The notes beneath the pieces are model-generated. The model made no database searches and was not told the DNA's origin. It was given only the letters and a program-made list of their open reading frames with translations. A stretch of 64,000 bases of DNA from Paludibacteraceae bacterium (lineage in GTDB: Bacteria; Bacteroidota; Bacteroidia; Bacteroidales; Paludibacteraceae): positions 35,830-99,829 of the forward strand of contig JAKSLA010000003.1 of NCBI GenBank assembly GCA_024401455.1, in the 5' to 3' direction. Positions 1-64,000 of this stretch are shown here, in pieces (within the stretch, counting starts at the first letter, position 1; each line of letters opens with the position of its first letter). The position numbers and the translations under genes are program-made.

Positions 1-1739
1 ACCAAGTGAAACGTCGTACGGAACGTGAGCGTATTTCTGACAGACGCGTCACGGGTGTTTTCTCCGGTGCGTATGCCATCAATCCTGTTACGAACAAGGA
101 GATTCCTATTTGGATCAGTGATTACGTTTTGGCTGGCTATGGTACAGGTGCAATTATGGCCGTTCCTGCTCACGACTCTCGTGACTATGCTTTCGCTAAA
201 CATTTCAATCTTCCAATCGTTCCGGTTATCGCAGGCTGTGATGTTAGCGAGGAGAGCTTTGACGCAAAGGATGGTATTATGACCAACTCTGGATTCCTTG
301 ATGGTTTGACGGTTAAGGAAGCAATCGCTGCTACTAAGAAGTATGTGAAAGAACATGGCATCGGCAAGGTGAAAGTGAACTACCGTCTGAGAGATGCAAT
401 CTTCAGCCGTCAACGCTATTGGGGTGAACCATTCCCTGTTTACTATAAGAATGGGCTTCCGTATGTTTTGGACGAAAGCAAACTTCCATTGATGTTGCCA
501 GATATAGAGAACTTCTTGCCGACGGCATCGGGCGAACCTCCGTTGGGCCACGCCAAGAACTGGAACACGGCAGAGGGTTATCCTTATGAGTTGAACACTA
601 TGCCAGGTTTCGCAGGTTCATCTGCTTACTTCTTGAGATATATGGATCCTCACAATGATTCAGCACTCGTATCGCAGGAGGCTAATCAATACTGGCAAAA
701 TGTCGATTTGTATTTGGGTGGTACAGAGCATGCTACTGGACACTTGATCTACAGCCGTTTTTGGAATAAGTTCTTGTTCGACCTTGGCATTATCTGTAAG
801 GATGAGCCATTCCAAAAGTTGATTAACCAAGGAATGATTCAAGGACGTTCTAACTTCGTTTATAGAATTAAGGATACAAATACATTTGTTTCTTATAATT
901 TGAAGGATCAATATGAAGTGACGCCAATCCACGTTGATGTGAACATGGTTAGCAATGATGTTTTGGATGTTGAACGCTTCAAAAATTGGATGCCTGACTA
1001 TAAGACGGCGGAATTCATCTTGGAAGATGGCAAATACATCTGTGGATGGGCCGTAGAAAAGATGTCCAAGTCAATGTTTAATGTGGTCAATCCGGATGAT
1101 ATCGTAGAGAAGTACGGTGCTGACACTTTGCGTTTTTACGAGATGTTCCTCGGCCCATTGGAGCAATCAAAACCTTGGGATACCAATGGTATAGATGGCG
1201 TTCACCGTTTCTTGAAGAAGTTGTGGGGCTTGTTCTACAATAGGGAAGAACTCTCTTTGTCAGACGCAGAGCCAACGAAAGAGGAATTGAAGTCGTTGCA
1301 TAAGTTGATCAAGAAGGTGACTTATGATATAGATAACTTCTCTTTCAACACTTCTGTCGCTGCATTTATGATTTGCGTGAACGAGTTGTCTTCGCAAAAG
1401 TGCAACAAGAAGTCTATCTTGGAACCGTTGGTTGTCCTTTTGGCTCCATTCGCCCCTCACTTGGCTGAGGAGTTGTACCATGTTCTTGGTGCCACAACGA
1501 GCGTATGCGATGCTAAATGGCCTCTCTGCAATGAGGAGTACTTGAAGGAGAGCGCAGCTAAATATGCTGTTTCGTTTAATGGAAAGGTTCGCTTCTCTGT
1601 AGAGTTGCCTATTGATATGTCTAAGGAAGAGGTGGAGAAGACCGTTCTCGCCAGTGAACAGACTATCAAGATCATGGATGGTAAGGCTACTAAGAAAGTA
1701 ATCGTCGTTCCTGGTAAGATTGTAAACATCGTATTTTAA
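1..1739 (+). CDS. leuS: Leucyl-tRNA synthetase, 5'-truncated by window edge
   Basis: C-terminal ~577 residues of class I leucyl-tRNA synthetase, which charges tRNA-Leu in the cytoplasm. The reading frame is open to base 1, so the HIGH end lies outside the window. Seen: the end of the CP1 editing domain with [15 protein letters not shown] (about nt 147-190), the [11 protein letters not shown] segment after it, the catalytic loop KMSKS at about nt 1060, and then the helical anticodon-binding region. An insertion of roughly 70 residues before KMSKS (about nt 845-1050) is in line with longer Bacteroidota LeuRS. It ends in TAA and is followed by the rplS promoter, so it is the last gene of its transcript. 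Confidence 0.97.
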
Positions 1740-1768
1740 GGGACATCGTCAATAAAAACAAGACTGCA

Positions 1769-1800
1769 TTTGGTAGTTAATAAAATATTGACTACTTTTG
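1769..1800 (+). promoter_or_regulatory. Bacteroidota-type promoter for rplS
   Basis: TTTG at 1769-1772, a 20 bp spacer and TACTTTTG at 1793-1800 match the Bacteroidota sigma-70 consensus (TTTG, 19-21 bp, TAnnTTTG). Transcription would give a leader of about 80 nt before rplS, with AGGAG at 1838-1842. Confidence 0.7.
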
Positions 1801-1886
1801 CAGTCGGAATTTTGCGTAATCTCTTATGAAACATATTAGGAGTTCATAATATTGCGTGATTGTTTAATGAAAATAAGTTTTTTAAA

Positions 1887-2234
1887 ATGGACTTGATTAA
1901 AGTTGCAGAGCAAGCATTTGCTACTGAGAAGCAACACCCAAGCTTCAAGAGCGGTGATTCAGTCACAGTTGCTTACAAGATTGTTGAGGGTAACAAGGAG
2001 CGTATTCAGATGTTCAAAGGTGACGTTATTCGTATCAGCGGACAAGGTGAAAAGAAGCGTTTCACAGTTCGTAAGATCACTAGCGGCGTAGGTGTTGAGA
2101 GAATTTTCCCTATGGAGTCTCCATTCATCGAGAGCATCACAGTTAACAAGATTGGTAAGGTTCGTAGAGCTAAGCTTTACTACTTGCGTGGTCTTACTGG
2201 TAAGAAGGCTAAGATTAAGGAAAAGAGAAGATAA
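1887..2234 (+). CDS. rplS: 50S ribosomal protein L19
   Basis: 115-residue L19, a structural protein at the 30S-50S interface. Seen: the family core [26 protein letters not shown] and the C-terminal [24 protein letters not shown] region (split here only as landmarks; about residues 90-115). The frame extends upstream to a TTG at 1860, but ATG at 1887 (MDLIKVAEQ) gives the usual family length and N-terminus, so I use it. It stands alone with its own promoter and a strong terminator. Codons are those of a highly expressed gene. Confidence 0.97.
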
Positions 2235-2250
2235 TTCTCTTTTTGAGATA

Positions 2251-2289
2251 AAAAAAATAGAGGGTGAACAACTCCTCTATTTTTTTTTC
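2251..2289 (+). terminator. Rho-independent terminator of rplS
   Basis: Perfect stem AATAGAGG / CCTCTATT with a 10 nt loop, flanked by an A-run upstream and a T-run of about 9 downstream. It starts 16 nt after the rplS stop codon. Confidence 0.9.
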
Positions 2290-2368
2290 TTCTTAGTTGG
2301 AAGAGTTTACCGCTATGTGACTTCTGGTTTTTGAGTTCGCTTGCATTTTTTTCTCGAAAAAATAATTA

Positions 2369-2376
2369 TATCTTTG
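2369..2376 (+). promoter_or_regulatory. Probable -7 element (TATCTTTG) upstream of the permease
   Basis: TATCTTTG matches the Bacteroidota -7 box. The expected -33 position holds only TTTT. A start here would leave a leader of about 210 nt before the permease ATG at 2596. I see no known riboswitch in 2377-2595 and no ORF there. Confidence 0.5.
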
Positions 2377-2595
2377 CAATCGGTTGAAAGACTTTGAGTT
2401 TGCTTAAATGCTCGTAGTCGGGATAACCCAATGGTGGAAGTTGGTCTGAAAATGAACTTAATTTCGCTTCCCCATAGTTTCTTTATGTCGTATTAGTTAG
2501 AAGAATGAGTAGGGGTGGCCATTTTGCCTCAGGAAAATAGATTTTAATTCTGGTAGGTTTTTGTGTTGCCTCCTATTTAATAACATGATGAATAT

Positions 2596-3939
2596 ATGTC
2601 CTCTAAAAAAATAGGAACTAAAACTGCATCTACATTCGTCATCGCCAATATGATTGGAACGGGTGTGTTTACCAGTTTGGGCTTCCAATTGTGTTCGTTG
2701 ACCAATCCGATTTCCATTGCTTTGATTTGGTTGATAGGTGGTCTGATTGCCTTGAGTGGTGCTGTAGTATATAGTGAATTGGGTGCTGCGATGCCTCGTT
2801 CTGGTGGCGAGTATAATTATTTGTCCGTAATTTACCATCCTGCGCTTGGTTTCATGTCGGGTTGGACCTCTTTGCTCGTCGGTTTTGCGGCTCCGGTGGC
2901 GCTCTCTTGTATGGCTATGAGTTCCTATTTGTGCAATATTTTCCCTGCGATAGACGAGACATCGTTTGCTATGGCGATGTTGACGCTTATCACTTTATTG
3001 CATGCCATAGATGCCCATGTGGGGACGAAAACGCAGAACATATTGACAGCGATTAAGATAGCGATCATATTGGTTTTCATCGTGGCCGGGTTGATTGTTG
3101 CGCCGGATGGGACGGAAAATTTCGCCCAAGTCCAGGATTTCCAATGGAGTGATGTCTTTTCCTCTGCATTCGCTGTTTCGTTGATATGGGTCTATTATGC
3201 CTATTCGGGCTGGAATGCGGCGGCTTATATTTCTGGCGATATCGAGAATCCGAGGCGTAATGTGCCATTGGCCTTGTTGTCGAGTACCTTGTTTGTCATC
3301 ATCCTCTATCTTTGTCTCAATATGGTTTTCCTACGCACAACGCCGGTGGGAGAGATGCAGGGTCAGATAGAGATTGGTTTGATTAGCGCCAAGCATATCT
3401 TTGGCGTCCAGGGCGGCGAGGTCATGGGAATTTTGATTACAGTGATGTTGGTCTCAAGCATCAGTTCAATGGTCTATGTCGGTCCGCGTGTGGCGGTTAC
3501 GATGGGAGAAGATCATCGTCTGTTCCGTTTCTTGGCAAAGAAGAATAAGAAGGGATGCCCTTCTGTTGCTATATGGACACAATATGCCATTACTTCCACC
3601 ATGTTGTTGACCGGCTCGTTCAGGCTGATAACGGAATATACAGGTATAGTCTTGTCGTTCTGTGCTTTGTTGACGGTGGGAGGTGTGATAGTTCACAGAC
3701 GTCGTTTCCCTGATGTGGAACGTCCGTACAAGACGTGGGCATACCCGTTGCCTGCCATTTTGTTTTGTGCCATCATTTTGTGGTCTATCGTCTATATGAT
3801 GTATAATGACTACGAAAAGACGTTTGTAGCGCATACGCAAAATGCTCCTTGGACAATGATACTCAGCATGGGAACCGTCTTGACAGGTCTCCTTTTCTAC
3901 TGGGTGAATAAAAAATTGAGTAAAGACAAAAAAGAATAA
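2596..3939 (+). CDS. APC-superfamily amino acid permease
   Basis: 447 residues with about 12 hydrophobic helices; an inner-membrane amino-acid transporter of the amino acid-polyamine-organocation (APC) superfamily. The N-terminal segment FVIANMIGTGVFTSLG is the unwound TM1 substrate motif (G-[ST]-G-[IV]-F) of this family. PRSGGEYNYL in TM3 and a YSGWNAAAYISGDIENPRRNVP stretch around residues 206-227 are also typical (LAT-like branch). Substrate cannot be read from the sequence. The ATG at 2596 is the only in-frame start near the N-terminal motif. It is followed after 8 nt by a lipoprotein gene and probably shares its transcript. Confidence 0.92.
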   Translation: MSSKKIGTKTASTFVIANMIGTGVFTSLGFQLCSLTNPISIALIWLIGGLIALSGAVVYSELGAAMPRSGGEYNYLSVIYHPALGFMSGWTSLLVGFAAPVALSCMAMSSYLCNIFPAIDETSFAMAMLTLITLLHAIDAHVGTKTQNILTAIKIAIILVFIVAGLIVAPDGTENFAQVQDFQWSDVFSSAFAVSLIWVYYAYSGWNAAAYISGDIENPRRNVPLALLSSTLFVIILYLCLNMVFLRTTPVGEMQGQIEIGLISAKHIFGVQGGEVMGILITVMLVSSISSMVYVGPRVAVTMGEDHRLFRFLAKKNKKGCPSVAIWTQYAITSTMLLTGSFRLITEYTGIVLSFCALLTVGGVIVHRRRFPDVERPYKTWAYPLPAILFCAIILWSIVYMMYNDYEKTFVAHTQNAPWTMILSMGTVLTGLLFYWVNKKLSKDKKE

Positions 3940-3947
3940 AGATAAAT

Positions 3948-5132
3948 ATGAAGATGAATGTTGGAGTAGGCCTTAAGGCCTTGGTGTTCTCCCTCTTTGT
4001 TGCCTCTTGTGCCAATGCGAATAAGGACAAGAAGCCGTCGGAGAAAGATGGAGATTCGGTATCGGTTGTTGCCGTTGATACGTTGTCCATGCAGGAGGCT
4101 CCAAAGCCTTGCAAGGAACTTGTGGGAAACCCTCAAATAAACCGTGCGGCGAAATTCTATGCAGGATTGAGTTGTGAAGGTATTAAGTTGACGGATGAAG
4201 AAAAGGCGGCGTGGACAAGCTATTCAAAGCAGATGGCAAGTATGAAGACGAAAAGTTTCGCAACGCTGGCAAAGGCTGATTCGTTGGTGGAAGCTGATAT
4301 GAGTGACGTTCGCCAACGTTACAATTATGTCTTTTATCCGTTCAGTGGTCCTGACTTTTTGTATCCGATCACCCTTTTCCCTAATGCAGACTACTATTTC
4401 ATGGCCGGTTTGGAAGAGCCAGGCAAAATCGATACAACGATCAATGCAGATCAACGCTATTTCAACAAGTACACCTCTTCGTTAAGGATCTATATGCGAA
4501 GCAGTTTCTTCCGTACATTGTCTATGAAGAATGATTTGGCGAGCGAAGAGATTGATGGTATTGCTCCAGTTATCTCCATGTTGATGGCTTTGGAGAATTG
4601 TCAAATGATTTCTATCCGTGATGTTGAGATTGACTCTACCGGAGCAATTGTGGAATCGACAAGCAAGAAGCGTAAGATGGTGGAGATCAAGTTCTTCCAA
4701 GAGAAGACCCCTACGCATGAACAGACATTGTACTATTTTTCAGGAAACATGCACGACGGAGGCTTCCCTAAGCATTTGAGGGCTTATGCTGATGCTACAT
4801 TATCTAAGTATCAAGTGGTTACATATTTGAAGGCGGCTTCTTATTTGATGCACGAAACTTATTTTTCAAAGATTCGTAATGTAGTGTTGGATTACTCGTT
4901 TGCCGTTTTGGAAGATGATTCTGGTATCCCATACCGTTTCTTTAAGGACAACTGGGATGTGCAACTTTATGGAAAATATATGCACCCAATCAGCATCTTC
5001 AATGCGGTGGCATACCAAAAGGATTTGGAGGCTATTTATGCAGAAGGTAAGGGTATCAAACCGCTTCCAATTCGTATAGGTTATAACAATCCTTCTAACT
5101 GGATGATTGCCAGAAAAAAGGATAATAAGTAA
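3948..5132 (+). CDS. Lipoprotein of unknown function
   Basis: 394 residues. A signal peptide ends in the lipobox FVASC (Cys21 from the first Met), so it is lipid-anchored outside the cytoplasm. A charged Lys/Glu/Ser linker of about 30 residues follows, then a globular part with conserved-looking aromatic stretches (YNYVFYPFSGPDFLYPITLFP around residues 126-146, split only for reference). I do not recognise the domain. A second ATG two codons later is an equally good start. It lies 8 nt after the permease and 11 nt before the hydrolase, so the three are likely an operon. Confidence 0.85.
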   Translation: MKMNVGVGLKALVFSLFVASCANANKDKKPSEKDGDSVSVVAVDTLSMQEAPKPCKELVGNPQINRAAKFYAGLSCEGIKLTDEEKAAWTSYSKQMASMKTKSFATLAKADSLVEADMSDVRQRYNYVFYPFSGPDFLYPITLFPNADYYFMAGLEEPGKIDTTINADQRYFNKYTSSLRIYMRSSFFRTLSMKNDLASEEIDGIAPVISMLMALENCQMISIRDVEIDSTGAIVESTSKKRKMVEIKFFQEKTPTHEQTLYYFSGNMHDGGFPKHLRAYADATLSKYQVVTYLKAASYLMHETYFSKIRNVVLDYSFAVLEDDSGIPYRFFKDNWDVQLYGKYMHPISIFNAVAYQKDLEAIYAEGKGIKPLPIRIGYNNPSNWMIARKKDNK

Positions 5133-5143
5133 TAGGCCGTGAA

Positions 5144-6085
5144 ATGAGGTTTGTTTGGGCTTTCCTTTTTAGTTTTTATTTGACTTTTTCTCTATCGGCA
5201 GAGGGAAAGTGGATAACGCTGCATGATGGAGCTCAAATTTATTACGAGGAGTATGGCTTGGGAGAAGTGGTTTTCCTGCTTCATGGCCATACGCTCGACC
5301 GACGGATGTGGAATGAGCAGGTAGGGGCTCTGAATGGTAAATGGCGGGTGATAGTCCCCGATTTTAGGGGCTATGGCTTGTCTTCCGACCCGGTTGAGGG
5401 CGTTCAGTTCACTTATGCTGACGATTTGATAGAGATGATGGATTCTCTTCGCATCTCGAAAGCGCATGTCGTCGGGCTCTCCATGGGGGCTTATGTGGCG
5501 GGTGATATGTTGGCCATGTATCCGTCTCGCTTGATTTCTTGTATGATGGTCTCTGGAGAAATATGCAATCGTCCAGGACCGAGTCAGCCAAAGACAAGAG
5601 AGGAGAGGAAGAACCAGCAGGTGTGGAACATTCAAACGCTGAACCGTTTTCACGGCTTGGAGAATTATAAGCGGAATCGTGTGGAGCAACTGATGAAATA
5701 TACGGGGCCCCGCGGGGAAGAGATCCGAGAACCTTTGACCGAGATGATCATGGCGTGGCGTGCGTGGCAGGCTCAACACTATACCTGTCGCGTCTATTAT
5801 GGGCGTGATGCATGGAAACGCCTACAGGAAGTGAAACCTAATGTGCCTTCGTTGATCATCTATGGAGAGAAGGAGAATGAGGGCAGAAGCCGAATGTTGG
5901 ATTATCTGCCCGATGCGGAGCAGCGAACTTTCAAGGATTGCGGTCACATGGTCAATATGGAGCAACGAGCATTGTTTAATGAGACATTGTTGAAATGGTT
6001 GTGGAATCATCGGGAGAGGCGTGTCCTACTTCCGATCCGATATAAAAATCAAAAACCTTGGGAGCCATACAGGAGTATGTATTAG
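5144..6085 (+). CDS. Exported alpha/beta hydrolase
   Basis: 313 residues. An N-terminal hydrophobic signal peptide (about residues 1-19, ending FSLSA) is followed by an alpha/beta hydrolase fold: oxyanion-loop LLHGHT (about 45-50), DFRGYG (73-78), nucleophile elbow GLSMG with Ser113, and a C-terminal GHMVNMEQ histidine near residue 270. The serine-histidine pair indicates an esterase, lipase or peptidase; the substrate is not predictable. Periplasmic location follows from the signal peptide. It is the last gene of the permease-lipoprotein cluster. Confidence 0.9.
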   Translation: MRFVWAFLFSFYLTFSLSAEGKWITLHDGAQIYYEEYGLGEVVFLLHGHTLDRRMWNEQVGALNGKWRVIVPDFRGYGLSSDPVEGVQFTYADDLIEMMDSLRISKAHVVGLSMGAYVAGDMLAMYPSRLISCMMVSGEICNRPGPSQPKTREERKNQQVWNIQTLNRFHGLENYKRNRVEQLMKYTGPRGEEIREPLTEMIMAWRAWQAQHYTCRVYYGRDAWKRLQEVKPNVPSLIIYGEKENEGRSRMLDYLPDAEQRTFKDCGHMVNMEQRALFNETLLKWLWNHRERRVLLPIRYKNQKPWEPYRSMY

Positions 6086-6125
6086 TTCTCTTTAGGGTTA
6101 TTGTTTTTAATCGTCATATTTTTTA

Positions 6126-6133
6126 TATATTTG
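6126..6133 (+). promoter_or_regulatory. Probable -7 element (TATATTTG) for the PpiC/OstA operon
   Basis: TATATTTG matches TAnnTTTG and lies 63 nt before the first isomerase gene. The -33 position is poor (GTTT at 6103-6106, 19 bp upstream). Confidence 0.5.
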
Positions 6134-6196
6134 TGCTATTATAGGCACTCTACGCAATATATATAGTTTTATTGCGTTGGATAAAAAAAGACAAAT

Positions 6197-8173
6197 ATGA
6201 AATTGAAATGGGCATTTATTGCTGGCTTGTTGGCTTCAGCAGCGACGGTATCTGCGCAAAGTGATCCCGTCATCATGACGATAGGTGGAGAGCCTGTCCT
6301 AAAGTCTGAGTTCGAATATATCTATAATAAGAATAGTTCATCTTCAATCGACAAGAAGAGTTTAGACGAATATGTTGACCTTTTCGTTAAGTTCAAGATG
6401 AAGGTGATGGAAGCGAAAGAGCGTCAATTGAACGAACTTCCTTCTTATCTGAAAGAGTACCAATCGTACAAAGATCAGTTGATTTTGCCATATCTTATTG
6501 ATAAAGAGACGGAAGAAGACTTGGCGCGTGAGGCTTATGAGCGATATAAAACGATGGTCAATTGTTCTCACATCCTCATTAAGGTAAAGGATACGGATAG
6601 TCTTTCTGCTTATAAGAAAATCAATGACCTTTATGCCCAGTTGAAGAAGGGTGCTGATTTTGCCGAGTTGGCAAAGAAAAATTCAGAATGTCCTTCTGCC
6701 GCTCAAGGTGGTATGCTCAACTATATCAAACCTTTCACTACGGTTTATCCTTTTGAGACGGCGGCATATAACACACCAGTTGGACAATATAGCCGTCCAT
6801 TCAGAACAGAGTTTGGTTACCATATTGTGAAGGTACATTCGGTTCTTAATGTAGAGAACTCCTATCGTGTCGCTCAGATTTTCAAACGTGAATCGCCAAC
6901 AGCCAAAGCTTCTGCCGATTCTATTCGTCAAGCAATCAAGTCAGTGGAAGACTTTAACAGATTGGTACTTTCTTGTACAGACGATCGCGACGGAGCAATG
7001 CGTGGCGGTGAGTTAGGTTGGGTAAACGCAGGTCGTTTCCCTGCCGAATTGGAGGCGGCTGCTCGCAAGATGACTAAGGTCGGAGAGGTTTCTGATGTCA
7101 TTAAGACAGAATTTGGTTACCATATTTTGGTAGCAAGAGATATCCAACCGATGGAGTCGTATGAGAAGATGCTTCCTGAATTGAAGAAGCGCTTGTTGCG
7201 AGACTCTCGTTCGATGACGGTGGTTCAAAAAAGCCGCGAGAAGTTGGAGATGAAGTATGCGTTCTCAAAGATTGACGGGGGTTTGGATCCATTCTACGCT
7301 GTGGCCCAAGATACGACACTCACTTATAGCGAGTTAAACGGCCGTTTGCAAGATTTGGATGCTCCGTTGTTCACTATCTCGGGTGAGTATTATCCTCAAG
7401 CATCTTTTGTCTCAGCGTTTAAAAACCATAGGGATATTTGGATGTCGGTAAAGGATGCGACCAAAAAGAATACGAATGATGCAAAGCGTACGATTGAAAG
7501 AAATAAGGAGTACCTTGGTTTGACTCCGCATAAGTTGGTTGATCTGGCTTTCGACAAGTATATCAATGAGGTTTTGACAGGCTTGTACAAAGAGACTTTG
7601 TTGCAAGAGAATAAAGAGTTGAGAAACCTTTTGCAAGAATATAGCGACGGACTTTTGTTGTTCGACATTAGTAGCAAGGAGGTATGGTCCAAGGCTACTT
7701 CCAATGTTGATGGCTTGACAAAGTTTTTTGAGGCAAATAAAGAGAAGTACAGATTTGATTCGCCTCGTTTCAAGGGTGTAGTGGTTCGTTGTGTGGACAA
7801 GAATACGAAGAGTGAGGTTGAAAAGTTCGCGAAGGACTTGATCTTTGAAGGAATGGATGCCCGAATTCTTACGGAGTTCAACAAAAATGGAGCTCGTGTA
7901 AAAGCGGAAAGTGGCCTTTATGCCAAGGGGGCTAATAAAGTGGTTGACCAGGAATATTTCAACGTAAAGGGCGCTTATTCAGATGCAGAGTATCCTTATG
8001 TGGTTTGCATAGGCGAATTACTTGAAGTTCCTAATTCATTCAAGGATGTAAAGGGTCCTGTAACTGCGGACTACCAAAACTATCTTGAAGAGGAGTGGGT
8101 AAAGCATCTCCGTTCAAAGTATAATGTCAAGTTGAATCAGGATGTTTTGAAAACAGTTAAGTCTAATAATTGA
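6197..8173 (+). CDS. Periplasmic PpiC-type peptidyl-prolyl isomerase with two parvulin domains
   Basis: 658 residues with a signal peptide (cleavage near VSAQ, residue 21). An N-terminal SurA/PrsA-like chaperone helix region is followed by two parvulin domains: the first around residues 110-220 (CSHILIKV ... FGYHIVKVHS) and the second around 225-320 (ending FGYHILVARD). The last ~330 residues are a further chaperone-like region without a known catalytic motif. Parvulins catalyse proline isomerisation and here probably help fold outer-membrane proteins. It heads a four-gene cluster ending in an OstA-like protein, the usual Bacteroidales context for envelope biogenesis. Confidence 0.93.
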   Translation: MKLKWAFIAGLLASAATVSAQSDPVIMTIGGEPVLKSEFEYIYNKNSSSSIDKKSLDEYVDLFVKFKMKVMEAKERQLNELPSYLKEYQSYKDQLILPYLIDKETEEDLAREAYERYKTMVNCSHILIKVKDTDSLSAYKKINDLYAQLKKGADFAELAKKNSECPSAAQGGMLNYIKPFTTVYPFETAAYNTPVGQYSRPFRTEFGYHIVKVHSVLNVENSYRVAQIFKRESPTAKASADSIRQAIKSVEDFNRLVLSCTDDRDGAMRGGELGWVNAGRFPAELEAAARKMTKVGEVSDVIKTEFGYHILVARDIQPMESYEKMLPELKKRLLRDSRSMTVVQKSREKLEMKYAFSKIDGGLDPFYAVAQDTTLTYSELNGRLQDLDAPLFTISGEYYPQASFVSAFKNHRDIWMSVKDATKKNTNDAKRTIERNKEYLGLTPHKLVDLAFDKYINEVLTGLYKETLLQENKELRNLLQEYSDGLLLFDISSKEVWSKATSNVDGLTKFFEANKEKYRFDSPRFKGVVVRCVDKNTKSEVEKFAKDLIFEGMDARILTEFNKNGARVKAESGLYAKGANKVVDQEYFNVKGAYSDAEYPYVVCIGELLEVPNSFKDVKGPVTADYQNYLEEEWVKHLRSKYNVKLNQDVLKTVKSNN

Positions 8174-8196
8174 TATATAGGACTTTTGTTGGGAAA

Positions 8197-8234
8197 CCAA
8201 AATCCATGAAAGGGGTGCCTTTTATGGGTTTTGG
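8197..8234 (+). terminator. Strong intergenic hairpin inside the PpiC operon
   Basis: Two 17 nt arms (8197-8213 and 8218-8234) pair along their full length with two G-U pairs around a GGTG loop. The following tract is only CCTCCTTTGTTT, so it may be a leaky terminator or an mRNA-stabilising or processing hairpin that sets the ratio of the first gene to the rest. Confidence 0.6.
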
Positions 8235-8263
8235 CCTCCTTTGTTTATAAGGATTAGATTATT

Positions 8264-9145
8264 ATGTTTCGAGAAATAACGTCGAAAATAGTGTTTAAGA
8301 AGTTTATTAATAGGATTTTACCGTTCGTTGGAGCGTTGGCGCTTGTTGGCTGTCAGCAAGTTTCGGAGATGGCTTTGTCTCCATTGGCTGAAGTCGGTGG
8401 CGAGAAGTTGTATCTGGCTGATGTGCCAGGTCTTTCGGCGGAAGGTTTGTCGGCAGAGGATAGCGTTAAAATCATAGACAAGTACATACGAGTCTGGGCT
8501 ACTGACAAGTTGTTTTTTCAAGAGGCGGAGAAGAATGTCGGTTCTTCTGAGGAGTTGGAAGAACTTATCGAGCGATACCGTCGCTCTCTCCTGATTTATG
8601 AGTACCAACTCCAAATGGTGCAGAACGTGAATCAGGATAAACTTCCGGAGAGTGAGGTGCAGGCGTACTTTGACAAGCATCAGGACCAATTTTTGGCCAG
8701 TGAGCCACTTTTCCGAGGCTGTTATATCTGGGTGTCAACCAAGAGTCCGGATATGGAGGCATTCCGTATGTTGTCCAAAAGTCTTGATGAGGGCAACCTG
8801 GAGATTTTGGAGTCTTTGTGCATCAAGAATGCAGCAAAATTCGAGAATTTCAATGAGAAATGGATGCCGTTGTCCGAGATAAGGAAAGGAGTTCCGATCA
8901 ATTTGAATGTCCAGATGATGATGAGGTCACAGGCTTTATACGAGACAAGGGATTCCTCTATGACATTCCTTGCTTACATAAACGAATACCGCAAGGCAGG
9001 CGAGGCACAACCATTTGCTTATGCCGAATCAAGGGTTCGTTCGATGATTTCAGAACGCCGCAAGACGGCTATCATTAAGAAATACGAGAAAGATTTGTAT
9101 AACAACGCTTTGAATAGCGGAGAATTGAAAATATTTAAGAAATAG
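8264..9145 (+). CDS. SurA/PrsA-like chaperone lipoprotein without a parvulin domain
   Basis: 293 residues. The signal peptide has the lipobox LALVGC (Cys30), so it is a lipoprotein. The body is helical and resembles the N-terminal chaperone part of SurA/PrsA proteins (KLPESEVQAYFDKHQDQFL near residue 125-144 is the typical segment that precedes a parvulin domain), but I find no parvulin core. It lies between two true isomerases and ends 2 nt before the next start codon, so translation is probably coupled. Likely role: holding of outer-membrane protein clients. Confidence 0.85.
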   Translation: MFREITSKIVFKKFINRILPFVGALALVGCQQVSEMALSPLAEVGGEKLYLADVPGLSAEGLSAEDSVKIIDKYIRVWATDKLFFQEAEKNVGSSEELEELIERYRRSLLIYEYQLQMVQNVNQDKLPESEVQAYFDKHQDQFLASEPLFRGCYIWVSTKSPDMEAFRMLSKSLDEGNLEILESLCIKNAAKFENFNEKWMPLSEIRKGVPINLNVQMMMRSQALYETRDSSMTFLAYINEYRKAGEAQPFAYAESRVRSMISERRKTAIIKKYEKDLYNNALNSGELKIFKK

Positions 9146-9147
9146 AT

Positions 9148-10500
9148 ATGCGAAGATTGTTTTTGGGTGGACTTCTATTGTCTTCTGTATGTGGTGCTTA
9201 TGCTTCGTCGGGAGACAATGTTGTGGACGAGATTGCTTGGATCGTAGGTGATGAGGCCATTTTGCGTTCGGATGTAGAGGAGATGCGCATGCGTTATCAG
9301 TATGAGGGCACTCAGGTGGTGGGTGACCCCTATTGCTTTATTCCCGAACAGTTGGCTCTTCAGAAGTTGTATCTTGACCAAGCGAAGATAGATAGTATTT
9401 CGGCAGACGAAAAGAGTGTCTCTACTCAAGTGGATATGCGTATCAATTATTTGATTGGTCAAATCGGCTCAAAAGAGAAGGTGGAGGAGTATTTCAAGAA
9501 GACGATGCCTGTCTTGAAGGAGGAGTTGCGCGAGATGGTAACGAATCAGCAAATCATTTCTCAAATGCAACGCAAGATTGTAGGTGATATCAAGGTTACG
9601 CCCGCCGAAGTGAGCCGTTTCTTCTCGAAGATGCCGGAAGATAGCATTCCGACGGTACCCACTAAGGTGGAGGTACAATTGATTACCGTTTCTCCTGAGG
9701 TTTCGAAAGAAGCCGTTGAGGAGGTGAAATCTCGTTTGCGTGATTTCCAAAATCGAGTAGAGACAGGAGAGTCAGAGTTTTCCACGTTGGCTATTCTCTA
9801 TTCGGAGGATACGGAGTCGGCCAAGCGAGGTGGAGAAATCGGTTTCTTGGGTAAGGGACAATTGGTTCCTGAGTATGCCAATGTGGCTTATGCTTTACAA
9901 GACCCAAAGAAGGTGTCAAAAATTGTAGAATCTGAATTTGGTTTTCATATCATACAACTTGTCGAGCGTCGTGGCGATCGAGTGAATACTCGCCATATCT
10001 TGATGAAACCTAAAATTTCACTTTTGGCCAAGGACAATGCGAAGAAGCGTTTGGACAGTGTGGCTACAACCGTCCGCAAGGGCATTCTCTCATTTGAGCA
10101 GGCAGTTTCTCTCTATTCGGATGATAAAAACACGAAGAATAGTTTGGGATTGATGATCAATCCTAAGACGGGAACCTCAAAATTCCAATTGCAGGAGTTG
10201 CCTCAAGAGGTTTCCAAAGTTGTATATGGATTGAAGGATAATGAAATTTCAGAGCCATTCATGATGATCAACGCGCAAGGGAAGGAGGTCTTTGCAATTG
10301 CCAAATTGAAGACCAATGTTCAATCTCACAAGGCTAACATCGTTGATGATTACTTGGAGTTGAAGGAGATGTGCGTGGCGAAACGTCGTGAGGAAAAGTT
10401 GGAACAATGGGTACGTTCTAAGCAATCTTCCATCTATGTTCGTATTGACGAGAAATGGAGAAATTGCGAATTCCAGTATCCAGGTTGGGTGAAGGAGTAA
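9148..10500 (+). CDS. SurA-like periplasmic peptidyl-prolyl isomerase
   Basis: 450 residues with a signal peptide (ends about GAYASSG). The N-terminal SurA domain (residues 25-170) starts with the typical VVDEIAWIVGDEAILRSDVE. Two parvulin domains follow, about 175-275 (IGFLGKGQLVPEYANVAY, FGFHIIQLVER) and 280-385 (NTRHILMKPKI). The second domain looks degenerate in its C-terminal half. This is the closest match in the window to classical SurA, the chaperone for beta-barrel proteins on their way to the BAM complex. ATG follows the previous stop by 2 nt. Confidence 0.93.
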   Translation: MRRLFLGGLLLSSVCGAYASSGDNVVDEIAWIVGDEAILRSDVEEMRMRYQYEGTQVVGDPYCFIPEQLALQKLYLDQAKIDSISADEKSVSTQVDMRINYLIGQIGSKEKVEEYFKKTMPVLKEELREMVTNQQIISQMQRKIVGDIKVTPAEVSRFFSKMPEDSIPTVPTKVEVQLITVSPEVSKEAVEEVKSRLRDFQNRVETGESEFSTLAILYSEDTESAKRGGEIGFLGKGQLVPEYANVAYALQDPKKVSKIVESEFGFHIIQLVERRGDRVNTRHILMKPKISLLAKDNAKKRLDSVATTVRKGILSFEQAVSLYSDDKNTKNSLGLMINPKTGTSKFQLQELPQEVSKVVYGLKDNEISEPFMMINAQGKEVFAIAKLKTNVQSHKANIVDDYLELKEMCVAKRREEKLEQWVRSKQSSIYVRIDEKWRNCEFQYPGWVKE

Positions 10501-10534
10501 TTCTGCGCCTTGAGTATTTAATTATTTGAGATAA

Positions 10535-12076
10535 ATGAGACGTATAACTTTTATAATATTGTTGTTGTCCTCTTTCTTAGGCGTGGCAAATGCCGAAAAG
10601 GTGGCCAATGTCGTGTTGGAGAATAGTGAGTCCCTCTCGTTTGACAAGAGCCGCGGCTCTTCCATTCAGGTACTGAAGGGAAACGTGCGTTTTCGTCATG
10701 ACAATGCTGTGATGTATTGTGATAGTGCTTATTTCTACGACGGACAGAACTCTTTTGATGCGTTTGGCCGAGTAAAGGTAGTGCAGGCAGACACGATTAC
10801 GGTTACTTGCAACAAGATGTTCTACGATGGAAATGCTCGTCTATTGCGAGCTCGTGGAGATGTGGTGATGGACAATCGTAAGTTTAAACTATATACTGAT
10901 AATTTCGACTTTTATCGTGATGCCAACTATGGACTTTATTTCAATGGCGGCAAGATTGTTGACCCTCAGTTTGAGTTGACGTCGGAAAAAGGATATTACT
11001 ATCCGGCCACCAAGAGTACGGCCTTCAAGAATGACGTCAATCTTGTAAGTGCAAGTTTTACGATTAAGAGCGATACGTTGCTTTATAATTCTGCGCGCGA
11101 AGTGGCGACGCTTGTGGGACCATCTCATGTATATTACAAAGATTATACGGTATATACGGAGAATGGTTGGGCAGGTACGAAAACGAACGATGGAGCATTG
11201 TATGACTATTCTATCATTACCAGCCAATCGGGTATGAAAGTTACGGCAGACAGCATTAAGTTCAACAAGAATCAAGGTTGGGCCAAGGCATATCATAATT
11301 TGGTGATGACCGATTCTGTCAATGGTGTTGAAGTCAGGGGTAACTATGGATATTTTGTTCAGGAGCCTCAGTTGGCCATCGTTTCAGGAGTTCCTTATGC
11401 CAAAAAGTATGTGCCGAACAATGCCAAGGAAGATACGCTGTTCTTGCATGCGGACACGTTGAAATACATTACGGTTGATTCTACGGAGAAGGTGATGAGG
11501 GCTTACAACAATGTGCGTTTCTTCCGTAATGATATTCAAGGAAAATGTGATTCATTGCTTTATTCATCGGCCGATTCTATCTTGCAGATGCACATCCAGC
11601 CGATGATATGGTCGGAACAGAATCAACTCTCCGGCGAACAGATAAATGTTCATATGGAAGGCTCATCTCCGAAGAAGATTCATATCACGAATCAAGCGAT
11701 GATTGTTTCTAAAAGCGAGGGCTTGGAGGGGGTTGACTACGAATGTTACAACCAGTTGAGCAGTCGTGAGTCGATTGGCTATATGGAGAATAAGCAACTT
11801 CGTCGCATCGATATGAAAGGAATGGCTCATTCCATCTATTTCCCTGAAAACAAAGGCGGTGGTGATGCTATGATGAATACGGCAGAAGGCGAGTTGATGC
11901 AGATTTATCTAAAGGATAAGAAGTTGGAGAAAATCGTTATGAAACCAAGTCCTAAAGGTGTTCTGTATCCTTTGGAAAAAGTGGAAAAAAGGGATATGTA
12001 CCTTCGTGGATTTGCATGGTCTGAAAAGGATCGTCCTTCGTCTTGGAAGGATATTTTTAGGCATACGAAGAAGTAG
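10535..12076 (+). CDS. OstA/LptA-like protein for LPS transport
   Basis: 513 residues with a signal peptide (ends GVANA). The body is a repeated beta-jellyroll of the OstA type, for example LKGNVRFRHDNAVMYCDSA and RARGDVVMDNRKFKLYTDN, as in the periplasmic LPS-bridge proteins LptA and the N-terminal part of LptD. No C-terminal beta-barrel is present, so it is not LptD itself. It is the last gene of the PpiC cluster, 34 nt after the SurA-like gene, which links chaperoning of outer-membrane proteins with LPS export. Confidence 0.88.
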   Translation: MRRITFIILLLSSFLGVANAEKVANVVLENSESLSFDKSRGSSIQVLKGNVRFRHDNAVMYCDSAYFYDGQNSFDAFGRVKVVQADTITVTCNKMFYDGNARLLRARGDVVMDNRKFKLYTDNFDFYRDANYGLYFNGGKIVDPQFELTSEKGYYYPATKSTAFKNDVNLVSASFTIKSDTLLYNSAREVATLVGPSHVYYKDYTVYTENGWAGTKTNDGALYDYSIITSQSGMKVTADSIKFNKNQGWAKAYHNLVMTDSVNGVEVRGNYGYFVQEPQLAIVSGVPYAKKYVPNNAKEDTLFLHADTLKYITVDSTEKVMRAYNNVRFFRNDIQGKCDSLLYSSADSILQMHIQPMIWSEQNQLSGEQINVHMEGSSPKKIHITNQAMIVSKSEGLEGVDYECYNQLSSRESIGYMENKQLRRIDMKGMAHSIYFPENKGGGDAMMNTAEGELMQIYLKDKKLEKIVMKPSPKGVLYPLEKVEKRDMYLRGFAWSEKDRPSSWKDIFRHTKK

Positions 12077-12164
12077 AAGGAACTTCTGAAATTAGAATAT
12101 TGAGGTGTTTATCGAAAAAATCCCCTCCCCCCTAAAATCAGTAAGTATAAAATATGGCATCGTC

Positions 12165-12200
12165 AGCACATTGAGAGTTGGCGGTGCTCTTTGTTTTTTG
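12165..12200 (+). terminator. Weak terminator after the OstA-like gene
   Basis: AGCAC / GTGCT stem of only 5 bp with a 14 nt loop, followed by CTTTGTTTTTTG. It is the only terminator-like element in the 379 bp gap 12077-12455. Confidence 0.35.
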
Positions 12201-12312
12201 AGGGAACCATCAAAAAACAAGATATCAGTTGAATCATTGCCACTGTGGTAATCTGAGTTGCATTAAAGTTGCGTTTGATAGTGTTTGTTTTGCTGTTGTT
12301 TGTGTCGAAAAT

Positions 12313-12343
12313 TTTGGTCAAACGAAATACTTTGCTAATTTTG
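12313..12343 (+). promoter_or_regulatory. Bacteroidota-type promoter at the start of the AT-rich insert
   Basis: TTTG at 12313-12316, a 19 bp spacer and TAATTTTG at 12336-12343 match the consensus closely. It would drive the small ORF at 12456 and perhaps the helicase at 12877. Confidence 0.6.
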
Positions 12344-12455
12344 TCGGAGGAAAGAATTTAGTCTGAATTGTATAATAATAGTTTTCAAATGAAATCGGGT
12401 TTGCAATTAGTGATGAATTCTAATTTGTTTTGGTGTTTATATAAATAGAAAATGT

Positions 12456-12644
12456 ATGGATGATAGTGATAATTTGTTCGGATTAGATTCTATAGATATA
12501 GTCAAGAACGAAAAAGAGAAAGTTTTTTATGAATTGGAAAAAGAAATGTCCCCTTCCCTAAAAATACTTCTTGATGGGCTGGATAATAGTGTTTTTTTCG
12601 ATATCTATGGAGATGTTATCAATGAAAAGGTCGATGAAAATTGA
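12456..12644 (+). CDS. Small acidic ORF, unknown function
   Basis: 62 residues, strongly acidic (many Asp/Glu), no signal peptide or membrane segment and no family I recognise. For it: a good promoter 113-143 nt upstream and an open frame in AT-rich DNA that resembles the following helicase gene in composition. Against it: no clear ribosome site, and the start overlaps another ATG in a different frame 4 nt earlier that hits a stop at once. The 232 nt between this ORF and the helicase hold nothing I can name. Confidence 0.35.
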   Translation: MDDSDNLFGLDSIDIVKNEKEKVFYELEKEMSPSLKILLDGLDNSVFFDIYGDVINEKVDEN

Positions 12645-12876
12645 TTGTGTAATATGTTTTTTTTGTAAATTTGATTCTAATGCTTGATACATAAATCTTT
12701 TGGCGAGTTGTATTTAAAAAGAGCATGAGTATTTAATGTTGTACTAATACCATTCTTATAAGCTAAGCCTGCAGTCATTTGTCTGTCAGAGAGTTTCTCC
12801 CCAAAAGTTTATTGAGGCATATTGTAAGTAAACTTATGTTTAGTGAAACATTAATTAGTCGTCAAAAAGAAACGAT

Positions 12877-15726
12877 ATGATAATAACCGTTGTTGCTGTA
12901 TTGTTTTTGTTGTTAGCTGCTTTGATACTTTGGGGATTGAAGGTGTACAAAGAAAACACAGAAATTTTGAATTTAACTCCAAATGTTAATGATGCATTAT
13001 TAGAGTTGGGGTTGTTAAACTCTGATGATAGACGCTTCCTTAAGGAAGAAGCTTCTCGATATAAGGAAAAATATGCTCCGTTGCAATCCGAAATTCTTAG
13101 GGTTTCTACGTCGAAATGGGGAATTTCAAGGATCATAAAAAAGTCGGGCATAGTCTCTTTTTTAGAGGCTTATTCCAATATAGACATAGATGTTATTAAG
13201 AATAATGAGTTGCGTGATAAGGTGGAGTTCATTGATGAAAATTTTGACAAGTATTTAAAAGAATTGGATAGTTTCATTTCAGATAACCATTATTTCTCTT
13301 ATACAGAATGTTTTGATTTGAAAAATGACATAAAAGAATTTAGATGTGCAGTAAAACAACTTGTGCAAGAAAAGAAACTCGGTCTATTGGCAGACGAGAA
13401 GAATGTACTATCTTTTTATGAAAGAACATCTGATTTGGATGTAATTAGGCAGAAACATAATAATTTGTTTGTAGAGCGAGAACTGCAGAACAGAAAGGAT
13501 TTTTTTGATAAAGCTCTTGCTTATCCATTGGATATACAGCAGAGACAAAGTATTGTGAAATTAGAAGATAATTGCCTTGTAATTGCCAGTGCGGGAAGTG
13601 GAAAGACTAGTACTATGATGGGAAAAATCAAATATTTGGTTAGTTGTAGGAAAGAAAAACCAGAAGATATACTGACGATTACATATACTAGGAAAGCATC
13701 TGAAGAATTGTCCGGTCGTATGAATAATAGTGGTTTGAAATGTCTTACATTTCATAAGTTGGCAATGGAGATAATAGCAAAAACGACAGGACGTATGCCA
13801 TCAATAGCAGAAGCAAACTTATTTGTGAAAGTTTTTTATAAGAAATTGGAGGAGTCATCTTTTAAAAGTTCTGTAGTGAAATACCTTTTGGATTATCAAT
13901 GTTGTATGACCGAATCTATTGAATATGATACAGTTGAACAATACGTGCAAGATCGGAAAAAGTATGGTAATCAGGCTTTGTTCTCGGATATGGATGGGAA
14001 ATTTATATTTACAAAAAGTGAAGAAGAAAAAAAGATAGTTAGTTATTTGACGAAATTAGGGGTTCGGTTCCGTTATGAAGAAGTATATCCTTATAAAGTG
14101 TATGATGATAAATATAGGCAATATAAACCAGATTTTACAATCTACTATGAAGATTCTAATCATAAAAATCAGGTAGTATATTTGGAACATTTTGGTGTTG
14201 ACAAATTTGGTAATGTTCCGAAATGGTTCGGAAATGGAACCATTCACGGCTATAATAGAGCTAACGCAGTGTATAAGGAGAGTATGCGTTGGAAAAAGAA
14301 TTTGCATTATGAAAAGGGTACCCAACTTGTATTTACTACTAGTGGAGATTTTCACTTAGGAATAGTAGAGGCACGTTTGGAAGAAATGTTACGAAGTGCT
14401 GGTGTTCCAATTCATAAAAAGAATGATGACGAGCTGTATAATTTGATAATGCGAAGAAGTCGAAGTTTGGAGAAGTCTGTGCTTAATATGTGTCAAAGTT
14501 TTATTTCTCTAATGAAGGCAAATGATTGTACAATTGAGAATGCTTTGAAAAAAGCCCAAAGTGAGGGGTCTGATAGAAACATATTTGTTATAGAAAAGTT
14601 GATGACCCCTTTGTATGAGAGTTACCAGCAGGAATTACTAAGACGAGGTGAGCAGGATTTCACGGATGTCATATTAGAAGCGACGGAAATTTGTTCTTTA
14701 GGTAGATGGAAAAATTATCGACATATTTTGGTGGACGAATTTCAAGATTTGTCAATGGATCGCTATAGATTCTTGTCGGCTTTAAGAAATGGAGATGGAA
14801 CGAAACCTGCAAAATTATATTGTGTTGGGGATGACTGGCAAAGTATATATAGGTTCTCTGGTAGTGATATGGCTTTGTTTTCGCGGTTTAGTGATTATTT
14901 TGGATATACGGAAGAATGTAGAATAGAGACTACTTATAGATTTGGGTATCCATTAATAGGGGTTAGTTCTGATTTTGTGATGAAAAACCCTATGCAAAAG
15001 AGGAAGAATGTGAATCCTCGAATGGTGAAAAACCCTCAATTTGAGTATTGGCAAAAGAATGAAGCAGTCGGAAAGGAAGATGCTCCTTCTGAAATGGTTC
15101 CATTAGTGAAGACTGATATTGAATTTAAGAAGTATTCGGATGATGTTATGGTTTATAGTGATATTGCTGAAATAGTGGAACAGTTACCTAAAGATAAAAA
15201 TATTTATATACTTGGTAGATATTCATATGATGTTCTTGTGTTAGGAGATTGTATAGAAGAAAACCATAATACGGGTGATATCTATATTAAGTTTCAAGAC
15301 AGAAAAGTTCGATATTTGACCGTCCATAGTAGCAAAGGATTGGAAGCAGATTATGTGTTTCTCTTGAATTGTAATGCAGGTGTTTATGGATTTCCTTCTC
15401 AAGTAGCAGATGATCCTGTATTGAATTATGTACTAAGTCAAAATGATACATATGATTTTGCTGAAGAGCGTAGAGTCTTTTACGTCGGTATAACTAGGGC
15501 TAAAATAAAAACATATGTTATGTACCACCAAAAAAAACCTTCTGTTTTTGTTTCTGAATTGATAGATAGTGAAGGGGATAATGTAGATGCTTGTCCTATA
15601 TGCAAATGTGGGCATAAAGTAGTAGTGAAAGCCGGTTGCGCTAGTAATGGAACTCCCTATCGTGTTATAGGCTGTAGTAATAGCAATTATGGGTGTACCT
15701 ATTATGAAAGGCAATTTGATAATTAG
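12877..15726 (+). CDS. UvrD/helicase IV-like SF1 helicase with embedded nuclease-like domain and zinc ribbon
   Basis: 949 residues. A hydrophobic segment at 1-20 may be a membrane anchor. SF1A motifs: Walker A ASAGSGKTS at 237-245, Walker B VDEFQD (D620-E621), GDDWQSIYRFSGSD at 651-664, VHSSKGLEADYV and the arginine motif VFYVGITRAK near the end. Between motifs Ia and II lies a PD-(D/E)XK-like insert, KPDFTIYY (D419) and VVYLEHFG (E437), as in E. coli helicase IV (HelD). The last ~45 residues form a CPIC-x-CG ... GC ... GC zinc ribbon. Family role: DNA unwinding in repair or recombination. The gene is clearly more AT-rich than its neighbours, suggesting transfer. The third nuclease residue is not an obvious lysine, so catalysis is uncertain. 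Confidence 0.92.
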   Translation: MIITVVAVLFLLLAALILWGLKVYKENTEILNLTPNVNDALLELGLLNSDDRRFLKEEASRYKEKYAPLQSEILRVSTSKWGISRIIKKSGIVSFLEAYSNIDIDVIKNNELRDKVEFIDENFDKYLKELDSFISDNHYFSYTECFDLKNDIKEFRCAVKQLVQEKKLGLLADEKNVLSFYERTSDLDVIRQKHNNLFVERELQNRKDFFDKALAYPLDIQQRQSIVKLEDNCLVIASAGSGKTSTMMGKIKYLVSCRKEKPEDILTITYTRKASEELSGRMNNSGLKCLTFHKLAMEIIAKTTGRMPSIAEANLFVKVFYKKLEESSFKSSVVKYLLDYQCCMTESIEYDTVEQYVQDRKKYGNQALFSDMDGKFIFTKSEEEKKIVSYLTKLGVRFRYEEVYPYKVYDDKYRQYKPDFTIYYEDSNHKNQVVYLEHFGVDKFGNVPKWFGNGTIHGYNRANAVYKESMRWKKNLHYEKGTQLVFTTSGDFHLGIVEARLEEMLRSAGVPIHKKNDDELYNLIMRRSRSLEKSVLNMCQSFISLMKANDCTIENALKKAQSEGSDRNIFVIEKLMTPLYESYQQELLRRGEQDFTDVILEATEICSLGRWKNYRHILVDEFQDLSMDRYRFLSALRNGDGTKPAKLYCVGDDWQSIYRFSGSDMALFSRFSDYFGYTEECRIETTYRFGYPLIGVSSDFVMKNPMQKRKNVNPRMVKNPQFEYWQKNEAVGKEDAPSEMVPLVKTDIEFKKYSDDVMVYSDIAEIVEQLPKDKNIYILGRYSYDVLVLGDCIEENHNTGDIYIKFQDRKVRYLTVHSSKGLEADYVFLLNCNAGVYGFPSQVADDPVLNYVLSQNDTYDFAEERRVFYVGITRAKIKTYVMYHQKKPSVFVSELIDSEGDNVDACPICKCGHKVVVKAGCASNGTPYRVIGCSNSNYGCTYYERQFDN

Positions 15727-15901
15727 TCCTTATATATGGACTCAAACATAGAAATTACAGTAGTAAAGCGTTATGTTAGTGTTAATAGGAGGAAGTGTAC
15801 AATTAAAATCATTCGGAACCCAAGAAAAAAATCCTTGTTTCATGATAATTTTTTCAAGAAATCTATTTTCTTTGTAAAACGAACTTCTAATGATTGCCGG
15901 T

Positions 15902-16822
15902 ATGAAGAAAATAGTAATCTTATTGTCTCTTATTTTATCGTTTAACGCAACGATGGCCCTTGCAAAGGGGGGTGATGTGAAAATCGACGAGAAGACATTC
16001 CCCGACGAAATGTTTAGGGAATTTATCCTTTCTCAAGATTATGGGCAAGATAATGTCTTGTCTGTGGCCGAGATTGACACCATTAGATTGATGGATTGCA
16101 AATCGCAATGGATTAGAAGTTTGAAGGGAATTGAGTATTTCGTGGCTCTGACGGATTTGGATGTGAGCGAAAATCCGATTTCTACATTGGATCTTAGTCG
16201 TTTCCTTTCGTTGAAAAGGCTTAATTGCAATGAGACGCAAATCAAATTATTGGATGTGAGCCACAATGAATCATTGACGGAGTTGAAGTGCGACCATAAT
16301 AAACTCTCTTTCTTGAATGTGAGTAAGAATCTTTCCTTGAGAAAGTTACATTGCAGAAGAAATAACCTTCGTGCGTTGGATGTGACAAATAATACGGCTT
16401 TGACGGAGTTGTCTTGCGAGGGAAACCACATCTCGTCGTTGGATGTAAGCAAAAACGAAGCCTTGAAGTATTTGACTTGCAGAAACAATAAGTTGTCCGC
16501 TTTGGATGTTTCTAAGAATAAGGGGTTGACGGTGTTGACCTGCTCAAGCAATCAACTCGCCGTGTTGGATGTGAGCGAGAACGAAAGTTTGGTGATGTTC
16601 AACTGTGGAAGAAATAAACTCACTTCGTTGAATGTGAGTCAGAATGCGGATTTGAGAATGTTGAACTGCTCCAATAATAAAATCACCGCCTTGGACCTTC
16701 GTCAAAACATTGATTTGAGGGAGGTGTTCTGCAAGGGGAATCCGCTTCCATCCGTCTCTATTCTCTATGATGATTTCATCATATTTGAACATCCGGAAAA
16801 TTGTCAGGTTGTCAAGCCTTGA
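15902..16822 (+). CDS. Exported leucine-rich repeat protein with 21-residue cysteine-containing repeats
   Basis: 306 residues from ATG 15902; the frame is open from 15890, but this start gives a compact signal peptide (MKKIVILLSLILSFN..., cleaved near MALAKG). After ~75 residues there are nine consecutive 21-residue units of the form LDVSxNxxLxxLxCxxNxLxx. Each has a Cys at the same position (one of nine follows V-F instead of L-x), giving a Cys ladder along the inner face. Such repeats form a solenoid, usually for binding proteins or glycans at the cell surface. No anchor or sorting signal is evident at the C-terminus. It ends 2 nt from the stop of the convergent PAP2 gene. Confidence 0.88.
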   Translation: MKKIVILLSLILSFNATMALAKGGDVKIDEKTFPDEMFREFILSQDYGQDNVLSVAEIDTIRLMDCKSQWIRSLKGIEYFVALTDLDVSENPISTLDLSRFLSLKRLNCNETQIKLLDVSHNESLTELKCDHNKLSFLNVSKNLSLRKLHCRRNNLRALDVTNNTALTELSCEGNHISSLDVSKNEALKYLTCRNNKLSALDVSKNKGLTVLTCSSNQLAVLDVSENESLVMFNCGRNKLTSLNVSQNADLRMLNCSNNKITALDLRQNIDLREVFCKGNPLPSVSILYDDFIIFEHPENCQVVKP

Positions 16823-16824
16823 TC

Positions 16825-18117
16825 TCAGTTTAGCGCCACATTGAGGCCCACCTCCATTGTCAGATTATGAACTCGGGGAGTGTTGCCCCCGAATTGGTAG
16901 AATTGGTAGCGCGCATTGGAACTCGTGTAGTTGGCGGCAAGATTTAGAGCCATGCTTTTATAGAGCAGAATGTGTAGAAATGCGCCACCTTCCATTTGCC
17001 ACCCATAGGCGTATTCGTCGTATAAGATGCGGTCTGGAACTCCTTCTATGATTTTATCTACATTGAACGAGAATGAACTGCCAAATCCATAAAGATATTT
17101 TCCTCCAATCAAGACTCTATCGCTTAAGGCTTGTGATAAATATAGTCCAGGAGCAATGCTGTAATTTTTGGCTCTGTAGTTGGATTCGAGTTGTAGGTTG
17201 GGATTTGCTGATTCGAAGATGTTGTATAGTGCGGTCATTTTGCCTCCTATACCGATGTGCTTGAACGGGAAGAAGGCTCCTTCAATGGCATACCCATATC
17301 CGAACTTATGGTCAAAACGCAGAATGTTTTCTCCGATTTGTGTCTCGATGTCGTTGCCGACTGGGGCACAGATGGCGTTTAATCCGAAGAAACTCGGATT
17401 GCCTTTCTTATAAGTGATGCCGTTGGGTTGTTCGTGGAATAGGCGGTCGTTGATGATGTAGCCTAACTCACCTGCCATGATGCCCATGCCAGCGCCTGCC
17501 AGCACATCGGACGTCCAGTGCTTGTTGTTTAGTATTCTGCTGATTCCGACGAACGAAGCGCAGGCATATCCTCCGATGCTATACCAAGGGCTTATGCCTC
17601 CATATTCTTTGTGTAGCAATGTGGCAGAAGTGAATGCCGTCATTGTATGCCCTGATGGGAAAGAGTTGCGCTCATACTCGTTGTAGGGGCGTGTACGGCC
17701 TGTCGTGTTTTTAAATCCCTCCGTAAAACTAATGCTCATCATTGACGAGAAGAGGGTGGCGGAAAGCATCTCTTTCCAACTTTTACTTCGCCCCTTGATG
17801 CCTGCACAACGCAAAGAGAGGAATGCTACACCAGGCGCCACTTGTAGAAAATCGTCGTATCCGTATTGGTAATTAGGGGCAATCTCATTGCGGAAATCTC
17901 TGATTTCGTAGTCGTAATGCCCTATAAGAGTTGATCCAAGGAACAACGAAGCGGGAGCAATGGCTTTTTTGACCAATGTCCAGTCGTCTTGTGTTGTGTG
18001 TATTCGTGTGGAGTCAGACAGCGGAGAGGCTCCGAACAGTTGGACGGAAGAGGTGAAAAGAAGGCCACCCAATAGGGTAGCCCTCATTCTGCCTCTTTGT
18101 TTGTTAAGATGCACCAT
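16825..18117 (-). CDS. PAP2-family phosphatase with C-terminal beta-barrel-like region
   Basis: 430 residues with a signal peptide. All three PAP2 signatures are present: K136-x6-R143-P144, P154-S-G-H157 and S193-R-x5-H200-x3-D204, so a working phosphatase for lipid phosphates (undecaprenyl-PP, phosphatidate or lipid A) is expected. The last ~190 residues alternate polar and aromatic residues like an outer-membrane beta-barrel, with an aromatic-rich end. The start may instead be Met11 (nt 18087), which has AGAGG just upstream. The gene lies 9 nt after a lipoprotein gene downstream of rnr, in one minus-strand run. Confidence 0.9.
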   Translation of the reverse strand: MVHLNKQRGRMRATLLGGLLFTSSVQLFGASPLSDSTRIHTTQDDWTLVKKAIAPASLFLGSTLIGHYDYEIRDFRNEIAPNYQYGYDDFLQVAPGVAFLSLRCAGIKGRSKSWKEMLSATLFSSMMSISFTEGFKNTTGRTRPYNEYERNSFPSGHTMTAFTSATLLHKEYGGISPWYSIGGYACASFVGISRILNNKHWTSDVLAGAGMGIMAGELGYIINDRLFHEQPNGITYKKGNPSFFGLNAICAPVGNDIETQIGENILRFDHKFGYGYAIEGAFFPFKHIGIGGKMTALYNIFESANPNLQLESNYRAKNYSIAPGLYLSQALSDRVLIGGKYLYGFGSSFSFNVDKIIEGVPDRILYDEYAYGWQMEGGAFLHILLYKSMALNLAANYTSSNARYQFYQFGGNTPRVHNLTMEVGLNVALN

Positions 18118-18126
18118 AAAGTGTTT

Positions 18127-18975
18127 TTATTCGAAATATTCAATTTGGCGTTCAGTCACACTTTTGGCAGTCGTACCTTCATATTCGATCTTTTGAGTCC
18201 AGTTGCCCTTCTTATCGAATAGGTATTCGTAGCGGACAGGAATGAATGCTTCTCCGTTTCCGTCGATGCCTTCTTGCAATGTGAGAAGGCCGTTTTTGTC
18301 GTAAGTGAAGGAGACATACATAACCACTTGCTCGTCAGGCGTATAGACGATTATTGCCTTCAAGTTGCCTTTGGAGTCGTACTCCTCTTTGCGGTAGTTG
18401 ACCACTTTCCCTTCTTCGTTGTAGAGTTTGAAGGAGGTTGGAAAGTTGTTCTTGTCCAATGTGGAGACCGCTTTGTTGAGCATTTTACCTCTTGGACTAT
18501 AGTTGCAGACGGTTGAGGTATGAGTCTTGTCGTCGTACTCGTAAAGGCGCGAACCTGTGAGGTTGTCAGTATTGTTGAATATGACGACTTGCGAAACTCG
18601 TCCTTTCTCGTCGTAAGAGAAGACAGACTTCTCGCTTACAACACCGTCAGCATCGTAGCTTGTCTCGATGGTAAGCGTGTCGTGCTGGTTGTAAGTGTAG
18701 GTTGTGTAACTGAGTTCTTCACTAGTAGCATCGAGTTGGGAAACCTTCGTGTAGCGACCTTTCTCGTTGAAATAGTAGATGCAGTCCCATCCTTCCGTTC
18801 TGTACAAATCGCCTTTCTCCACTTTGCCAAAACGAACTTCGGCAAGGAATTGTTGTTCGATGATTTGTTTCACCTTGCCTTTCAAGTTCATGTTTTCCCA
18901 ATCGCTTGCTTGCTTGCCTTTGCACCCGCAAAGCAATAGGGGGAATAGTAGAACGAATAACTTTAATTGTCTCAT
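18127..18975 (-). CDS. Lipoprotein with YD-like beta repeats
   Basis: 282 residues. The signal peptide ends in LLCGC with lipid-modified Cys18. The rest consists of short repeated beta-hairpins of the kind YxYDxKGRVxxxxxF (for example FSYDEKGRVSQVVIF, LYNEEGKVVNYRKEEYDSKG), similar to RHS/YD repeats but shorter and irregular. These are common in Bacteroidales lipoproteins of unknown role. It starts 3 nt after the rnr stop, so it is cotranscribed with rnr and the PAP2 gene. Confidence 0.85.
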   Translation of the reverse strand: MRQLKLFVLLFPLLLCGCKGKQASDWENMNLKGKVKQIIEQQFLAEVRFGKVEKGDLYRTEGWDCIYYFNEKGRYTKVSQLDATSEELSYTTYTYNQHDTLTIETSYDADGVVSEKSVFSYDEKGRVSQVVIFNNTDNLTGSRLYEYDDKTHTSTVCNYSPRGKMLNKAVSTLDKNNFPTSFKLYNEEGKVVNYRKEEYDSKGNLKAIIVYTPDEQVVMYVSFTYDKNGLLTLQEGIDGNGEAFIPVRYEYLFDKKGNWTQKIEYEGTTAKSVTERQIEYFE

Positions 18976-18978
18976 TGT

Positions 18979-21183
18979 TTAAATTGTCTTCTTTTCGATT
19001 AGCTCAAAATCAAGTTGCTTCTTTTCAAGATTAGCCTTTGCAATTCTTACAATCACTTCGTCGCCCAACTGATATTTGTTCTTGTGGTTTTTGCCGATAA
19101 GACAATAGTTCTTCTCGTCGAATGTGTAGTAGTCGTCGTCCAAGTCGCGGATTGGAATCATACCTTCGCATTTGTTCTCCAAGAGTTCGACATAGATTCC
19201 CCACTCTTGAATGCTGGAGATGACGCCGTCATAGACCTTGCCAATCTTGTCGCTCATGAATTCCACCTGCTTGTATTTGATGGAAGCGCGCTCTGCGCTG
19301 GCTGCGATTTGCTCCCTTTCCGAACAGTGTTGGCAAAGATCCTCATAAAGCGTTTCGTTGGCGTTTTTCTCGCCTGCGGCATAGCGGTCGAGCAAACGGT
19401 GAACCATCATATCCGGATAACGGCGGATAGGGGATGTGAAATGCGTGTAGTAGTCGAATGCCAAACCATAGTGTCCGATATTGTCCGTAGAGTAGATGGC
19501 TTTTGCCATAGAACGGATGGTGATGGTTTCGATCATATTCTGTTCCTTCTTGCCCTGTACCTCGTCCAGCAAGTGGTTGATGGACGAGGAGACCTCTTTG
19601 TTTTTTCCCGTAGTCTTCACCTTATAGCCGAAGCGACTGATGAATTGGGACAAGTTAGAGAGTTTCTCTGGATCTGGAAGGTCGTGGATACGGTAAACGA
19701 ATGTCTTTGGCTTGTTCTTTCCGTCGCCCTTTCCGATGTGTTTAGCCACGGTCTTGTTGGCCAAAAGCATAAACTCCTCGATGAGTTTGTTGGCATCCTT
19801 TGCCTCCTTGAAATAGACGCTGAGCGGTTTGCCCTGCTCGTCGATTTCGAAACGTACTTCCGAACGCTCAAAGGCAATGGCTCCGTTGTCAAAACGCTCT
19901 TTGCGTAGAATCTTAGCCAAACGGTCGAGGGTGAGGATTTCATCTTTCATGTCGCCCTTGCCTGTTTCAATCACCTCTTGAGCCTCTTCATAAGTAAATC
20001 GTCGGTCGGAGAGGATCACCGTATGTGCTATCTTGTAATCCAATACTTTGGCGTTGTCATCCATCTCAAATAAGACAGAGTAGCAAAGTTTCTCTTCGTT
20101 AGGGCGGAGAGAACAAATTTGGTTACACAATCTTTCTGGAAGCATAGGAATCGTTCTGTCCACCAAATAAATGGAAGTGGCGCGGTCTTCTGCCTCTTTG
20201 TTGATTATGTCGCCTACTTTTACGTAGTGTGTCACATCGGCGATGTGGACGCCGATTTCCCAATGACCATTCTCCAATTTGCGAACGGAGAGGGCGTCGT
20301 CGAAGTCTTTCGCATCGCGTGGGTCGATGGTGAAGGTGGGCGTTGTGCGGCAGTCGATACGCTTGGCAATTTCTTCGTCCGTGATTTTATCGGAGATGGA
20401 GTCTGCAAATGCTTCGATTTCTTGAGGATAAGAGTATGGCAATCCGTACTCGACGAGTATGGCGTGCATCTCCGTGTTGTTGTCGCCTGAGGCTCCCAAT
20501 ACTTCGATGATTTCACCTACTGGGTTACGGTCGCGCTCTGCCCATTCTACTATTTTTGCCACGGCCTTATCGCCATCTTTCGCCCCGTTGATTTTCTCCT
20601 TAGGTATGAAGATGTCCGTATTGAGCATTCGGTTGTCCACGCAGAGGAAAGCATAATCTTTGCAGATTTGAATGCGTCCGACGAACGTGTTGCGGTTGCG
20701 TTCTATGACTTCCTGTACCTGACCTTCTGGGAACTCTTGGTTCTTATTTCTCGCAAAGAGACGTACGCGCACTTTGTCGCCTACGATGGACTTGTTCATA
20801 TATTTGTCCAAGATGAAGATTTCCTCGCCTCCGTCTTCTGGGATGAGGAATACCTTGCCGCCTTTCTTGCGTTCCAAGCGTCCGATGACGGAGCCGTTAC
20901 GCGAGTTGAGTATATATTTGCCCATAGATGGAGAAATTAAGAAATCTTCGTCCACCAACTTTTGGAGCAATGTGACGAGTTGTTGCTTCTGGGCCATAGT
21001 CTTCAACCCTATGGCTGACGCCACTTTTTTATAGTCGAATACTCTATCTGGCTGCTCTTGGAAAACTTCTACGGCATTTTTTAGGATATCCTTCTTGCTG
21101 AATCCCTTCTCTTTTGTAGGCTTCGCTTTCTTAGGTGCGCCAGTTCTTTTGGCTGGCTTATTATTTGTTTTTTTCATTGTCAT
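18979..21183 (-). CDS. rnr: Ribonuclease R
   Basis: 734 residues. A Lys-rich N-terminal tail leads into a winged-helix domain (about 28-90), cold-shock domains, then the RNB catalytic domain with TIDPRDAKDFDDALSV near residues 285-300, whose aspartates bind Mg2+. A C-terminal S1 domain (VYDGVISSIQEWGIYVELLE, about 650-670) follows. It is a processive 3'-5' exoribonuclease able to degrade structured RNA. A second ATG two codons after the first is also possible. First gene of the rnr/lipoprotein/PAP2 run. Confidence 0.96.
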   Translation of the reverse strand: MTMKKTNNKPAKRTGAPKKAKPTKEKGFSKKDILKNAVEVFQEQPDRVFDYKKVASAIGLKTMAQKQQLVTLLQKLVDEDFLISPSMGKYILNSRNGSVIGRLERKKGGKVFLIPEDGGEEIFILDKYMNKSIVGDKVRVRLFARNKNQEFPEGQVQEVIERNRNTFVGRIQICKDYAFLCVDNRMLNTDIFIPKEKINGAKDGDKAVAKIVEWAERDRNPVGEIIEVLGASGDNNTEMHAILVEYGLPYSYPQEIEAFADSISDKITDEEIAKRIDCRTTPTFTIDPRDAKDFDDALSVRKLENGHWEIGVHIADVTHYVKVGDIINKEAEDRATSIYLVDRTIPMLPERLCNQICSLRPNEEKLCYSVLFEMDDNAKVLDYKIAHTVILSDRRFTYEEAQEVIETGKGDMKDEILTLDRLAKILRKERFDNGAIAFERSEVRFEIDEQGKPLSVYFKEAKDANKLIEEFMLLANKTVAKHIGKGDGKNKPKTFVYRIHDLPDPEKLSNLSQFISRFGYKVKTTGKNKEVSSSINHLLDEVQGKKEQNMIETITIRSMAKAIYSTDNIGHYGLAFDYYTHFTSPIRRYPDMMVHRLLDRYAAGEKNANETLYEDLCQHCSEREQIAASAERASIKYKQVEFMSDKIGKVYDGVISSIQEWGIYVELLENKCEGMIPIRDLDDDYYTFDEKNYCLIGKNHKNKYQLGDEVIVRIAKANLEKKQLDFELIEKKTI

Positions 21184-21219
21184 ACTGTTTTGGGAGGTTG
21201 CCCTCGTTCTTTAATGTAT

Positions 21220-21227
21220 CAAAGATA
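21220..21227 (-). promoter_or_regulatory. -7 element (TATCTTTG) for rnr
   Basis: Reverse-strand TATCTTTG about 37 nt upstream of the rnr start. The -33 box is not clear. Confidence 0.5.
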
Positions 21228-21311
21228 ATGATTTATTTGAAAAAATGAGGAGGATGAAGTTGTTGCTTGGTGCTTTTTTGTCACTTTTTTTTATTTTGAA
21301 TGGCTTTGAAT

Positions 21312-21319
21312 TATCTTTG
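21312..21319 (+). promoter_or_regulatory. -7 element (TATCTTTG) for the LD-carboxypeptidase gene
   Basis: TATCTTTG 41 nt before ATG 21361. Only TTTT is present at the -33 position. Confidence 0.5.
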
Positions 21320-21360
21320 TAGTAAGAAATCTCCGTATAGGGGATGTTTATGATTATCAG

Positions 21361-22440
21361 ATGTTGAAAAAGTTAAAAAGTAAATTTATGAAACTGAAGA
21401 CATTATTCCCGTTGATGTTGCCTGTGTTGGCGTTCTTTTCTTGTACGAAGGAGTATATTACCAATGAATATATCACGAATGAGTATGTGACCAATGAATA
21501 TGTGTACAACAAGGAGTATTATTCAACTATCCTTTCGCAGCAGACTGAAATTACCGAACGGATTCGACCTCCTTATTTGAAGGTGGGCGATACTGTAGCC
21601 ATTTGTGCCACTTCCAACGCTGTGACTCAAGCCCAGATGGCTAATGGCAAGTCGGTGCTTGAGAGTTGGGGTTTGGTGGTCGTTGAAGCGGACAACTTGT
21701 ATAAGCAGGATGGTCGTTATGCGGGCACGGTGGCAGATCGTGTGGAAGGTCTGCAAAAGATGATTGACAATCCGAATGTGAAGGCTATCATCGCTGCCCG
21801 TGGAGGTTATGGTTGTGCGCAGATTATGGCAATGGTCGATTTGAAACCGATGATCAACAACCCTAAGTGGGTGGTGGGTTACAGTGATGTTTCTGTATTG
21901 CTCATCTCTTTGAACAATATGGGTATTGAAACGCTTCACGGGCCTATGGCAAGGGATTTGAGCGATGAGGTTTCTGTCGCTACCTTGAAGAAGGCTTTGT
22001 TTGGCGACTTGACCGAGCACACGATAGCAACGAATGAAAACTGCATCAAGGGAAATGCCGAAGGGCGTTTGGTAGGTGGAAACCTTTCTATGATCTACAG
22101 TTTGGGAGGCACGTTGTTTGATTTGAATGCGAAAGGGGCGATCCTTTTCATCGAGGACACGGGCGAGTCCAACTACTCGTTAGACCGTATGTTGACCAAT
22201 TTAAAACTTAGTGGAAAATTGGATTACGTCAAGGGTATTGTAGTCGGCGATTTTATCAACATGAATCAAGGTAGTGACCGAAGCGTCGAGGAGATCATCC
22301 ACGAGAAGGTGGGCGATTTGGGCATCCCTGTGATGTATGGCTTAAAGGCGGGTCATGCTACGCGCAACCTCTCTTTGTATATGGGCCGTGAGGTGAAACT
22401 GGAGGTTGGCGATACGAACGCTACATTGACTTTTAAATAA
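21361..22440 (+). CDS. LD-carboxypeptidase (peptidase S66) lipoprotein
   Basis: 359 residues. The signal peptide carries the lipobox LAFFSC (Cys28), so it is probably an outer-membrane or periplasmic lipoprotein. Residues 31-55 are five EYxTN-like pentapeptides forming a linker. The S66 domain follows from about residue 68: LKVGDTVAICATSNAV, ARGGYG, nucleophile Ser175 in VVGYSDVSVL, ILFIEDTGES, and a GLKAGHATRN histidine. The family cleaves the L,D bond in murein tetrapeptides for cell-wall recycling. An alternative start is Met10 (nt 21388). It is 17 nt upstream of radA. Confidence 0.92.
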   Translation: MLKKLKSKFMKLKTLFPLMLPVLAFFSCTKEYITNEYITNEYVTNEYVYNKEYYSTILSQQTEITERIRPPYLKVGDTVAICATSNAVTQAQMANGKSVLESWGLVVVEADNLYKQDGRYAGTVADRVEGLQKMIDNPNVKAIIAARGGYGCAQIMAMVDLKPMINNPKWVVGYSDVSVLLISLNNMGIETLHGPMARDLSDEVSVATLKKALFGDLTEHTIATNENCIKGNAEGRLVGGNLSMIYSLGGTLFDLNAKGAILFIEDTGESNYSLDRMLTNLKLSGKLDYVKGIVVGDFINMNQGSDRSVEEIIHEKVGDLGIPVMYGLKAGHATRNLSLYMGREVKLEVGDTNATLTFK

Positions 22441-22457
22441 TAGAAGGAGTAGGGACG

Positions 22458-23828
22458 ATGGCAGGAAAGGTAAAGTCGGTTTATGTGTGCCAAAATTGTG
22501 GCAACGAGGCACCTAAATGGGTAGGTAAATGTCCAGTTTGTGGAGAGTGGAATACCTATGTCGAAGAGACGGTTCGTAAGGAGTCTCCTGCGGCGCGTGC
22601 TACGGCTGGCTATTTGCCTGAATCTGTCAAGTCCAAACCCGTATTGATAAGTGAGGTGCAGGGCGGAGACGAGCCTCGCATAGACACAGGCAGTGAAGAG
22701 TTCAACCGTGTGTTGGGCGGTGGCTTGGTACCTGGTTCGTTGACGTTGATCGGTGGTGAGCCGGGCATAGGAAAATCGACGCTCGTCTTGCAGATTGTCC
22801 TGAATCTCAAAGGAAAGCGGACGCTTTACGCCTCGGGAGAGGAGAGTGTAAAGCAACTCCGTCTTCGTGCGGAGCGCCTGCATTTTGATTCGCCCGATTG
22901 TTATATCGTGAGCGAAACGTCTTTGGAACAGATATTTGTCCACGTGAAAAACGTGAATCCGGATGTCTTGATTATAGACTCTATCCAGACGATATGCACG
23001 GAGATGGTGGAGTCCTCGCCAGGCAGTGTGGCGCAGGTGCGTGAATGTGCGGCTGCCATTCTGAAATTTGCGAAGGAGAGTGGTGTCCCCGTTTTGTTGG
23101 TGGGCCACATCAACAAGGAGGGAAATATTGCTGGACCGAAAGTTTTGGAGCATATCGTCGATACGGTGCTTCAGTTTGAGGGTGACCAGCATTATATGTA
23201 TAGAATACTTCGTTCGATAAAGAATCGTTTCGGAAGTACGGCTGAATTGGGCATCTTTGAAATGCGTCAGGATGGATTGAGGGAGGTCTCCAATCCGTCG
23301 GAAATGCTTCTTTCTCAAAATCATTCGGGGTTAAGCGGCACGGCCATCGGCGCAGCCATAGAGGGAATTCGTCCGTTCTTGATAGAGGTGCAGGCGTTGG
23401 TCAGTACGGCGGCGTATGGCACGCCTCAACGCTCTACGACAGGCTTCGATATTCGGAGGCTCAATATGCTATTGGCGGTTTTAGAGAAACGAGTCGGATT
23501 CAAATTGGCGCAGAAAGATGTATTCCTGAATATTGCGGGTGGATTGAAGGTCAATGATCCAGCTCTTGATTTGGCGATTATATCGGCAGTCCTTTCCTCT
23601 AATATGGATATTGTGGTGGATAGTCGTGTCTGTTTGGCTGGAGAGATAGGTTTGTCAGGTGAAATCCGGCCCATAAACCGTATTGAACAACGAATTTCAG
23701 AGGCAGAGAAGTTGGGCTTTACTAAAATCATCATTCCAGAGTTCAAATCCATAAGTTTGAAAAATCCTAAGATAGAGATAGTTCAAGCGAGAAAAGTCGA
23801 AGAGGCGTTTAGAATTTTGTTTGGCTAA
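22458..23828 (+). CDS. radA: DNA repair protein RadA
   Basis: 456 residues. N-terminal C4 zinc finger (C11, C14, C25, C28), then a RecA-like ATPase with Walker A GGEPGIGKST near residues 98-107, the RadA-specific KNRFGS motif near residue 255, and a C-terminal Lon-protease-like domain. RadA promotes branch migration of recombination intermediates. Full length and all signature motifs intact. Confidence 0.97.
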   Translation: MAGKVKSVYVCQNCGNEAPKWVGKCPVCGEWNTYVEETVRKESPAARATAGYLPESVKSKPVLISEVQGGDEPRIDTGSEEFNRVLGGGLVPGSLTLIGGEPGIGKSTLVLQIVLNLKGKRTLYASGEESVKQLRLRAERLHFDSPDCYIVSETSLEQIFVHVKNVNPDVLIIDSIQTICTEMVESSPGSVAQVRECAAAILKFAKESGVPVLLVGHINKEGNIAGPKVLEHIVDTVLQFEGDQHYMYRILRSIKNRFGSTAELGIFEMRQDGLREVSNPSEMLLSQNHSGLSGTAIGAAIEGIRPFLIEVQALVSTAAYGTPQRSTTGFDIRRLNMLLAVLEKRVGFKLAQKDVFLNIAGGLKVNDPALDLAIISAVLSSNMDIVVDSRVCLAGEIGLSGEIRPINRIEQRISEAEKLGFTKIIIPEFKSISLKNPKIEIVQARKVEEAFRILFG

Positions 23829-23987
23829 ATGCCCTGATGCGACGGCTCAATTCAAAACACTAATAGTAGTTTTCCCTCCCTTAAATAGGGTTTAGACTGC
23901 ATTCTTTTCCCAAGGTTTAATAGGCGGTGCCCTTTCTTGATTAATCTCCTTTTCTTCGAAAAACGTGAAAAATAGTTTTTAAATCGT

Positions 23988-24018
23988 TTTGTGCTTATTC
24001 CATTTGCTCTTATCTTCG
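23988..24018 (+). promoter_or_regulatory. Probable promoter for the unknown exported protein
   Basis: TTTG at 23988-23991, 19 bp, then TATCTTCG at 24011-24018 (one mismatch to TAnnTTTG). It lies in the 372 bp gap 23829-24200, which otherwise shows nothing I can name. Confidence 0.5.
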
Positions 24019-24200
24019 CCGTTGAAGATTGTTACAAAATGCTATGTTTTTGTGATAAATCGTATTGTATATGTTTCTTGGGGTTTCTTATTCGCAGTTT
24101 TCTTGCGTAGGTAGATCCAAACAAAAGAGAAAATAGTTAGTAATAGTATTGGTTGAATGGAGCGAGCGTGGAATGCGTTTGCATTGTTAAAATTAGTGCC

Positions 24201-25442
24201 ATGAAAAAGATTAGATGTATAATGTTCCTCTTGATGCTTTGTTTGGCGTCAATTACGTGCGGTGCCGCAAAAACAGCGTATGGGGTTAATTTTGTTTATG
24301 CAGGCGGAAAACTCTATTGTCTGAAGTCTTTTAATGTAAATTCGTTAGGACTGTTGACGAAGGCTTTATCCGTTGAAAAAAATCCGTTAATGCCTTACAA
24401 TTATCTCTGTAGGGAAATGCTTTTGGTCCCGTCGGATTCTATCAAGTCCCATCCTGAGAGCAAGGATTCATTGTCCGTGTCAGTAAGGTTCTTTCATGAG
24501 GAGGATGGAAAAGTATATGAATACACTGAGACTTTCGTTTTGAACTTTAAAGAGGTATTTATCTACGAAGGGAATGCGAAAAAGGAGGATGTTTTGCCAA
24601 GATTTTATGTTGCTGATAATGATTACAATCGGAATGTTTTACTCTCGTTCAAGCATGAGGTCGCTGATTTGGTCGCTCGCCATCCTAAGTCGGAAAAACG
24701 TATCCCTTTGGCTGAATTAATGAAGAAAAGTGGGAAAAAGGCTGTGATGCGGGCTTTGAATAAATTGCCGTATGATTCTATTATGTATTGGAGATCTCCG
24801 AATATGTTTGACCCCATTGTATTGTCTCCTTTGTGTGATACTGTTGACATCAAGTCTAATGAGGATTTGCTCTTGCTGGCGCCAACGACAAAAATTGAAC
24901 TGGGCTGTTCGAGACTGGGTTCGACTACATCCGTTGAGAAATCAATAAAAGGGGAGCTTTGCCTCTTCGCTACAGACGACGAATTGTTGTATGTCACCCG
25001 ATATGCGAGGAATAAGGGATATGGCAAAAAGAAAAAGTTGGAATTCGTTTCGTTCCCTTTCTTGAACTTTTTGGATCAGGCTGCATTTGATTCAACCCAA
25101 AGATCTATAACGCATGATATTGCCAACCTTAAGATCTCCGCATATTTCCATGACGCCAAGTTGCACAAATTGGATTTTTCTGCCCATATTATGATTAGGG
25201 ATGTATCTTACGATCCGGACGAGGGCGCCGCGGGAACGATATATCTACCCTATTCGAATGAGGTGAAGAAGAATCTTGAAATCATTAAAGAACACTTGTC
25301 CGAAATGTATGAATTGCCGGATTTTGATATGAAAAGGTTTACGGGCAAGATTATGCTTTCATCTTTGACCAATCCCAACAAGTCCATTATGTTGGTGGTA
25401 AAACGTGGTCAAGTGAAAGATTCAATACTGATGGGCAAATAA
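24201..25442 (+). CDS. Exported protein of unknown function
   Basis: 413 residues from ATG 24201; the frame is open from 24153, but the later start gives a normal signal peptide (MKKIRCIMFLLMLCLASITC). The Cys at the end of that segment sits in a poor lipobox (SITC), so lipid modification is doubtful. The mature part mixes beta strands with Lys-rich loops and has no motif I recognise. It has its own promoter and no close partner gene. Confidence 0.75.
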   Translation: MKKIRCIMFLLMLCLASITCGAAKTAYGVNFVYAGGKLYCLKSFNVNSLGLLTKALSVEKNPLMPYNYLCREMLLVPSDSIKSHPESKDSLSVSVRFFHEEDGKVYEYTETFVLNFKEVFIYEGNAKKEDVLPRFYVADNDYNRNVLLSFKHEVADLVARHPKSEKRIPLAELMKKSGKKAVMRALNKLPYDSIMYWRSPNMFDPIVLSPLCDTVDIKSNEDLLLLAPTTKIELGCSRLGSTTSVEKSIKGELCLFATDDELLYVTRYARNKGYGKKKKLEFVSFPFLNFLDQAAFDSTQRSITHDIANLKISAYFHDAKLHKLDFSAHIMIRDVSYDPDEGAAGTIYLPYSNEVKKNLEIIKEHLSEMYELPDFDMKRFTGKIMLSSLTNPNKSIMLVVKRGQVKDSILMGK

Positions 25443-25458
25443 TGATAGTAATCAATAA

Positions 25459-25513
25459 GGTGGCCTCTAAGAAAATCTCATCTCTGAATCGGTTAGATTG
25501 AAGAGGTCGCCAC
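25459..25513 (+). terminator. Possible terminator hairpin
   Basis: Arms GGTGGCCTCT and AGAGGTCGCCAC pair with a small bulge. A T-rich tract (ATATTTTTAG) follows about 10 nt later. Weak as an intrinsic terminator. Confidence 0.35.
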
Positions 25514-25658
25514 AAATAGTATATTTTTAGCAAGGAGCCCTGAAAAGTTTAGTTTTGCCGCACCCTCACTACCAAGACATCACGTCGTAAGGTAAAATAA
25601 TTGTTTTTAAAATTTAAAATCCGGAAATAATTTCTGTCACATATTCAGATAAAGTTAT

Positions 25659-25666
25659 TACCTTTG
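25659..25666 (+). promoter_or_regulatory. -7 element (TACCTTTG) for Rpn locus 1
   Basis: TACCTTTG 66 nt before the ATG at 25733. The -33 region is poor. Confidence 0.45.
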
Positions 25667-25732
25667 CATCAGAAATCATCCGCGTTTTGTCTGATGTTTT
25701 CTACCTTTTGTTTAAAATATAAAAATAACAGC

Positions 25733-26686
25733 ATGGACAATCTTAAAAAGAGACCCGTTTTTATCGATTTACGAACCGATTTCGGGTTCAAACGTTGCTT
25801 CGGCGACGAGAAAGTAATGAAAAGGTTCCTCAACATCATTATCGGCAAGGAGTATGGGGAAATTGAAAGCCTCGTGTTTGAAAACGTAGAGAGCACAAGA
25901 GTTCGGGAATGCCAGCGGGGCGTGACATTCGACCTGCGTTGCCGATTAGCCAATGGAGACGAGGTGATTGTGGAAATGCAGAATTACGGGCACCGATTTT
26001 TCCAAACGAGAGCAAATTACTATCTTTACAATCTGATGGACAAACACATCGGCAAAGGCACGGCCTGGAGCGAGCGGGAGACCGACATTCCCCACTTGAT
26101 CGGGGTTTTCATCCTCGGCGCTCCCATGGATGAACTGAAGGAGGTCATAACCCAAACAGCGGAGTGCGACCTCAGCACAAAAGAGATTATTTGGGACAGA
26201 CTTAGGAAATACTACATCTCCCTTCCAAACTTCTCTTTTGACGTCACCAATGCCAAGCTTTCCGATGAAGACATCTGGATACAAACGATTAAAAACATAG
26301 GCAAAATGGAACGGATTGACCCCAAAATATACGACCGCGCGGACGATGAGTTGAAGGCCCTCATCGACAAGGCTCGCATCTCCGCCCTCTCCGACGAAGA
26401 GTATTCCCGCTACGAAGCCGAACTGAAAGTTCTGTCCGATGAAGGCACCGCCGAACGATACGGGTTTGACCGAGGGGTGAAGAAAGGAGAATCTATTGGT
26501 TTGGTGAAGGGCAAAGCCATTGGTCTGGAAGAAGGCAAAGCCATCGGTTTGGAGAAGGGAAGAAACGAGGAACGCCAAGAGATTATCTCAAACCTTCTTG
26601 CATCAGGTATCGCTCCTCAACAAATCGCGGAATTCACGAAAATCCCGTTGGAAGAGGTGTTGAGGGTGAAGAATGCTAATGACTAA
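25733..26686 (+). CDS. Rpn-family PD-(D/E)XK nuclease (putative transposase family), locus 1
   Basis: 317 residues from ATG 25733; upstream in-frame codons from 25664 overlap the promoter. N-terminal PD-(D/E)XK domain: FIDLRTDFGFKRCFGDE near residue 10, then D67 (VTFDLRC) and E81-x-Q83 (VIVEMQN) as the metal site. The C-terminal part starts at an internal Met (nt 26306, MERIDPKIYDRADDE) and carries three 8-residue units GxxIGLxx before a final helical tail. Family knowledge: Rpn proteins act as nucleases and phage-defence toxins whose own C-terminal domain is an antitoxin. The name 'transposase' is historical; no inverted repeats are seen. Confidence 0.9.
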   Translation: MDNLKKRPVFIDLRTDFGFKRCFGDEKVMKRFLNIIIGKEYGEIESLVFENVESTRVRECQRGVTFDLRCRLANGDEVIVEMQNYGHRFFQTRANYYLYNLMDKHIGKGTAWSERETDIPHLIGVFILGAPMDELKEVITQTAECDLSTKEIIWDRLRKYYISLPNFSFDVTNAKLSDEDIWIQTIKNIGKMERIDPKIYDRADDELKALIDKARISALSDEEYSRYEAELKVLSDEGTAERYGFDRGVKKGESIGLVKGKAIGLEEGKAIGLEKGRNEERQEIISNLLASGIAPQQIAEFTKIPLEEVLRVKNAND

Positions 26687-27100
26687 TCCATAGGCAAAAT
26701 GGAACGGATTGACCCCAAAATATACGACCGCGCGGACGATGAGTTGAAGGCCCTCATCGACAAGGCTCGCATCTCCGCCCTCTCCGACGAAGAGTATTCC
26801 CGCTACGAAGCCGAACTGAAAGTTCTGTCCGATGAAGGCACCGCCGAACGATACGGGTTTGACCGAGGGGTGAAGAAAGGAGAATCCATTGGTTTGGTGA
26901 AGGGTGAAGCCATTGGTCTGGAAAAAGGCAAAGCCATTGGTCTGGAAGAAGGCAAAGCCATCGGTCTGGAGAAGGGAAGAAATGAGGAACGTCAAGAGAT
27001 CATCATAAACCTTCTTGCATCAGGTATTGCTCCTCAACAAATCGCGGAATTCACGAAAATTCCGTTGGAAGAGGTGTTGAGGGTGAAGAATAGCCAATAA
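26299..27100 (+). repeat. Tandem duplication of the Rpn 3' end (~390 bp units)
   Basis: The segment from 26299 (ATAGGCAAAATGGAACGG) to 26686 recurs at 26692-27100 with few base changes. The second copy has one extra 24 bp unit (four versus three GxxIGLxx repeats). The duplicated unit begins a few bases before the internal ATG, so the copied piece is a complete translatable C-terminal domain. Confidence 0.9.
26699..27100 (+). CDS. Free-standing Rpn C-terminal cassette, locus 1
   Basis: 133 residues beginning MERIDPKIYDRADDE, equal to the C-terminal part of the preceding gene, with four instead of three GxxIGLxx octapeptides and the same ending (TKIPLEEVLRVKN). It keeps its own ATG and has no nuclease residues. 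It begins 12 nt after the stop of the full gene, so it would be on the same mRNA. It may be a 3'-end duplication remnant, or (inference from RpnL/RpnS) a separately made antitoxin or dimerisation partner. The frame is undamaged. Confidence 0.75.
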   Translation: MERIDPKIYDRADDELKALIDKARISALSDEEYSRYEAELKVLSDEGTAERYGFDRGVKKGESIGLVKGEAIGLEKGKAIGLEEGKAIGLEKGRNEERQEIIINLLASGIAPQQIAEFTKIPLEEVLRVKNSQ

Positions 27101-27130
27101 TAAAAAGGGGAGCACTTTCGGGAATAACAA

Positions 27131-27181
27131 AGCCGTTTCAGGACTTCAATCTTCGATTAAAGATTCTGAAACGGCCTTTTT
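27131..27181 (+). terminator. Terminator between Rpn locus 1 and the Pif1-like helicase
   Basis: Stem GCCGTTTCAG / CTGAAACGGC with an inner AATCTT / AAGATT hairpin, then CTTTTTATAG. The structure could also serve the converging minus-strand gene. Confidence 0.75.
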
Positions 27182-27222
27182 ATAGAGTATTCAAAAAACG
27201 ACCTACATTTGATTTGACTCAT

Positions 27223-29691
27223 TTAGGATTCTTGCTCTTTTTTAATCCTCTTCCTTGCGTATTTCAGTTCGCCCCAACTACAGTTGAGGAGTTCTTTCAA
27301 CTCCTTGTTCTCCTTGTCGGGCTGTTCTTTGCAGGTTTGGATGATATGCTCCATCCTTGATTCGGGGCATATTCTGCCGAGTTCGATTTTGCCTTCTTCC
27401 ACCCATTGGAAAAGATGTCCTTCAATGGTGCTTTCTGCCAGATGACGTTCTTCGGCAATTTCACGGATTGTTTTCCCCTCTTCAAAAAGTTTCAGAGTGG
27501 CGACGTAGGTGTCACTTTTCTCTGCCGAATGGCTGTCGTTTATTTGAAGAAAAACATTGTCATCTTTGGTATAGCCATATTGTTTAATGCACTGCTCCAC
27601 AATTTCCAAAATGTCCTTGCCATATTTAGAAATGGTCATTTTACCTATGCCTGATATTTTGACCAACTCGTCATTGTTTGTCGGTAAGTAGTTGCACACG
27701 CCGATAAGTGCGGCTTGCGATAGGACCACATAGACGGGCACTCCCATATTCTCGGCCATTTCTTGGCGCCAACTGCGTAGTTGGTGATAGAGTTCTTGGT
27801 GGTTGACCCCTTGCGGCGTGGCCAGTTTGCCCTCTTTCTTTTTGGAAGATGACGATTTTTTCTTTCCCTCCGTTTTTTCGTCGATAGAGGCTTTGGCCTT
27901 TTCTTTCAGATAGTTGATGACAGAGAAGCCTTCTGCGCAGAGGGGTAGGGTCGCCTTTTTTATCTGTATGTCTGTTTCTATCAAGTTTAGGGCGTTGTCC
28001 AAGTCTTTCCTAATCTCCTTGTTGTCCGTTTCTATGGATTCGGCTTGCAGTACGGTGAACTCTATTAGCGATTTTGTCTTTTCCAAGAAGTAGGAAGCCC
28101 CTTTGCTGACGCGTTCTTTTAAGAAGGCATCATTTTCTGCATTCGTGCAGTTGCAGAGCAGTTGGTTCAACTGAAGAATGAATTTATCGGATACGCCCTT
28201 CACTTCTTCCCTGATCTTTGTTTCTGCTTCTATAAATCGATTTTCGATTTCAGGGTACATCTTCCAAAAACTTTCGTCAACGATACGCTTCAAAAGGAGG
28301 AAGTGGGCGAAGAGTTCTTTGTAGTCGAATTGTTCGATGAGTAGTTTCGTGTAGTAGTTGTGCTTCATTTGGGCAATAGCCTCTTCGTTGGGTTCTCGTT
28401 CTCGGGAGGCCTCGTTAAACTGATCTACACGCGTGTCGCGTTTGATGGAGTGGCTGGTGATGGGCGAACTGAGTACCATCCCCTCCAACGATTTGCAGCG
28501 GCTTAGTGCAACATATACCTGACCGTGAGTAAAGGAAGCTTGGGCGTCGATGATTGCCTTCTCGAAAGTCAATCCTTGGCTCTTATGCACGGTGATGGCC
28601 CAGGCTGTTTTGAGCGGGAATTGTTCAAATGTGCCGTCCACGGTTTCTTCCAACTCTTTGGTTGTTTCGTTGAGCGTATATTTCACATTTTCCCATTTGT
28701 CCTTTTCGACGAAGATGGTTGTATTGTCGTCGTTGCTTACTACCGTTATTATGTTAGGTTCTATTTTTGTGATGTGGCCAATCTTTCCGTTGTAATATCG
28801 TTTGGCTGGAGTTGGGTCGTTTTTGATGAACATAACTTGTGCGCCCTCTTTCAGTTCCAAATTTTCGTCGGTCGGGTAGGCGTATTCTGGGAAGTTGCCC
28901 GTTATGGTTGCCTTGAAGAATTGGCTCTTCGTTGTTAGAGCGTCAAGTTTCTGTTTGTTGAGGCTTTGTGCTTGGTGGTTGTGTGTCGTGAGTCGGATGT
29001 AGCCTTCCTCGTCATTGGGGTTGAAGTTCGCTTTGTAACGAGCGTTGAGGCATTTGAGCGTATCTTCGTCGGCACTATTTTCACGGATACGGTTGAGCAG
29101 ATTGACGAATTTGTCGTCGGCCTGTCGATACACCTTTTTCAACTCTACGCAGGCGTAGGGTGTCCGTTGTAAAGCAAGGCTGCTGAAGAAATAGGGCGTT
29201 TGGTAACTGTTTTGGAGCATTCCCCACTCATCGTCTTTGATGACGGGAGCCAGTTGCTGAATGTCGCCAATCATAAGAAGTTGCACACCACCGAATGGAG
29301 CAGGGTTTCTTCGGAAGTGGCGTAGCACGTTGTCCACAGAGTCGAGCAGGTCTGCTCGCACCATACTGATTTCGTCAATGACGAGCAGGTCTAAACTTCG
29401 GATGATGTTGATTTTTTCTTTTCGGAACTTGTACAACTCTTTTGGATTTACCGGGGTGCCTGGGATGTAGGGACCGAAACCCAGTTGGAAGAAAGAGTGG
29501 ATGGTCATACCTCCTGCATTGATGGCCGCCACGCCGGTAGGGGCGACGACAATCATTCGTTTGGGCGAATCAAGTCTGAGTTGTTTGAGGAACGTGGTTT
29601 TTCCTGTTCCTGCCTTTCCTGTTAAGAAAACGTTTGTGTCAGTGTGTCTCAATAGCTCGTTGGCGAGCTCCAATTGTGGATTTGTTTGCAT
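27223..29691 (-). CDS. Pif1-like SF1B helicase with HRDC and helix-turn-helix C-terminus
   Basis: 822 residues from ATG 29691; 17 extra in-frame codons lie upstream, but MQTNPQLELANELL is the usual family start. Walker A GKAGTGKTT at 25-33, Walker B LLVIDEISM, GDIQQLAPV, and the late helicase motifs AITVHKSQGLTF and YVALSRC show a Pif1/RecD-like ATPase. A Lys/Ser-rich linker leads to an HRDC domain (about 630-705) and a helix-turn-helix region (about 730-785, IREIAEERHLAESTIEGHL). This domain order is seen in Bacteroidota helicases of unsettled biological role; DNA unwinding at special structures is the family activity. Confidence 0.9.
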   Translation of the reverse strand: MQTNPQLELANELLRHTDTNVFLTGKAGTGKTTFLKQLRLDSPKRMIVVAPTGVAAINAGGMTIHSFFQLGFGPYIPGTPVNPKELYKFRKEKINIIRSLDLLVIDEISMVRADLLDSVDNVLRHFRRNPAPFGGVQLLMIGDIQQLAPVIKDDEWGMLQNSYQTPYFFSSLALQRTPYACVELKKVYRQADDKFVNLLNRIRENSADEDTLKCLNARYKANFNPNDEEGYIRLTTHNHQAQSLNKQKLDALTTKSQFFKATITGNFPEYAYPTDENLELKEGAQVMFIKNDPTPAKRYYNGKIGHITKIEPNIITVVSNDDNTTIFVEKDKWENVKYTLNETTKELEETVDGTFEQFPLKTAWAITVHKSQGLTFEKAIIDAQASFTHGQVYVALSRCKSLEGMVLSSPITSHSIKRDTRVDQFNEASREREPNEEAIAQMKHNYYTKLLIEQFDYKELFAHFLLLKRIVDESFWKMYPEIENRFIEAETKIREEVKGVSDKFILQLNQLLCNCTNAENDAFLKERVSKGASYFLEKTKSLIEFTVLQAESIETDNKEIRKDLDNALNLIETDIQIKKATLPLCAEGFSVINYLKEKAKASIDEKTEGKKKSSSSKKKEGKLATPQGVNHQELYHQLRSWRQEMAENMGVPVYVVLSQAALIGVCNYLPTNNDELVKISGIGKMTISKYGKDILEIVEQCIKQYGYTKDDNVFLQINDSHSAEKSDTYVATLKLFEEGKTIREIAEERHLAESTIEGHLFQWVEEGKIELGRICPESRMEHIIQTCKEQPDKENKELKELLNCSWGELKYARKRIKKEQES

Positions 29692-29789
29692 TTTACAGTT
29701 AGATATAGAAGTGGATGAGAAGCGAAGGAATCGGGTAGTCATCCTGACTGTTTAATCGGCATTCGATCCTCATCAACTATTTGTTTTTG

Positions 29790-29797
29790 CAAATGTA
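29790..29797 (-). promoter_or_regulatory. -7 element (TACATTTG) for the Pif1-like helicase
   Basis: Reverse-strand TACATTTG about 99 nt upstream of the ATG. The -33 box is absent or degenerate. Confidence 0.4.
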
Positions 29798-29957
29798 GTG
29801 AAATTAGGCGAAGTTGTGGTCTATATGCAAATTTTTATCACTCAAAAAAGCGAAAAGGGCGAAAAAGAATTTGGTTAACTCAATAGTTTTAACGAATATT
29901 GCAAATGAAAATTTGTGGTTCATTTTGACTTAATGAATTGAATAATAATATAATTAG

Positions 29958-31514
29958 ATGCGTGTAAAGATTTATTTCAGTTGTGTTTTTATGTTGTTGC
30001 TACTTTCTTTGGGGGTAGTGGCGCAAGCGCAAATTCCACCGAAGCCTACTCCGGCCCGGTTTATTAATGATTATGCAGATTTGCTTACGGAAGGGCAGGA
30101 GCAGGAGTTGGAGGATGCCCTCCAAGCCTTTATGCATACTAGTAGTTGCCAGATTGTAGTGGTGACACTCAATAGTTTGGACGGGAAGACTCCTGCCGAA
30201 ATGGCGACGGCTATTGGTAACAGTTGGGGTGTCGGTTCTAAAGAGAAGAATAATGGCGTAGTGGTGCTTGTCAAGCCAAAGAGGGGAGAAAGTGACAGAG
30301 GGCAGGCTCATATTGCTACTGGTTTTGGAATGGATGGCGCATTGCCCGATGCCATCTGTTTTCGGATTGTCGAAAATGAGATGATTCCTCATTTCAAGGA
30401 GGACGATTATTATGGTGGCATAACTGAGGCATTGAATGTTGTTATGCCGATTTGTCGGGGTGAATACAGTGAGCAGGACTACTACGAAAAACATGGCGAA
30501 GAGGATTTTTCTGTATTGGAGTTCGTCTTTGCGTTGGCGTTTCTCTTTTTAATGCCGTTTTTACTTTTCGTAGGAGGCGTTTCTTCTTTTTATTGGTTTG
30601 TGATACAACCGATTATCTTTTTATTCAAACTCACGATTGGAAATATCATAGTCTTTTTTAGAAGAAGGGACTATAGAAAGAGATTTTCAATGACGGACAG
30701 TGATGTAAGTCAAAATCATCCGATGTTGGAGCACCTTGATTTACTGAAAGCGTATTACTATTTCTCTAAAGTGAAGTATAGAACATTTTCCAATGGAGAG
30801 TCTATTCCTTATCGGAATGTAGTAGAGGCGAGCCTCTTACATATGCAGCAGCGCGGGGTGTTGGAAATTGAGCAGGGGGAGACGAAAGAGAAGAGCGTAT
30901 TGCGTTTGAATAAATGGACGGCGCCAGATCAGAATACGAGTGAAGACCAAAAGATTTTGGAACATAAAATCTATGATGTGATAAATTGCTTGGCTGAATT
31001 CGACAAGGAACTCTCTGTCAAAGATGTTAGGAATGCGGTCTTTAAAGATCGGGAAGAGGTGATTGAACTAAGGGATTTTATAAAGAAGAAACTGGAAAAT
31101 GTCAAGAGTGATGCCCGATTGTCGCAGCAGATGTATGTGCTGCACGAATATTTCACTCAAAGCAAGTATGCTGATGCCCGTCGCATGGAGGACCCGCAAA
31201 AATGGCCTGAATATATGCTTTATGCTATGGCGTTGGGTGACTCGGATTACTTATTTGATGATTTACAGGCTTGCGCTGAGGCAGAAAAATGGACAATTGA
31301 TGAGAAACTATTGCGTCTTGCCGGCGAAATTTGGGTGGTGGCATTGCTTTTCAAACTTTTTGCTGTTGCTTTCAAAATAGAGTTCCTTGCCAAGACGGTA
31401 AGCTTTTTCTTTTCTGTAGTCAGCAGTAGTTCAGGCTCTGGTCGTGGCGGCGGTGGAGGAAGCAGTTATGGCGGCGGCGGCTTCGGCGGCGGAGGCGGCG
31501 GCAGCAGTTGGTAA
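29958..31514 (+). CDS. TPM-domain membrane protein with Gly-rich tail
   Basis: 518 residues. Signal peptide (ends VVAQAQ), then a TPM domain (about 33-160; FINDYADLLTEGQEQELEDAL, IVVVTLNSLDG, GNSWGVGSKEKNNGVVVLV), two membrane segments between about 178 and 225, and a long cytoplasmic part. The last ~28 residues are Ser/Gly-rich (GGGGFGGGGGGSSW). TPM proteins of the YgcG type are common, sit in the membrane and have no firm biochemical role; some are linked to photosystem repair or phosphatase activity. The Gly-rich tail is typical of this bacterial group. Confidence 0.9.
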   Translation: MRVKIYFSCVFMLLLLSLGVVAQAQIPPKPTPARFINDYADLLTEGQEQELEDALQAFMHTSSCQIVVVTLNSLDGKTPAEMATAIGNSWGVGSKEKNNGVVVLVKPKRGESDRGQAHIATGFGMDGALPDAICFRIVENEMIPHFKEDDYYGGITEALNVVMPICRGEYSEQDYYEKHGEEDFSVLEFVFALAFLFLMPFLLFVGGVSSFYWFVIQPIIFLFKLTIGNIIVFFRRRDYRKRFSMTDSDVSQNHPMLEHLDLLKAYYYFSKVKYRTFSNGESIPYRNVVEASLLHMQQRGVLEIEQGETKEKSVLRLNKWTAPDQNTSEDQKILEHKIYDVINCLAEFDKELSVKDVRNAVFKDREEVIELRDFIKKKLENVKSDARLSQQMYVLHEYFTQSKYADARRMEDPQKWPEYMLYAMALGDSDYLFDDLQACAEAEKWTIDEKLLRLAGEIWVVALLFKLFAVAFKIEFLAKTVSFFFSVVSSSSGSGRGGGGGSSYGGGGFGGGGGGSSW

Positions 31515-31566
31515 TGCCCGTAGAGATGTCCCCATGGGGCGTCTCCATGTCCCCATGAAACGTCTA
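31515..31566. repeat. Extragenic palindromic repeat (CCCGTAG...CCCCATGGGG type)
   Basis: Begins right after the TPM stop codon. Contains GAGATGTCCCCATGGGG and a second GTCCCCATG. The same CCCGTAGxGATGTCCCC start recurs at 36115. Confidence 0.6.
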
Positions 31567-31571
31567 AATAA

Positions 31572-31608
31572 AACAGCAAAGGCGAGGATACCCCCCGCCT
31601 TTGTTGTG
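31572..31608. terminator. Terminator-like hairpin between converging genes
   Basis: GCAAAGGCG / CGCCTTTG stem around a C-rich loop. A TTTTTT tract comes 7-8 nt later on the plus strand. It lies between the convergent TPM gene and prmA. Confidence 0.5.
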
Positions 31609-31628
31609 TGGATATTTTTTAGAACCCC

Positions 31629-32468
31629 TTATATTTTCTTGTAATGGACTGCTACCCAGAGATTCTTCTCTTCGTGGCCGAGTAGTTGCAAGCCGTGCTT
31701 TTGAGCCTCCTCGTCGATGACGGGGATATCCCTTTCGTAGAATCCACTCATATAAAGTTCTGAGCTGGAGTGCATGCAAGCCGCATAGCGATGCATGTCA
31801 TGCAAAAGGATGTTGCGGTTGATGTTGGCCAAGATGATGTCATATTTCTCTGCACCCAGCAATTCGGCGCCGCCCATCTCTACGCGGATGCCCTCTACGT
31901 TGTTCAGCGAGATGTTTTCAAGCGAGTTGTTGTAAGCCCACTCGTCAATGTCAATGGCCGTAATAGGGGTTGCCCCTTTTTTTGCAGCAAGGATAGCCAA
32001 CACGGCAGTGCCGCAACCCATGTCGAGGAGGGATTTCCCTTTCACATCCGAGTTTAACAACGCCCTAAGCATAAGGGATGTTGTTTCGTGGTGCCCCGTT
32101 CCGAATGACATTTTAGGGTCGATGAGGATGTCGTATTGGGCAGAAGGAATGTCCTTGTGGAAGGTGCTGTGGATAACGCAGTCGTCGCCCAAGATGATGG
32201 GTTGGAAGTAGTGTTTCTCCCATTCTTCGTTCCAATTTTGTCCTTTTACGAACTGTTGAGAGTAACTGATGTTTTTGTCGTATTCAAAATTGGCAATGAG
32301 ATCCTTTACCTTTGCTTCGTCATAGAGGTCGGCAGGAATGTAGGCGGTCAATCCTTCGTTGCCGACGACGAAACTTTCGAAACCGATTTCACCCAATTCA
32401 GCAGACAAAATATCTGCTATATAGTCGTTTTCAAGCGTGTACTTGAAAAGAAATTCAATGTAGTCCAT
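31629..32468 (-). CDS. prmA: Ribosomal protein L11 methyltransferase
   Basis: 279 residues. The S-adenosylmethionine site is LLDMGCGTAVLAILAAKKGA (about residues 147-166, given as a landmark), preceded by the PrmA-specific MSFGTGHHETTSLML. The family trimethylates lysines and the N-terminus of ribosomal protein L11. The N-terminal substrate-recognition part is slightly shorter than in E. coli PrmA, as usual for Bacteroidota. Single gene. Confidence 0.93.
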   Translation of the reverse strand: MDYIEFLFKYTLENDYIADILSAELGEIGFESFVVGNEGLTAYIPADLYDEAKVKDLIANFEYDKNISYSQQFVKGQNWNEEWEKHYFQPIILGDDCVIHSTFHKDIPSAQYDILIDPKMSFGTGHHETTSLMLRALLNSDVKGKSLLDMGCGTAVLAILAAKKGATPITAIDIDEWAYNNSLENISLNNVEGIRVEMGGAELLGAEKYDIILANINRNILLHDMHRYAACMHSSSELYMSGFYERDIPVIDEEAQKHGLQLLGHEEKNLWVAVHYKKI

Positions 32469-32553
32469 ATTTTTTTTGAAATTCGATTAAACCATTTAAC
32501 CCGATGAATGTCTAAATGACAAAAGGTGATAGAGAAAGGCAAATCAATAAAAG

Positions 32554-32584
32554 TTTGTGAGTTACCTTTTTTATTTTATCTTTG
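32554..32584 (+). promoter_or_regulatory. Bacteroidota-type promoter for the first MKMLKIWL gene
   Basis: TTTG at 32554-32557, 19 bp, TATCTTTG at 32577-32584: a near-perfect match. It leaves a leader of about 110 nt. Confidence 0.75.
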
Positions 32585-32700
32585 CACAACAAAGATAAGC
32601 AAAAGGGCGATAATCGCAAATGTGATTTTTCGCAAAATTGAGTTTATTTTTATATGTTTCTATCTTCGTTAAAGAAGAGCAAATTTTAGGAGGTTTTATT

Positions 32701-33099
32701 ATGAAAATGTTAAAGATTTGGTTGGTCGTTCCCATGATGATGATTGCATGGGGGGCTTATGCACAAGATGACAATATATCTAATAATGAAGGAAGCGAAG
32801 TTGTTGACGTAAACAAGTCTGACGCTAAGGCCGAAAAGAAAGCGGAAAAAGCAATGCGTAAGGCCGAGAAGGAAGCGAAAAAGGCAGAACGTAAGGCAAA
32901 ACGTAAGGCGGCAAAAGCACAGAGTGATGCGGAATGGAAGAGCAGACAGTCTTATAATTCGACTCGGTCAGATTATGAAGGCATTGGTGAATCCTATAGG
33001 ACCAGCGCGAGAGGTAACCAATTTTGGCCCACTTCGTCACCGTCAGCAGGTAATTTCTGTGGCTATTCTGGCGGAACTTTCAATGTAAGGTCAAAGTAA
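32701..33099 (+). CDS. Small exported Lys/Ala-rich protein (paralogue 1)
   Basis: 132 residues from ATG 32701, which has AGGAGG 10 nt upstream (unusual in this phylum, where Shine-Dalgarno sites are often weak); the frame is open from 32638. Signal peptide MKMLKIWLVVPMMMIAWGAYA. The middle (about 40-78) is a highly charged Lys/Ala/Glu helix of KAEKKAEKAMRKAEKEA type, probably a single long helix. The C-terminal ~50 residues are Ser/Gly/Tyr-rich. Function unknown. It shares leader and signal peptide with the gene at 33393. Confidence 0.8.
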   Translation: MKMLKIWLVVPMMMIAWGAYAQDDNISNNEGSEVVDVNKSDAKAEKKAEKAMRKAEKEAKKAERKAKRKAAKAQSDAEWKSRQSYNSTRSDYEGIGESYRTSARGNQFWPTSSPSAGNFCGYSGGTFNVRSK

Positions 33100-33269
33100 G
33101 CCTTCGGATAAGTTCCTTCGTCTGGATTTTGCGTGGGTTTCTTCTTGAACAGCAAGAATATGGGAAGAAAAAGAATTAGTTCGGTTATTTTTGGTCTATT
33201 CTGATTAAACCATTTCTTGATTCTGTTGTCTAAATGGCAAAAGGGAAGTTGAAAGGGCTTTCCCCATTT

Positions 33270-33277
33270 TATCTTCG
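33270..33277 (+). promoter_or_regulatory. Weak -7 element (TATCTTCG) for the second MKMLKIWL gene
   Basis: TATCTTCG stands at the same relative place as TATCTTTG before the first gene, and the following ATAAGCAAAA bases are also shared, so it looks like the degenerate copy of a duplicated promoter. Confidence 0.4.
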
Positions 33278-33376
33278 TATAGAAGATAAGCAAAAAGAGC
33301 AATTGTCATGAAAATGAGTTTTGCTAATTGAGAGATACTTTTGATTATTTTTCCTCTTCGGAAACGGAGGACAATT

Positions 33377-33418
33377 TTTAGGAGGTTTTATTATGAAAAT
33401 GTTAAAGATTTGGTTGGC
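33377..33418 (+). repeat. Duplicated leader/signal-peptide module (second copy; first at 32685-32726)
   Basis: About 40 bp from the ribosome site (TTTTAGGAGGTTTTATTATG) through the codons for MKMLKIWL is the same in both genes. Just upstream, both leaders can form a small hairpin with different bases: TCTTC / GAAGA before copy 1 and TCCTC / GAGGA before copy 2. Confidence 0.75.
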
Positions 33419-34403
33419 TATTCCCATGATGATGATGACATGGGGGGCTTTTGCTCAAGATGACATTTATGTAACAGAGGAGGAGTCTAACGCAGAGGCA
33501 GACTCAATTCAAGCATATGTCGAGGCAAGAAAGAAGCAAGCAGAGGACCTCAAGAAGGTTCGTCGTGCTGAGATTGAAGCAGAGAAGGCACGTTTGGAGT
33601 ATGCAGAGAAGTATATAGACGATACTTTGTATGTGGAAGATGAGTCTGACTTTGAGTACTCTCGTCGTCTCCAAAAGTACCATGATGCGGATTTGAACAT
33701 TTATGAGTCAGAGCCTGCTCCAACTTATAATATCACGGTTACAAACTACGATCCATATTATCCATACTATGGATTCTACGGATATTCTTATAGAAGTTAT
33801 CCATATTGGAATAGTTATTATTATCGTCCGGCAGCGTGGTACTATCATCCTCATTATTATGGCTCTGCTTATTGTTATGGTTATGGTCATGTTCATAATC
33901 CGTACTTGCACCATGGTCACTACATGCATCACCATGCTCATCCGGCATACCACTATTCCAGACCATTTGCTCGTCCATATCGTTCAGGCGGAAGTGTCTC
34001 TTCTCCTCGTGGCGGCCGTTCGTCGTATAGATCATCGAATCCGGGTACTTCGAGAAGAGGTTCAACAGGTACGATGCGTTCTTCGTCAAGTTCTTCTTCG
34101 GTGTCAAGCGGAAGTGGTTCATCGTATTCAGGACGCTCAAGTTCGGCAAACATGTCTCGCGGAAGAAGTAGTTCTAACTCGGTTTCATCTTCACGTTCGA
34201 GCTCTTCATCAAGCGTGTCACGTGGTAGCAGTAGTTCCAGTTCATCGTTGCGTTCAAGCAGCAATAGTGGTTCTTCGAGATCTTCGTCAGACAGTGGAAG
34301 CTCTTACAGATCCTCTTCTTCTATGAGCAGAGGAAGTTCAAGCTCAAGTGGCAGTATGTCTCGCGGCGGTGGTAGTGCGTCTCGTGGCGGCCGTGGTAGA
34401 TGA
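33393..34403 (+). CDS. Exported Tyr/His- and Ser-rich low-complexity protein (paralogue 2)
   Basis: 336 residues. Signal peptide MKMLKIWLAIPMMMMTWGAFA, nearly that of the preceding gene, then an acidic helical part (about 22-110), a Tyr/Pro/His-rich section (about 118-195, with runs such as HHGHYMHHHAHPAYH) and a ~135-residue tail of Ser with Arg/Gly. The His-rich part could bind metal; the Ser-rich tail could be a glycosylated or wall-spanning stalk. Both ideas are inference. Preceded by a full AGGAGG. Ends before a clear terminator. Confidence 0.8.
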   Translation: MKMLKIWLAIPMMMMTWGAFAQDDIYVTEEESNAEADSIQAYVEARKKQAEDLKKVRRAEIEAEKARLEYAEKYIDDTLYVEDESDFEYSRRLQKYHDADLNIYESEPAPTYNITVTNYDPYYPYYGFYGYSYRSYPYWNSYYYRPAAWYYHPHYYGSAYCYGYGHVHNPYLHHGHYMHHHAHPAYHYSRPFARPYRSGGSVSSPRGGRSSYRSSNPGTSRRGSTGTMRSSSSSSSVSSGSGSSYSGRSSSANMSRGRSSSNSVSSSRSSSSSSVSRGSSSSSSSLRSSSNSGSSRSSSDSGSSYRSSSSMSRGSSSSSGSMSRGGGSASRGGRGR

Positions 34404-34423
34404 TAGTATTTAAAGAGTCTATA

Positions 34424-34467
34424 AAAGAAGGTCCACACCTAAATTTTTTAGGATGGGGCCTTCTTCT
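34424..34467 (+). terminator. Terminator after the Ser-rich protein gene
   Basis: Outer stem AAGAAGGTCC / GGGCCTTCTT with an inner CCTAAA / TTTAGG hairpin, followed by CTTAAATATT. The U-tract is modest. Confidence 0.7.
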
Positions 34468-34566
34468 TAAATATTAAGGGAACTCCTATACGAGGACTCC
34501 CAATTGTAAAATTAGAAAGTCGGGGGATTGGAAGATTACCCCTTCGGAATAAAAAGATTTTGCTAT

Positions 34567-36033
34567 ATGAAAAGATTAGGTTTGGCCGCTTATGGCTTAT
34601 TCTTGGGTTTGGGTTCTATTTCTGCCCAAAACGCATATGACGCAATGAACATCAGCCGTGTGGATCCTGTTATGGGAACGGCTCGTTATTCGGCAATGGC
34701 AGGTGCATTGGGTGCGTTGGGTGCTGATGCTTCTACAATGAAAGACAATCCCGCAGGGTTGGGTGTATATAGGAAGTGGGACCTCAACATCACTCCAAAT
34801 ATCTATGTGACCAATGATAATTCAGTGGGACTCAATGTGAATAACTTTGGCCTTGTAATGAATTTCGGTCGTGGCTCCAGCAAAAAGGGCTATATCACTT
34901 CTTCGTTGGGTATTTCTTACAACCGTTTGAGAAATTTTGACAGATATACAAGTGTAACGAAGAGGGGTGAAGATGGTTCAATGACCGACTTTATTGCTGA
35001 TTATGCTTCAGACCCTGTTTATAATGAAGCAAAGCGTTTGGAGTTGTTGGACGGTGAGGACAATTCTACATATAGTCCAGATGATTTGATTAGCCGTCGT
35101 GTGCGCTTTGATGAGTCTGGCTCGTTGGGCGAGTGGAACTTCTCTTATGGTATGAATGTCAGCAATTTCTTATATTGGGGAGTTGGCCTCGGCGTGACAA
35201 GTTTGGATTATAAGCGGACGGCTCAATATGACGAGATGTCTCCAAGTGATGGTAGTTGGTATTTGGACAACTACTATGAGGCAACCGGTTCTGGTTTCAA
35301 TTTCAAGGCGGGTGTAATTATCCGTCCTACGGATTTCTTTAGAGTTGGTCTTGCCTTCCATTCTCCGACATTCTATACAATAGACCAATATTCGGATCAG
35401 CATATGGATTTCGATGGTGTTAATGGAAGTCGCCATGAAACTGAGATATCGGCTACGAGTTTGAGTTATGATTTGCAGACCCCATTGAAGGCACAGGCAA
35501 GTTTAGGCTTTGTTATTGGCAAGCGTGCCATCATTGGTTTGGAATATCAATTTGAGGATTTCTCAGCCATCCGTATTAGCGATTGCGACGGTGTATATTC
35601 TTATTATGATGGAGAAAAGTTGGACCGTTGGACGGATCATTACGTAGATTTTGACAAAGTGGACGAGAAAGACCGTATCAACGAGGTTTTAGGCGTGGCT
35701 CATACCATTAAACTCGGTGCGGAGGTTAATGTGGCTAAAGGCTTTGCTGTACGTTTGGGTACTGCTTTCGTGACCAAGCCGTTGACAAAGGAGGCTGGCT
35801 TGGATCAGAATTTCCCTACAGACTATCCTGTCTCTTTCCCTCAAAACACATTCTATGTGACAGGTGGTTGGGGATACAGAGGCGAGAGCTTCTTCGTTGA
35901 TATGGCTGCCGTTTATAAGAATCAAGGCGATAAGTTGTATGACTTCTTGCCTATTCCAGAAAATGAAAAGCCAATGACAGACGAGTCTCTTGGAAATATT
36001 AATGTTATGGCAACTCTCGGTTGGAAGTTCTGA
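34567..36033 (+). CDS. FadL/OmpP1-like outer-membrane transport protein
   Basis: 488 residues from ATG 34567 (frame open from 34528; this start gives the signal peptide MKRLGLAAYGLFLGLGSISAQ). The mature N-terminus has the OmpP1/FadL/TodX plug-like segment ARYSAMAGALGALGADASTM and KDNPAGLGVYR. The rest is alternating beta strands to an aromatic last residue (LGWKF), as needed for BAM insertion. Family role: diffusion channel for hydrophobic compounds across the outer membrane. The ligand is unknown. Confidence 0.9.
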   Translation: MKRLGLAAYGLFLGLGSISAQNAYDAMNISRVDPVMGTARYSAMAGALGALGADASTMKDNPAGLGVYRKWDLNITPNIYVTNDNSVGLNVNNFGLVMNFGRGSSKKGYITSSLGISYNRLRNFDRYTSVTKRGEDGSMTDFIADYASDPVYNEAKRLELLDGEDNSTYSPDDLISRRVRFDESGSLGEWNFSYGMNVSNFLYWGVGLGVTSLDYKRTAQYDEMSPSDGSWYLDNYYEATGSGFNFKAGVIIRPTDFFRVGLAFHSPTFYTIDQYSDQHMDFDGVNGSRHETEISATSLSYDLQTPLKAQASLGFVIGKRAIIGLEYQFEDFSAIRISDCDGVYSYYDGEKLDRWTDHYVDFDKVDEKDRINEVLGVAHTIKLGAEVNVAKGFAVRLGTAFVTKPLTKEAGLDQNFPTDYPVSFPQNTFYVTGGWGYRGESFFVDMAAVYKNQGDKLYDFLPIPENEKPMTDESLGNINVMATLGWKF

Positions 36034-36057
36034 TTGGGTGTTAGTTTAGAATATGGA

Positions 36058-36089
36058 GGCTGTTCGGCGAAAGTCGGACAGCCTTTTTT
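36058..36089 (+). terminator. Rho-independent terminator of the FadL-like gene
   Basis: 11 bp stem GGCTGTTCGGC / GTCGGACAGCC (two G-U pairs), GAAA loop, then six T. Confidence 0.92.
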
Positions 36090-36707
36090 GTGTTTGTTGG
36101 AATCGGTTCCCTCCCCGTAGTGATGTCCCCATGGGGCGTCTTCAGCCAACGGATGACTCTCCATTGTATATGGTAGAGCCGTTCCCATGAGCCGTCTCCA
36201 ACCCCTTGTGGGTGTGATCAGGTGGATGAGGAGGATGCGTCTGCAAGACGTTATTTGGGTAACCTCGTAGATTCGAGCGAGAGCGAGAATGTGCGGGGCT
36301 ACAGTGGAACGTATCGGTCTGTCTGTCACCTCGGCTACCTCGCATATTCACTCCCGGTGGTTAGTATCTGCCTCTCCTCACTGCACAACTGCCGTGCTGC
36401 ACATGCACTATCTGCGCTGTCTCTCTGATATCACTCAAAGGTAGAATAGCCTTTCTTTGTTGAGAAAATGGATTACTTCGGATTGATGTACAGTTCCGAT
36501 TTCCATAGAACGCATTTATTTCTCTTTTCTGGGGTTTTTGCCGTCCGGGTGGTGTCGGGGTAACGAAATCTGTTTTCTTGCGTGTGTGGGCAAAAGAAAG
36601 CCTTTTTTTTCTTTTTCTTTTTTGTGGGGAAGTAGTCTTTGGTGAGCAAATAAGGGAGATTAGGTGCTGGAGCATGCCATAGTATAGCCGATTCTAATTG
36701 CCAACAG
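36090..36707. other. Intergenic region, no gene recognised
   Basis: Starts with an extragenic repeat at about 36115-36200 (CCCGTAGTGATGTCCCC, then CATGGGGCGTCTTC; a second arm at CCCATGAGCCGTCTCC), matching the one at 31515. The remaining ~500 bp hold only short overlapping ORFs on both strands without good starts or recognisable motifs. I see no RNA gene. Confidence 0.5.
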
Positions 36708-36708
36708 G

Positions 36709-36746
36709 TAAGAAAAAGAAATCCCCCCAAGTTGCCCTGGGGGGAT
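36709..36746 (-). terminator. Terminator of the SDDDDD lipoprotein gene
   Basis: ATCCCCCC / GGGGGGAT stem of 8 bp followed, in the minus direction, by TTCTTTTTCTT. It lies 24 nt beyond the stop codon. Confidence 0.88.
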
Positions 36747-36769
36747 TAGAATTTATAACTTATCAGTTA

Positions 36770-37468
36770 TTATTCGATAACAGCAAGCTTAGTTGCGTTC
36801 TTAGCATATTGAGTCTTCAATTGAGAAGAAGCACCACCAGCGATCATTGCCTTACCAGAAACCTTAGCAAGAAGGATCTCACCAGCTGCATCAGCATCAG
36901 CCTTCTTACCAGCAAGACCAGATGTAAGGATGTAAGAAGAACCAGCGTCAGAAAGAGTGATCTCTGTACCCATTACGTTTACCAATACGATCTCAGTTGC
37001 AGAAGCAGAAGAGATTGTGTATTGACCCATTTGAGATCCGTGAGTGTAAGCGATAGCATCGCCAGCCTCAACTGCAACCTCGTCCTTGTCACATACGATG
37101 TCACCATTCTCCTCGCCATTGTCCTCAAGATCTTGACCTGCAACGAAATCTACAGACTTTTGAGCGTCCTTAGTTCTAACTTGGATAGTGTACTTTTGAC
37201 CCTTAGTCAAGTTAGAAATCTTGAACTCCTTACCGTTCTTAGCCAACTTAAGGTCGTCAGAAGAGATCTCCTTCAAAGAACCGTTTTGACCAACCATGAT
37301 TGACTCGATGTCATCAGCAGTAACTGTTACATAAGCAGCGTCACCAGCAGCAGTTGAGCTAACTTTGATAGAGATGTTTGCATCATCATCATCATCTGAA
37401 CAAGATGTGAAAGAGAAAGCGGCCATCAAAACTGCCAAAATAACTGACAAATTAAATACTTTCTTCAT
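36770..37468 (-). CDS. Surface-type lipoprotein of unknown function
   Basis: 232 residues. Signal peptide and lipobox FTSC (Cys23), directly followed by Ser and five Asp. That acidic stretch matches the lipoprotein export signal known in Bacteroides (SDDDD) that sends lipoproteins to the cell surface. The mature part looks like two small beta domains (about 30-110 and 115-232). Codon choice is very uniform (AAG, GCT/GCA, CTC, ATC), as in highly expressed genes. It has its own promoter and a strong terminator. No family recognised. Confidence 0.85.
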   Translation of the reverse strand: MKKVFNLSVILAVLMAAFSFTSCSDDDDDANISIKVSSTAAGDAAYVTVTADDIESIMVGQNGSLKEISSDDLKLAKNGKEFKISNLTKGQKYTIQVRTKDAQKSVDFVAGQDLEDNGEENGDIVCDKDEVAVEAGDAIAYTHGSQMGQYTISSASATEIVLVNVMGTEITLSDAGSSYILTSGLAGKKADADAAGEILLAKVSGKAMIAGGASSQLKTQYAKNATKLAVIE

Positions 37469-37546
37469 TTTAAATAAAAATTTTAGTTAAACAAAAAATA
37501 ATTTTTTCTTTTTTTTGAGTTAATGCTTTCCTTATGGAAAACATTG

Positions 37547-37575
37547 CAAATATACAAAAAAATCAGAACGGCAAA
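37547..37575 (-). promoter_or_regulatory. Promoter for the SDDDDD lipoprotein gene
   Basis: Minus-strand TTTG at 37575-37572 and TATATTTG at 37554-37547; the 17 bp spacer is slightly short. It lies about 79 nt before the start codon. Confidence 0.5.
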
Positions 37576-37654
37576 ACTATTTTGCTCGTTTTTCACGGTG
37601 AAAATGCTAATTATTACTTCAATCGAAAGATTTACAGAAATATATGAAATCAAG

Positions 37655-38524
37655 TCAAATCGACTCAATGTCGGAAATGCTAAGTCCGGAGATTTCAGCA
37701 ATCTCATGGATAGGGTATCCCTTCTCCTTCATGATTTTGACGTTCCTTAGTCTTTCCTCCATTCTTCCTTCCTCTCGACCCTCAGCACGACCCTCTTCGT
37801 GTGCGGTGTCAATATTATCGCGGCTGACGAGGTTGTTTTTGATGTGGCGGTAGTAGGAGGCCTTCTCTTCGGCGGAGAGTTTGTCGTAGTCCAATACTTC
37901 CCGGGCTTCTTTCAGGCCTGGGGCGGTGGCGTTGTCCGGAATCTCCGAATTGCTGAGGACATAGATCCATTGGTCGAGCGAGTTGACGGACCATCGGTCG
38001 AAGTCGTTGGCCTTGATGATGTAGTATTCGGGATAGATGTCGCTCACGTTCTCGATGCTGAACTTCTTCTTTTGGAAAGGTGTGGCTTCAAGTATCTCGG
38101 AGTTGTCGTGTAGCCCTCTGAATTCGGTCTTTCCGTGGAAGACGTAGTCTTTGCTGTTTCCGAATTGGAAATAAATGATGTTGATGCTGTAAACTTTTCG
38201 CACCATGTCGTAGCCTTGTCCGCTGCTGATGTACTCGGTGATGATCTTCGAGGTTCCGTAGAGCATCCTTTGGTGGAATGCAGTTTCGCTTTCGGTCTGG
38301 ATTTCGAAGAGGAAGATGTCTCCAGCCTCGTCTTCGCATAGGAGATCGACGCGGTTGCTCTTGTCCTCTTCCTCCTGTTTGTTTCCTTCGCTCTCAAGGA
38401 TGTTCTTGATGGTCATCTTCTTGTTGAGAAGACTTTCAATGAGGCCTTCCAAGACCTTGAAATTGGCCTTGTTGCGCAGCAGTTTTTTGATGGCCCAGTC
38501 AAAACGGATATAATTTTTTGCCAT
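37655..38524 (-). CDS. Rpn-family PD-(D/E)XK nuclease, tandem copy A (locus 2)
   Basis: 289 residues. N-terminal FDWAIKKLLRNKANFKVLEG, then metal-site residues D60 (NRVDLLCED) and E74-x-Q76 (FLFEIQTE) of the PD-(D/E)XK fold. The C-terminal region holds three four-residue repeats of xEGR type (EEGR, AEGR, EEGR, then MEER) and ends in EIAEISGLSISDIESI. Family members are annotated as recombination-promoting nucleases or putative transposases and are reported as phage-defence toxins with a self-encoded antitoxin. Its first ~740 bp look identical to the next copy; the 3' end differs. Confidence 0.9.
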   Translation of the reverse strand: MAKNYIRFDWAIKKLLRNKANFKVLEGLIESLLNKKMTIKNILESEGNKQEEEDKSNRVDLLCEDEAGDIFLFEIQTESETAFHQRMLYGTSKIITEYISSGQGYDMVRKVYSINIIYFQFGNSKDYVFHGKTEFRGLHDNSEILEATPFQKKKFSIENVSDIYPEYYIIKANDFDRWSVNSLDQWIYVLSNSEIPDNATAPGLKEAREVLDYDKLSAEEKASYYRHIKNNLVSRDNIDTAHEEGRAEGREEGRMEERLRNVKIMKEKGYPIHEIAEISGLSISDIESI

Positions 38525-38572
38525 AAGTATATAATTTTTGCGAATTTATAAAAATGGAAGGATTGAATCAAG

Positions 38573-39454
38573 TCAAATTGTCTCGATGTCGGAGATGCTA
38601 AGTCCGGAGATTTCAGCAATCTCGTTGATAGGGTATCCCTTCTCCTTCATGATTTTGACGTTCCTTAGTCTTTCCTCCAATCTTCCCTCCTCGCGACCTT
38701 CGGCTCGACCTTCTGCACGACCCTCTTCGTGTGCGGTGTCAATATTATCGCGGCTGACGAGGTTGTTTTTGATGTGGCGGTAGTAGGAGGCCTTCTCTTC
38801 GGCGGAGAGTTTGTCGTAGTCCAATACTTCCCGGGCTTCTTTCAGGCCTGGGGCGGTGGCGTTGTCCGGAATCTCCGAATTGCTGAGGACATAGATCCAT
38901 TGGTCGAGCGAGTTGACGGACCATCGGTCGAAGTCGTTGGCCTTGATGATGTAGTATTCGGGATAGATGTCGCTCACGTTCTCGATGCTGAACTTCTTCT
39001 TTTGGAAAGGTGTGGCTTCAAGTATCTCGGAGTTGTCGTGTAGCCCTCTGAATTCGGTCTTTCCGTGGAAGACGTAGTCTTTGCTGTTTCCGAATTGGAA
39101 ATAAATGATGTTGATGCTGTAAACTTTTCGCACCATGTCGTAGCCTTGTCCGCTGCTGATGTACTCGGTGATGATCTTCGAGGTTCCGTAGAGCATCCTT
39201 TGGTGGAATGCAGTTTCGCTTTCGGTCTGGATTTCGAAGAGGAAGATGTCTCCAGCCTCGTCTTCGCATAGGAGATCGACGCGGTTGCTCTTGTCCTCTT
39301 CCTCCTGTTTGTTTCCTTCGCTCTCAAGGATGTTCTTGATGGTCATCTTCTTGTTGAGAAGACTTTCAATGAGGCCTTCCAAGACCTTGAAATTGGCCTT
39401 GTTGCGCAGCAGTTTTTTGATGGCCCAGTCAAAACGGATATAATTTTTTGCCAT
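38573..39454 (-). CDS. Rpn-family PD-(D/E)XK nuclease, tandem copy B (locus 2)
   Basis: 293 residues from ATG 39454; the frame is open to 39556, but copy A and the family start at MAKNYIRFDW. Same catalytic residues as copy A (D60, E74, Q76). The C-terminal repeat has one more AEGR unit (EEGR, AEGR, AEGR, EEGR, LEER) and ends ...SISDIETI. It lies upstream of copy A on the minus strand with 48 nt between them, so both could be read from one promoter (TACATTTG at 39477-39484, minus strand, without a good -33). Confidence 0.9.
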   Translation of the reverse strand: MAKNYIRFDWAIKKLLRNKANFKVLEGLIESLLNKKMTIKNILESEGNKQEEEDKSNRVDLLCEDEAGDIFLFEIQTESETAFHQRMLYGTSKIITEYISSGQGYDMVRKVYSINIIYFQFGNSKDYVFHGKTEFRGLHDNSEILEATPFQKKKFSIENVSDIYPEYYIIKANDFDRWSVNSLDQWIYVLSNSEIPDNATAPGLKEAREVLDYDKLSAEEKASYYRHIKNNLVSRDNIDTAHEEGRAEGRAEGREEGRLEERLRNVKIMKEKGYPINEIAEISGLSISDIETI

Positions 39455-39514
39455 AAGTATAAATATTTTACTTTCGCAAATGTATAAAAAAGATTGATAG
39501 GTAGTATGCCGTGC

Positions 39515-39549
39515 AAAAGAAAAGGGCAATAGCATTTCTGCCATTGCCC
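39515..39549 (-). terminator. Terminator of the acyl-CoA dehydrogenase/ETF operon
   Basis: GGGCAAT / ATTGCCC stem, extended by GCA / TGC after a mismatch, followed in the minus direction by TTTTCTTTTG. It sits 27 nt past the dehydrogenase stop. Confidence 0.8.
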
Positions 39550-39575
39550 TCAACATTATGAAAGAAAGTACTTAA

Positions 39576-41279
39576 TTATTTTCTGAAGAATGCCAAGTTC
39601 TCTTTCTTGAACTCAGCGATGTACTTAGCGTGCTTAGCAACCTCAGCCTCGCCCATTGCAACGAATACGTTAGCTGACTCGCTGAACAAGTTCTCGCGAG
39701 AAGAATCAACGATGAGCAAGTGGCCCATGATGATGTTACCAGCCATCTCAACCAAGCGACGTGCCAAGAAGTCCAACTCCTCGTTGTCCTTGTTCTCAAG
39801 AACGCGAGCAACAGCAGCCTCATACTTAGCTCTCATATCCTTCAACTTAGCCTTCAAACCGTCAAATTCTGCACTTGTTGGCATAGCCTCGTAAGCGAGC
39901 ATTTGGTTGAGGTAAGTTCCTGTGGTCACGTGGCGGATAGCAGCAACGGTTTGCAATTGTGACGTTCCCTCGTAGATAGTGAGGATACGAGCATCACGAT
40001 ACAAACGCTCGCAAGTGTAATCCTTCATGAAACCAGAACCGCCGTGAACTTGGATACAGTCGTATGCGTTTTGGTTGGCATATTCACTTGAGAACATCTT
40101 CAAGAGTGGAGTGTAGGCGTCTGCCAACTTTTGGTATTCCTTGTAGTCTTGTTTCTCCTCCTTAGTAAGGGCACGCTCGTTGGCGATAGCCTCCCATGCC
40201 TTGTAAACATCTACGAAACGAGTTGTCTCGTAAAGCAATGCGCGAGAAGCCTGCAACTTAGCCTTGATAACTGAAATCATCTCGTAAACAGCAGGGAATT
40301 CGATGATTGCCTTGCCGAATTGGCGACGATCCTTAGCATAAGCCAAAGCCTCTTCGTATGCAGCTTGAGAAAGACCTACTGATTGAGCACCAACGCCCAA
40401 ACGAGCACCGTTCATCAATGACATTACGTATTTGATAAGACCCATCTTGCGGGTGCCGACCAATTTAGCCTTTGCGTTAGTGAAAACCAACTCGCAAGTA
40501 GGAGATCCCTTGATACCCAACTTGTTCTCGATACGACGTACCTTGATAGCGTTGTCCTTGTGGTTCTCGCAAACGAAGTAAGAAAGACCACGGCCGTCAG
40601 TTGTGCCCTCCTCAGAACGAGCAAGCACGAGCTTGATTTGAGCGTCACCGTTGGTGATGAAACGCTTAACGCCGTTGAGGTACCACCATCCGTCCTCGCC
40701 CTCAGTAGCGCGAAGAGTAACTGATTGCAAGTCAGAACCAGCGTCTGGCTCAGTCAAGTCCATTGAGCAAGTGTCGCCCTTGTTGATGCGAGGCAAAAAC
40801 TCAGCCTTGATCTCTTCTGAAGCGAACTCGTTGATGGTCTCTGCACAGTCTTGAAGACCCCAGATATTTGCGAAGCCTGCGTCTGCACGAGAAACGATCT
40901 CAGCAGCCATGACGTAAGGAACCATTGTGAAGTTCAAACCTCCGTATTGGCGAGGCAATGACATACCATAAAGGCCTGCTTGTGCCAAAACATCGTGGTT
41001 TTGTTGTGTGCCAGGAGCGTAGATGACGCGGTTGTTAACAACCTGAGGACCATCGTGGTCAACGCCTTCTGCGTTAGGAGCCAACACGTCGCCACAAATC
41101 TCGCCTACGATTTCCAATACCTTGTCGTAGTTGTCGATTGCATCTTCGAAGTTAGCTGCGGCATAGTCATATTTATCTTTGTCAGCGTAGTTACGCTCTT
41201 TCAAATCAACGATTTTTCTCATCAATGGGTGAGAAAGTTGGAATTTCAATCCTTCGTTGTCTTTATAGAAATTAGCCAT
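39576..41279 (-). CDS. Acyl-CoA dehydrogenase
   Basis: 567 residues, longer than the usual ~380 because of a C-terminal helical extension known in a subgroup of these flavoenzymes. Seen: FAD-binding DLTEPDAGSDLQSV, KRFITNGDAQIK, and the C-terminal ARILTIYEGTSQLQ whose Glu (about residue 432) is the catalytic base. It oxidises acyl-CoA to enoyl-CoA (or the reverse) and passes electrons to electron transfer flavoprotein, whose two subunits are encoded just upstream in the same minus-strand operon. Chain length cannot be judged. Confidence 0.94.
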   Translation of the reverse strand: MANFYKDNEGLKFQLSHPLMRKIVDLKERNYADKDKYDYAAANFEDAIDNYDKVLEIVGEICGDVLAPNAEGVDHDGPQVVNNRVIYAPGTQQNHDVLAQAGLYGMSLPRQYGGLNFTMVPYVMAAEIVSRADAGFANIWGLQDCAETINEFASEEIKAEFLPRINKGDTCSMDLTEPDAGSDLQSVTLRATEGEDGWWYLNGVKRFITNGDAQIKLVLARSEEGTTDGRGLSYFVCENHKDNAIKVRRIENKLGIKGSPTCELVFTNAKAKLVGTRKMGLIKYVMSLMNGARLGVGAQSVGLSQAAYEEALAYAKDRRQFGKAIIEFPAVYEMISVIKAKLQASRALLYETTRFVDVYKAWEAIANERALTKEEKQDYKEYQKLADAYTPLLKMFSSEYANQNAYDCIQVHGGSGFMKDYTCERLYRDARILTIYEGTSQLQTVAAIRHVTTGTYLNQMLAYEAMPTSAEFDGLKAKLKDMRAKYEAAVARVLENKDNEELDFLARRLVEMAGNIIMGHLLIVDSSRENLFSESANVFVAMGEAEVAKHAKYIAEFKKENLAFFRK

Positions 41280-41320
41280 TTTTTATCTTCTTAATTGAGT
41301 ATGAATAATGGGGAAGACTC

Positions 41321-42361
41321 TTATTTTGAGTTCTTCTTGTAATACTTGATCAACTTAGGAACCACTTCCTCTACGTTTCCGTTGATGACGTAGTCGGCAA
41401 TCTTGTTGATTGGAGCGTTAGGGTCGTTGTTGATAGAGATGATTACGGCACTGTCTTGCATACCGGCAATGTGTTGAATTTGTCCGGAGATACCGCATGC
41501 GATATACAACTTAGGACGAACAGTCACACCCGTTTGACCGATTTGGCGGTCGTGCTCAACAAAGCCTGCGTCAACTGCAGCACGGCTGGCACCAACCTCT
41601 GCGTGAAGTTCCTTTGCCAACTCGAACAATTGGTCGAAGCCCTCTTTTGAACCAACACCGTAACCACCGGCGATTACGATAGGCGCACCCTTCAAGTTGT
41701 GCTTTGCCTTCTCAACGTGGCGGTCGATAACCTTAACAACATAGTCTGACTCTGAAACGTAGTCAGCCACGTTGTGCTTAACAACCTCGCCCTTATAGTT
41801 GTTGTCAAGAATTTCCTTCTTCATCACACCCTCACGAACCGTTGCCATTTGTGGACGGTGCTCAGGGTTGACGATTGTAGCAACGATGTTACCACCGAAT
41901 GCAGGACGGATTTGGTAAAGTTGTTGAGTATAGTGCTTGTCAACCATTTCACCATTTTCGTTCTTCACCTTCATGTCGAAGTCTCCGATCTCCAATTGTG
42001 TACAGTCTGCTGTCAAACCGCTTGTCAATGCAGAAGATACGCGAGGACCCAAATCACGACCGATAACGGTTGCTCCCATGAGGCAGATTTGAGGTTGCTC
42101 CTCTTCGAAAAGTTTTACAACCAATGCCGTGTGAGGAAGGGTAGTGTAAGGGAAGAGACCCTTAGCGTCGAATACGTGAACCTTATCCACACCGTAAGGC
42201 ATTACTTGTGACTCGATTCCGTTGAGGTCTGATCCTGCACAGATACATTCCAATTTAACGCCCAACTCATTGGCCAACTTGCGGCCCTTTGTGAGGAGCT
42301 CCAAGCTTACGTCGGCAACTGTCTTGCCTTCGAGCTCGCAATATACAAATACGTTATTCAT
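41321..42361 (-). CDS. etfA: Electron transfer flavoprotein alpha subunit
   Basis: 346 residues. The C-terminal FAD domain has the family signature: GGYGVGSKEGFDQLFELA, GASRAAVDAGF, RQIGQTGVTVRPKLYIACG and ISINNDPNAPINKIADY. It forms a heterodimer with EtfB and shuttles electrons between the acyl-CoA dehydrogenase and other carriers. It starts 7 nt after the etfB stop and is followed after 41 nt by the dehydrogenase gene. Confidence 0.96.
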   Translation of the reverse strand: MNNVFVYCELEGKTVADVSLELLTKGRKLANELGVKLECICAGSDLNGIESQVMPYGVDKVHVFDAKGLFPYTTLPHTALVVKLFEEEQPQICLMGATVIGRDLGPRVSSALTSGLTADCTQLEIGDFDMKVKNENGEMVDKHYTQQLYQIRPAFGGNIVATIVNPEHRPQMATVREGVMKKEILDNNYKGEVVKHNVADYVSESDYVVKVIDRHVEKAKHNLKGAPIVIAGGYGVGSKEGFDQLFELAKELHAEVGASRAAVDAGFVEHDRQIGQTGVTVRPKLYIACGISGQIQHIAGMQDSAVIISINNDPNAPINKIADYVINGNVEEVVPKLIKYYKKNSK

Positions 42362-42368
42362 TTCTTAA

Positions 42369-43241
42369 TTAGCCAATAGTGTTGTTAGACAAAAGTTCTA
42401 CGATGAGGCTCTCAACGTCAGCGTCGCTGCCAGTCAATGTGCGGCTCTCCTTTGCTTGGAAGACGATGTTCTTAACGGCCTTTACATTTGTAGGCGAACC
42501 TGCTTTACCTACTTGGTTGAGGTCTGCCTCGATGTCTGCTGCACCCCATTGGTTGATGTTGAGGTATGGCTTAGCCTTCAAAAGTGCTTCCATCTCTGGA
42601 GTTGACTCTGTGCGCTCAGCAGGGCAAGACGCCTTCTTGTATTTCATTACGCGCTTAGCGTTGCGTGGACGGCATGGCGCTGCCGAACCGTTTACTGTCA
42701 CTACCAATGGCAATGGAGCCTCAACAGTCTCGATACCACCGTCGATGTGGCGCTTGATCGTTGCAACACCGTTCTTGATGTCAATGATCTCTTCTGCATA
42801 AGTTACTTGTGGCAAACCCAACTTTTGTGCTACTTGTGGACCTACTTGTGCAGTATCTCCGTCGATAGCCTGGCGGCCACCCAAGATGATGTCGAAATCA
42901 CCGATCTTCTTGATGGCTTGCGCGATTGTGTAGCTGGTTGCAAGTGTGTCGGCACCTCCAAGGCAACGGTCGGTTACTACGTATCCGTTGTCAGCGCCTC
43001 TGAACAAAGCCTCGCGGATTACTTCTGCAGACTTTGGAAGTCCCATGGTTACAACTGAGATGGTTGAGCCCTCGAATTTGTCCTTCAAACGAAGGGCTTG
43101 CTCCAATGCGTTCAAATCTTCTGGGTTGAAGATGGCTGGTAAAGCTGCACGGTTTACCGTTCCTTCTGGTGTCATGGCGTCCTTTCCGACATTATGAGTG
43201 TCTGGAACTTGCTTCGCCAAAACTACGATTTTTAAACTCAT
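42369..43241 (-). CDS. etfB: Electron transfer flavoprotein beta subunit
   Basis: 290 residues. Typical start MSLKIVVLAKQVPDT, ADTLATSYTIAQAI, ILGGRQAIDGDTAQVGPQVA (AMP or FAD-binding loop) and VNGSAAPCRPRNAKRVMKYK. First gene of the etfB-etfA-dehydrogenase operon. Whether it bifurcates electrons cannot be decided by eye. Confidence 0.96.
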   Translation of the reverse strand: MSLKIVVLAKQVPDTHNVGKDAMTPEGTVNRAALPAIFNPEDLNALEQALRLKDKFEGSTISVVTMGLPKSAEVIREALFRGADNGYVVTDRCLGGADTLATSYTIAQAIKKIGDFDIILGGRQAIDGDTAQVGPQVAQKLGLPQVTYAEEIIDIKNGVATIKRHIDGGIETVEAPLPLVVTVNGSAAPCRPRNAKRVMKYKKASCPAERTESTPEMEALLKAKPYLNINQWGAADIEADLNQVGKAGSPTNVKAVKNIVFQAKESRTLTGSDADVESLIVELLSNNTIG

Positions 43242-43344
43242 GTTTAATTTTTATATATGTTTATAACTTTGTTTTCGAACACCCTCCCTGCGCTTTTTAG
43301 CTTTGCAACGGGGTATGACAATGCCTTTTGCAAGTATTGCTTTG

Positions 43345-43352
43345 CAAAAGTA
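43345..43352 (-). promoter_or_regulatory. -7 element (TACTTTTG) for the etf operon
   Basis: Minus-strand TACTTTTG about 104 nt before etfB, with no good -33 box at 19-21 bp. Confidence 0.4.
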
Positions 43353-43527
43353 CGCATTATTAGCGAAAAAAAAAGAAAAAAAAGCAAAAATGCACACTTT
43401 TAGTGATTGTGTGCATTCTTGCTCGCGGTATTGTTGTATTTAAAACGAAGATATACAATCGTTTATCGGCAAGAAAATTTGTCTTTGTTTTTCCTGTTCT
43501 TCTATACGCCTTGTTACTTCCTCTTTT

Positions 43528-44112
43528 TCAAGGATTAATGTTGCCATGCAAAAGCGTTTCAATGTTGGAGGTGAAAAGTTTGATGGACATGGCCAGAAGG
43601 ATGATTCCGAAAAATTTCTTCAATATATAAGTGAAAGTTGCCCCTGTGAATTGCTGGATTTTCGTGGACGTCTTTAAAACGATGAGTACCACCAACATAT
43701 TGGCAGCCAATGCGATGCAGATGATCGGTAGGGCAAATTCCGAGCGGAGAGAAATCAGGGTCGTGATGGAGCCTGGTCCCGCAATGAGGGGAAAGGCGAT
43801 GGGAATGACGGTCGCATCGTCTGTGTTGTTCTGTTTGAAGATATGTGTTTCCAAAATCATCTCCAGCGAGAGGAAGAAGAGTACGATGGCACCTGCTACG
43901 GCAAAAGAGGAGAGGTCCACCTTGAATAGTTTCAGAATCCATTCGCCTCCGAAAAGGAAGGCGAAGAGAATGCTGGTGGCTACGGCTGTCGTCTTGTAGG
44001 CTTGGATGGTTTTCCCACTTTTTTGTAGGTCAACTAAAACGGGGAGGACACCAATGACGTCCACCACCGCAAAAATAACCATGAATGCAGAAATGATGCT
44101 TAGTAAATCCAT
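43528..44112 (-). CDS. MarC-family integral membrane protein
   Basis: 194 residues with six predicted membrane helices. The MarC (UPF0056) pattern is clear: VVDVIGVLPVLVDL, FFLSLEMILETHIF, TVIPIAFPLIAGPGSITTLI. The family was named after the multiple-antibiotic-resistance locus but has no proven transport role. It starts 5 nt after the MBL hydrolase gene, so the two are an operon. Confidence 0.92.
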   Translation of the reverse strand: MDLLSIISAFMVIFAVVDVIGVLPVLVDLQKSGKTIQAYKTTAVATSILFAFLFGGEWILKLFKVDLSSFAVAGAIVLFFLSLEMILETHIFKQNNTDDATVIPIAFPLIAGPGSITTLISLRSEFALPIICIALAANMLVVLIVLKTSTKIQQFTGATFTYILKKFFGIILLAMSIKLFTSNIETLLHGNINP

Positions 44113-44117
44113 GATGT

Positions 44118-44918
44118 TTAAAGTTTTATTCTTTCTAAATCGTCGGGAACGAAGACGTTGCCGTTGAACACGCTTTGTGCCTCAGCGGTGTAGTTTGCCT
44201 TTCGGGTGGAAAGGCTTTTGTCTTCCGTGTGGTAAAGAAGGAGGTTGCTGACTCCCAACTCGTTGGCTATCTTTCCTGCGTCAAGTACGGTACTGTGGTG
44301 CTTTTCGTAGGGGTGGAACGTCTCTCGGTCTTCGTAGCGGCAGAATGCCTCGCAAAGGAGCCAGTCGGCTTTTTCGACATATTGTCGGCACGCAGGGTTG
44401 TAAGGCTCGTCGCCCAGGCAGGCGAGCGTTCGTTGGTCAGGCAAGATGGCTTGGAATCCAAACTGTTTGAGTTTGGTGGAGCGAATGTCGAAGAAGGTCA
44501 GTTGTAGGCCGACCGCCTCTGCCTTCTCTCCATCCTGAACTCGGTGGATGAAGATGGTCGAGTCGAACTCACGGATGAATTTGGCTGGCAACGTGAGTTG
44601 ACAAATCTTGATAAGGGTTTCCGCTGCCTCGTCATGGCAGTAGATTTGAAAATTTCCAGGGTGCTGCTTCTTGTGAATCAAAGCTGCAATCTTCCGGATA
44701 ATCCAGATGGCGCCCAAAATGTGGTCGGTATGGGCATGGGTGATGAACATGGCTCGGATGCTTCCATACGAAATGTTGGATGCCGCCAGTTGTTGGAATA
44801 TTTGATTTCCACCTCCGGCATCCACGAGCATGGTCTCCTCTCCGTTGACCAGTGCAAAGCACGTATTGTAGCACCTCTCCGCCATGGCGTAACCTGTGCC
44901 TAACATGACTATCTCCAT
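44118..44918 (-). CDS. MBL-fold metallo-hydrolase (RNase Z-like)
   Basis: 266 residues. The metallo-beta-lactamase motif HAHTDH is at 61-66. LGTGYAMAERCYNTCFAL at the start, a LGDE segment and a KHHSTVLDAG segment supply the other metal ligands, as in RNase Z/ElaC-like hydrolases. It could process tRNA 3' ends or act on another phosphodiester. The RNase Z exosite arm is not obvious, so I do not name it rnz. First gene of an operon with marC. Confidence 0.88.
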   Translation of the reverse strand: MEIVMLGTGYAMAERCYNTCFALVNGEETMLVDAGGGNQIFQQLAASNISYGSIRAMFITHAHTDHILGAIWIIRKIAALIHKKQHPGNFQIYCHDEAAETLIKICQLTLPAKFIREFDSTIFIHRVQDGEKAEAVGLQLTFFDIRSTKLKQFGFQAILPDQRTLACLGDEPYNPACRQYVEKADWLLCEAFCRYEDRETFHPYEKHHSTVLDAGKIANELGVSNLLLYHTEDKSLSTRKANYTAEAQSVFNGNVFVPDDLERIKL

Positions 44919-44934
44919 ATTTTTTCCCTTTTTA

Positions 44935-44942
44935 CAAAGGTA
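44935..44942 (-). promoter_or_regulatory. -7 element (TACCTTTG) for the MBL/marC operon
   Basis: Minus-strand TACCTTTG only 17 nt before the start codon, giving a very short leader. No clear -33 box. Confidence 0.45.
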
Positions 44943-45040
44943 GGGAAAAAAGGGAAAAAAAGAAAATGCATGGAGTTTGTTTAGGTGTGATTTGGTTTTA
45001 TGTAAAAAATAAAGAAATTATGAAATATTTTTTTTGGTTG

Positions 45041-45074
45041 TTTGTGTTAGATTTACAAAACGTTTATATCTTTG
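45041..45074 (+). promoter_or_regulatory. Promoter for the beta-prism-like lipoprotein gene
   Basis: TTTG at 45041-45044, 22 bp, TATCTTTG at 45067-45074; the spacer is 1-3 bp longer than usual. The leader of about 65 nt is almost all A and T. Confidence 0.55.
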
Positions 45075-45145
45075 CAGCGATAATTTAATGAAAATATTTT
45101 CTGAGATTTATTATACGTTTTTTATTTTATTTATTTTTTTATTTT

Positions 45146-45910
45146 ATGAAATTTAATTTCTTAAAAGTGGCAACCGTGTTGTCATTGAGTGCATTCTTTG
45201 CTTTGACTTCTTGTGATAAAAGTGAAATTGAGAGCGAAGAGAAACCAGTTGTAGAGCAACAATCAAAAACATTGTCTCCGTTTGAGGCAGCAGTTAAAAC
45301 TCTTTCTGAAGATACAAGTGTTGTTGGGTTCTCGGTGATTAATCCTGACGATATTTATAAAGAGGCATTAAGGAGGGAGAGCGATAGAATATGGTTTAGT
45401 AGCGGGGTTGAGCATGATTGGTATTTGTGTGGTTTGGTTGGTGTGGAAACAACTTCAAGTAATCCAGGTTCAATGAGAGTAATCAATGGTGTACCTTATA
45501 CGTTGATAGATGTTGATTTGAATATGGGTGCAGGTGGTAAGTATGTCTATTTGTATGCTGCATTTGCGGATGGTTATGCTAGGTGGTATGGCGAAAGACC
45601 TCAGGCTATTACAAAAATTACTCCATTTTATGGAAGCTTGCCTTATGATCATTCTTCGGTTGTTAAAGAAGTAGGTGGAAATTATTTGAATTGTAATGCT
45701 GGTACAAAGAAAGGTGCGTCAATATATTTGTCTGTTGAAAAGAAAGATTATGGGACTTCAAGGTACCGTGGACTTATGGTTGCTGCGTACAAATCAAGCC
45801 ATAATGCTACCATAATGAATCCTGTTACAGGGACATGGCATGGTCTTAGCCCTCATATGGATTTGAATAAAGGTGCAGGAGGCCGTTACATTTATTTGTT
45901 TACTTTGTAA
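45146..45910 (+). CDS. Lipoprotein with threefold beta-prism-like (MABP-like) repeats
   Basis: 254 residues. Lipobox ALTSC with Cys23, followed by an acidic/Gln linker. The globular part has three related segments: VDLNMGAGGKYVYLYAAF (about 119-136), LNCNAGTKKGASIYLSVEKK (about 177-196) and MDLNKGAGGRYIYLFTL at the very end. The pattern DLNKGAGGxxIYL recalls the MABP beta-prism domain known from eukaryotic MVB12/DENN proteins, which binds membranes. That assignment is from memory of the motif, so moderate. The gene is AT-rich and stands alone with its own promoter and terminator. Confidence 0.82.
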   Translation: MKFNFLKVATVLSLSAFFALTSCDKSEIESEEKPVVEQQSKTLSPFEAAVKTLSEDTSVVGFSVINPDDIYKEALRRESDRIWFSSGVEHDWYLCGLVGVETTSSNPGSMRVINGVPYTLIDVDLNMGAGGKYVYLYAAFADGYARWYGERPQAITKITPFYGSLPYDHSSVVKEVGGNYLNCNAGTKKGASIYLSVEKKDYGTSRYRGLMVAAYKSSHNATIMNPVTGTWHGLSPHMDLNKGAGGRYIYLFTL

Positions 45911-45931
45911 TTACAGAGTGAAGATAACTTC

Positions 45932-45964
45932 AGCGAGGGGACTTTTGTGGTTTCCTCGCTTTTT
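45932..45964 (+). terminator. Terminator of the beta-prism-like lipoprotein gene
   Basis: AGCGAGG / CCTCGCT stem of 7 bp with a 15 nt loop, then TTTT. Confidence 0.8.
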
Positions 45965-46325
45965 GTTTGTTTCGTGTGGAAAAATGGGTTATGGATATTA
46001 GTTTTCTCATTGATCGATTTTAGCTCTTCCCCAATTTACAACAGATAAATCATTAATGGTTGACGCGTCTGTTAAGACGCTATCTCTGTAACCCCGTACA
46101 TGGAACGAAGTGACATGTACGGGGCGGGACGATATATGTGATGAGACGTATGCGATGACTTATAGGTGAGCCTGTACGTGATACTCGTCTGTTAAAATAC
46201 GATGCACATCCACTTCACTTTGTTTCTGTGTATGTGCTGGTTTTTTGATGCAGCGTCTTTCAGACGTAAAGTATAATAGAACAGTGTATAGTTGAATGAT
46301 TCCACAAAAAATCTAACCGAAAAGT
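45965..46325. other. Intergenic region with extragenic hairpins
   Basis: No gene seen. It holds a perfect 11 bp inverted repeat at 46092-46124 (CCCCGTACATG / CATGTACGGGG, 11 nt loop), and several short AGACG-containing repeats (GACGCGTCTGTTAAGACG at 46061-46078, CTCGTCTGTTAAAATACGATG at about 46183, GCGTCTTTCAGACG at 46254-46267). They look like an eroded cluster of extragenic repeats. Confidence 0.5.
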
Positions 46326-46356
46326 TTATATATCCCCTGAAAAAAAGTACATTTGC
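46326..46356 (+). promoter_or_regulatory. Promoter for the ferredoxin/aldo-keto reductase operon
   Basis: TTTA at 46326-46329 (one mismatch), 19 bp, TACATTTG at 46349-46356. Confidence 0.55.
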
Positions 46357-46397
46357 CCCCAATTATGGTGTAACTTATTGCGTTTAATTAATAAAGA

Positions 46398-47879
46398 ATG
46401 AAACGAAAAATCAGAGTTGCTTTAGCGGTTGTTGTTGGACTGCTGGTCTCATTGTTGTTTTTAGATTTCACAGGTACGGCGCATGCGTGGCTGGGCTGGT
46501 TGGCTAAGATTCAGTTCTTGCCCGCCTTGTTGGCGCTGAATACAGTCGCCCTTGTGTTTTTGGTGCTGCTGACCTTGTTGTTCGGCAGAATCTATTGCTC
46601 TGTCATTTGCCCTTTGGGAATCTTTCAAGATGTCATCTCTTGGCTGAGCGGCAAGCGAAAAAGTGCGAAACGTCGTTTCTCCTATTCGCCGGCAAAGTCG
46701 AAGGTGCGTTATGTCTTGTTGGGCTTGTTGGTTATTCTTTTCATTGCTGGCTTGCAAACTATCGTGTCGATTTTCGATCCTTATGCTGCTTACGGAAGAA
46801 TGGCGTCCAATTTTCTGTCTCCTCTCTATTTGTGGGGCAACAACATCTTGGCCGATTGGGCAGAGAAGATGGATAGTTATGCCGTCTATTCGGTTGATGT
46901 TTGGCTGAAGGGCGGCGCACCGCTACTCTTGGCGATCGTCACTTTCGTAGTGCTTTCCGTTTTGGCTTGGCGAAGTGGTAGAACATATTGCAATACCATT
47001 TGTCCTGTCGGCACGATACTTGGATTTTTGTCCAAGTATTCTTTGTTCCGCCCAGTTATCAATACGGAGAAGTGCAATGGCTGCGGACTATGTGCCCGTA
47101 GTTGCAAGGCTTCTTGCATAGATTCGAAAGCCCATGAGGTGGATTACAGCCGTTGCGTTGTCTGCTTTGACTGCATTGACACGTGTAACCGTGGTGCCAT
47201 CTCTTATAGAAGGCGCGTTTCTCAGCCAGCACCTGCTGCTGAATCAGTGGATGCAGGTCGTCGCTCCATGCTGACGGCTACGGCGGTGGTCCTGGCTTCG
47301 ACGGCTCTCAAGGCTGCAGAGAAGAAGGTGGATGGAGGTTTGGCTTATATTGAAGACAAGCAGATTCCTGAACGTCAGACCCCGATTGTCCCTCCTGGAG
47401 CATTGAGCATCAGGAATTTGACGCGTCGATGCACGGCTTGTCAGTTGTGTATCACGGCTTGTCCTTCTCAAGTGTTGAGACCTTCGACAGATATGAGCCG
47501 CTTGATGATGCCGGAGAGTTCTTATGAGCGTGGCTATTGCCGTCCAGAGTGTACTCGTTGCTCGTCGGTTTGTCCTGCAGGGGCTATTCAGCCTATCTCG
47601 GAGGAGGAGAAGTCTTCCATTCAAATTGGTCATGCTGTTTTCATCAAGAAGAATTGTGTGGTGTTGAACAAGGATGTCGATTGCGGCAACTGTGCCCGTC
47701 ACTGTCCGGTTGGAGCCATCACGATGGTGCCTTCCGACCCGAATAATCCGTCCTCTCGCCAAATCCCTGCGATAGACGAGGAGCGTTGCATTGGTTGTGG
47801 TGCTTGCGAGAATTTGTGTCCGTCAAGGCCATTCAGTGCTATTTATGTGGAGGGCCATGAAGTTCATAAAACTATCTAA
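46398..47879 (+). CDS. Membrane polyferredoxin (NapH/MauN-like)
   Basis: 493 residues. Four or five membrane helices in the first ~210 residues carry the NapH signatures YCSVICPLGIFQD and YCNTICPVGTILG. Six Cys-rich ferredoxin-like segments follow: CNGCGLCARSCKASC, CVVCFDCIDTC, CTACQLCITACP, CRPECTRCSSVCP, CGNCARHCP and CIGCGACENLCP. It probably passes electrons between the membrane and periplasmic or cytoplasmic partners. A Thr/Ala-rich hydrophobic segment near residue 290 (preceded by GRRSML) resembles an internal Tat-like signal. First gene of a three-gene operon. Confidence 0.9.
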   Translation: MKRKIRVALAVVVGLLVSLLFLDFTGTAHAWLGWLAKIQFLPALLALNTVALVFLVLLTLLFGRIYCSVICPLGIFQDVISWLSGKRKSAKRRFSYSPAKSKVRYVLLGLLVILFIAGLQTIVSIFDPYAAYGRMASNFLSPLYLWGNNILADWAEKMDSYAVYSVDVWLKGGAPLLLAIVTFVVLSVLAWRSGRTYCNTICPVGTILGFLSKYSLFRPVINTEKCNGCGLCARSCKASCIDSKAHEVDYSRCVVCFDCIDTCNRGAISYRRRVSQPAPAAESVDAGRRSMLTATAVVLASTALKAAEKKVDGGLAYIEDKQIPERQTPIVPPGALSIRNLTRRCTACQLCITACPSQVLRPSTDMSRLMMPESSYERGYCRPECTRCSSVCPAGAIQPISEEEKSSIQIGHAVFIKKNCVVLNKDVDCGNCARHCPVGAITMVPSDPNNPSSRQIPAIDEERCIGCGACENLCPSRPFSAIYVEGHEVHKTI

Positions 47880-47893
47880 ATTTACAGTTCACT

Positions 47894-49339
47894 ATGTCAG
47901 AAGAAAATAAAGATAAAAACAGAATGAACCGACGCGCGTTCTTGAAAATGTTGGGAGGGGGAACCCTCTTGGCTTCGACATCGTTGGTCGGTTGTAATTC
48001 AAATAATGGTGAGCGGGGCTCTTCTTCGCTCTCCGGTGTAAAGCCAGCGGGTGACATGACTTATAGAGTCTCTCCGACTTCTGGCGACAAGGTCTCCATC
48101 TTGGGATATGGCTGTATGCGTCTCCCGACCGTCAAGAACGGCAGCGCGCGTGACACGGAGGACGAGATAGACCAGGAGCAGGTAAATGCACAAGTCGATT
48201 ATTCGTTGGCGCATGGCATCAACTATTTCGACACGTCGCCTGTCTATTGCAAAGGCCGCTCGGAGCACGCTATGGGTATCGCCTTGAAGCGTCACCCTCG
48301 TAACTCCTATTTCATCGCCACCAAGTTGTCCAACTTCTCCTCTGCCTATTGGTCGGAGAAGGAGTCAAAGGCTATGTACTACAATTCGTTGAAGGAGTTG
48401 CAGACGGACTACATCGACTATATGTTGCTTCACGCCATAGGCCAGTCGGGAACGACGCCAGAGGGCCAGCAACTCAATGGAATGGAGGCGCTCCAAGCAC
48501 GCTATTTTGACAATGGCATCTTGGATTTTTTGTTGGAAGAGCGCAAGGCGGGCCGTATCCGTAATTTGGGCTTCTCTTATCATGGCGACATCGAGGTCTT
48601 CGATTATATGCTTTCAAAGCATGATGAGTACAAATGGGACTTTGTGCAGATTCAGTTGAATTATGTGGACTGGCATTATGCTAAGGAGGGAAACCCGAGA
48701 AATACGAACGCAGAGTATTTGTATGCCGAGTTGGAGAAGCGTAATATTCCGGCAATCATCATGGAGCCTCTTTTGGGTGGCCGTTTGGCGAAGTTGCCTG
48801 ATTATCTTTCCGCACGTCTCAAGCAGCGTGATCCGGAGGCCAGCATAGCCTCTTGGGCTTTCCGCTATGCAGGAACATTCCCTAAGGTGTTGACCGTTTT
48901 GAGCGGTATGACCTATATGGAGCATTTGCAGGACAATCTTCGTTCCTACTCTCCTTTGGTGCCGTTGACGGACGAGGAGCTTTCATTCTTGCACGACGAG
49001 ACGGCTCGATTGATGATCGAGTATCCGTTGGTGCCATGTACGAGGTGTCAATATTGTATGCCTTGTCAATTTGGTATTGATATTCCTTCTATCTTCACAC
49101 ATTATAATAAGTGTGTGACGGAGGGTTACGTTGTGAAGAATACGCAAGATGAGAAGTACCGCAAGGCGCGTCAAGCCTTTTTGGTCGGTTATGACCGTAG
49201 TGTGCCGAAATTGCGTCAAGCAGACCACTGCATCGGCTGTGGCGTTTGTTCGGTCGCTTGTCCTCAGGGCATTAAGATTCCGGATGAACTACATCGCATC
49301 GGTGAGTACGTCGAGAAACTAAAACGCGAAACGCTATGA
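47894..49339 (+). CDS. Tat-exported aldo/keto reductase with ferredoxin domain
   Basis: 481 residues. The N-terminus has a twin-arginine signal NRRAFLKMLGGG and a lipobox-like LVGC, so it is probably a Tat-exported lipoprotein. The aldo/keto reductase barrel follows (INYFDTSPVY with catalytic Asp/Tyr, FIATKL lysine, DYMLLHAIG histidine). The C-terminus has CTRCQYCMPC and CIGCGVCSVACP, giving Fe-S clusters. Such proteins are common beside NapH-like polyferredoxins in Bacteroidales and are thought to be respiratory or redox enzymes; substrate unknown. Its stop overlaps the next start by 4 nt. Confidence 0.92.
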   Translation: MSEENKDKNRMNRRAFLKMLGGGTLLASTSLVGCNSNNGERGSSSLSGVKPAGDMTYRVSPTSGDKVSILGYGCMRLPTVKNGSARDTEDEIDQEQVNAQVDYSLAHGINYFDTSPVYCKGRSEHAMGIALKRHPRNSYFIATKLSNFSSAYWSEKESKAMYYNSLKELQTDYIDYMLLHAIGQSGTTPEGQQLNGMEALQARYFDNGILDFLLEERKAGRIRNLGFSYHGDIEVFDYMLSKHDEYKWDFVQIQLNYVDWHYAKEGNPRNTNAEYLYAELEKRNIPAIIMEPLLGGRLAKLPDYLSARLKQRDPEASIASWAFRYAGTFPKVLTVLSGMTYMEHLQDNLRSYSPLVPLTDEELSFLHDETARLMIEYPLVPCTRCQYCMPCQFGIDIPSIFTHYNKCVTEGYVVKNTQDEKYRKARQAFLVGYDRSVPKLRQADHCIGCGVCSVACPQGIKIPDELHRIGEYVEKLKRETL

Positions 49340-49773
49340 GGCTAAGTCAAATGCAGATTGACCTCCTTCACCGGGGTGATTTCTCTTTGGTGATGATGAA
49401 GGACGAGTATGTCCGTACATTCACCCAGCGTGGCGTGGCCGATCTGTATGGCTTGTTGACGGAAGATCCCGCCTATATGCAAGGTTCTTTGGTGGCCGAC
49501 AAGGTGGTGGGCAAAGGTGCCGCATCGTTGATGGTCTTGGGCGGGGTGCGTGAGGTCTATGCCGATGTCATTAGCGAGCCGGCTTTGGAGACGCTTCGTA
49601 AAGGGGGCGTCCTTGTGACATACAAGCAACTTGTCCCCTTCATAGAGAATCGCGATAAAACAGGTTGGTGTCCGGTGGAGACTCTCTGCCGCGATGCAAA
49701 GACACCGCAGGAGGCCTTGCCGTTGATTGCAGATTTTTTGGAGAAAATATCTTCAAGAAGTCCCAAAATGTAA
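49336..49773 (+). CDS. DUF1893 (TM1506-like) protein
   Basis: 145 residues. Matches the DUF1893 family: LLHRGDFSLVMMKDE, ADKVVGKGAASLMVLGG, and the late WCPVETLC. The TM1506 structure has a cytidine-deaminase-like fold, but the zinc ligands are not the standard H-x-E / P-C-x-x-C set, so deaminase activity is doubtful. ATGA overlap with the aldo/keto reductase gene indicates translational coupling and a shared role. Confidence 0.9.
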   Translation: MRLSQMQIDLLHRGDFSLVMMKDEYVRTFTQRGVADLYGLLTEDPAYMQGSLVADKVVGKGAASLMVLGGVREVYADVISEPALETLRKGGVLVTYKQLVPFIENRDKTGWCPVETLCRDAKTPQEALPLIADFLEKISSRSPKM

Positions 49774-49826
49774 ATTAGGGAATCGGGGAATTTTGAAGAC
49801 CCCTTTACATATAAAGCATAATAAGA

Positions 49827-50678
49827 ATGGTAAATACAGCTAATAAAGAGGGACTTGATAAAGTTATACACAATATCTTAGTGGAAGGTGTGTCGTACGA
49901 TAGTGAGACGGATACATTTACTTTTGATTTCCAATCGGATAGTGTTTCTTTATCAAAAAACATGCATCAGCTAAATGCTTTCGGAAAATGTTATTATTAT
50001 GGATATGAATTTTCCAAGGATATTGACCATACCATACGAACCAAGTTCCTTAAGTATATTAAGGATGAGGGAGATTTTCAAAATAGTGAAGATTTTTCAA
50101 AATTCATTTATAATGCAGTATCTGCGTTAGATGATTCAATATGTCTTCCTTCTTATGATTTGTTTATATATCCACAATCGATTTCCGAATTAAATAGAAA
50201 AATTCTTTCTAATATGGCACGGATAGCACAACCCAATATTGTATCAATAGAATTGATAAAAGAAATGCCAAGTAAGATTGAGTTTGACTATGATAGATTT
50301 AATGTTGAAGTCTTAGAGTCTAAAAACAGTGACGGTACGCCAAAATATTCGCCCGCTGCAAAAAAGATGACGTTGGAAAGTATTAAAAGTATGATGGACA
50401 CTATTCATCAAAAAGACTACTTTTCAATTGCAAGAGACATTAAAAAGAACAAATATAGGGGATTCTTGAGGAATTATTATAAGTTTAAAGATGACAAGGA
50501 TAAGATGATATATAAATCTCTAATGAACTCTAATGTTTTATTGTTTGACGATATTGTAACAACTGGTTCAACTATTTATTACTTGTTGAAATCTTTAAGA
50601 GCAATAAATGACAATAATAATATTGTAATTTTTAGTTTGATCGGAAATAAAAAAGCAAATGAGATAGTCAGGGTTTAA
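49827..50678 (+). CDS. Phosphoribosyltransferase-like protein, unusual
   Basis: 283 residues. The only recognised motif is the type I phosphoribosyltransferase PRPP loop VLLFDDIVTTGSTIYYLL (about 237-254), with two Asp and the TTGST sequence. The N-terminal ~150 residues match nothing I know and are rich in Asn, Lys, Asp and Tyr. The gene is much more AT-rich than the operon before it, which suggests transfer. There is no partner gene on either side. Stand-alone PRTases of this kind occur in ComF-like competence proteins and in phage-conflict systems (PRTase-CE); I cannot choose. Confidence 0.75.
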   Translation: MVNTANKEGLDKVIHNILVEGVSYDSETDTFTFDFQSDSVSLSKNMHQLNAFGKCYYYGYEFSKDIDHTIRTKFLKYIKDEGDFQNSEDFSKFIYNAVSALDDSICLPSYDLFIYPQSISELNRKILSNMARIAQPNIVSIELIKEMPSKIEFDYDRFNVEVLESKNSDGTPKYSPAAKKMTLESIKSMMDTIHQKDYFSIARDIKKNKYRGFLRNYYKFKDDKDKMIYKSLMNSNVLLFDDIVTTGSTIYYLLKSLRAINDNNNIVIFSLIGNKKANEIVRV

Positions 50679-50776
50679 TAATCTTGCTTTGTGTAGTTTG
50701 ACTGCCAAGTAGCATAAAAATGATATTTGCAGGCTCTACGTAAGTTTTACATGAATGTTTTAAATAAAAAATTGAT

Positions 50777-51283
50777 ATGATGCAAAATACAACATTGAAA
50801 CTCTATTCGTTGGATTATAATGATTGGAAGACCTATAAGATGGCGCTTCTATTTGTCGTTGCCAACATCGTATTTCCACAGATTTGCCACTATTTCGGTA
50901 CGGGTGCCGTGTGGTTGCCTATCTATTTCTTTACATTGGTAGGTGCCTATAAATATGGATGGAAAGTAGGAATGTTGACGGCTCTTTTCTCTCCGTTGAC
51001 GAGCCATTTCCTTTTCGGAATGCCTGTGGGCATTATGTTGCCCGTCGTTATGGTGAGGTCTGTCGTCTTGGCGTTGGTGGCAAGTGCCGTCTCTTTCTAT
51101 TTTAAGAAGTTGTCGTTGCTGCTTTTGCTGCTTGTCGTTGTGGGCAGTTTCCTATTGGGAGGCGTGGCCGATTTGTTGGTCCGCGGCGACCTCTATCACG
51201 CATGGCAATCTCAGTTGACAGGTGTTCCGGGAATGCTTTTGCAGATTTTTGGTGGATATGCAGTTTTGAAAGCGCTTCGATAA
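50777..51283 (+). CDS. ECF transporter S-component-like membrane protein
   Basis: 168 residues with five or six membrane helices. The segments WLPIYFFTLVGAYKYGWKVG and LFSPLTSHFLFGMPVG resemble substrate-binding (S) components of energy-coupling-factor transporters for vitamins or metals. No energising module is encoded nearby, which is normal for group II ECF systems. The next codon is also ATG and is an equally good start. Confidence 0.8.
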   Translation: MMQNTTLKLYSLDYNDWKTYKMALLFVVANIVFPQICHYFGTGAVWLPIYFFTLVGAYKYGWKVGMLTALFSPLTSHFLFGMPVGIMLPVVMVRSVVLALVASAVSFYFKKLSLLLLLLVVVGSFLLGGVADLLVRGDLYHAWQSQLTGVPGMLLQIFGGYAVLKALR

Positions 51284-51410
51284 GCACAAGGATTTTCAAA
51301 AAGAATAGTTCTATTGTACTTTTTAACTGATTTCCCACAAGATTGATTTCCCCAAGGGAATCAAATCTAAGGAGGGGCATTCCCACTGCCTTAAATGCTA
51401 GGCGTGGAAC

Positions 51411-51477
51411 TATCCCGTTAGGGATATAATGTGGGTAGGTCCCATATGAATCAGGAACGACATTTCCCGTTAGGGAA
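51411..51477. repeat. Pair of TCCCGTTAGGGA palindromes
   Basis: ATCCCGTTAGGGAT within 51411-51426 and TTCCCGTTAGGGAA at 51464-51477. They share the 12 bp core TCCCGTTAGGGA in a 281 bp gap with no gene. The flanking ATAATGTGGGTAG looks like a known style of Bacteroidales extragenic repeat. Confidence 0.6.
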
Positions 51478-51564
51478 TAAATCAGTCAAAAAAAGGAAAA
51501 GAGCAAAAAGAATTAGTAAATCGGAGATTGTTGAGGCTCCGATAAATTTAGATAAACGAGTGGT

Positions 51565-51768
51565 ATGAATTTATTGTTTATTGGCGGATTAGGCATGCCG
51601 GAGATCTTGTTGATTCTCTTGGTCGTTTTAATTTTTTTCGGAGGAAAGAGGATTCCAGAAATGATGCGAGGACTCGGACAGGGTGTTCGTAGTTTCAAGG
51701 AGGGAATGGAGGGAACCTCAGAGAAGAAGGAGGGAACCGATTCGTCCGAAAAGGAGAGCAACAAATAG
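51565..51768 (+). CDS. tatA: Sec-independent translocase subunit TatA
   Basis: 67 residues. One N-terminal membrane helix (ILLILLVVLIFFGGKRIPEM with the FGGKRIPE hinge), an amphipathic helix MRGLGQGVRSFKEGMEG and a charged tail: the TatA/E family plan. It oligomerises to form the protein-conducting element for folded twin-arginine substrates such as the aldo/keto reductase 2 kb upstream. 12 nt before tatC. Confidence 0.95.
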   Translation: MNLLFIGGLGMPEILLILLVVLIFFGGKRIPEMMRGLGQGVRSFKEGMEGTSEKKEGTDSSEKESNK

Positions 51769-51780
51769 TCGAAAAGAGAA

Positions 51781-52548
51781 ATGGGGAAGGGAGCCTCGTT
51801 TTGGGAACATTTAGATGCTCTTCGGGGTGTTATTTTGCGCGTGCTTGCAGGGGTTGTCCTTGTGAGCATAGTCGCCTTTTGTTTCAAAGATGAACTTTTC
51901 TCCCTCCTTTTAGCCCCCAAGGAGCCGGACTTTTGGACCTACCGTATGTTGGATAGGTTGGCTGCCTTTTTCTCTTCCGAGCCGGAAGCGACGAAGTTTT
52001 CCGTCTCCCTTATCAATACCCAATTGGCGCAGCAGTTCCTGACGCACATGCAGGTCTCCTTCTATACGGGTTTTGTCGTGGTCTTCCCCTATATGCTTTA
52101 TGAAGTTTTCCGATTTGTCTCGCCCGCCCTCTACTCGCAGGAGAAGTTTTATGTGAAGAGGGTGGTGGTTTCGGGCTATCTGATGTTCATGTTAGGGGTC
52201 TTGCTCTGTTATTATATGATTTTCCCGCTTACATTTCGATTCTTGGCCACCTACCAAGTGAGTGAGTTGGTTGAAAATCAGATAGTGCTTGATTCGTACA
52301 TCGATACCTTTGTCATGTTGAGTTTGATGATGGGCATTCTCTTCGAACTGCCCGTTTTGTCGTGGCTATTTGCGAAGTTGGGATTCATCACTTCCGCGTT
52401 CTTGGCCCAATACCGCAAGCACGCTTTCGTAGGCATATTGTTGGTGGCCGCATTCATAACGCCGACCTCCGATGTTTTCACCCTTCTGATTGTCGCCCTG
52501 CCAATCTATTTGTTGTACGAGGTAAGCATATTGATCATCCGCCCGTAG
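51781..52548 (+). CDS. tatC: Sec-independent translocase subunit TatC
   Basis: 255 residues with six membrane helices. N-terminal FWEHLDALRGVILRVLAG matches the TatC start (the E-H-L-x-x-L-R motif that binds the RR signal); FRFVSPALYSQEKFYVKR and the late FITPTSDVFTLLIVALPIYLLYE are also diagnostic. No tatB gene is beside it, so a two-component TatAC system is likely. The TAG stop lies inside a palindromic repeat. Confidence 0.96.
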   Translation: MGKGASFWEHLDALRGVILRVLAGVVLVSIVAFCFKDELFSLLLAPKEPDFWTYRMLDRLAAFFSSEPEATKFSVSLINTQLAQQFLTHMQVSFYTGFVVVFPYMLYEVFRFVSPALYSQEKFYVKRVVVSGYLMFMLGVLLCYYMIFPLTFRFLATYQVSELVENQIVLDSYIDTFVMLSLMMGILFELPVLSWLFAKLGFITSAFLAQYRKHAFVGILLVAAFITPTSDVFTLLIVALPIYLLYEVSILIIRP

Positions 52549-52623
52549 AGACGGTGTGCACACCGTCTCTATTGTGAAAACGGTGTGCACCTATTGTAGA
52601 GACGGTGTACACACCGTCTCTAC
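52546..52623. repeat. Two near-identical palindromes at the tatC 3' end
   Basis: A perfect 26 bp palindrome at 52546-52571 (arm TAGAGACGGTGTG) overlaps the tatC stop. A second at 52596-52623 has arms GTAGAGACGGTGT / ACACCGTCTCTAC. A half copy (CGGTGTGCAC) lies between. The last is followed by CGCAATTTTTTTT, so it may also terminate tatC transcription. Confidence 0.8.
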
Positions 52624-52667
52624 CGCAATTTTTTTTCCATCCCCTTCTTTATTTATTGATTTTTTTA

Positions 52668-52675
52668 TATATTTG
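52668..52675 (+). promoter_or_regulatory. -7 element (TATATTTG) for the small-peptide gene
   Basis: TATATTTG about 147 nt before the small ORF, with a poor -33 box (TTCT). Confidence 0.5.
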
Positions 52676-52821
52676 TGCGTTCTTTCCGTAGCAAAGGGAA
52701 GTAGGGTAGATGTATGCGATTTTGTTGAAAGTGAGGTTGATTTCGAGAAATGCTTATTTAGCGGGATATCATAACAGATAAAGATATAAACTATTTATTA
52801 ATAATTAAAAAATTCAAAACA

Positions 52822-52935
52822 ATGAAGCAAACTTATGAAATGCCTCAAATCGAGGTTGTAGAGTTGGAGTTGGAAGGTGTTATTGCACAATCATTCAATG
52901 GAGATAACTTCCCTCCATTGCCTGACTTGGAATAA
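52822..52935 (+). CDS. Short conserved-type peptide gene (37 residues)
   Basis: 37 codons: begins MKQTYEMPQIEVVELELEG, continues VIAQSFNGDN and ends PPLPDLE, then TAA. The pattern MKxxYxxPxxEVxxLxxEGxIAxS is one I know as a frequent tiny-protein type in Bacteroides and Prevotella genomes, usually lacking annotation. No membrane segment; acidic. Support for a real gene: a -7 box upstream, an A-rich leader (AATTCAAAACAATG) typical of translation starts in this phylum, and a textbook terminator 25 nt past the stop. Function unknown; a processed precursor peptide is one possibility. Confidence 0.75.
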   Translation: MKQTYEMPQIEVVELELEGVIAQSFNGDNFPPLPDLE

Positions 52936-52959
52936 TCTTAATTCCAGATCAAACAAGAA

Positions 52960-52987
52960 AAGCAAGCGTAAAGCTTGCTTTTTTTTT
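52960..52987 (+). terminator. Terminator of the small-peptide gene
   Basis: AAGCAAGC / GCTTGCTT stem of 8 bp, GTAAA loop, and an uninterrupted T-run of nine. Confidence 0.93.
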
Positions 52988-53505
52988 GCCCGTTTATAAT
53001 CATTTGCCCGCCCCGATGATGCGCCCGCCTCCGGTGCCATTCCCCCGCCTCAATGATTTTCCTGCCCAATGATCTCCGCGCGACGCGAGGGCACCCACAA
53101 GGGGATATTGCAAGAGGGCACCCACAAGGGGATATTGCAAGAGGGCACCCACAAGGGGATGCCCGTACACGGGTCCGACGATTTTCGCATTGTCCGATAT
53201 GCGGTGCGTTCCTACGGTTGATTTTCCCGCCGTCCCTTCGGTTTGCGCGTAGGGGCGGTGCCTTGTGCCCGCCCTGGTGATGGACGCACCCCCGATGATT
53301 TCCCCGCCAAGGACGCACCCCGATGATTTCCCCGCCAAATGGGCACCCACAAGGGGATGCCCGTACACGGTCCCGACGATTTTCGCATTGCCCGATATGC
53401 GGTGCGTTCCCACGGTTGATTTCCTCACCGTCCCTTCGATTTGCCTTGTGCCCGCCCTGGTGATGGTCCCGACGATTTTCTCATTATCCGTTCGGCATTG
53501 CGCCC
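52988..53505. repeat. GC-rich extragenic repeat region
   Basis: No gene. Seen: 27 bp units (GAGGGCACCCACAAGGGGAT + ATTGCAA) starting at 53087, 53114 and 53141; a ~110 bp direct repeat (GGGCACCCACAAGGGGATGC ... CGATATGCGGTGCGTTCC) at about 53143-53240 and 53341-53440; and a CGTAGGGGCGGTGCCTTGTG module at 53248. The same modules recur at 63447-63890. Long ORFs on both strands here are a by-product of GC-rich repeats. Confidence 0.8.
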
Positions 53506-54852
53506 CTATCCCCTCCATTCCCGCAGCGTTGGCAGCATCAGCGGGATGGCGAGCAAGAACGACAGCGCGTCGGCCAAAGCCTGGCACATTTCAACCCCCT
53601 TTAGCCCAAACAAGTAGGGGAGGGTCAGGATGAGCGGGATGAAGAAGAGTCCCTGTCGGGCTGCGGCGAGCGTAATGGCGCGTGCCGGTTGTCGTATGGT
53701 CTGTAGCGTCATGTTGCACGATACCGTCCAAGCACTTAACGAGATAGGTAGCACTTGCCAGCGTAGTGCTTCCGCTCCGATGGCGATCACCTCCGGGTCG
53801 TCGGCCCGAAACCAACTGACGATGTCCGTTGCGAAGATGTAACTCAGGATAGCCATGCAGCACAAGAAGATGGCCTCGCTGCGGACGCAGAACCAGAACC
53901 CTTTCCTGACCCGTGCGAAGAGTTTCGCCCCGTAGTTGAATCCGCAGACGGGTTGGTATCCCTGCCCAAAGCCAACGATGCACGAGTTGATGAAGAGGCA
54001 GATGCGCGTCACGATGGACATGCCCGCGATGGCGGCGTCGCCGTAACGTCCGGCCGCCGTGTTGAGCAGGATGGTGGCGATGCTCGACAGACCCTGACGG
54101 CATAGCGACGGACTGCCCCCGTATGCAATCTCTTTGACCAGTTCCCACGTCGGTTTGAAATTTCGTGCCTCGATGCGTATGTTACCACCCCGCCTTGTCA
54201 TGAAGAGCAGAATGCTGAAACTGCACATCTGGCTGATGACCGTCGATAGGCCGGCCCCCGCCACGCCCATGTCGAATGTGAATATGAGGATCGGGTCCAG
54301 CAGGATGTTTAGCAAGGCGCCCGACGCGATGCCTACCATGGCATAGGCCGCATTGGCTTGGAAGCGCATCTGGTTGTTCATCGTCAGCGAGGCCGCCATG
54401 AACGGTGCACCCCAGAGCACGGTTCCCAAGTAGCGAAGCGAATAGGGGAGAATGGTGGGGGTAGAGCCAAGCCCCAGGCAGATAGGCTCAAGGAACAGTT
54501 CGCCCACCAGCCAAATGAATATACCGAACCCGAACGAGAGGAAGAAGCCCGTGGCGGCCATCCGCCCAGCCGTCTCGTACTCTTGTGCCCCTAATTTGCG
54601 TGCGATGTAGTTGCCCGAACCGTGACCGAAAAAGAAGCCGAACGCCTGCACGATGGACATCACGGAGAACGATACGCCCACCGCCGCCGTCGATTGCGTG
54701 TCTATCTGCCCCACGAAATAGGTGTCCGCCATCACATATAGAGACGTGATCAGCATACTGATGATGGTCGGGATGGCCAGTTGGCATATCAGCTTTGGCA
54801 CCGCCTCCGTCGTCAGTTTCTGGAATTTGTTTTCTTGCAGTTGGTCACCCAT
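53506..54852 (-). CDS. MATE-family multidrug/cation efflux transporter
   Basis: 448 residues from ATG 54852 (in-frame codons up to 54912 lack a good start). About 12 membrane helices, with the two MATE halves recognisable: PTIISMLITSLYVMADTYFVG, GHGSGNYIARKLGAQE near residues 80-95, and the second-half FINSCIVGFGQGYQPVCGFN (about 286-305). It exports drugs or metabolites against Na+ or H+. Higher GC than surrounding genes. No linked regulator. Confidence 0.93.
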   Translation of the reverse strand: MGDQLQENKFQKLTTEAVPKLICQLAIPTIISMLITSLYVMADTYFVGQIDTQSTAAVGVSFSVMSIVQAFGFFFGHGSGNYIARKLGAQEYETAGRMAATGFFLSFGFGIFIWLVGELFLEPICLGLGSTPTILPYSLRYLGTVLWGAPFMAASLTMNNQMRFQANAAYAMVGIASGALLNILLDPILIFTFDMGVAGAGLSTVISQMCSFSILLFMTRRGGNIRIEARNFKPTWELVKEIAYGGSPSLCRQGLSSIATILLNTAAGRYGDAAIAGMSIVTRICLFINSCIVGFGQGYQPVCGFNYGAKLFARVRKGFWFCVRSEAIFLCCMAILSYIFATDIVSWFRADDPEVIAIGAEALRWQVLPISLSAWTVSCNMTLQTIRQPARAITLAAARQGLFFIPLILTLPYLFGLKGVEMCQALADALSFLLAIPLMLPTLREWRG

Positions 54853-55043
54853 GTCGTTAATTACGAATGAAGAATTATAAAATAGAAACGATGTCACGTT
54901 TCCCACAAGCAAAGGTACGAAAAAACGTTGAAGGGTTTATCGATAGAGGTAATAAAGAATTAAGAGTTAAGCCGTCGTCGTAGAGGCGTGGCACTGCCCC
55001 GACTTGGCGCTTAATGAGTTAAGAATTAAATTGATGGAAGACG

Positions 55044-55068
55044 AAAAAAGGGTGACTTCTCGCCACCC
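55044..55068 (-). terminator. Terminator of Rpn locus 3
   Basis: GGGTG / CACCC stem with a 9 nt loop followed, in the minus direction, by TTTTTT. The stop of the last cassette is 8 nt before it. A closely related hairpin ends the fourth locus at 63929-63954. Confidence 0.75.
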
Positions 55069-55075
55069 TTGTCAG

Positions 55076-55432
55076 TTACCTTAGATTTTCGATTTCCTCT
55101 TTGCTTAACCCCGTAAACAAGGTTATCTCTTCAATGGGTTTGCCATATTCTAACATTAAACGTGCCATTTTAATGGATTTGTTTTTTTCGCCTTGTTCAA
55201 TTCCTTGTTTAATTCCTTCTTCAATTTCTTTGGCAAGCCACATCGTTTTTGCATATTCAACCCCTCTGTCAAACCCATGTTGTTCCATGTCGATTTCATC
55301 TTCCAGCGCCTTCATGGCGGCTTCGTATTGGTCGATTTCTTTGTCGGTGAGGGCGGCCACCTTGGCTTTCTCCAGCAGGCGAAGGAGTCCTTCGTCCGCC
55401 CGCTCATATACAGATGGGTCAATCGTTTCCAT
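55076..55432 (-). CDS. Free-standing Rpn C-terminal cassette 2, locus 3
   Basis: 118 residues from ATG 55432 (METIDPSVYERADEG). A GTG at 55447 in frame overlaps the previous stop, but the ATG has TTTTAGGAC just before it. The first ~60 residues match the full gene's C-terminal part. The segment between GFDRG and LEYGK is 36 residues with a four-residue rhythm (EEGIKQGIEQGEKN), longer than in the other two copies. It then ends like them (IEEITLFTGLSKEEIENL). No nuclease residues. Intact frame, same transcript as the full gene. Confidence 0.75.
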   Translation of the reverse strand: METIDPSVYERADEGLLRLLEKAKVAALTDKEIDQYEAAMKALEDEIDMEQHGFDRGVEYAKTMWLAKEIEEGIKQGIEQGEKNKSIKMARLMLEYGKPIEEITLFTGLSKEEIENLR

Positions 55433-55443
55433 TTGTCCTAAAA

Positions 55444-55716
55444 TCACATTAATTTTTCAATTTCCTCTTTGCTAAGCCCAGTAAATAAGGTTATCTCTTC
55501 AATCCCTTTACCATATTCTAACATTCGTCGGACGGTTTGCGTCATCGCTCTCTCAAACCCATGTTGTTCCAAATCGATCTCGTCTTCCAACGCTTTCAAT
55601 GCGGCCTCATATTGGTCGATTTCTTTGTCGGAGAGGGCGGCAACTTTGGCTTTCTCCAGCAGTCGGAGAAGGCCTTCGTCAGCGCGTTCATATACAGAAG
55701 GGTCAATCGTTTCCAT
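55444..55716 (-). CDS. Free-standing Rpn C-terminal cassette 1, locus 3
   Basis: 90 residues starting METIDPSVYERADEG. Same body as cassette 2 and the full gene's tail, but the variable segment between GFERA and LEYGK is short (MTQTVRRM). It begins 4 nt after the stop of the full gene. No Shine-Dalgarno-like sequence, so reinitiation or coupling would be needed. The frame is intact with substitutions mostly conservative (S/T, L/M), suggesting it has been kept by selection; that is inference. Confidence 0.75.
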   Translation of the reverse strand: METIDPSVYERADEGLLRLLEKAKVAALSDKEIDQYEAALKALEDEIDLEQHGFERAMTQTVRRMLEYGKGIEEITLFTGLSKEEIEKLM

Positions 55717-55720
55717 TTAA

Positions 55721-56560
55721 TCACATTAATTTTTCAATCTTATCTTTGCTTAATCCTGTAAACAAGATTATCTCTTCAATCGGTTTCCCATATTCTATCA
55801 TAATGCGGGCGGTTTTAATGGCTTGACTTTCTATTCCTCTCTCAAACCCATGTTGTTCCATGTCGATTTCGTCTTCCAGCGCCTTCATGGCGGCTTCGTA
55901 CTGGTCGATCTCCTGGTCGGTGAGGGCGGCCACCTTGGCTTTCTCCAGCAGGCGAAGGAGTCCTTCGTCCGCCCGCTCATATACAGATGGGTCAATCGTT
56001 TCCATGTGTCCTAAATTTTTGAGTAACTCCATATAGATGTCCTTGATGGTGATGTTTGAAAAGTCAAACTTGAACTGGCTCAAAGATACATAAAATTTTT
56101 GTTCCCGGTCCCAAATCACATCGCCATTCTCAATGTCGCATTCCGCAGTGTGGGTGATGGCTTTGTGGAGTCCGTTTTGCCCTTCGCCAAGGATGAAGAT
56201 GCCGATGATGGGGGAGATGTCCTCTTTCATCTTTCCCCACTTCGTTCCCCGCTTGATTTTCTTCTGCAGCAGTTTGGACATGTAGAAGTTGGCGCGTGTC
56301 TTGAAGAACTTCTGTGAGGAGTTCTGCATCTCCACCAGGAAAGTCTCGCCATTGTCGGTGGTGCAGAGCAGGTCGAATATCACGCCCCGCTGTTCGGGCA
56401 TTGCCCCTAACATCTCCACATTCTCAAATTTCACACTCGCGATTTTGTCCTCTCGTTCCAAAAAGGCGTTGAGGAACGACCTCATTACGATTTCGTCTTG
56501 CAAGCAATGCTTAAAGCCAAAGTCAGACCTTAAGTCGATAAATACTCTTCTCTTTTTCAT
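55721..56560 (-). CDS. Rpn-family PD-(D/E)XK nuclease, locus 3 (full length)
   Basis: 279 residues. N-terminal FIDLRSDFGFKHCLQDE, then metal-site residues D63 (GVIFDLLC) and E77-x-Q79 (FLVEMQNS). An internal ATG at 56005 (METIDPSVYERADEG) is preceded by TTTAGGACAC, a plausible ribosome site, and would give a 94-residue C-terminal product equal in layout to the two downstream cassettes. Family knowledge: in E. coli the C-terminal product (RpnS) is made this way and blocks the nuclease. Only the full gene has catalytic residues. Confidence 0.9.
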   Translation of the reverse strand: MKKRRVFIDLRSDFGFKHCLQDEIVMRSFLNAFLEREDKIASVKFENVEMLGAMPEQRGVIFDLLCTTDNGETFLVEMQNSSQKFFKTRANFYMSKLLQKKIKRGTKWGKMKEDISPIIGIFILGEGQNGLHKAITHTAECDIENGDVIWDREQKFYVSLSQFKFDFSNITIKDIYMELLKNLGHMETIDPSVYERADEGLLRLLEKAKVAALTDQEIDQYEAAMKALEDEIDMEQHGFERGIESQAIKTARIMIEYGKPIEEIILFTGLSKDKIEKLM

Positions 56561-56601
56561 TCGTGCTTTTTTTCGTGAAACAAACAGTTCTGATCCTTTC
56601 G

Positions 56602-56633
56602 CAAATAAAACGTAGGATTATTGTCGGTGCAAA
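56602..56633 (-). promoter_or_regulatory. Promoter for Rpn locus 3
   Basis: Minus-strand TTTG at 56633-56630, 20 bp, TTTATTTG at 56609-56602 (one mismatch to TAnnTTTG), 41 nt before the start codon. Confidence 0.55.
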
Positions 56634-56774
56634 AATAATAAAAATAATATTAAAAACGCTTCCGTTGCGCATGTTTTTCGGATGTTGGTATTCGTCCGTC
56701 ATTATTCTCGCCGTCCCGCCGACCGCAACATGATTGTACAGTGTGAAAAAAAATCAAAAAAAAACAACAACCCC

Positions 56775-56805
56775 TTTGTCCTTTATTGATTTATATCTAT
56801 CTTTG
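56775..56805 (+). promoter_or_regulatory. Promoter for the BspA-like protein gene
   Basis: TTTG at 56775-56778, 19 bp, TATCTTTG at 56798-56805: full consensus. The leader is about 160 nt and ends in an A-rich stretch before the ATG. The rest of the gap 56561-56968 shows nothing more. Confidence 0.75.
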
Positions 56806-56968
56806 CCCCATGGTAGATGTGGAGGAGGATGAAGCAAAATTCGCATTCCTCTCCTTCTTCCGATGGTGAAACTATGGTTGAATACAAAACGATAAAACGC
56901 TTGAAACTCAACTGAATGATGAATTTTTTATTTATTAACATATCTTATTAACAAAAAAAAGCAAAAAA

Positions 56969-59900
56969 ATGAGAAAACTAAAATCATTTTGGGCACTATT
57001 GTGCCTGTTGTTGCTTTCTGCATCTTCTGCCATGGCAGCCATCGGTACGGTGGGATCTTGCCAATGGTCTTATGATTCAGGAACTTTGGTTATTTCGGGT
57101 ACTGGTTCCATGGGAACATCGACTCCAAGTTACCTCTCTTCTTACCGAACGTCGATTACGAAGGTCGAAATTGCAGATGGTGTAACTGACATTTGTGCTA
57201 AGGCCTTCCAAAATTGTACGAATTTGACCTCAATTAAAATCGGTTCTGGTGTTACCAAAATTGGCGATTATGCTTTTGATGGATGTACTAAATTTTATAG
57301 CTATAGTTGGGGCGCTGCACTTAAAACAATCGGTCAGTACGCTTTCCGAAATTGTACAAGTCTAGGTTCTGCCGGTATGAATGCTGTGACGTCAATTGGC
57401 CAATATGCCTTTAGTGGTTGTACAGCTTTGACTAGTATAACAGGTTCTTCTGTGACCAGCATTGGTCAAAACGCATTTGATGGATGTACAAAATTGGCCA
57501 CCGTCACTTTCTCAAGCTTGGTTACAATCGGATCTCAGGCATTTAAGGGGACAACATCATTGAAGTCAATATCTTTGCCTTCTACACTTACCACTATTAA
57601 TAGTTATGCGTTTGAAGGATCTGGTTTGACGTCATTTACAGTCCCTTCTGGTTTGACAACAGTAGGTAGTGCTATTTTGGAACTTTGTCCAATCACAACT
57701 CTTTCTTCTTCATCGTCAAAGTTTACTGTAAATGGTGACTTGCTTATTTACAATGGTACTACCATCGTAGCAACCAAGAAGGCTATTACAACATTGGATA
57801 TTCCTAGAAATGTAACAACTATTCAAGCTTATGTTTTTGATGGATGTACATCATTAAAGACAATTATACATGGTTGGGAGTTGACAACGATTGAAAACTA
57901 TGCTTTCAAAGGCTGTACAGGTTTGAAGCAGATTCACTTGACAAATTCAAAATTGAGTCGTACTCCTACTAGCAGTGACACTAAAGGAGTAGGCAAAGAT
58001 GCTTTTAGCGGTGTGACCGTATCCAACATCTATTTCACTTCTGATGAGGCTGACGTTCGTACTTATTTTAAGAGTACGTTAGGCTTTACAAAAGTTTATG
58101 ATGCGACAGCATCTAATTCTAATCTCATCTGGTATACCGATGGTACTACTTTGTCCATTGAGGTTAAGCAAGATAGATCTTCAAATTATGCAATGACAAA
58201 TAAATCTGCAGCGACAGATTATTCATGGAATGGCTTGAAGTCTCAAATCACAACAGTTAGTTTCCCATGTAACAATGCCACTAAGATGGGTACTGGTTAT
58301 TACGTGACGAGTATTGGTGATTATGCTTTTCAAAATTTCTCAAAACTTACTGCAGTATCGTGGGGTTATTCCACAAAAGGTATTACATCAATAGGAGATT
58401 ATGCGTTTAATGGCTGTACTAGTCTAACCTCATTCCCATCATGCTTTTCAGCAGTGACTTCTATTGGAGTAAAAGCTTTTGGTTCATGTGGTTTAAATGG
58501 TGCACTTTCATTACCTTCCAACTTAAAGACCATTAAAAATGCGGCTTTTGCTGTAAACTCTAATTTAGGTGCTGTGACGATCCCTGCTTCGGTTAATTCG
58601 ATAGGAACAAACCCATTCTATTCTTGTCCGAATGTCTCTTTCACTTCGTCATCTTCAAGTTATGTTGTGTCTAACAAATGTTTGTATAATTCTTCAAAAA
58701 CAACACTTGTTGCTGGTGTGAAGAATGGTGCGATTTATGATGGTGCGACAACTATTGCTGCGGATGCATTTTATGGTTTGGGTTCTACAACGCTTACCAT
58801 CCCTTCTTCTGTGACAACATTTAACGATGATTGCTTCGGAAACAATAGTTTTACCAGCATCATCGACAACAGAACATCTGTTACTTCAGCAAGTTTGACT
58901 TCTGCTAAATTCAATGACAATACAAAGACGAATTGTAAGGTGCAAGTGAAGAATGCAACCGTTAAGACGGCTTATGAGACTGCAGGTTTCACTAAAGCTA
59001 ATGTCATGGTGACTTCATGTGGAGATAACGCAACTTGGTCATTCGACCCTGCGACTGGTACGCTTAATATTAAGGGTTCTGGTGCTATCACAGCAAGTGG
59101 TAGTGGCAAATTCCCTTGGAATGCTGTAATGTCGCAAATTAAAATATTGAATGTTCAATCTGCTATTACGACCATACCAGCCTATGCGTTCTATAACGCA
59201 ACTAATTTGGCTTCTACTAACGTGTCAGTTAATGATCAGGTTACCTCAATTGGCGAGTATGCGTTTTCTAACACAGCTTTGACATCATTTGCTTTCCAAA
59301 ATACGTTGACTTCAATTGGAAATTATGCTTTCGAAAACACTAAGCTTACGAGTGTAACTATCCCTAAATCTGTTACATCTTTGTCAGCATATGCATTTGC
59401 TAATGTTCAAACGTTGGCAAGCGTTTCAGTGGCGGCGGGTAATACTTACTACAAGTCTCAGAATAATGCATTGTTGAGCTATGATGGTACAACTTTGTAT
59501 GTGTTGGCTAAGAATGCAACCGAGATACCTTCTTCTGTTACAACAATTGCGGCAAATGCACTTTGTCATGGTAAGACTACTGTTACAATCCCAGCTTCTG
59601 TAACAACCTATAATAGTAATTGGGCTGTTAATGCTTCTCAGATAACTAAGTTGACGGTTCTATCAACAACTAAGCCATCTTCTTTCGGCAGTTTGAGCAC
59701 TTCTGCTTGTGAGGTTCATATCGGCTCTCCAGTGCAGTCAACTGCTAAGACTATCTACAATAACTGGTCTTCATTCTCTAAGAAAGTGTACGACTATTGC
59801 GGTACTAACCTCACATGGTCTGTCTCTTCTAACAAATTGACGATCACTAAGGTGAACGAGACTGGTTCTACAGGCGCAATGTGGAATTTCACTTCTGGGG

Positions 59901-61801
59901 CTACGGCGACTACGTTGCCTTGGTATTCAAGCAAGGGTACTATCACTTCAGTGGCAATCGGTAGCGGTGTGACTACTGTTGGTGACTATGCATTCCAAAA
60001 TTGTGGTGCTATCACTTCGGTTACTATCCCTAATACCGTCACGATGATTGGTGCTGGTGCCTTCAGTGGTGCTACCAAGTTGGCAAGCGTTACGCTCCCT
60101 TCTGCTTTGACTTCAATCGGCGAGAATGCATTCCAATCTACAGCCATCAAGTCACTCTCTATCCCTGCTACTGTCACTGTTATCGGCGCATTTGGAGCTA
60201 ATAGCATCCAAACAATCAAGGTAGATCCTGCAAATACTAAATTCACTTCTCAAGACAAGTCTGGTAATGAGTTGAACATGTTGTTGACGAAGGATGGTAC
60301 GTCTTTGTTCTTATGTCCTGCAACGACAGAAAACGTTACGTTGCCTTCAACTTTGACTGAAGTTAAGGCTGGTGCCTTCAACGGTGCTGTAGGTAAGTTG
60401 ACTATCCCTTCTACAGTGACTACAATGTCATCTTGGCCAACTTCAGCATATTCTATCCATGCGGCTAACGAGCCAACAACTGCGGCAACAGTTCCTTCTT
60501 CATTGAAGAGCGTTAAGGTTTATGCTTCTTCTGCTGCTGTGAAGACGAAATATACTTCTCTTGGATTCACCAACATTGTAACTGGTACATCTTGTGGCGA
60601 TAAAGCTTCTTATATCTTGGAGAATGGCGTTCTTACCATTATGGGAACAGGTTCTACAAATAGTGCTCCATGGTTGACTAATGATGCAGCTAAGATCAGA
60701 AGAGTCGTTATTGAGTCTGGTATTAATGCTATAGAAGAAGAGTCTTTCAAAGATTGTGCTAACTTGACTTATGTTAGTTTCCCTGAAGGATTTACAACAA
60801 TTGGCGAATCTTCTTTCTCTGGTTGTACAAATTTGAAAACTGTTCAATTGCCATCTACTCTTAATAATGTTCTTGGTGCTTTTGTAGGTTCTTCAGTTGA
60901 GAATGTAAGTGTTGTTCCTGGCGGTGCTTATACGAGCCAAGATAAAAATGGTAATGAGTTGAATGCTTTGATTTGGAAAGGAGAATTAGAGTTTGGTCTC
61001 ACTTCTAACATTCCAAACACTGTCACAAAAATCAAATACAACGCATTCTCTACATCAACGATTAAGGAAGTGTCAATCCCATCTTCTGTAACTGGAATTG
61101 ACGTTAATGCATTCCTTGGAAATACGACTCTCGCTTCAATCTACTGCTCAAGTACAGCAGCTGTAACTAATGCATTTGATCCAGCAATCAAGTCAAAGGC
61201 GAAGGTTTATGTTGCTACAGCGGCTATCAAGACTAATTTCGTTAATGCCGGATTTAAGGAGGCGAATGTTATAGTGGCAGATGGTACGATCGGTGCTGAT
61301 GTATATTACTGCGTTGCTGGTACTAAGTTGATCGTGTTCGGTAGTGGTGCTACTCTTAATTACTCTGGTTTCGCTCAATTCAAATCAGGAACTACAGACA
61401 AGACAGCAAGCATCAAGTCAATTGTTATCGCAGAGGGAGTAACGTCTCTTGGTAATAATGTATTCAAGGGTTGTACAGCTTTGGCAGGTAAGGTAGTTGT
61501 TCCAATGTCAGTTACTTCAATCGGTTCAGGTACATTCGGTGGTGCTACAAAGATCGCAAGTGTCGTTTCTGACAATGTGAAGCCAGCCGCAATGAATCCA
61601 GCAGCATTTACGAATGATGTTTATGCAAACGCTGCACTCATTGTAAGTGATGCGTCTCGCGTGAAATATCTCAATGCTGCAGGTTGGGAGAACTTCGGTG
61701 GTGTTCAAACTAACGAAGAGGTTGCTAACCCTTATGACTTGAACAAGGATGGTTATGTAAATGCATCTGATATGTCAGTTTTGAAAAAGTTTGTTAAATA
61801 A
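56969..61801 (+). CDS. Giant BspA-type leucine-rich repeat surface protein with dockerin-like end
   Basis: 1610 residues. Signal peptide (residues 1-23, ending SSAMA). The body is made of many BspA-type LRR_5 units (TSIGDYAFNGCTSLTSF style). They are grouped in about five blocks, each opened by a beta module such as ATWSFDPATGTLNIKGSG, LTWSVSSNKLTITK or ASYILENGVLTIMGTG. The last ~22 residues, DLNKDGYVNASDMSVLKKF, are an EF-hand/dockerin-like calcium loop. BspA-like proteins mediate adhesion to host matrix or other bacteria. No T9SS-type end is seen here, so surface attachment may depend on the next gene's product (inference). Confidence 0.92.
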   Translation: MRKLKSFWALLCLLLLSASSAMAAIGTVGSCQWSYDSGTLVISGTGSMGTSTPSYLSSYRTSITKVEIADGVTDICAKAFQNCTNLTSIKIGSGVTKIGDYAFDGCTKFYSYSWGAALKTIGQYAFRNCTSLGSAGMNAVTSIGQYAFSGCTALTSITGSSVTSIGQNAFDGCTKLATVTFSSLVTIGSQAFKGTTSLKSISLPSTLTTINSYAFEGSGLTSFTVPSGLTTVGSAILELCPITTLSSSSSKFTVNGDLLIYNGTTIVATKKAITTLDIPRNVTTIQAYVFDGCTSLKTIIHGWELTTIENYAFKGCTGLKQIHLTNSKLSRTPTSSDTKGVGKDAFSGVTVSNIYFTSDEADVRTYFKSTLGFTKVYDATASNSNLIWYTDGTTLSIEVKQDRSSNYAMTNKSAATDYSWNGLKSQITTVSFPCNNATKMGTGYYVTSIGDYAFQNFSKLTAVSWGYSTKGITSIGDYAFNGCTSLTSFPSCFSAVTSIGVKAFGSCGLNGALSLPSNLKTIKNAAFAVNSNLGAVTIPASVNSIGTNPFYSCPNVSFTSSSSSYVVSNKCLYNSSKTTLVAGVKNGAIYDGATTIAADAFYGLGSTTLTIPSSVTTFNDDCFGNNSFTSIIDNRTSVTSASLTSAKFNDNTKTNCKVQVKNATVKTAYETAGFTKANVMVTSCGDNATWSFDPATGTLNIKGSGAITASGSGKFPWNAVMSQIKILNVQSAITTIPAYAFYNATNLASTNVSVNDQVTSIGEYAFSNTALTSFAFQNTLTSIGNYAFENTKLTSVTIPKSVTSLSAYAFANVQTLASVSVAAGNTYYKSQNNALLSYDGTTLYVLAKNATEIPSSVTTIAANALCHGKTTVTIPASVTTYNSNWAVNASQITKLTVLSTTKPSSFGSLSTSACEVHIGSPVQSTAKTIYNNWSSFSKKVYDYCGTNLTWSVSSNKLTITKVNETGSTGAMWNFTSGATATTLPWYSSKGTITSVAIGSGVTTVGDYAFQNCGAITSVTIPNTVTMIGAGAFSGATKLASVTLPSALTSIGENAFQSTAIKSLSIPATVTVIGAFGANSIQTIKVDPANTKFTSQDKSGNELNMLLTKDGTSLFLCPATTENVTLPSTLTEVKAGAFNGAVGKLTIPSTVTTMSSWPTSAYSIHAANEPTTAATVPSSLKSVKVYASSAAVKTKYTSLGFTNIVTGTSCGDKASYILENGVLTIMGTGSTNSAPWLTNDAAKIRRVVIESGINAIEEESFKDCANLTYVSFPEGFTTIGESSFSGCTNLKTVQLPSTLNNVLGAFVGSSVENVSVVPGGAYTSQDKNGNELNALIWKGELEFGLTSNIPNTVTKIKYNAFSTSTIKEVSIPSSVTGIDVNAFLGNTTLASIYCSSTAAVTNAFDPAIKSKAKVYVATAAIKTNFVNAGFKEANVIVADGTIGADVYYCVAGTKLIVFGSGATLNYSGFAQFKSGTTDKTASIKSIVIAEGVTSLGNNVFKGCTALAGKVVVPMSVTSIGSGTFGGATKIASVVSDNVKPAAMNPAAFTNDVYANAALIVSDASRVKYLNAAGWENFGGVQTNEEVANPYDLNKDGYVNASDMSVLKKFVK

Positions 61802-61815
61802 TATTCTGATTTAAT

Positions 61816-61847
61816 AATGTAAGGTTGCTATTGAGCAACCTTACATT
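61816..61847 (+). terminator. Hairpin after the BspA-like gene
   Basis: Perfect 13 bp stem (AATGTAAGGTTGC / GCAACCTTACATT) with a 6 nt loop. The downstream tract (TACATTTAAATTG, then TCTTTTTATTTTTATTTTC) is only partly T-rich, so some read-through into the next gene is possible. Confidence 0.75.
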
Positions 61848-61892
61848 TACATTTAAATTGTCTTTTTATTTTTATTTTCAAATAGTTAAATT

Positions 61893-63356
61893 ATGAAGAA
61901 GAAGTTTTTACTTTTTGGATTCGCTCTTACATCAGTGTTAGGAGCATCTGCACAAACATGTGAGGTTCTTGATGCAACTATCGAGCCAGGTGGAAAAGGT
62001 ACTATTACGGTTAAGTTCGATGCTGATGTTGAATGGGATGGAATTGAAACTATCGGTGTCAATTTTAAATTGCCTGAAGGCGTTTCTCTTGGTGATTGGA
62101 ATGATGCCAATTGGGGTGGTGTAATTGATGGAGCAGCAGTTCCTTCTGGAAATCAAATTTGGCTAAACAATGAAGGTTTCTGTACTTTGGGAGTTATGGA
62201 CTATCAGGTTTCTTTTGAGAATGGTAATGAAGTTACAATGACATTCCCTATCGTTGCGTCTGCAGAAGTTGAGGAAGATGATTATTCTTTGGCAGGTACA
62301 GAAGGTTCAATGGTAATTGGTGATCAACTTTTTATTGAAGATGATAATTTGGTAAATGGTACTTTGACAGTAGGTGCCCCTACAACTTACGATGCAATCG
62401 TATATACTGCAACAGGTGTATCTCCTATGCAATTCTCAAACGCTGCACTAGTTGAAGCTTATGTAGCAGCTCATCCAAATGAAATTGTAGAGTTTGCATC
62501 TGCACCTGCTGCGTTTGCTGAGGTTTACAACGTAGTTGTTGCTGGAGCAGCTAAGTCAATCATTTTGGATAGCAGATTCGCTTATGCTTATGCTGGAGAG
62601 GCTTTCGATGCAGAAAGTGTTTCTTTTGATTACTACATTGGCACTTTTGCTTCTAAGACAGGAGGTTGGAACTCATTGGCAATTCCTTTCACAGGAGAAC
62701 CAGCAGATGCTAAGCCATTCACAACTGCTGATATGACTTCTGGTGAGTATTGGGCTAAGGTATTTACAGGTTCTAATTCAGAGGGTCTTGTATTCGAGAA
62801 TTTGGATGCCGCTCAATTCGAGGCTAACAAGTCTTATCTCGTAGCATTCCCAGGTTCTGATTACGGTGTTAACGAGTTCGCATCATCTTCAATCACTATC
62901 TCTGCTGCTAATACTAAGGTTTACCCTGCTTATTCTGAAAAGACTCCAGGTTCTCCTTATTCAATGTCAACGGTTTATGCAGGTTCTACTCCAGCTAAGG
63001 CTTATGTTCTCAACCCTGCAGGTACGATGTTCGAACTTAAGGAAACTGCTGAACCAGCTGCTCCTTTCACAGCATTCGCTTCTGCTGAGTCAGGTGCTCC
63101 AGTACTTCGTTCTCTTGCTATCCTCGATGCTAACCAAGGCATCACATCTGCTGCTGACGCTGCTGTAGCATCAACAACAGTTTACGGCGAGGACGGCGAG
63201 ATCGTTATCATCGCTTCTGAGGCTGGTGTTGCTTCTATCGTTAACATGAACGGTCAAGTAGTTAAGGCTAATGTAGCATACAACGAGGGTGAGACTCGCG
63301 TTGCTATCGCTGCTGGTGCTTACGTAGTAGCTGGTCAAGTTGTTATCGTAAAGTAA
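61893..63356 (+). CDS. Exported protein with cohesin-like start and T9SS-like C-terminus
   Basis: 487 residues. Signal peptide ends GASAQ. Residues ~22-165 are a beta sandwich with GGKGTITVKFDADVEWDGIE and FKLPEGVSLGDW, resembling cohesin-like domains found beside dockerin-like proteins in this phylum (moderate). A middle region of unknown type follows. The last ~75 residues (VYGEDGEIVIIASEAG, SIVNMNGQVVKANV, GAYVVAGQVVIVK) have the layout of type IX secretion C-terminal domains. No promoter is seen after the hairpin at 61816, so it may be cotranscribed with the BspA-like gene. Codon choice becomes very regular in the last third. Confidence 0.85.
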   Translation: MKKKFLLFGFALTSVLGASAQTCEVLDATIEPGGKGTITVKFDADVEWDGIETIGVNFKLPEGVSLGDWNDANWGGVIDGAAVPSGNQIWLNNEGFCTLGVMDYQVSFENGNEVTMTFPIVASAEVEEDDYSLAGTEGSMVIGDQLFIEDDNLVNGTLTVGAPTTYDAIVYTATGVSPMQFSNAALVEAYVAAHPNEIVEFASAPAAFAEVYNVVVAGAAKSIILDSRFAYAYAGEAFDAESVSFDYYIGTFASKTGGWNSLAIPFTGEPADAKPFTTADMTSGEYWAKVFTGSNSEGLVFENLDAAQFEANKSYLVAFPGSDYGVNEFASSSITISAANTKVYPAYSEKTPGSPYSMSTVYAGSTPAKAYVLNPAGTMFELKETAEPAAPFTAFASAESGAPVLRSLAILDANQGITSAADAAVASTTVYGEDGEIVIIASEAGVASIVNMNGQVVKANVAYNEGETRVAIAAGAYVVAGQVVIVK

Positions 63357-63415
63357 GACAAGACTTACCAAGTCTTTCAAAACGTATAAAGGCGTTCTAA
63401 ATGACGCCAATACGG

Positions 63416-63445
63416 AGGCGGGTCGCAAGACCCGCCTTTTTTTTT
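63416..63445 (+). terminator. Terminator after the T9SS-like protein gene
   Basis: AGGCGGGTC / GACCCGCCT stem of 9 bp, GCAA tetraloop, nine T. A smaller GGCGTT / (A)ACGCC hairpin lies just before it at about 63391-63408. Confidence 0.93.
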
Positions 63446-63446
63446 G

Positions 63447-63928
63447 CCCGTAGGGGCGGTGCCTTGTGCCCGCCCTGGGGCCTTGTGCCCGCCCTGTCGT
63501 GATGATTGGGCACCCACAAGGGATGCCCGTACACGGGTCCGAGGATTTCCGCATTGTCCGATTGGCGTTGCGTTCCCACGGTTGTATTTGTCCTTGGTGA
63601 TGTATGCTCCGTCCGTTTGGGGGTGCGTGTAGGGGCGGTGCCTTGTGCCCGCCCCGGTGATGGGCGCATCGTGGGTGGGTTGCCCGCCCCGGTGCCATGT
63701 GCCCGCCCGGGTGCCGTGATGATTGGGCACCCACAAGGGATGCCCGTACACAGGTCCGAGGATTTCCGCATTGTCCGATTGGCGTTTCGTTCCCACGGTT
63801 GTGTTTGTCCCTGGTGATGTATGCTCCGTCCGTTTTGGGGTGCGTGTAGGGGCGGTGCCTTGTGCCCGCCCAGGTGTTGTTCGTGCCGTGCACCCCCAAG
63901 GTGAAAATACGATAATCAATAAATGAAT
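63447..63928. repeat. GC-rich extragenic repeat region (second cluster)
   Basis: Contains the CGTAGGGGCGGTGCCTTGTG module at about 63449, 63628 and 63845, and two copies of the GGGCACCCACAAGGGATGCC ... CCGATTGGCGTT unit at about 63508 and 63727. They match the cluster at 52988-53505 with small differences (GAGGATTTCC instead of GACGATTTTC). No gene. Confidence 0.8.
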
Positions 63929-63954
63929 AAAAAAGGGTGGCCTTCTTGCCACCC
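63929..63954 (-). terminator. Terminator of the fourth Rpn locus
   Basis: GGGTGGC / GCCACCC stem of 7 bp followed by a T-run in the minus direction, 5 nt past the partial gene's stop. Confidence 0.85.
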
Positions 63955-63959
63955 TAAAA

Positions 63960-64000
63960 TCACATTAATTTTTCAATCTCCTCTTTGCTAAGCCCCGAAT
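63960..64000 (-). CDS. 3' end of a fourth Rpn-type gene or cassette (cut by window edge)
   Basis: The 12 visible codons read SGLSKEEIEKLM then TGA, the same ending as locus 3 cassette 1 (TGLSKEEIEKLM). Everything else lies beyond base 64000, so I cannot say whether it is a full nuclease or another cassette. Confidence 0.7.
   Translation of the reverse strand, partial: SGLSKEEIEKLM

Follow-up and report, generated by a model that had tools for sequence, protein, structure and literature searches.

In Escherichia coli, RpnS is made from inside rpn genes and inhibits RpnL, as described in the accessible sections of Zhong et al. 2023 (PMC10327210). RpnS is reported there to dimerise via a repeat helix and to inhibit RpnL in a helix-specific manner, one added repeat abolishing inhibition. 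The same sections name separate downstream rpnS genes (rpnE_S, which is ypaA, and rpnC_S), report that RpnE_S is made as a protein and mention the fusion of an N-terminal domain with an rpnS region. Among the titles and abstract beginnings of the open-access literature, with subscription journals outside the search, no later paper on free-standing RpnS was found.

The rpnE (b2244)-ypaA (b4543) locus was compared in K-12 and 13 of 40 listed strains, from which 13 loci were translated and a 14th, which an insertion sequence interrupts, was excluded. K-12 ypaA exceeds RpnE by one repeat, and in that strain the RpnE product is annotated as inactive and ypaA as a pseudogene. A free copy was present in 11 of the 13 translated loci and its helix length was unlike that of the full gene in all 11, in a small, partly related sample in which several strains share alleles; the duplicated unit also includes the ribosome-binding region. 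In both loci without a free copy, the nuclease itself has the tail that the free copy has elsewhere. At megablast sensitivity, the K-12 RpnE tail was found in 3099 of 5426 genomes and the free copy's tail in 5359, so at least 2260 E. coli genomes have the free copy's tail and lack that of RpnE; the position of the tail in these genomes was seen only for the two that were translated.

Array A and its relation to known rpn loci

The window, that is, the whole stretch of 64,000 nucleotides analysed here, is from a Paludibacteraceae bacterium (assembly GCA_024401455.1, contig JAKSLA010000003.1, positions 35,830 to 99,829). As a first-pass annotation had described, and as was confirmed, it contains a full Rpn-type gene followed by two intact C-terminal-only ORFs, here called array A (Table 1). 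Both family profiles, PF12784 and TIGR01784, score above cut-off for rpnL of the array. Across 29 aligned sequences, rpnL among them, residues D13, D63, E77, Q79 and R89 do not vary; matched by eye, they correspond to RpnA D11, D63, E82, Q84 and R94, which were mutated by Kingston 2017, with Q84A and R94A still toxic (PMC5350276, accessible sections). Residues 240-275 gave a weak match to RpnA_S (7TH0; E=0.00098). The PADLOC model library, run with four proteins, gave no match for full RpnL or the others, so no sign of phage defence came from it.

Table 1. Positions in the window of array A, locus B and the tandem pair of full rpn genes
Feature	Position	Strand	Evidence or remark
Locus B, full rpnL	25733..26686	+	PF12784 E=9.8e-33; internal ATG at 26306, TAGG 26298-26301
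Locus B, free-standing rpnS copy, 133 aa	26699..27100	+	helix 8 residues longer; TAGG 26691-26694
Full rpn gene, first of tandem full-gene pair	37655..38524	-	
Full rpn gene, second of tandem pair	38573..39454	-	helix differs by one 4-aa repeat
Array A, terminator-like hairpin and T run directly after copy 2	55048..55070	-	consensus match only
Array A, free-standing rpnS copy 2, 118 aa	55076..55432	-	intact ORF; helix 24 residues longer
Array A, TAGG kept upstream of copy 2	55437..55440	-	sequence
Array A, free-standing rpnS copy 1, 90 aa	55444..55716	-	intact ORF; helix 4 residues shorter; without TAGG
Array A, rpnL, full Rpn-type PD-(D/E)XK nuclease, 279 aa	55721..56560	-	PF12784 E=6.4e-34; TIGR01784 E=9e-20
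Array A, intragenic rpnS candidate, last 94 codons of rpnL, from internal ATG at 56005	55721..56005	-	conserved Met; RpnA_S match
Array A, SD-like TAGG 4 nt upstream of internal ATG of rpnL	56010..56013	-	constrained A-ending codon

Both copies correspond to the full protein from its internal Met (56005) onwards, with heads of about 56 residues that are nearly constant. The ATG of copy 1 lies 4 nt past the rpnL stop and that of copy 2 lies 11 nt past the copy 1 stop, and the three genes share one apparent operon. Terminator-like sites, found by consensus matching only, numbered 9 on both strands of the window versus 2.1 expected. A repeat of 187 nt in copy 2 is 82% identical to copy 1 and 95% identical to the full gene; with these repeats, the Ks of about 1 and Ka of 0.03 between full gene and copy 1, and the recurrence of the layout elsewhere, the copies are not due to chance. 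The proposal that they represent the Rpn C-terminal (RpnS-type) domain was borne out, as they are in frame and share a conserved internal start and heads under purifying selection (see below).

Like rpnE-ypaA, array A consists of a nuclease-type gene and, directly after it, a free C-terminal copy that starts at the internal Met and differs in helix length; the ypaA copy brings the ribosome-binding region along. Unlike the E. coli locus, which has one free copy, it has two, and its unit of 90-118 aa starts about 46 residues further upstream than the K-12 unit of 61 aa (RpnA_S alignment). It resembles RpnA_L/RpnA_S (7TH0) in its homologous tail (a weak match), four-residue length steps and corresponding active-site residues; in the accessible description RpnA_S is intragenic only, unlike the window copies, with 49 residues in the PDB chain. 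Tandem direct duplication, a separate downstream rpnS and fusion of an N-terminal domain with an rpnS are shared with the arrays in the accessible sections of Zhong et al. 2023, whereas those sections mention no locus that, like the one in the window, has a pair of free RpnS copies with unlike helices. Free-standing rpnS is therefore already known from E. coli, and what is new here is the pair of cassettes and the antitoxin-like unit with its start about 46 residues further upstream.

A large repeat-rich protein gene (56969-61801, 1610 aa) is divergent from the array. In a congener (G003:C39, L185:2124-3101, compared with window 53506-56560), the orthologue of a MATE-type gene is also adjoined by an rpn-type gene, of another subfamily and on the other strand than array A; no counterpart of array A was matched in 8 kb of this contig.

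Recurrence in the window and in related genomes

Within the same window, the layout of array A is repeated at locus B (25733-27100). A C-terminal profile scan of the genome contigs gave 53 loci, all in Paludibacteraceae or Bacteroidales. An adjacent downstream free copy was found for 7 of 62 full genes of the subfamily (window arrays A and B, G003:C4, G003:C39, G003:C45, G055:C29 and G090:C27), full genes being counted by hand as one open frame each in 22 related genomes chosen among those with matches; the count omits contig-end cases and G150:C94, in which a truncated copy of another head type follows the full gene, and some of the 62 may sit too near a contig end to show a copy. Free copies also occur in other Rpn subfamilies (L011/L178, L026, L164 and L177), and one C-terminal copy at G003:C4 is without part of the head. 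Abundant short C-terminal ORFs in other Bacteroidales were set aside, being largely genes cut by contig ends (13 of 20 stretches fetched); eight such stretches were analysed, one of them also at a contig end. In viral_contigs the C-terminal profile picked out 304 pattern stretches, none of them a relative, so that there is no evidence for phage-borne RpnS.

Several further ORFs were noted in these genomes. Small ORFs lie beside rpn loci at L082:4748-5038, L091:4427-4717 and L097:760-1050 (all minus strand) and at L066:1860-2099 (plus strand). These frames, of 96 and 79 aa, resemble the head of the RpnS unit (LDEIPQEILDVADEG...), with a different N-terminus and without the tail; the PF12784 match is weak for L082 (E=0.003) and absent for L066. 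Two nearly identical 131-aa C-terminal-only Rpn ORFs lie about 1 kb apart on the minus strand of G000:C2 (L179:867-1262 and 2233-2628), and no nuclease part was matched in that stretch. A locus-B-type C-terminus with more repeats (L221, G000:C24:69700-70541) and a locus-B-type nuclease start (L223, G000:C33) are both cut by contig ends, so that the source genome has at least one more copy of the locus-B type.

Internal start, helix length and tail exchange

All 47 unique full genes with a match extending to the internal start position have Met there (87 unique frames reach the first model positions, including these 47 full genes; non-reaching frames were left out). At -3, the Leu or Ile codon ends in A, giving TAGG, in 39 of 44 genes with either residue at that codon (another three have Met) and, by clusters at 80% identity, in 19 of 22 (p=1e-11), compared with 427 of 2299 Leu/Ile codons (18.6%) elsewhere in the same genes. 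Ordinary starts in the window have TAGG at -14 to -5 in 3 of 31 cases, picked from 56 ORFs. On the strength of the universal Met and the synonymously constrained TAGG, the internal start is well supported at the sequence level and its translation is predicted. This signature is testable, and through it the idea of an intragenic antitoxin may be extended to this Bacteroidota group. Of the matches listed for 295 genomes of the order, those outside the family mostly start no earlier than model position 10, and two extend to position 1; the upstream start therefore seems largely particular to this subfamily.

The TAGG is kept in copy 2, the locus B copy and the L032 copy, although the sequence further upstream is unrelated; in these three, likeness to the upstream coding sequence stops at about the TAGG signal. 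Copy 1, the free copies of L082 and L097, the second of two in L087 and the second in L010 are without TAGG.

The segment between GF(E/D)R and EYGK had been described as changing fully, which is too strong, since its end aligns among the three array A members (SQAIKTARIM / SIKMARLM / TQTVRRM). What differs is the helix before it, by -4 residues in copy 1 and +24 in copy 2 relative to the full protein, both multiples of four. In 16 hand-chosen comparisons of full/free or tandem pairs, three pairs were of equal length and all 13 non-zero differences were multiples of 4, which has a chance of 1.5e-8 if all in-frame changes are equally likely. The variable C-terminal domain of the window subfamily is homologous to RpnS by the 7TH0 match and changes in length by four residues at a time, a step already published for Rpn proteins. 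Full gene and free copy have the same helix in four arrays, L096, L099, L178 and L164 (the last two judged by eye, beyond the 16 comparisons), and in L013 their helices are equal in length with different letters, so helix mismatch is common and not universal.

Over the head, the full gene and copy 1 differ by 20 synonymous and 4 nonsynonymous changes (Ks 1.01, Ka 0.031; p=2e-10 versus neutrality), and the full gene and copy 2 by 4 and 2 (Ks 0.12, Ka 0.015; p=0.02). Judged by these substitutions, the heads are under purifying selection; conversion from the full gene, itself under selection, could account for part of the low Ka/Ks of the copies. Synonymous divergence of heads and tails was compared in 9 arrays, with Fisher tests on rounded counts. 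It was much higher in the tail in array A (full/copy 2; p=0.0005), locus B (p=0.04), G003:C4 (p=0.0009), L065 (p=0.01) and L087 (p=3e-8), and apparently higher in L053, whose tails align over a short, saturated stretch. In L082 it was not much higher, and in G003:C39 and C45 the full gene and free copy are identical or nearly so. Within array A, head and tail are equally old for full/copy 1 (p=0.6) and copy 1/copy 2 (p=0.8).

Among 36 full-gene pairs at least 85% identical before the internal start, 7 have tails less than 45% identical; these pairs overlap and represent about three independent cases. Two pairs, each from one assembly, show no or almost no difference before the helix and divergence after it: synonymous changes number 0/35 in the head versus 12.5/19 in the tail for L083/L088, and 2/32 versus 14.5/20 for L056/L089. 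L070 and L072 have both flanks in common and different tails. Taken together, these alignments show an exchange of tails at the repeat helix, with the rest of the nuclease constant. Such exchange is visible in this group, and paralogues of one assembly that are near-identical up to the helix and different after it constitute natural experiments on the purpose of variable Rpn tails.

Proposed function of the free-standing copies

Array A is probably an Rpn toxin-antitoxin locus in which two RpnS genes are spare and their tails can also be recombined onto the nuclease. The full protein, RpnL, would be the nuclease, and its C-terminal 94 residues would probably also be made alone from the internal start as RpnS, which would dimerise through the repeat helix and block the nuclease. 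Two further RpnS genes would have arisen in the same operon by a partial tandem duplication, covering the stretch from internal start signal to stop codon, and the free copies would be RpnS proteins of other helix length from the same transcript as RpnL. They may also be donors or recipients of tails, recombination within the repeat helix between cassettes and nuclease genes swapping tails on an otherwise constant nuclease. As the helices differ by whole repeats and helix-length specificity has been published, each RpnS should pair with a different RpnL helix. We infer the translation of the copies, inhibition, specificity and any benefit of mismatched copies. The earlier reading of the array as a 'cassette library' is plausible for separate RpnS-type copies of different helix length in one apparent operon; as a new arrangement it is preceded by E. 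coli rpnE/rpnC (PMC10327210, accessible sections).

Among the rpn frames inspected in the source genome, whose assembly is about 90% complete, the tails of copy 1 and copy 2 each match the local nuclease best, themselves apart; next come the other copy or G000:C115 and C49, which have other letters. Any partner of the free copies would therefore have to be an RpnL that is foreign, belongs to the past or is absent from the assembly; with looser specificity here, it could be the local RpnL. It is rather unlikely that the array is a specificity archive for safe switching, in which a downstream RpnS would be a ready antitoxin for a helix or tail not yet on the nuclease, array collapse by repeat-helix recombination would move a cassette tail onto the nuclease, and mismatched cassettes would also protect against kin nucleases with other helices.

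A quite improbable alternative is that the copies are silent donor cassettes, not made as protein and serving as a store from which tails enter the nuclease gene by recombination through the repeat helix. It would account for tails being more diverged than heads in 6 of 7 divergent arrays (A counted as full/copy 2; Fisher p<0.04, on rounded counts, in the five arrays tested, the sixth being L053 with its short saturated tail), for the replaced tail at the locus common to L070 and L072, and for the two translated E. coli strains in which the missing free copy's tail is on the nuclease. However, the copies keep their own ATG, often TAGG and often a short spacing from the upstream stop, with low Ka/Ks, the E. 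coli equivalent RpnE_S is made as a protein (PMC10327210, accessible sections), and a donor role is compatible with an antitoxin role. Very doubtful, too, is the view of the copies as functionless debris of partial tandem duplication, soon lost. An adjacent copy is found in only the 7 of 62 full genes, its presence varies between assemblies at one locus (none in L091, one each in L082 and L097), and some C-terminal copies are broken, with a frameshift in L192 and stops in G116:C24 and G158:C204. Against this stand the copy 1 head, with Ks about 1 and Ka 0.03, and the free copies of L082 and L097, which share a nearly identical junction and are separated by 7 synonymous changes and 1 nonsynonymous change over the head and last 24 codons. 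An assembly artefact in a repeat-rich metagenome-assembled genome was rejected as having next to no probability; many contigs of these genomes do end inside rpn repeats, but the window copies are set apart from the full gene by many synonymous changes and by junctions of their own, L082, L087 and L097, from separate assemblies, have similar junctions, and complete E. coli genomes have the same kind of layout.

Decay of the nuclease with the antitoxin kept was also considered and is suggestive only: by hand classification, an intact C-terminus with a broken nuclease outnumbered the reverse by about 12 to 2, which is not significant (p=0.06). In L195 (G021:C19:165600-169100) and L190 (G049:C66), the nuclease is interrupted or frameshifted and the C-terminal unit is open from the internal Met.
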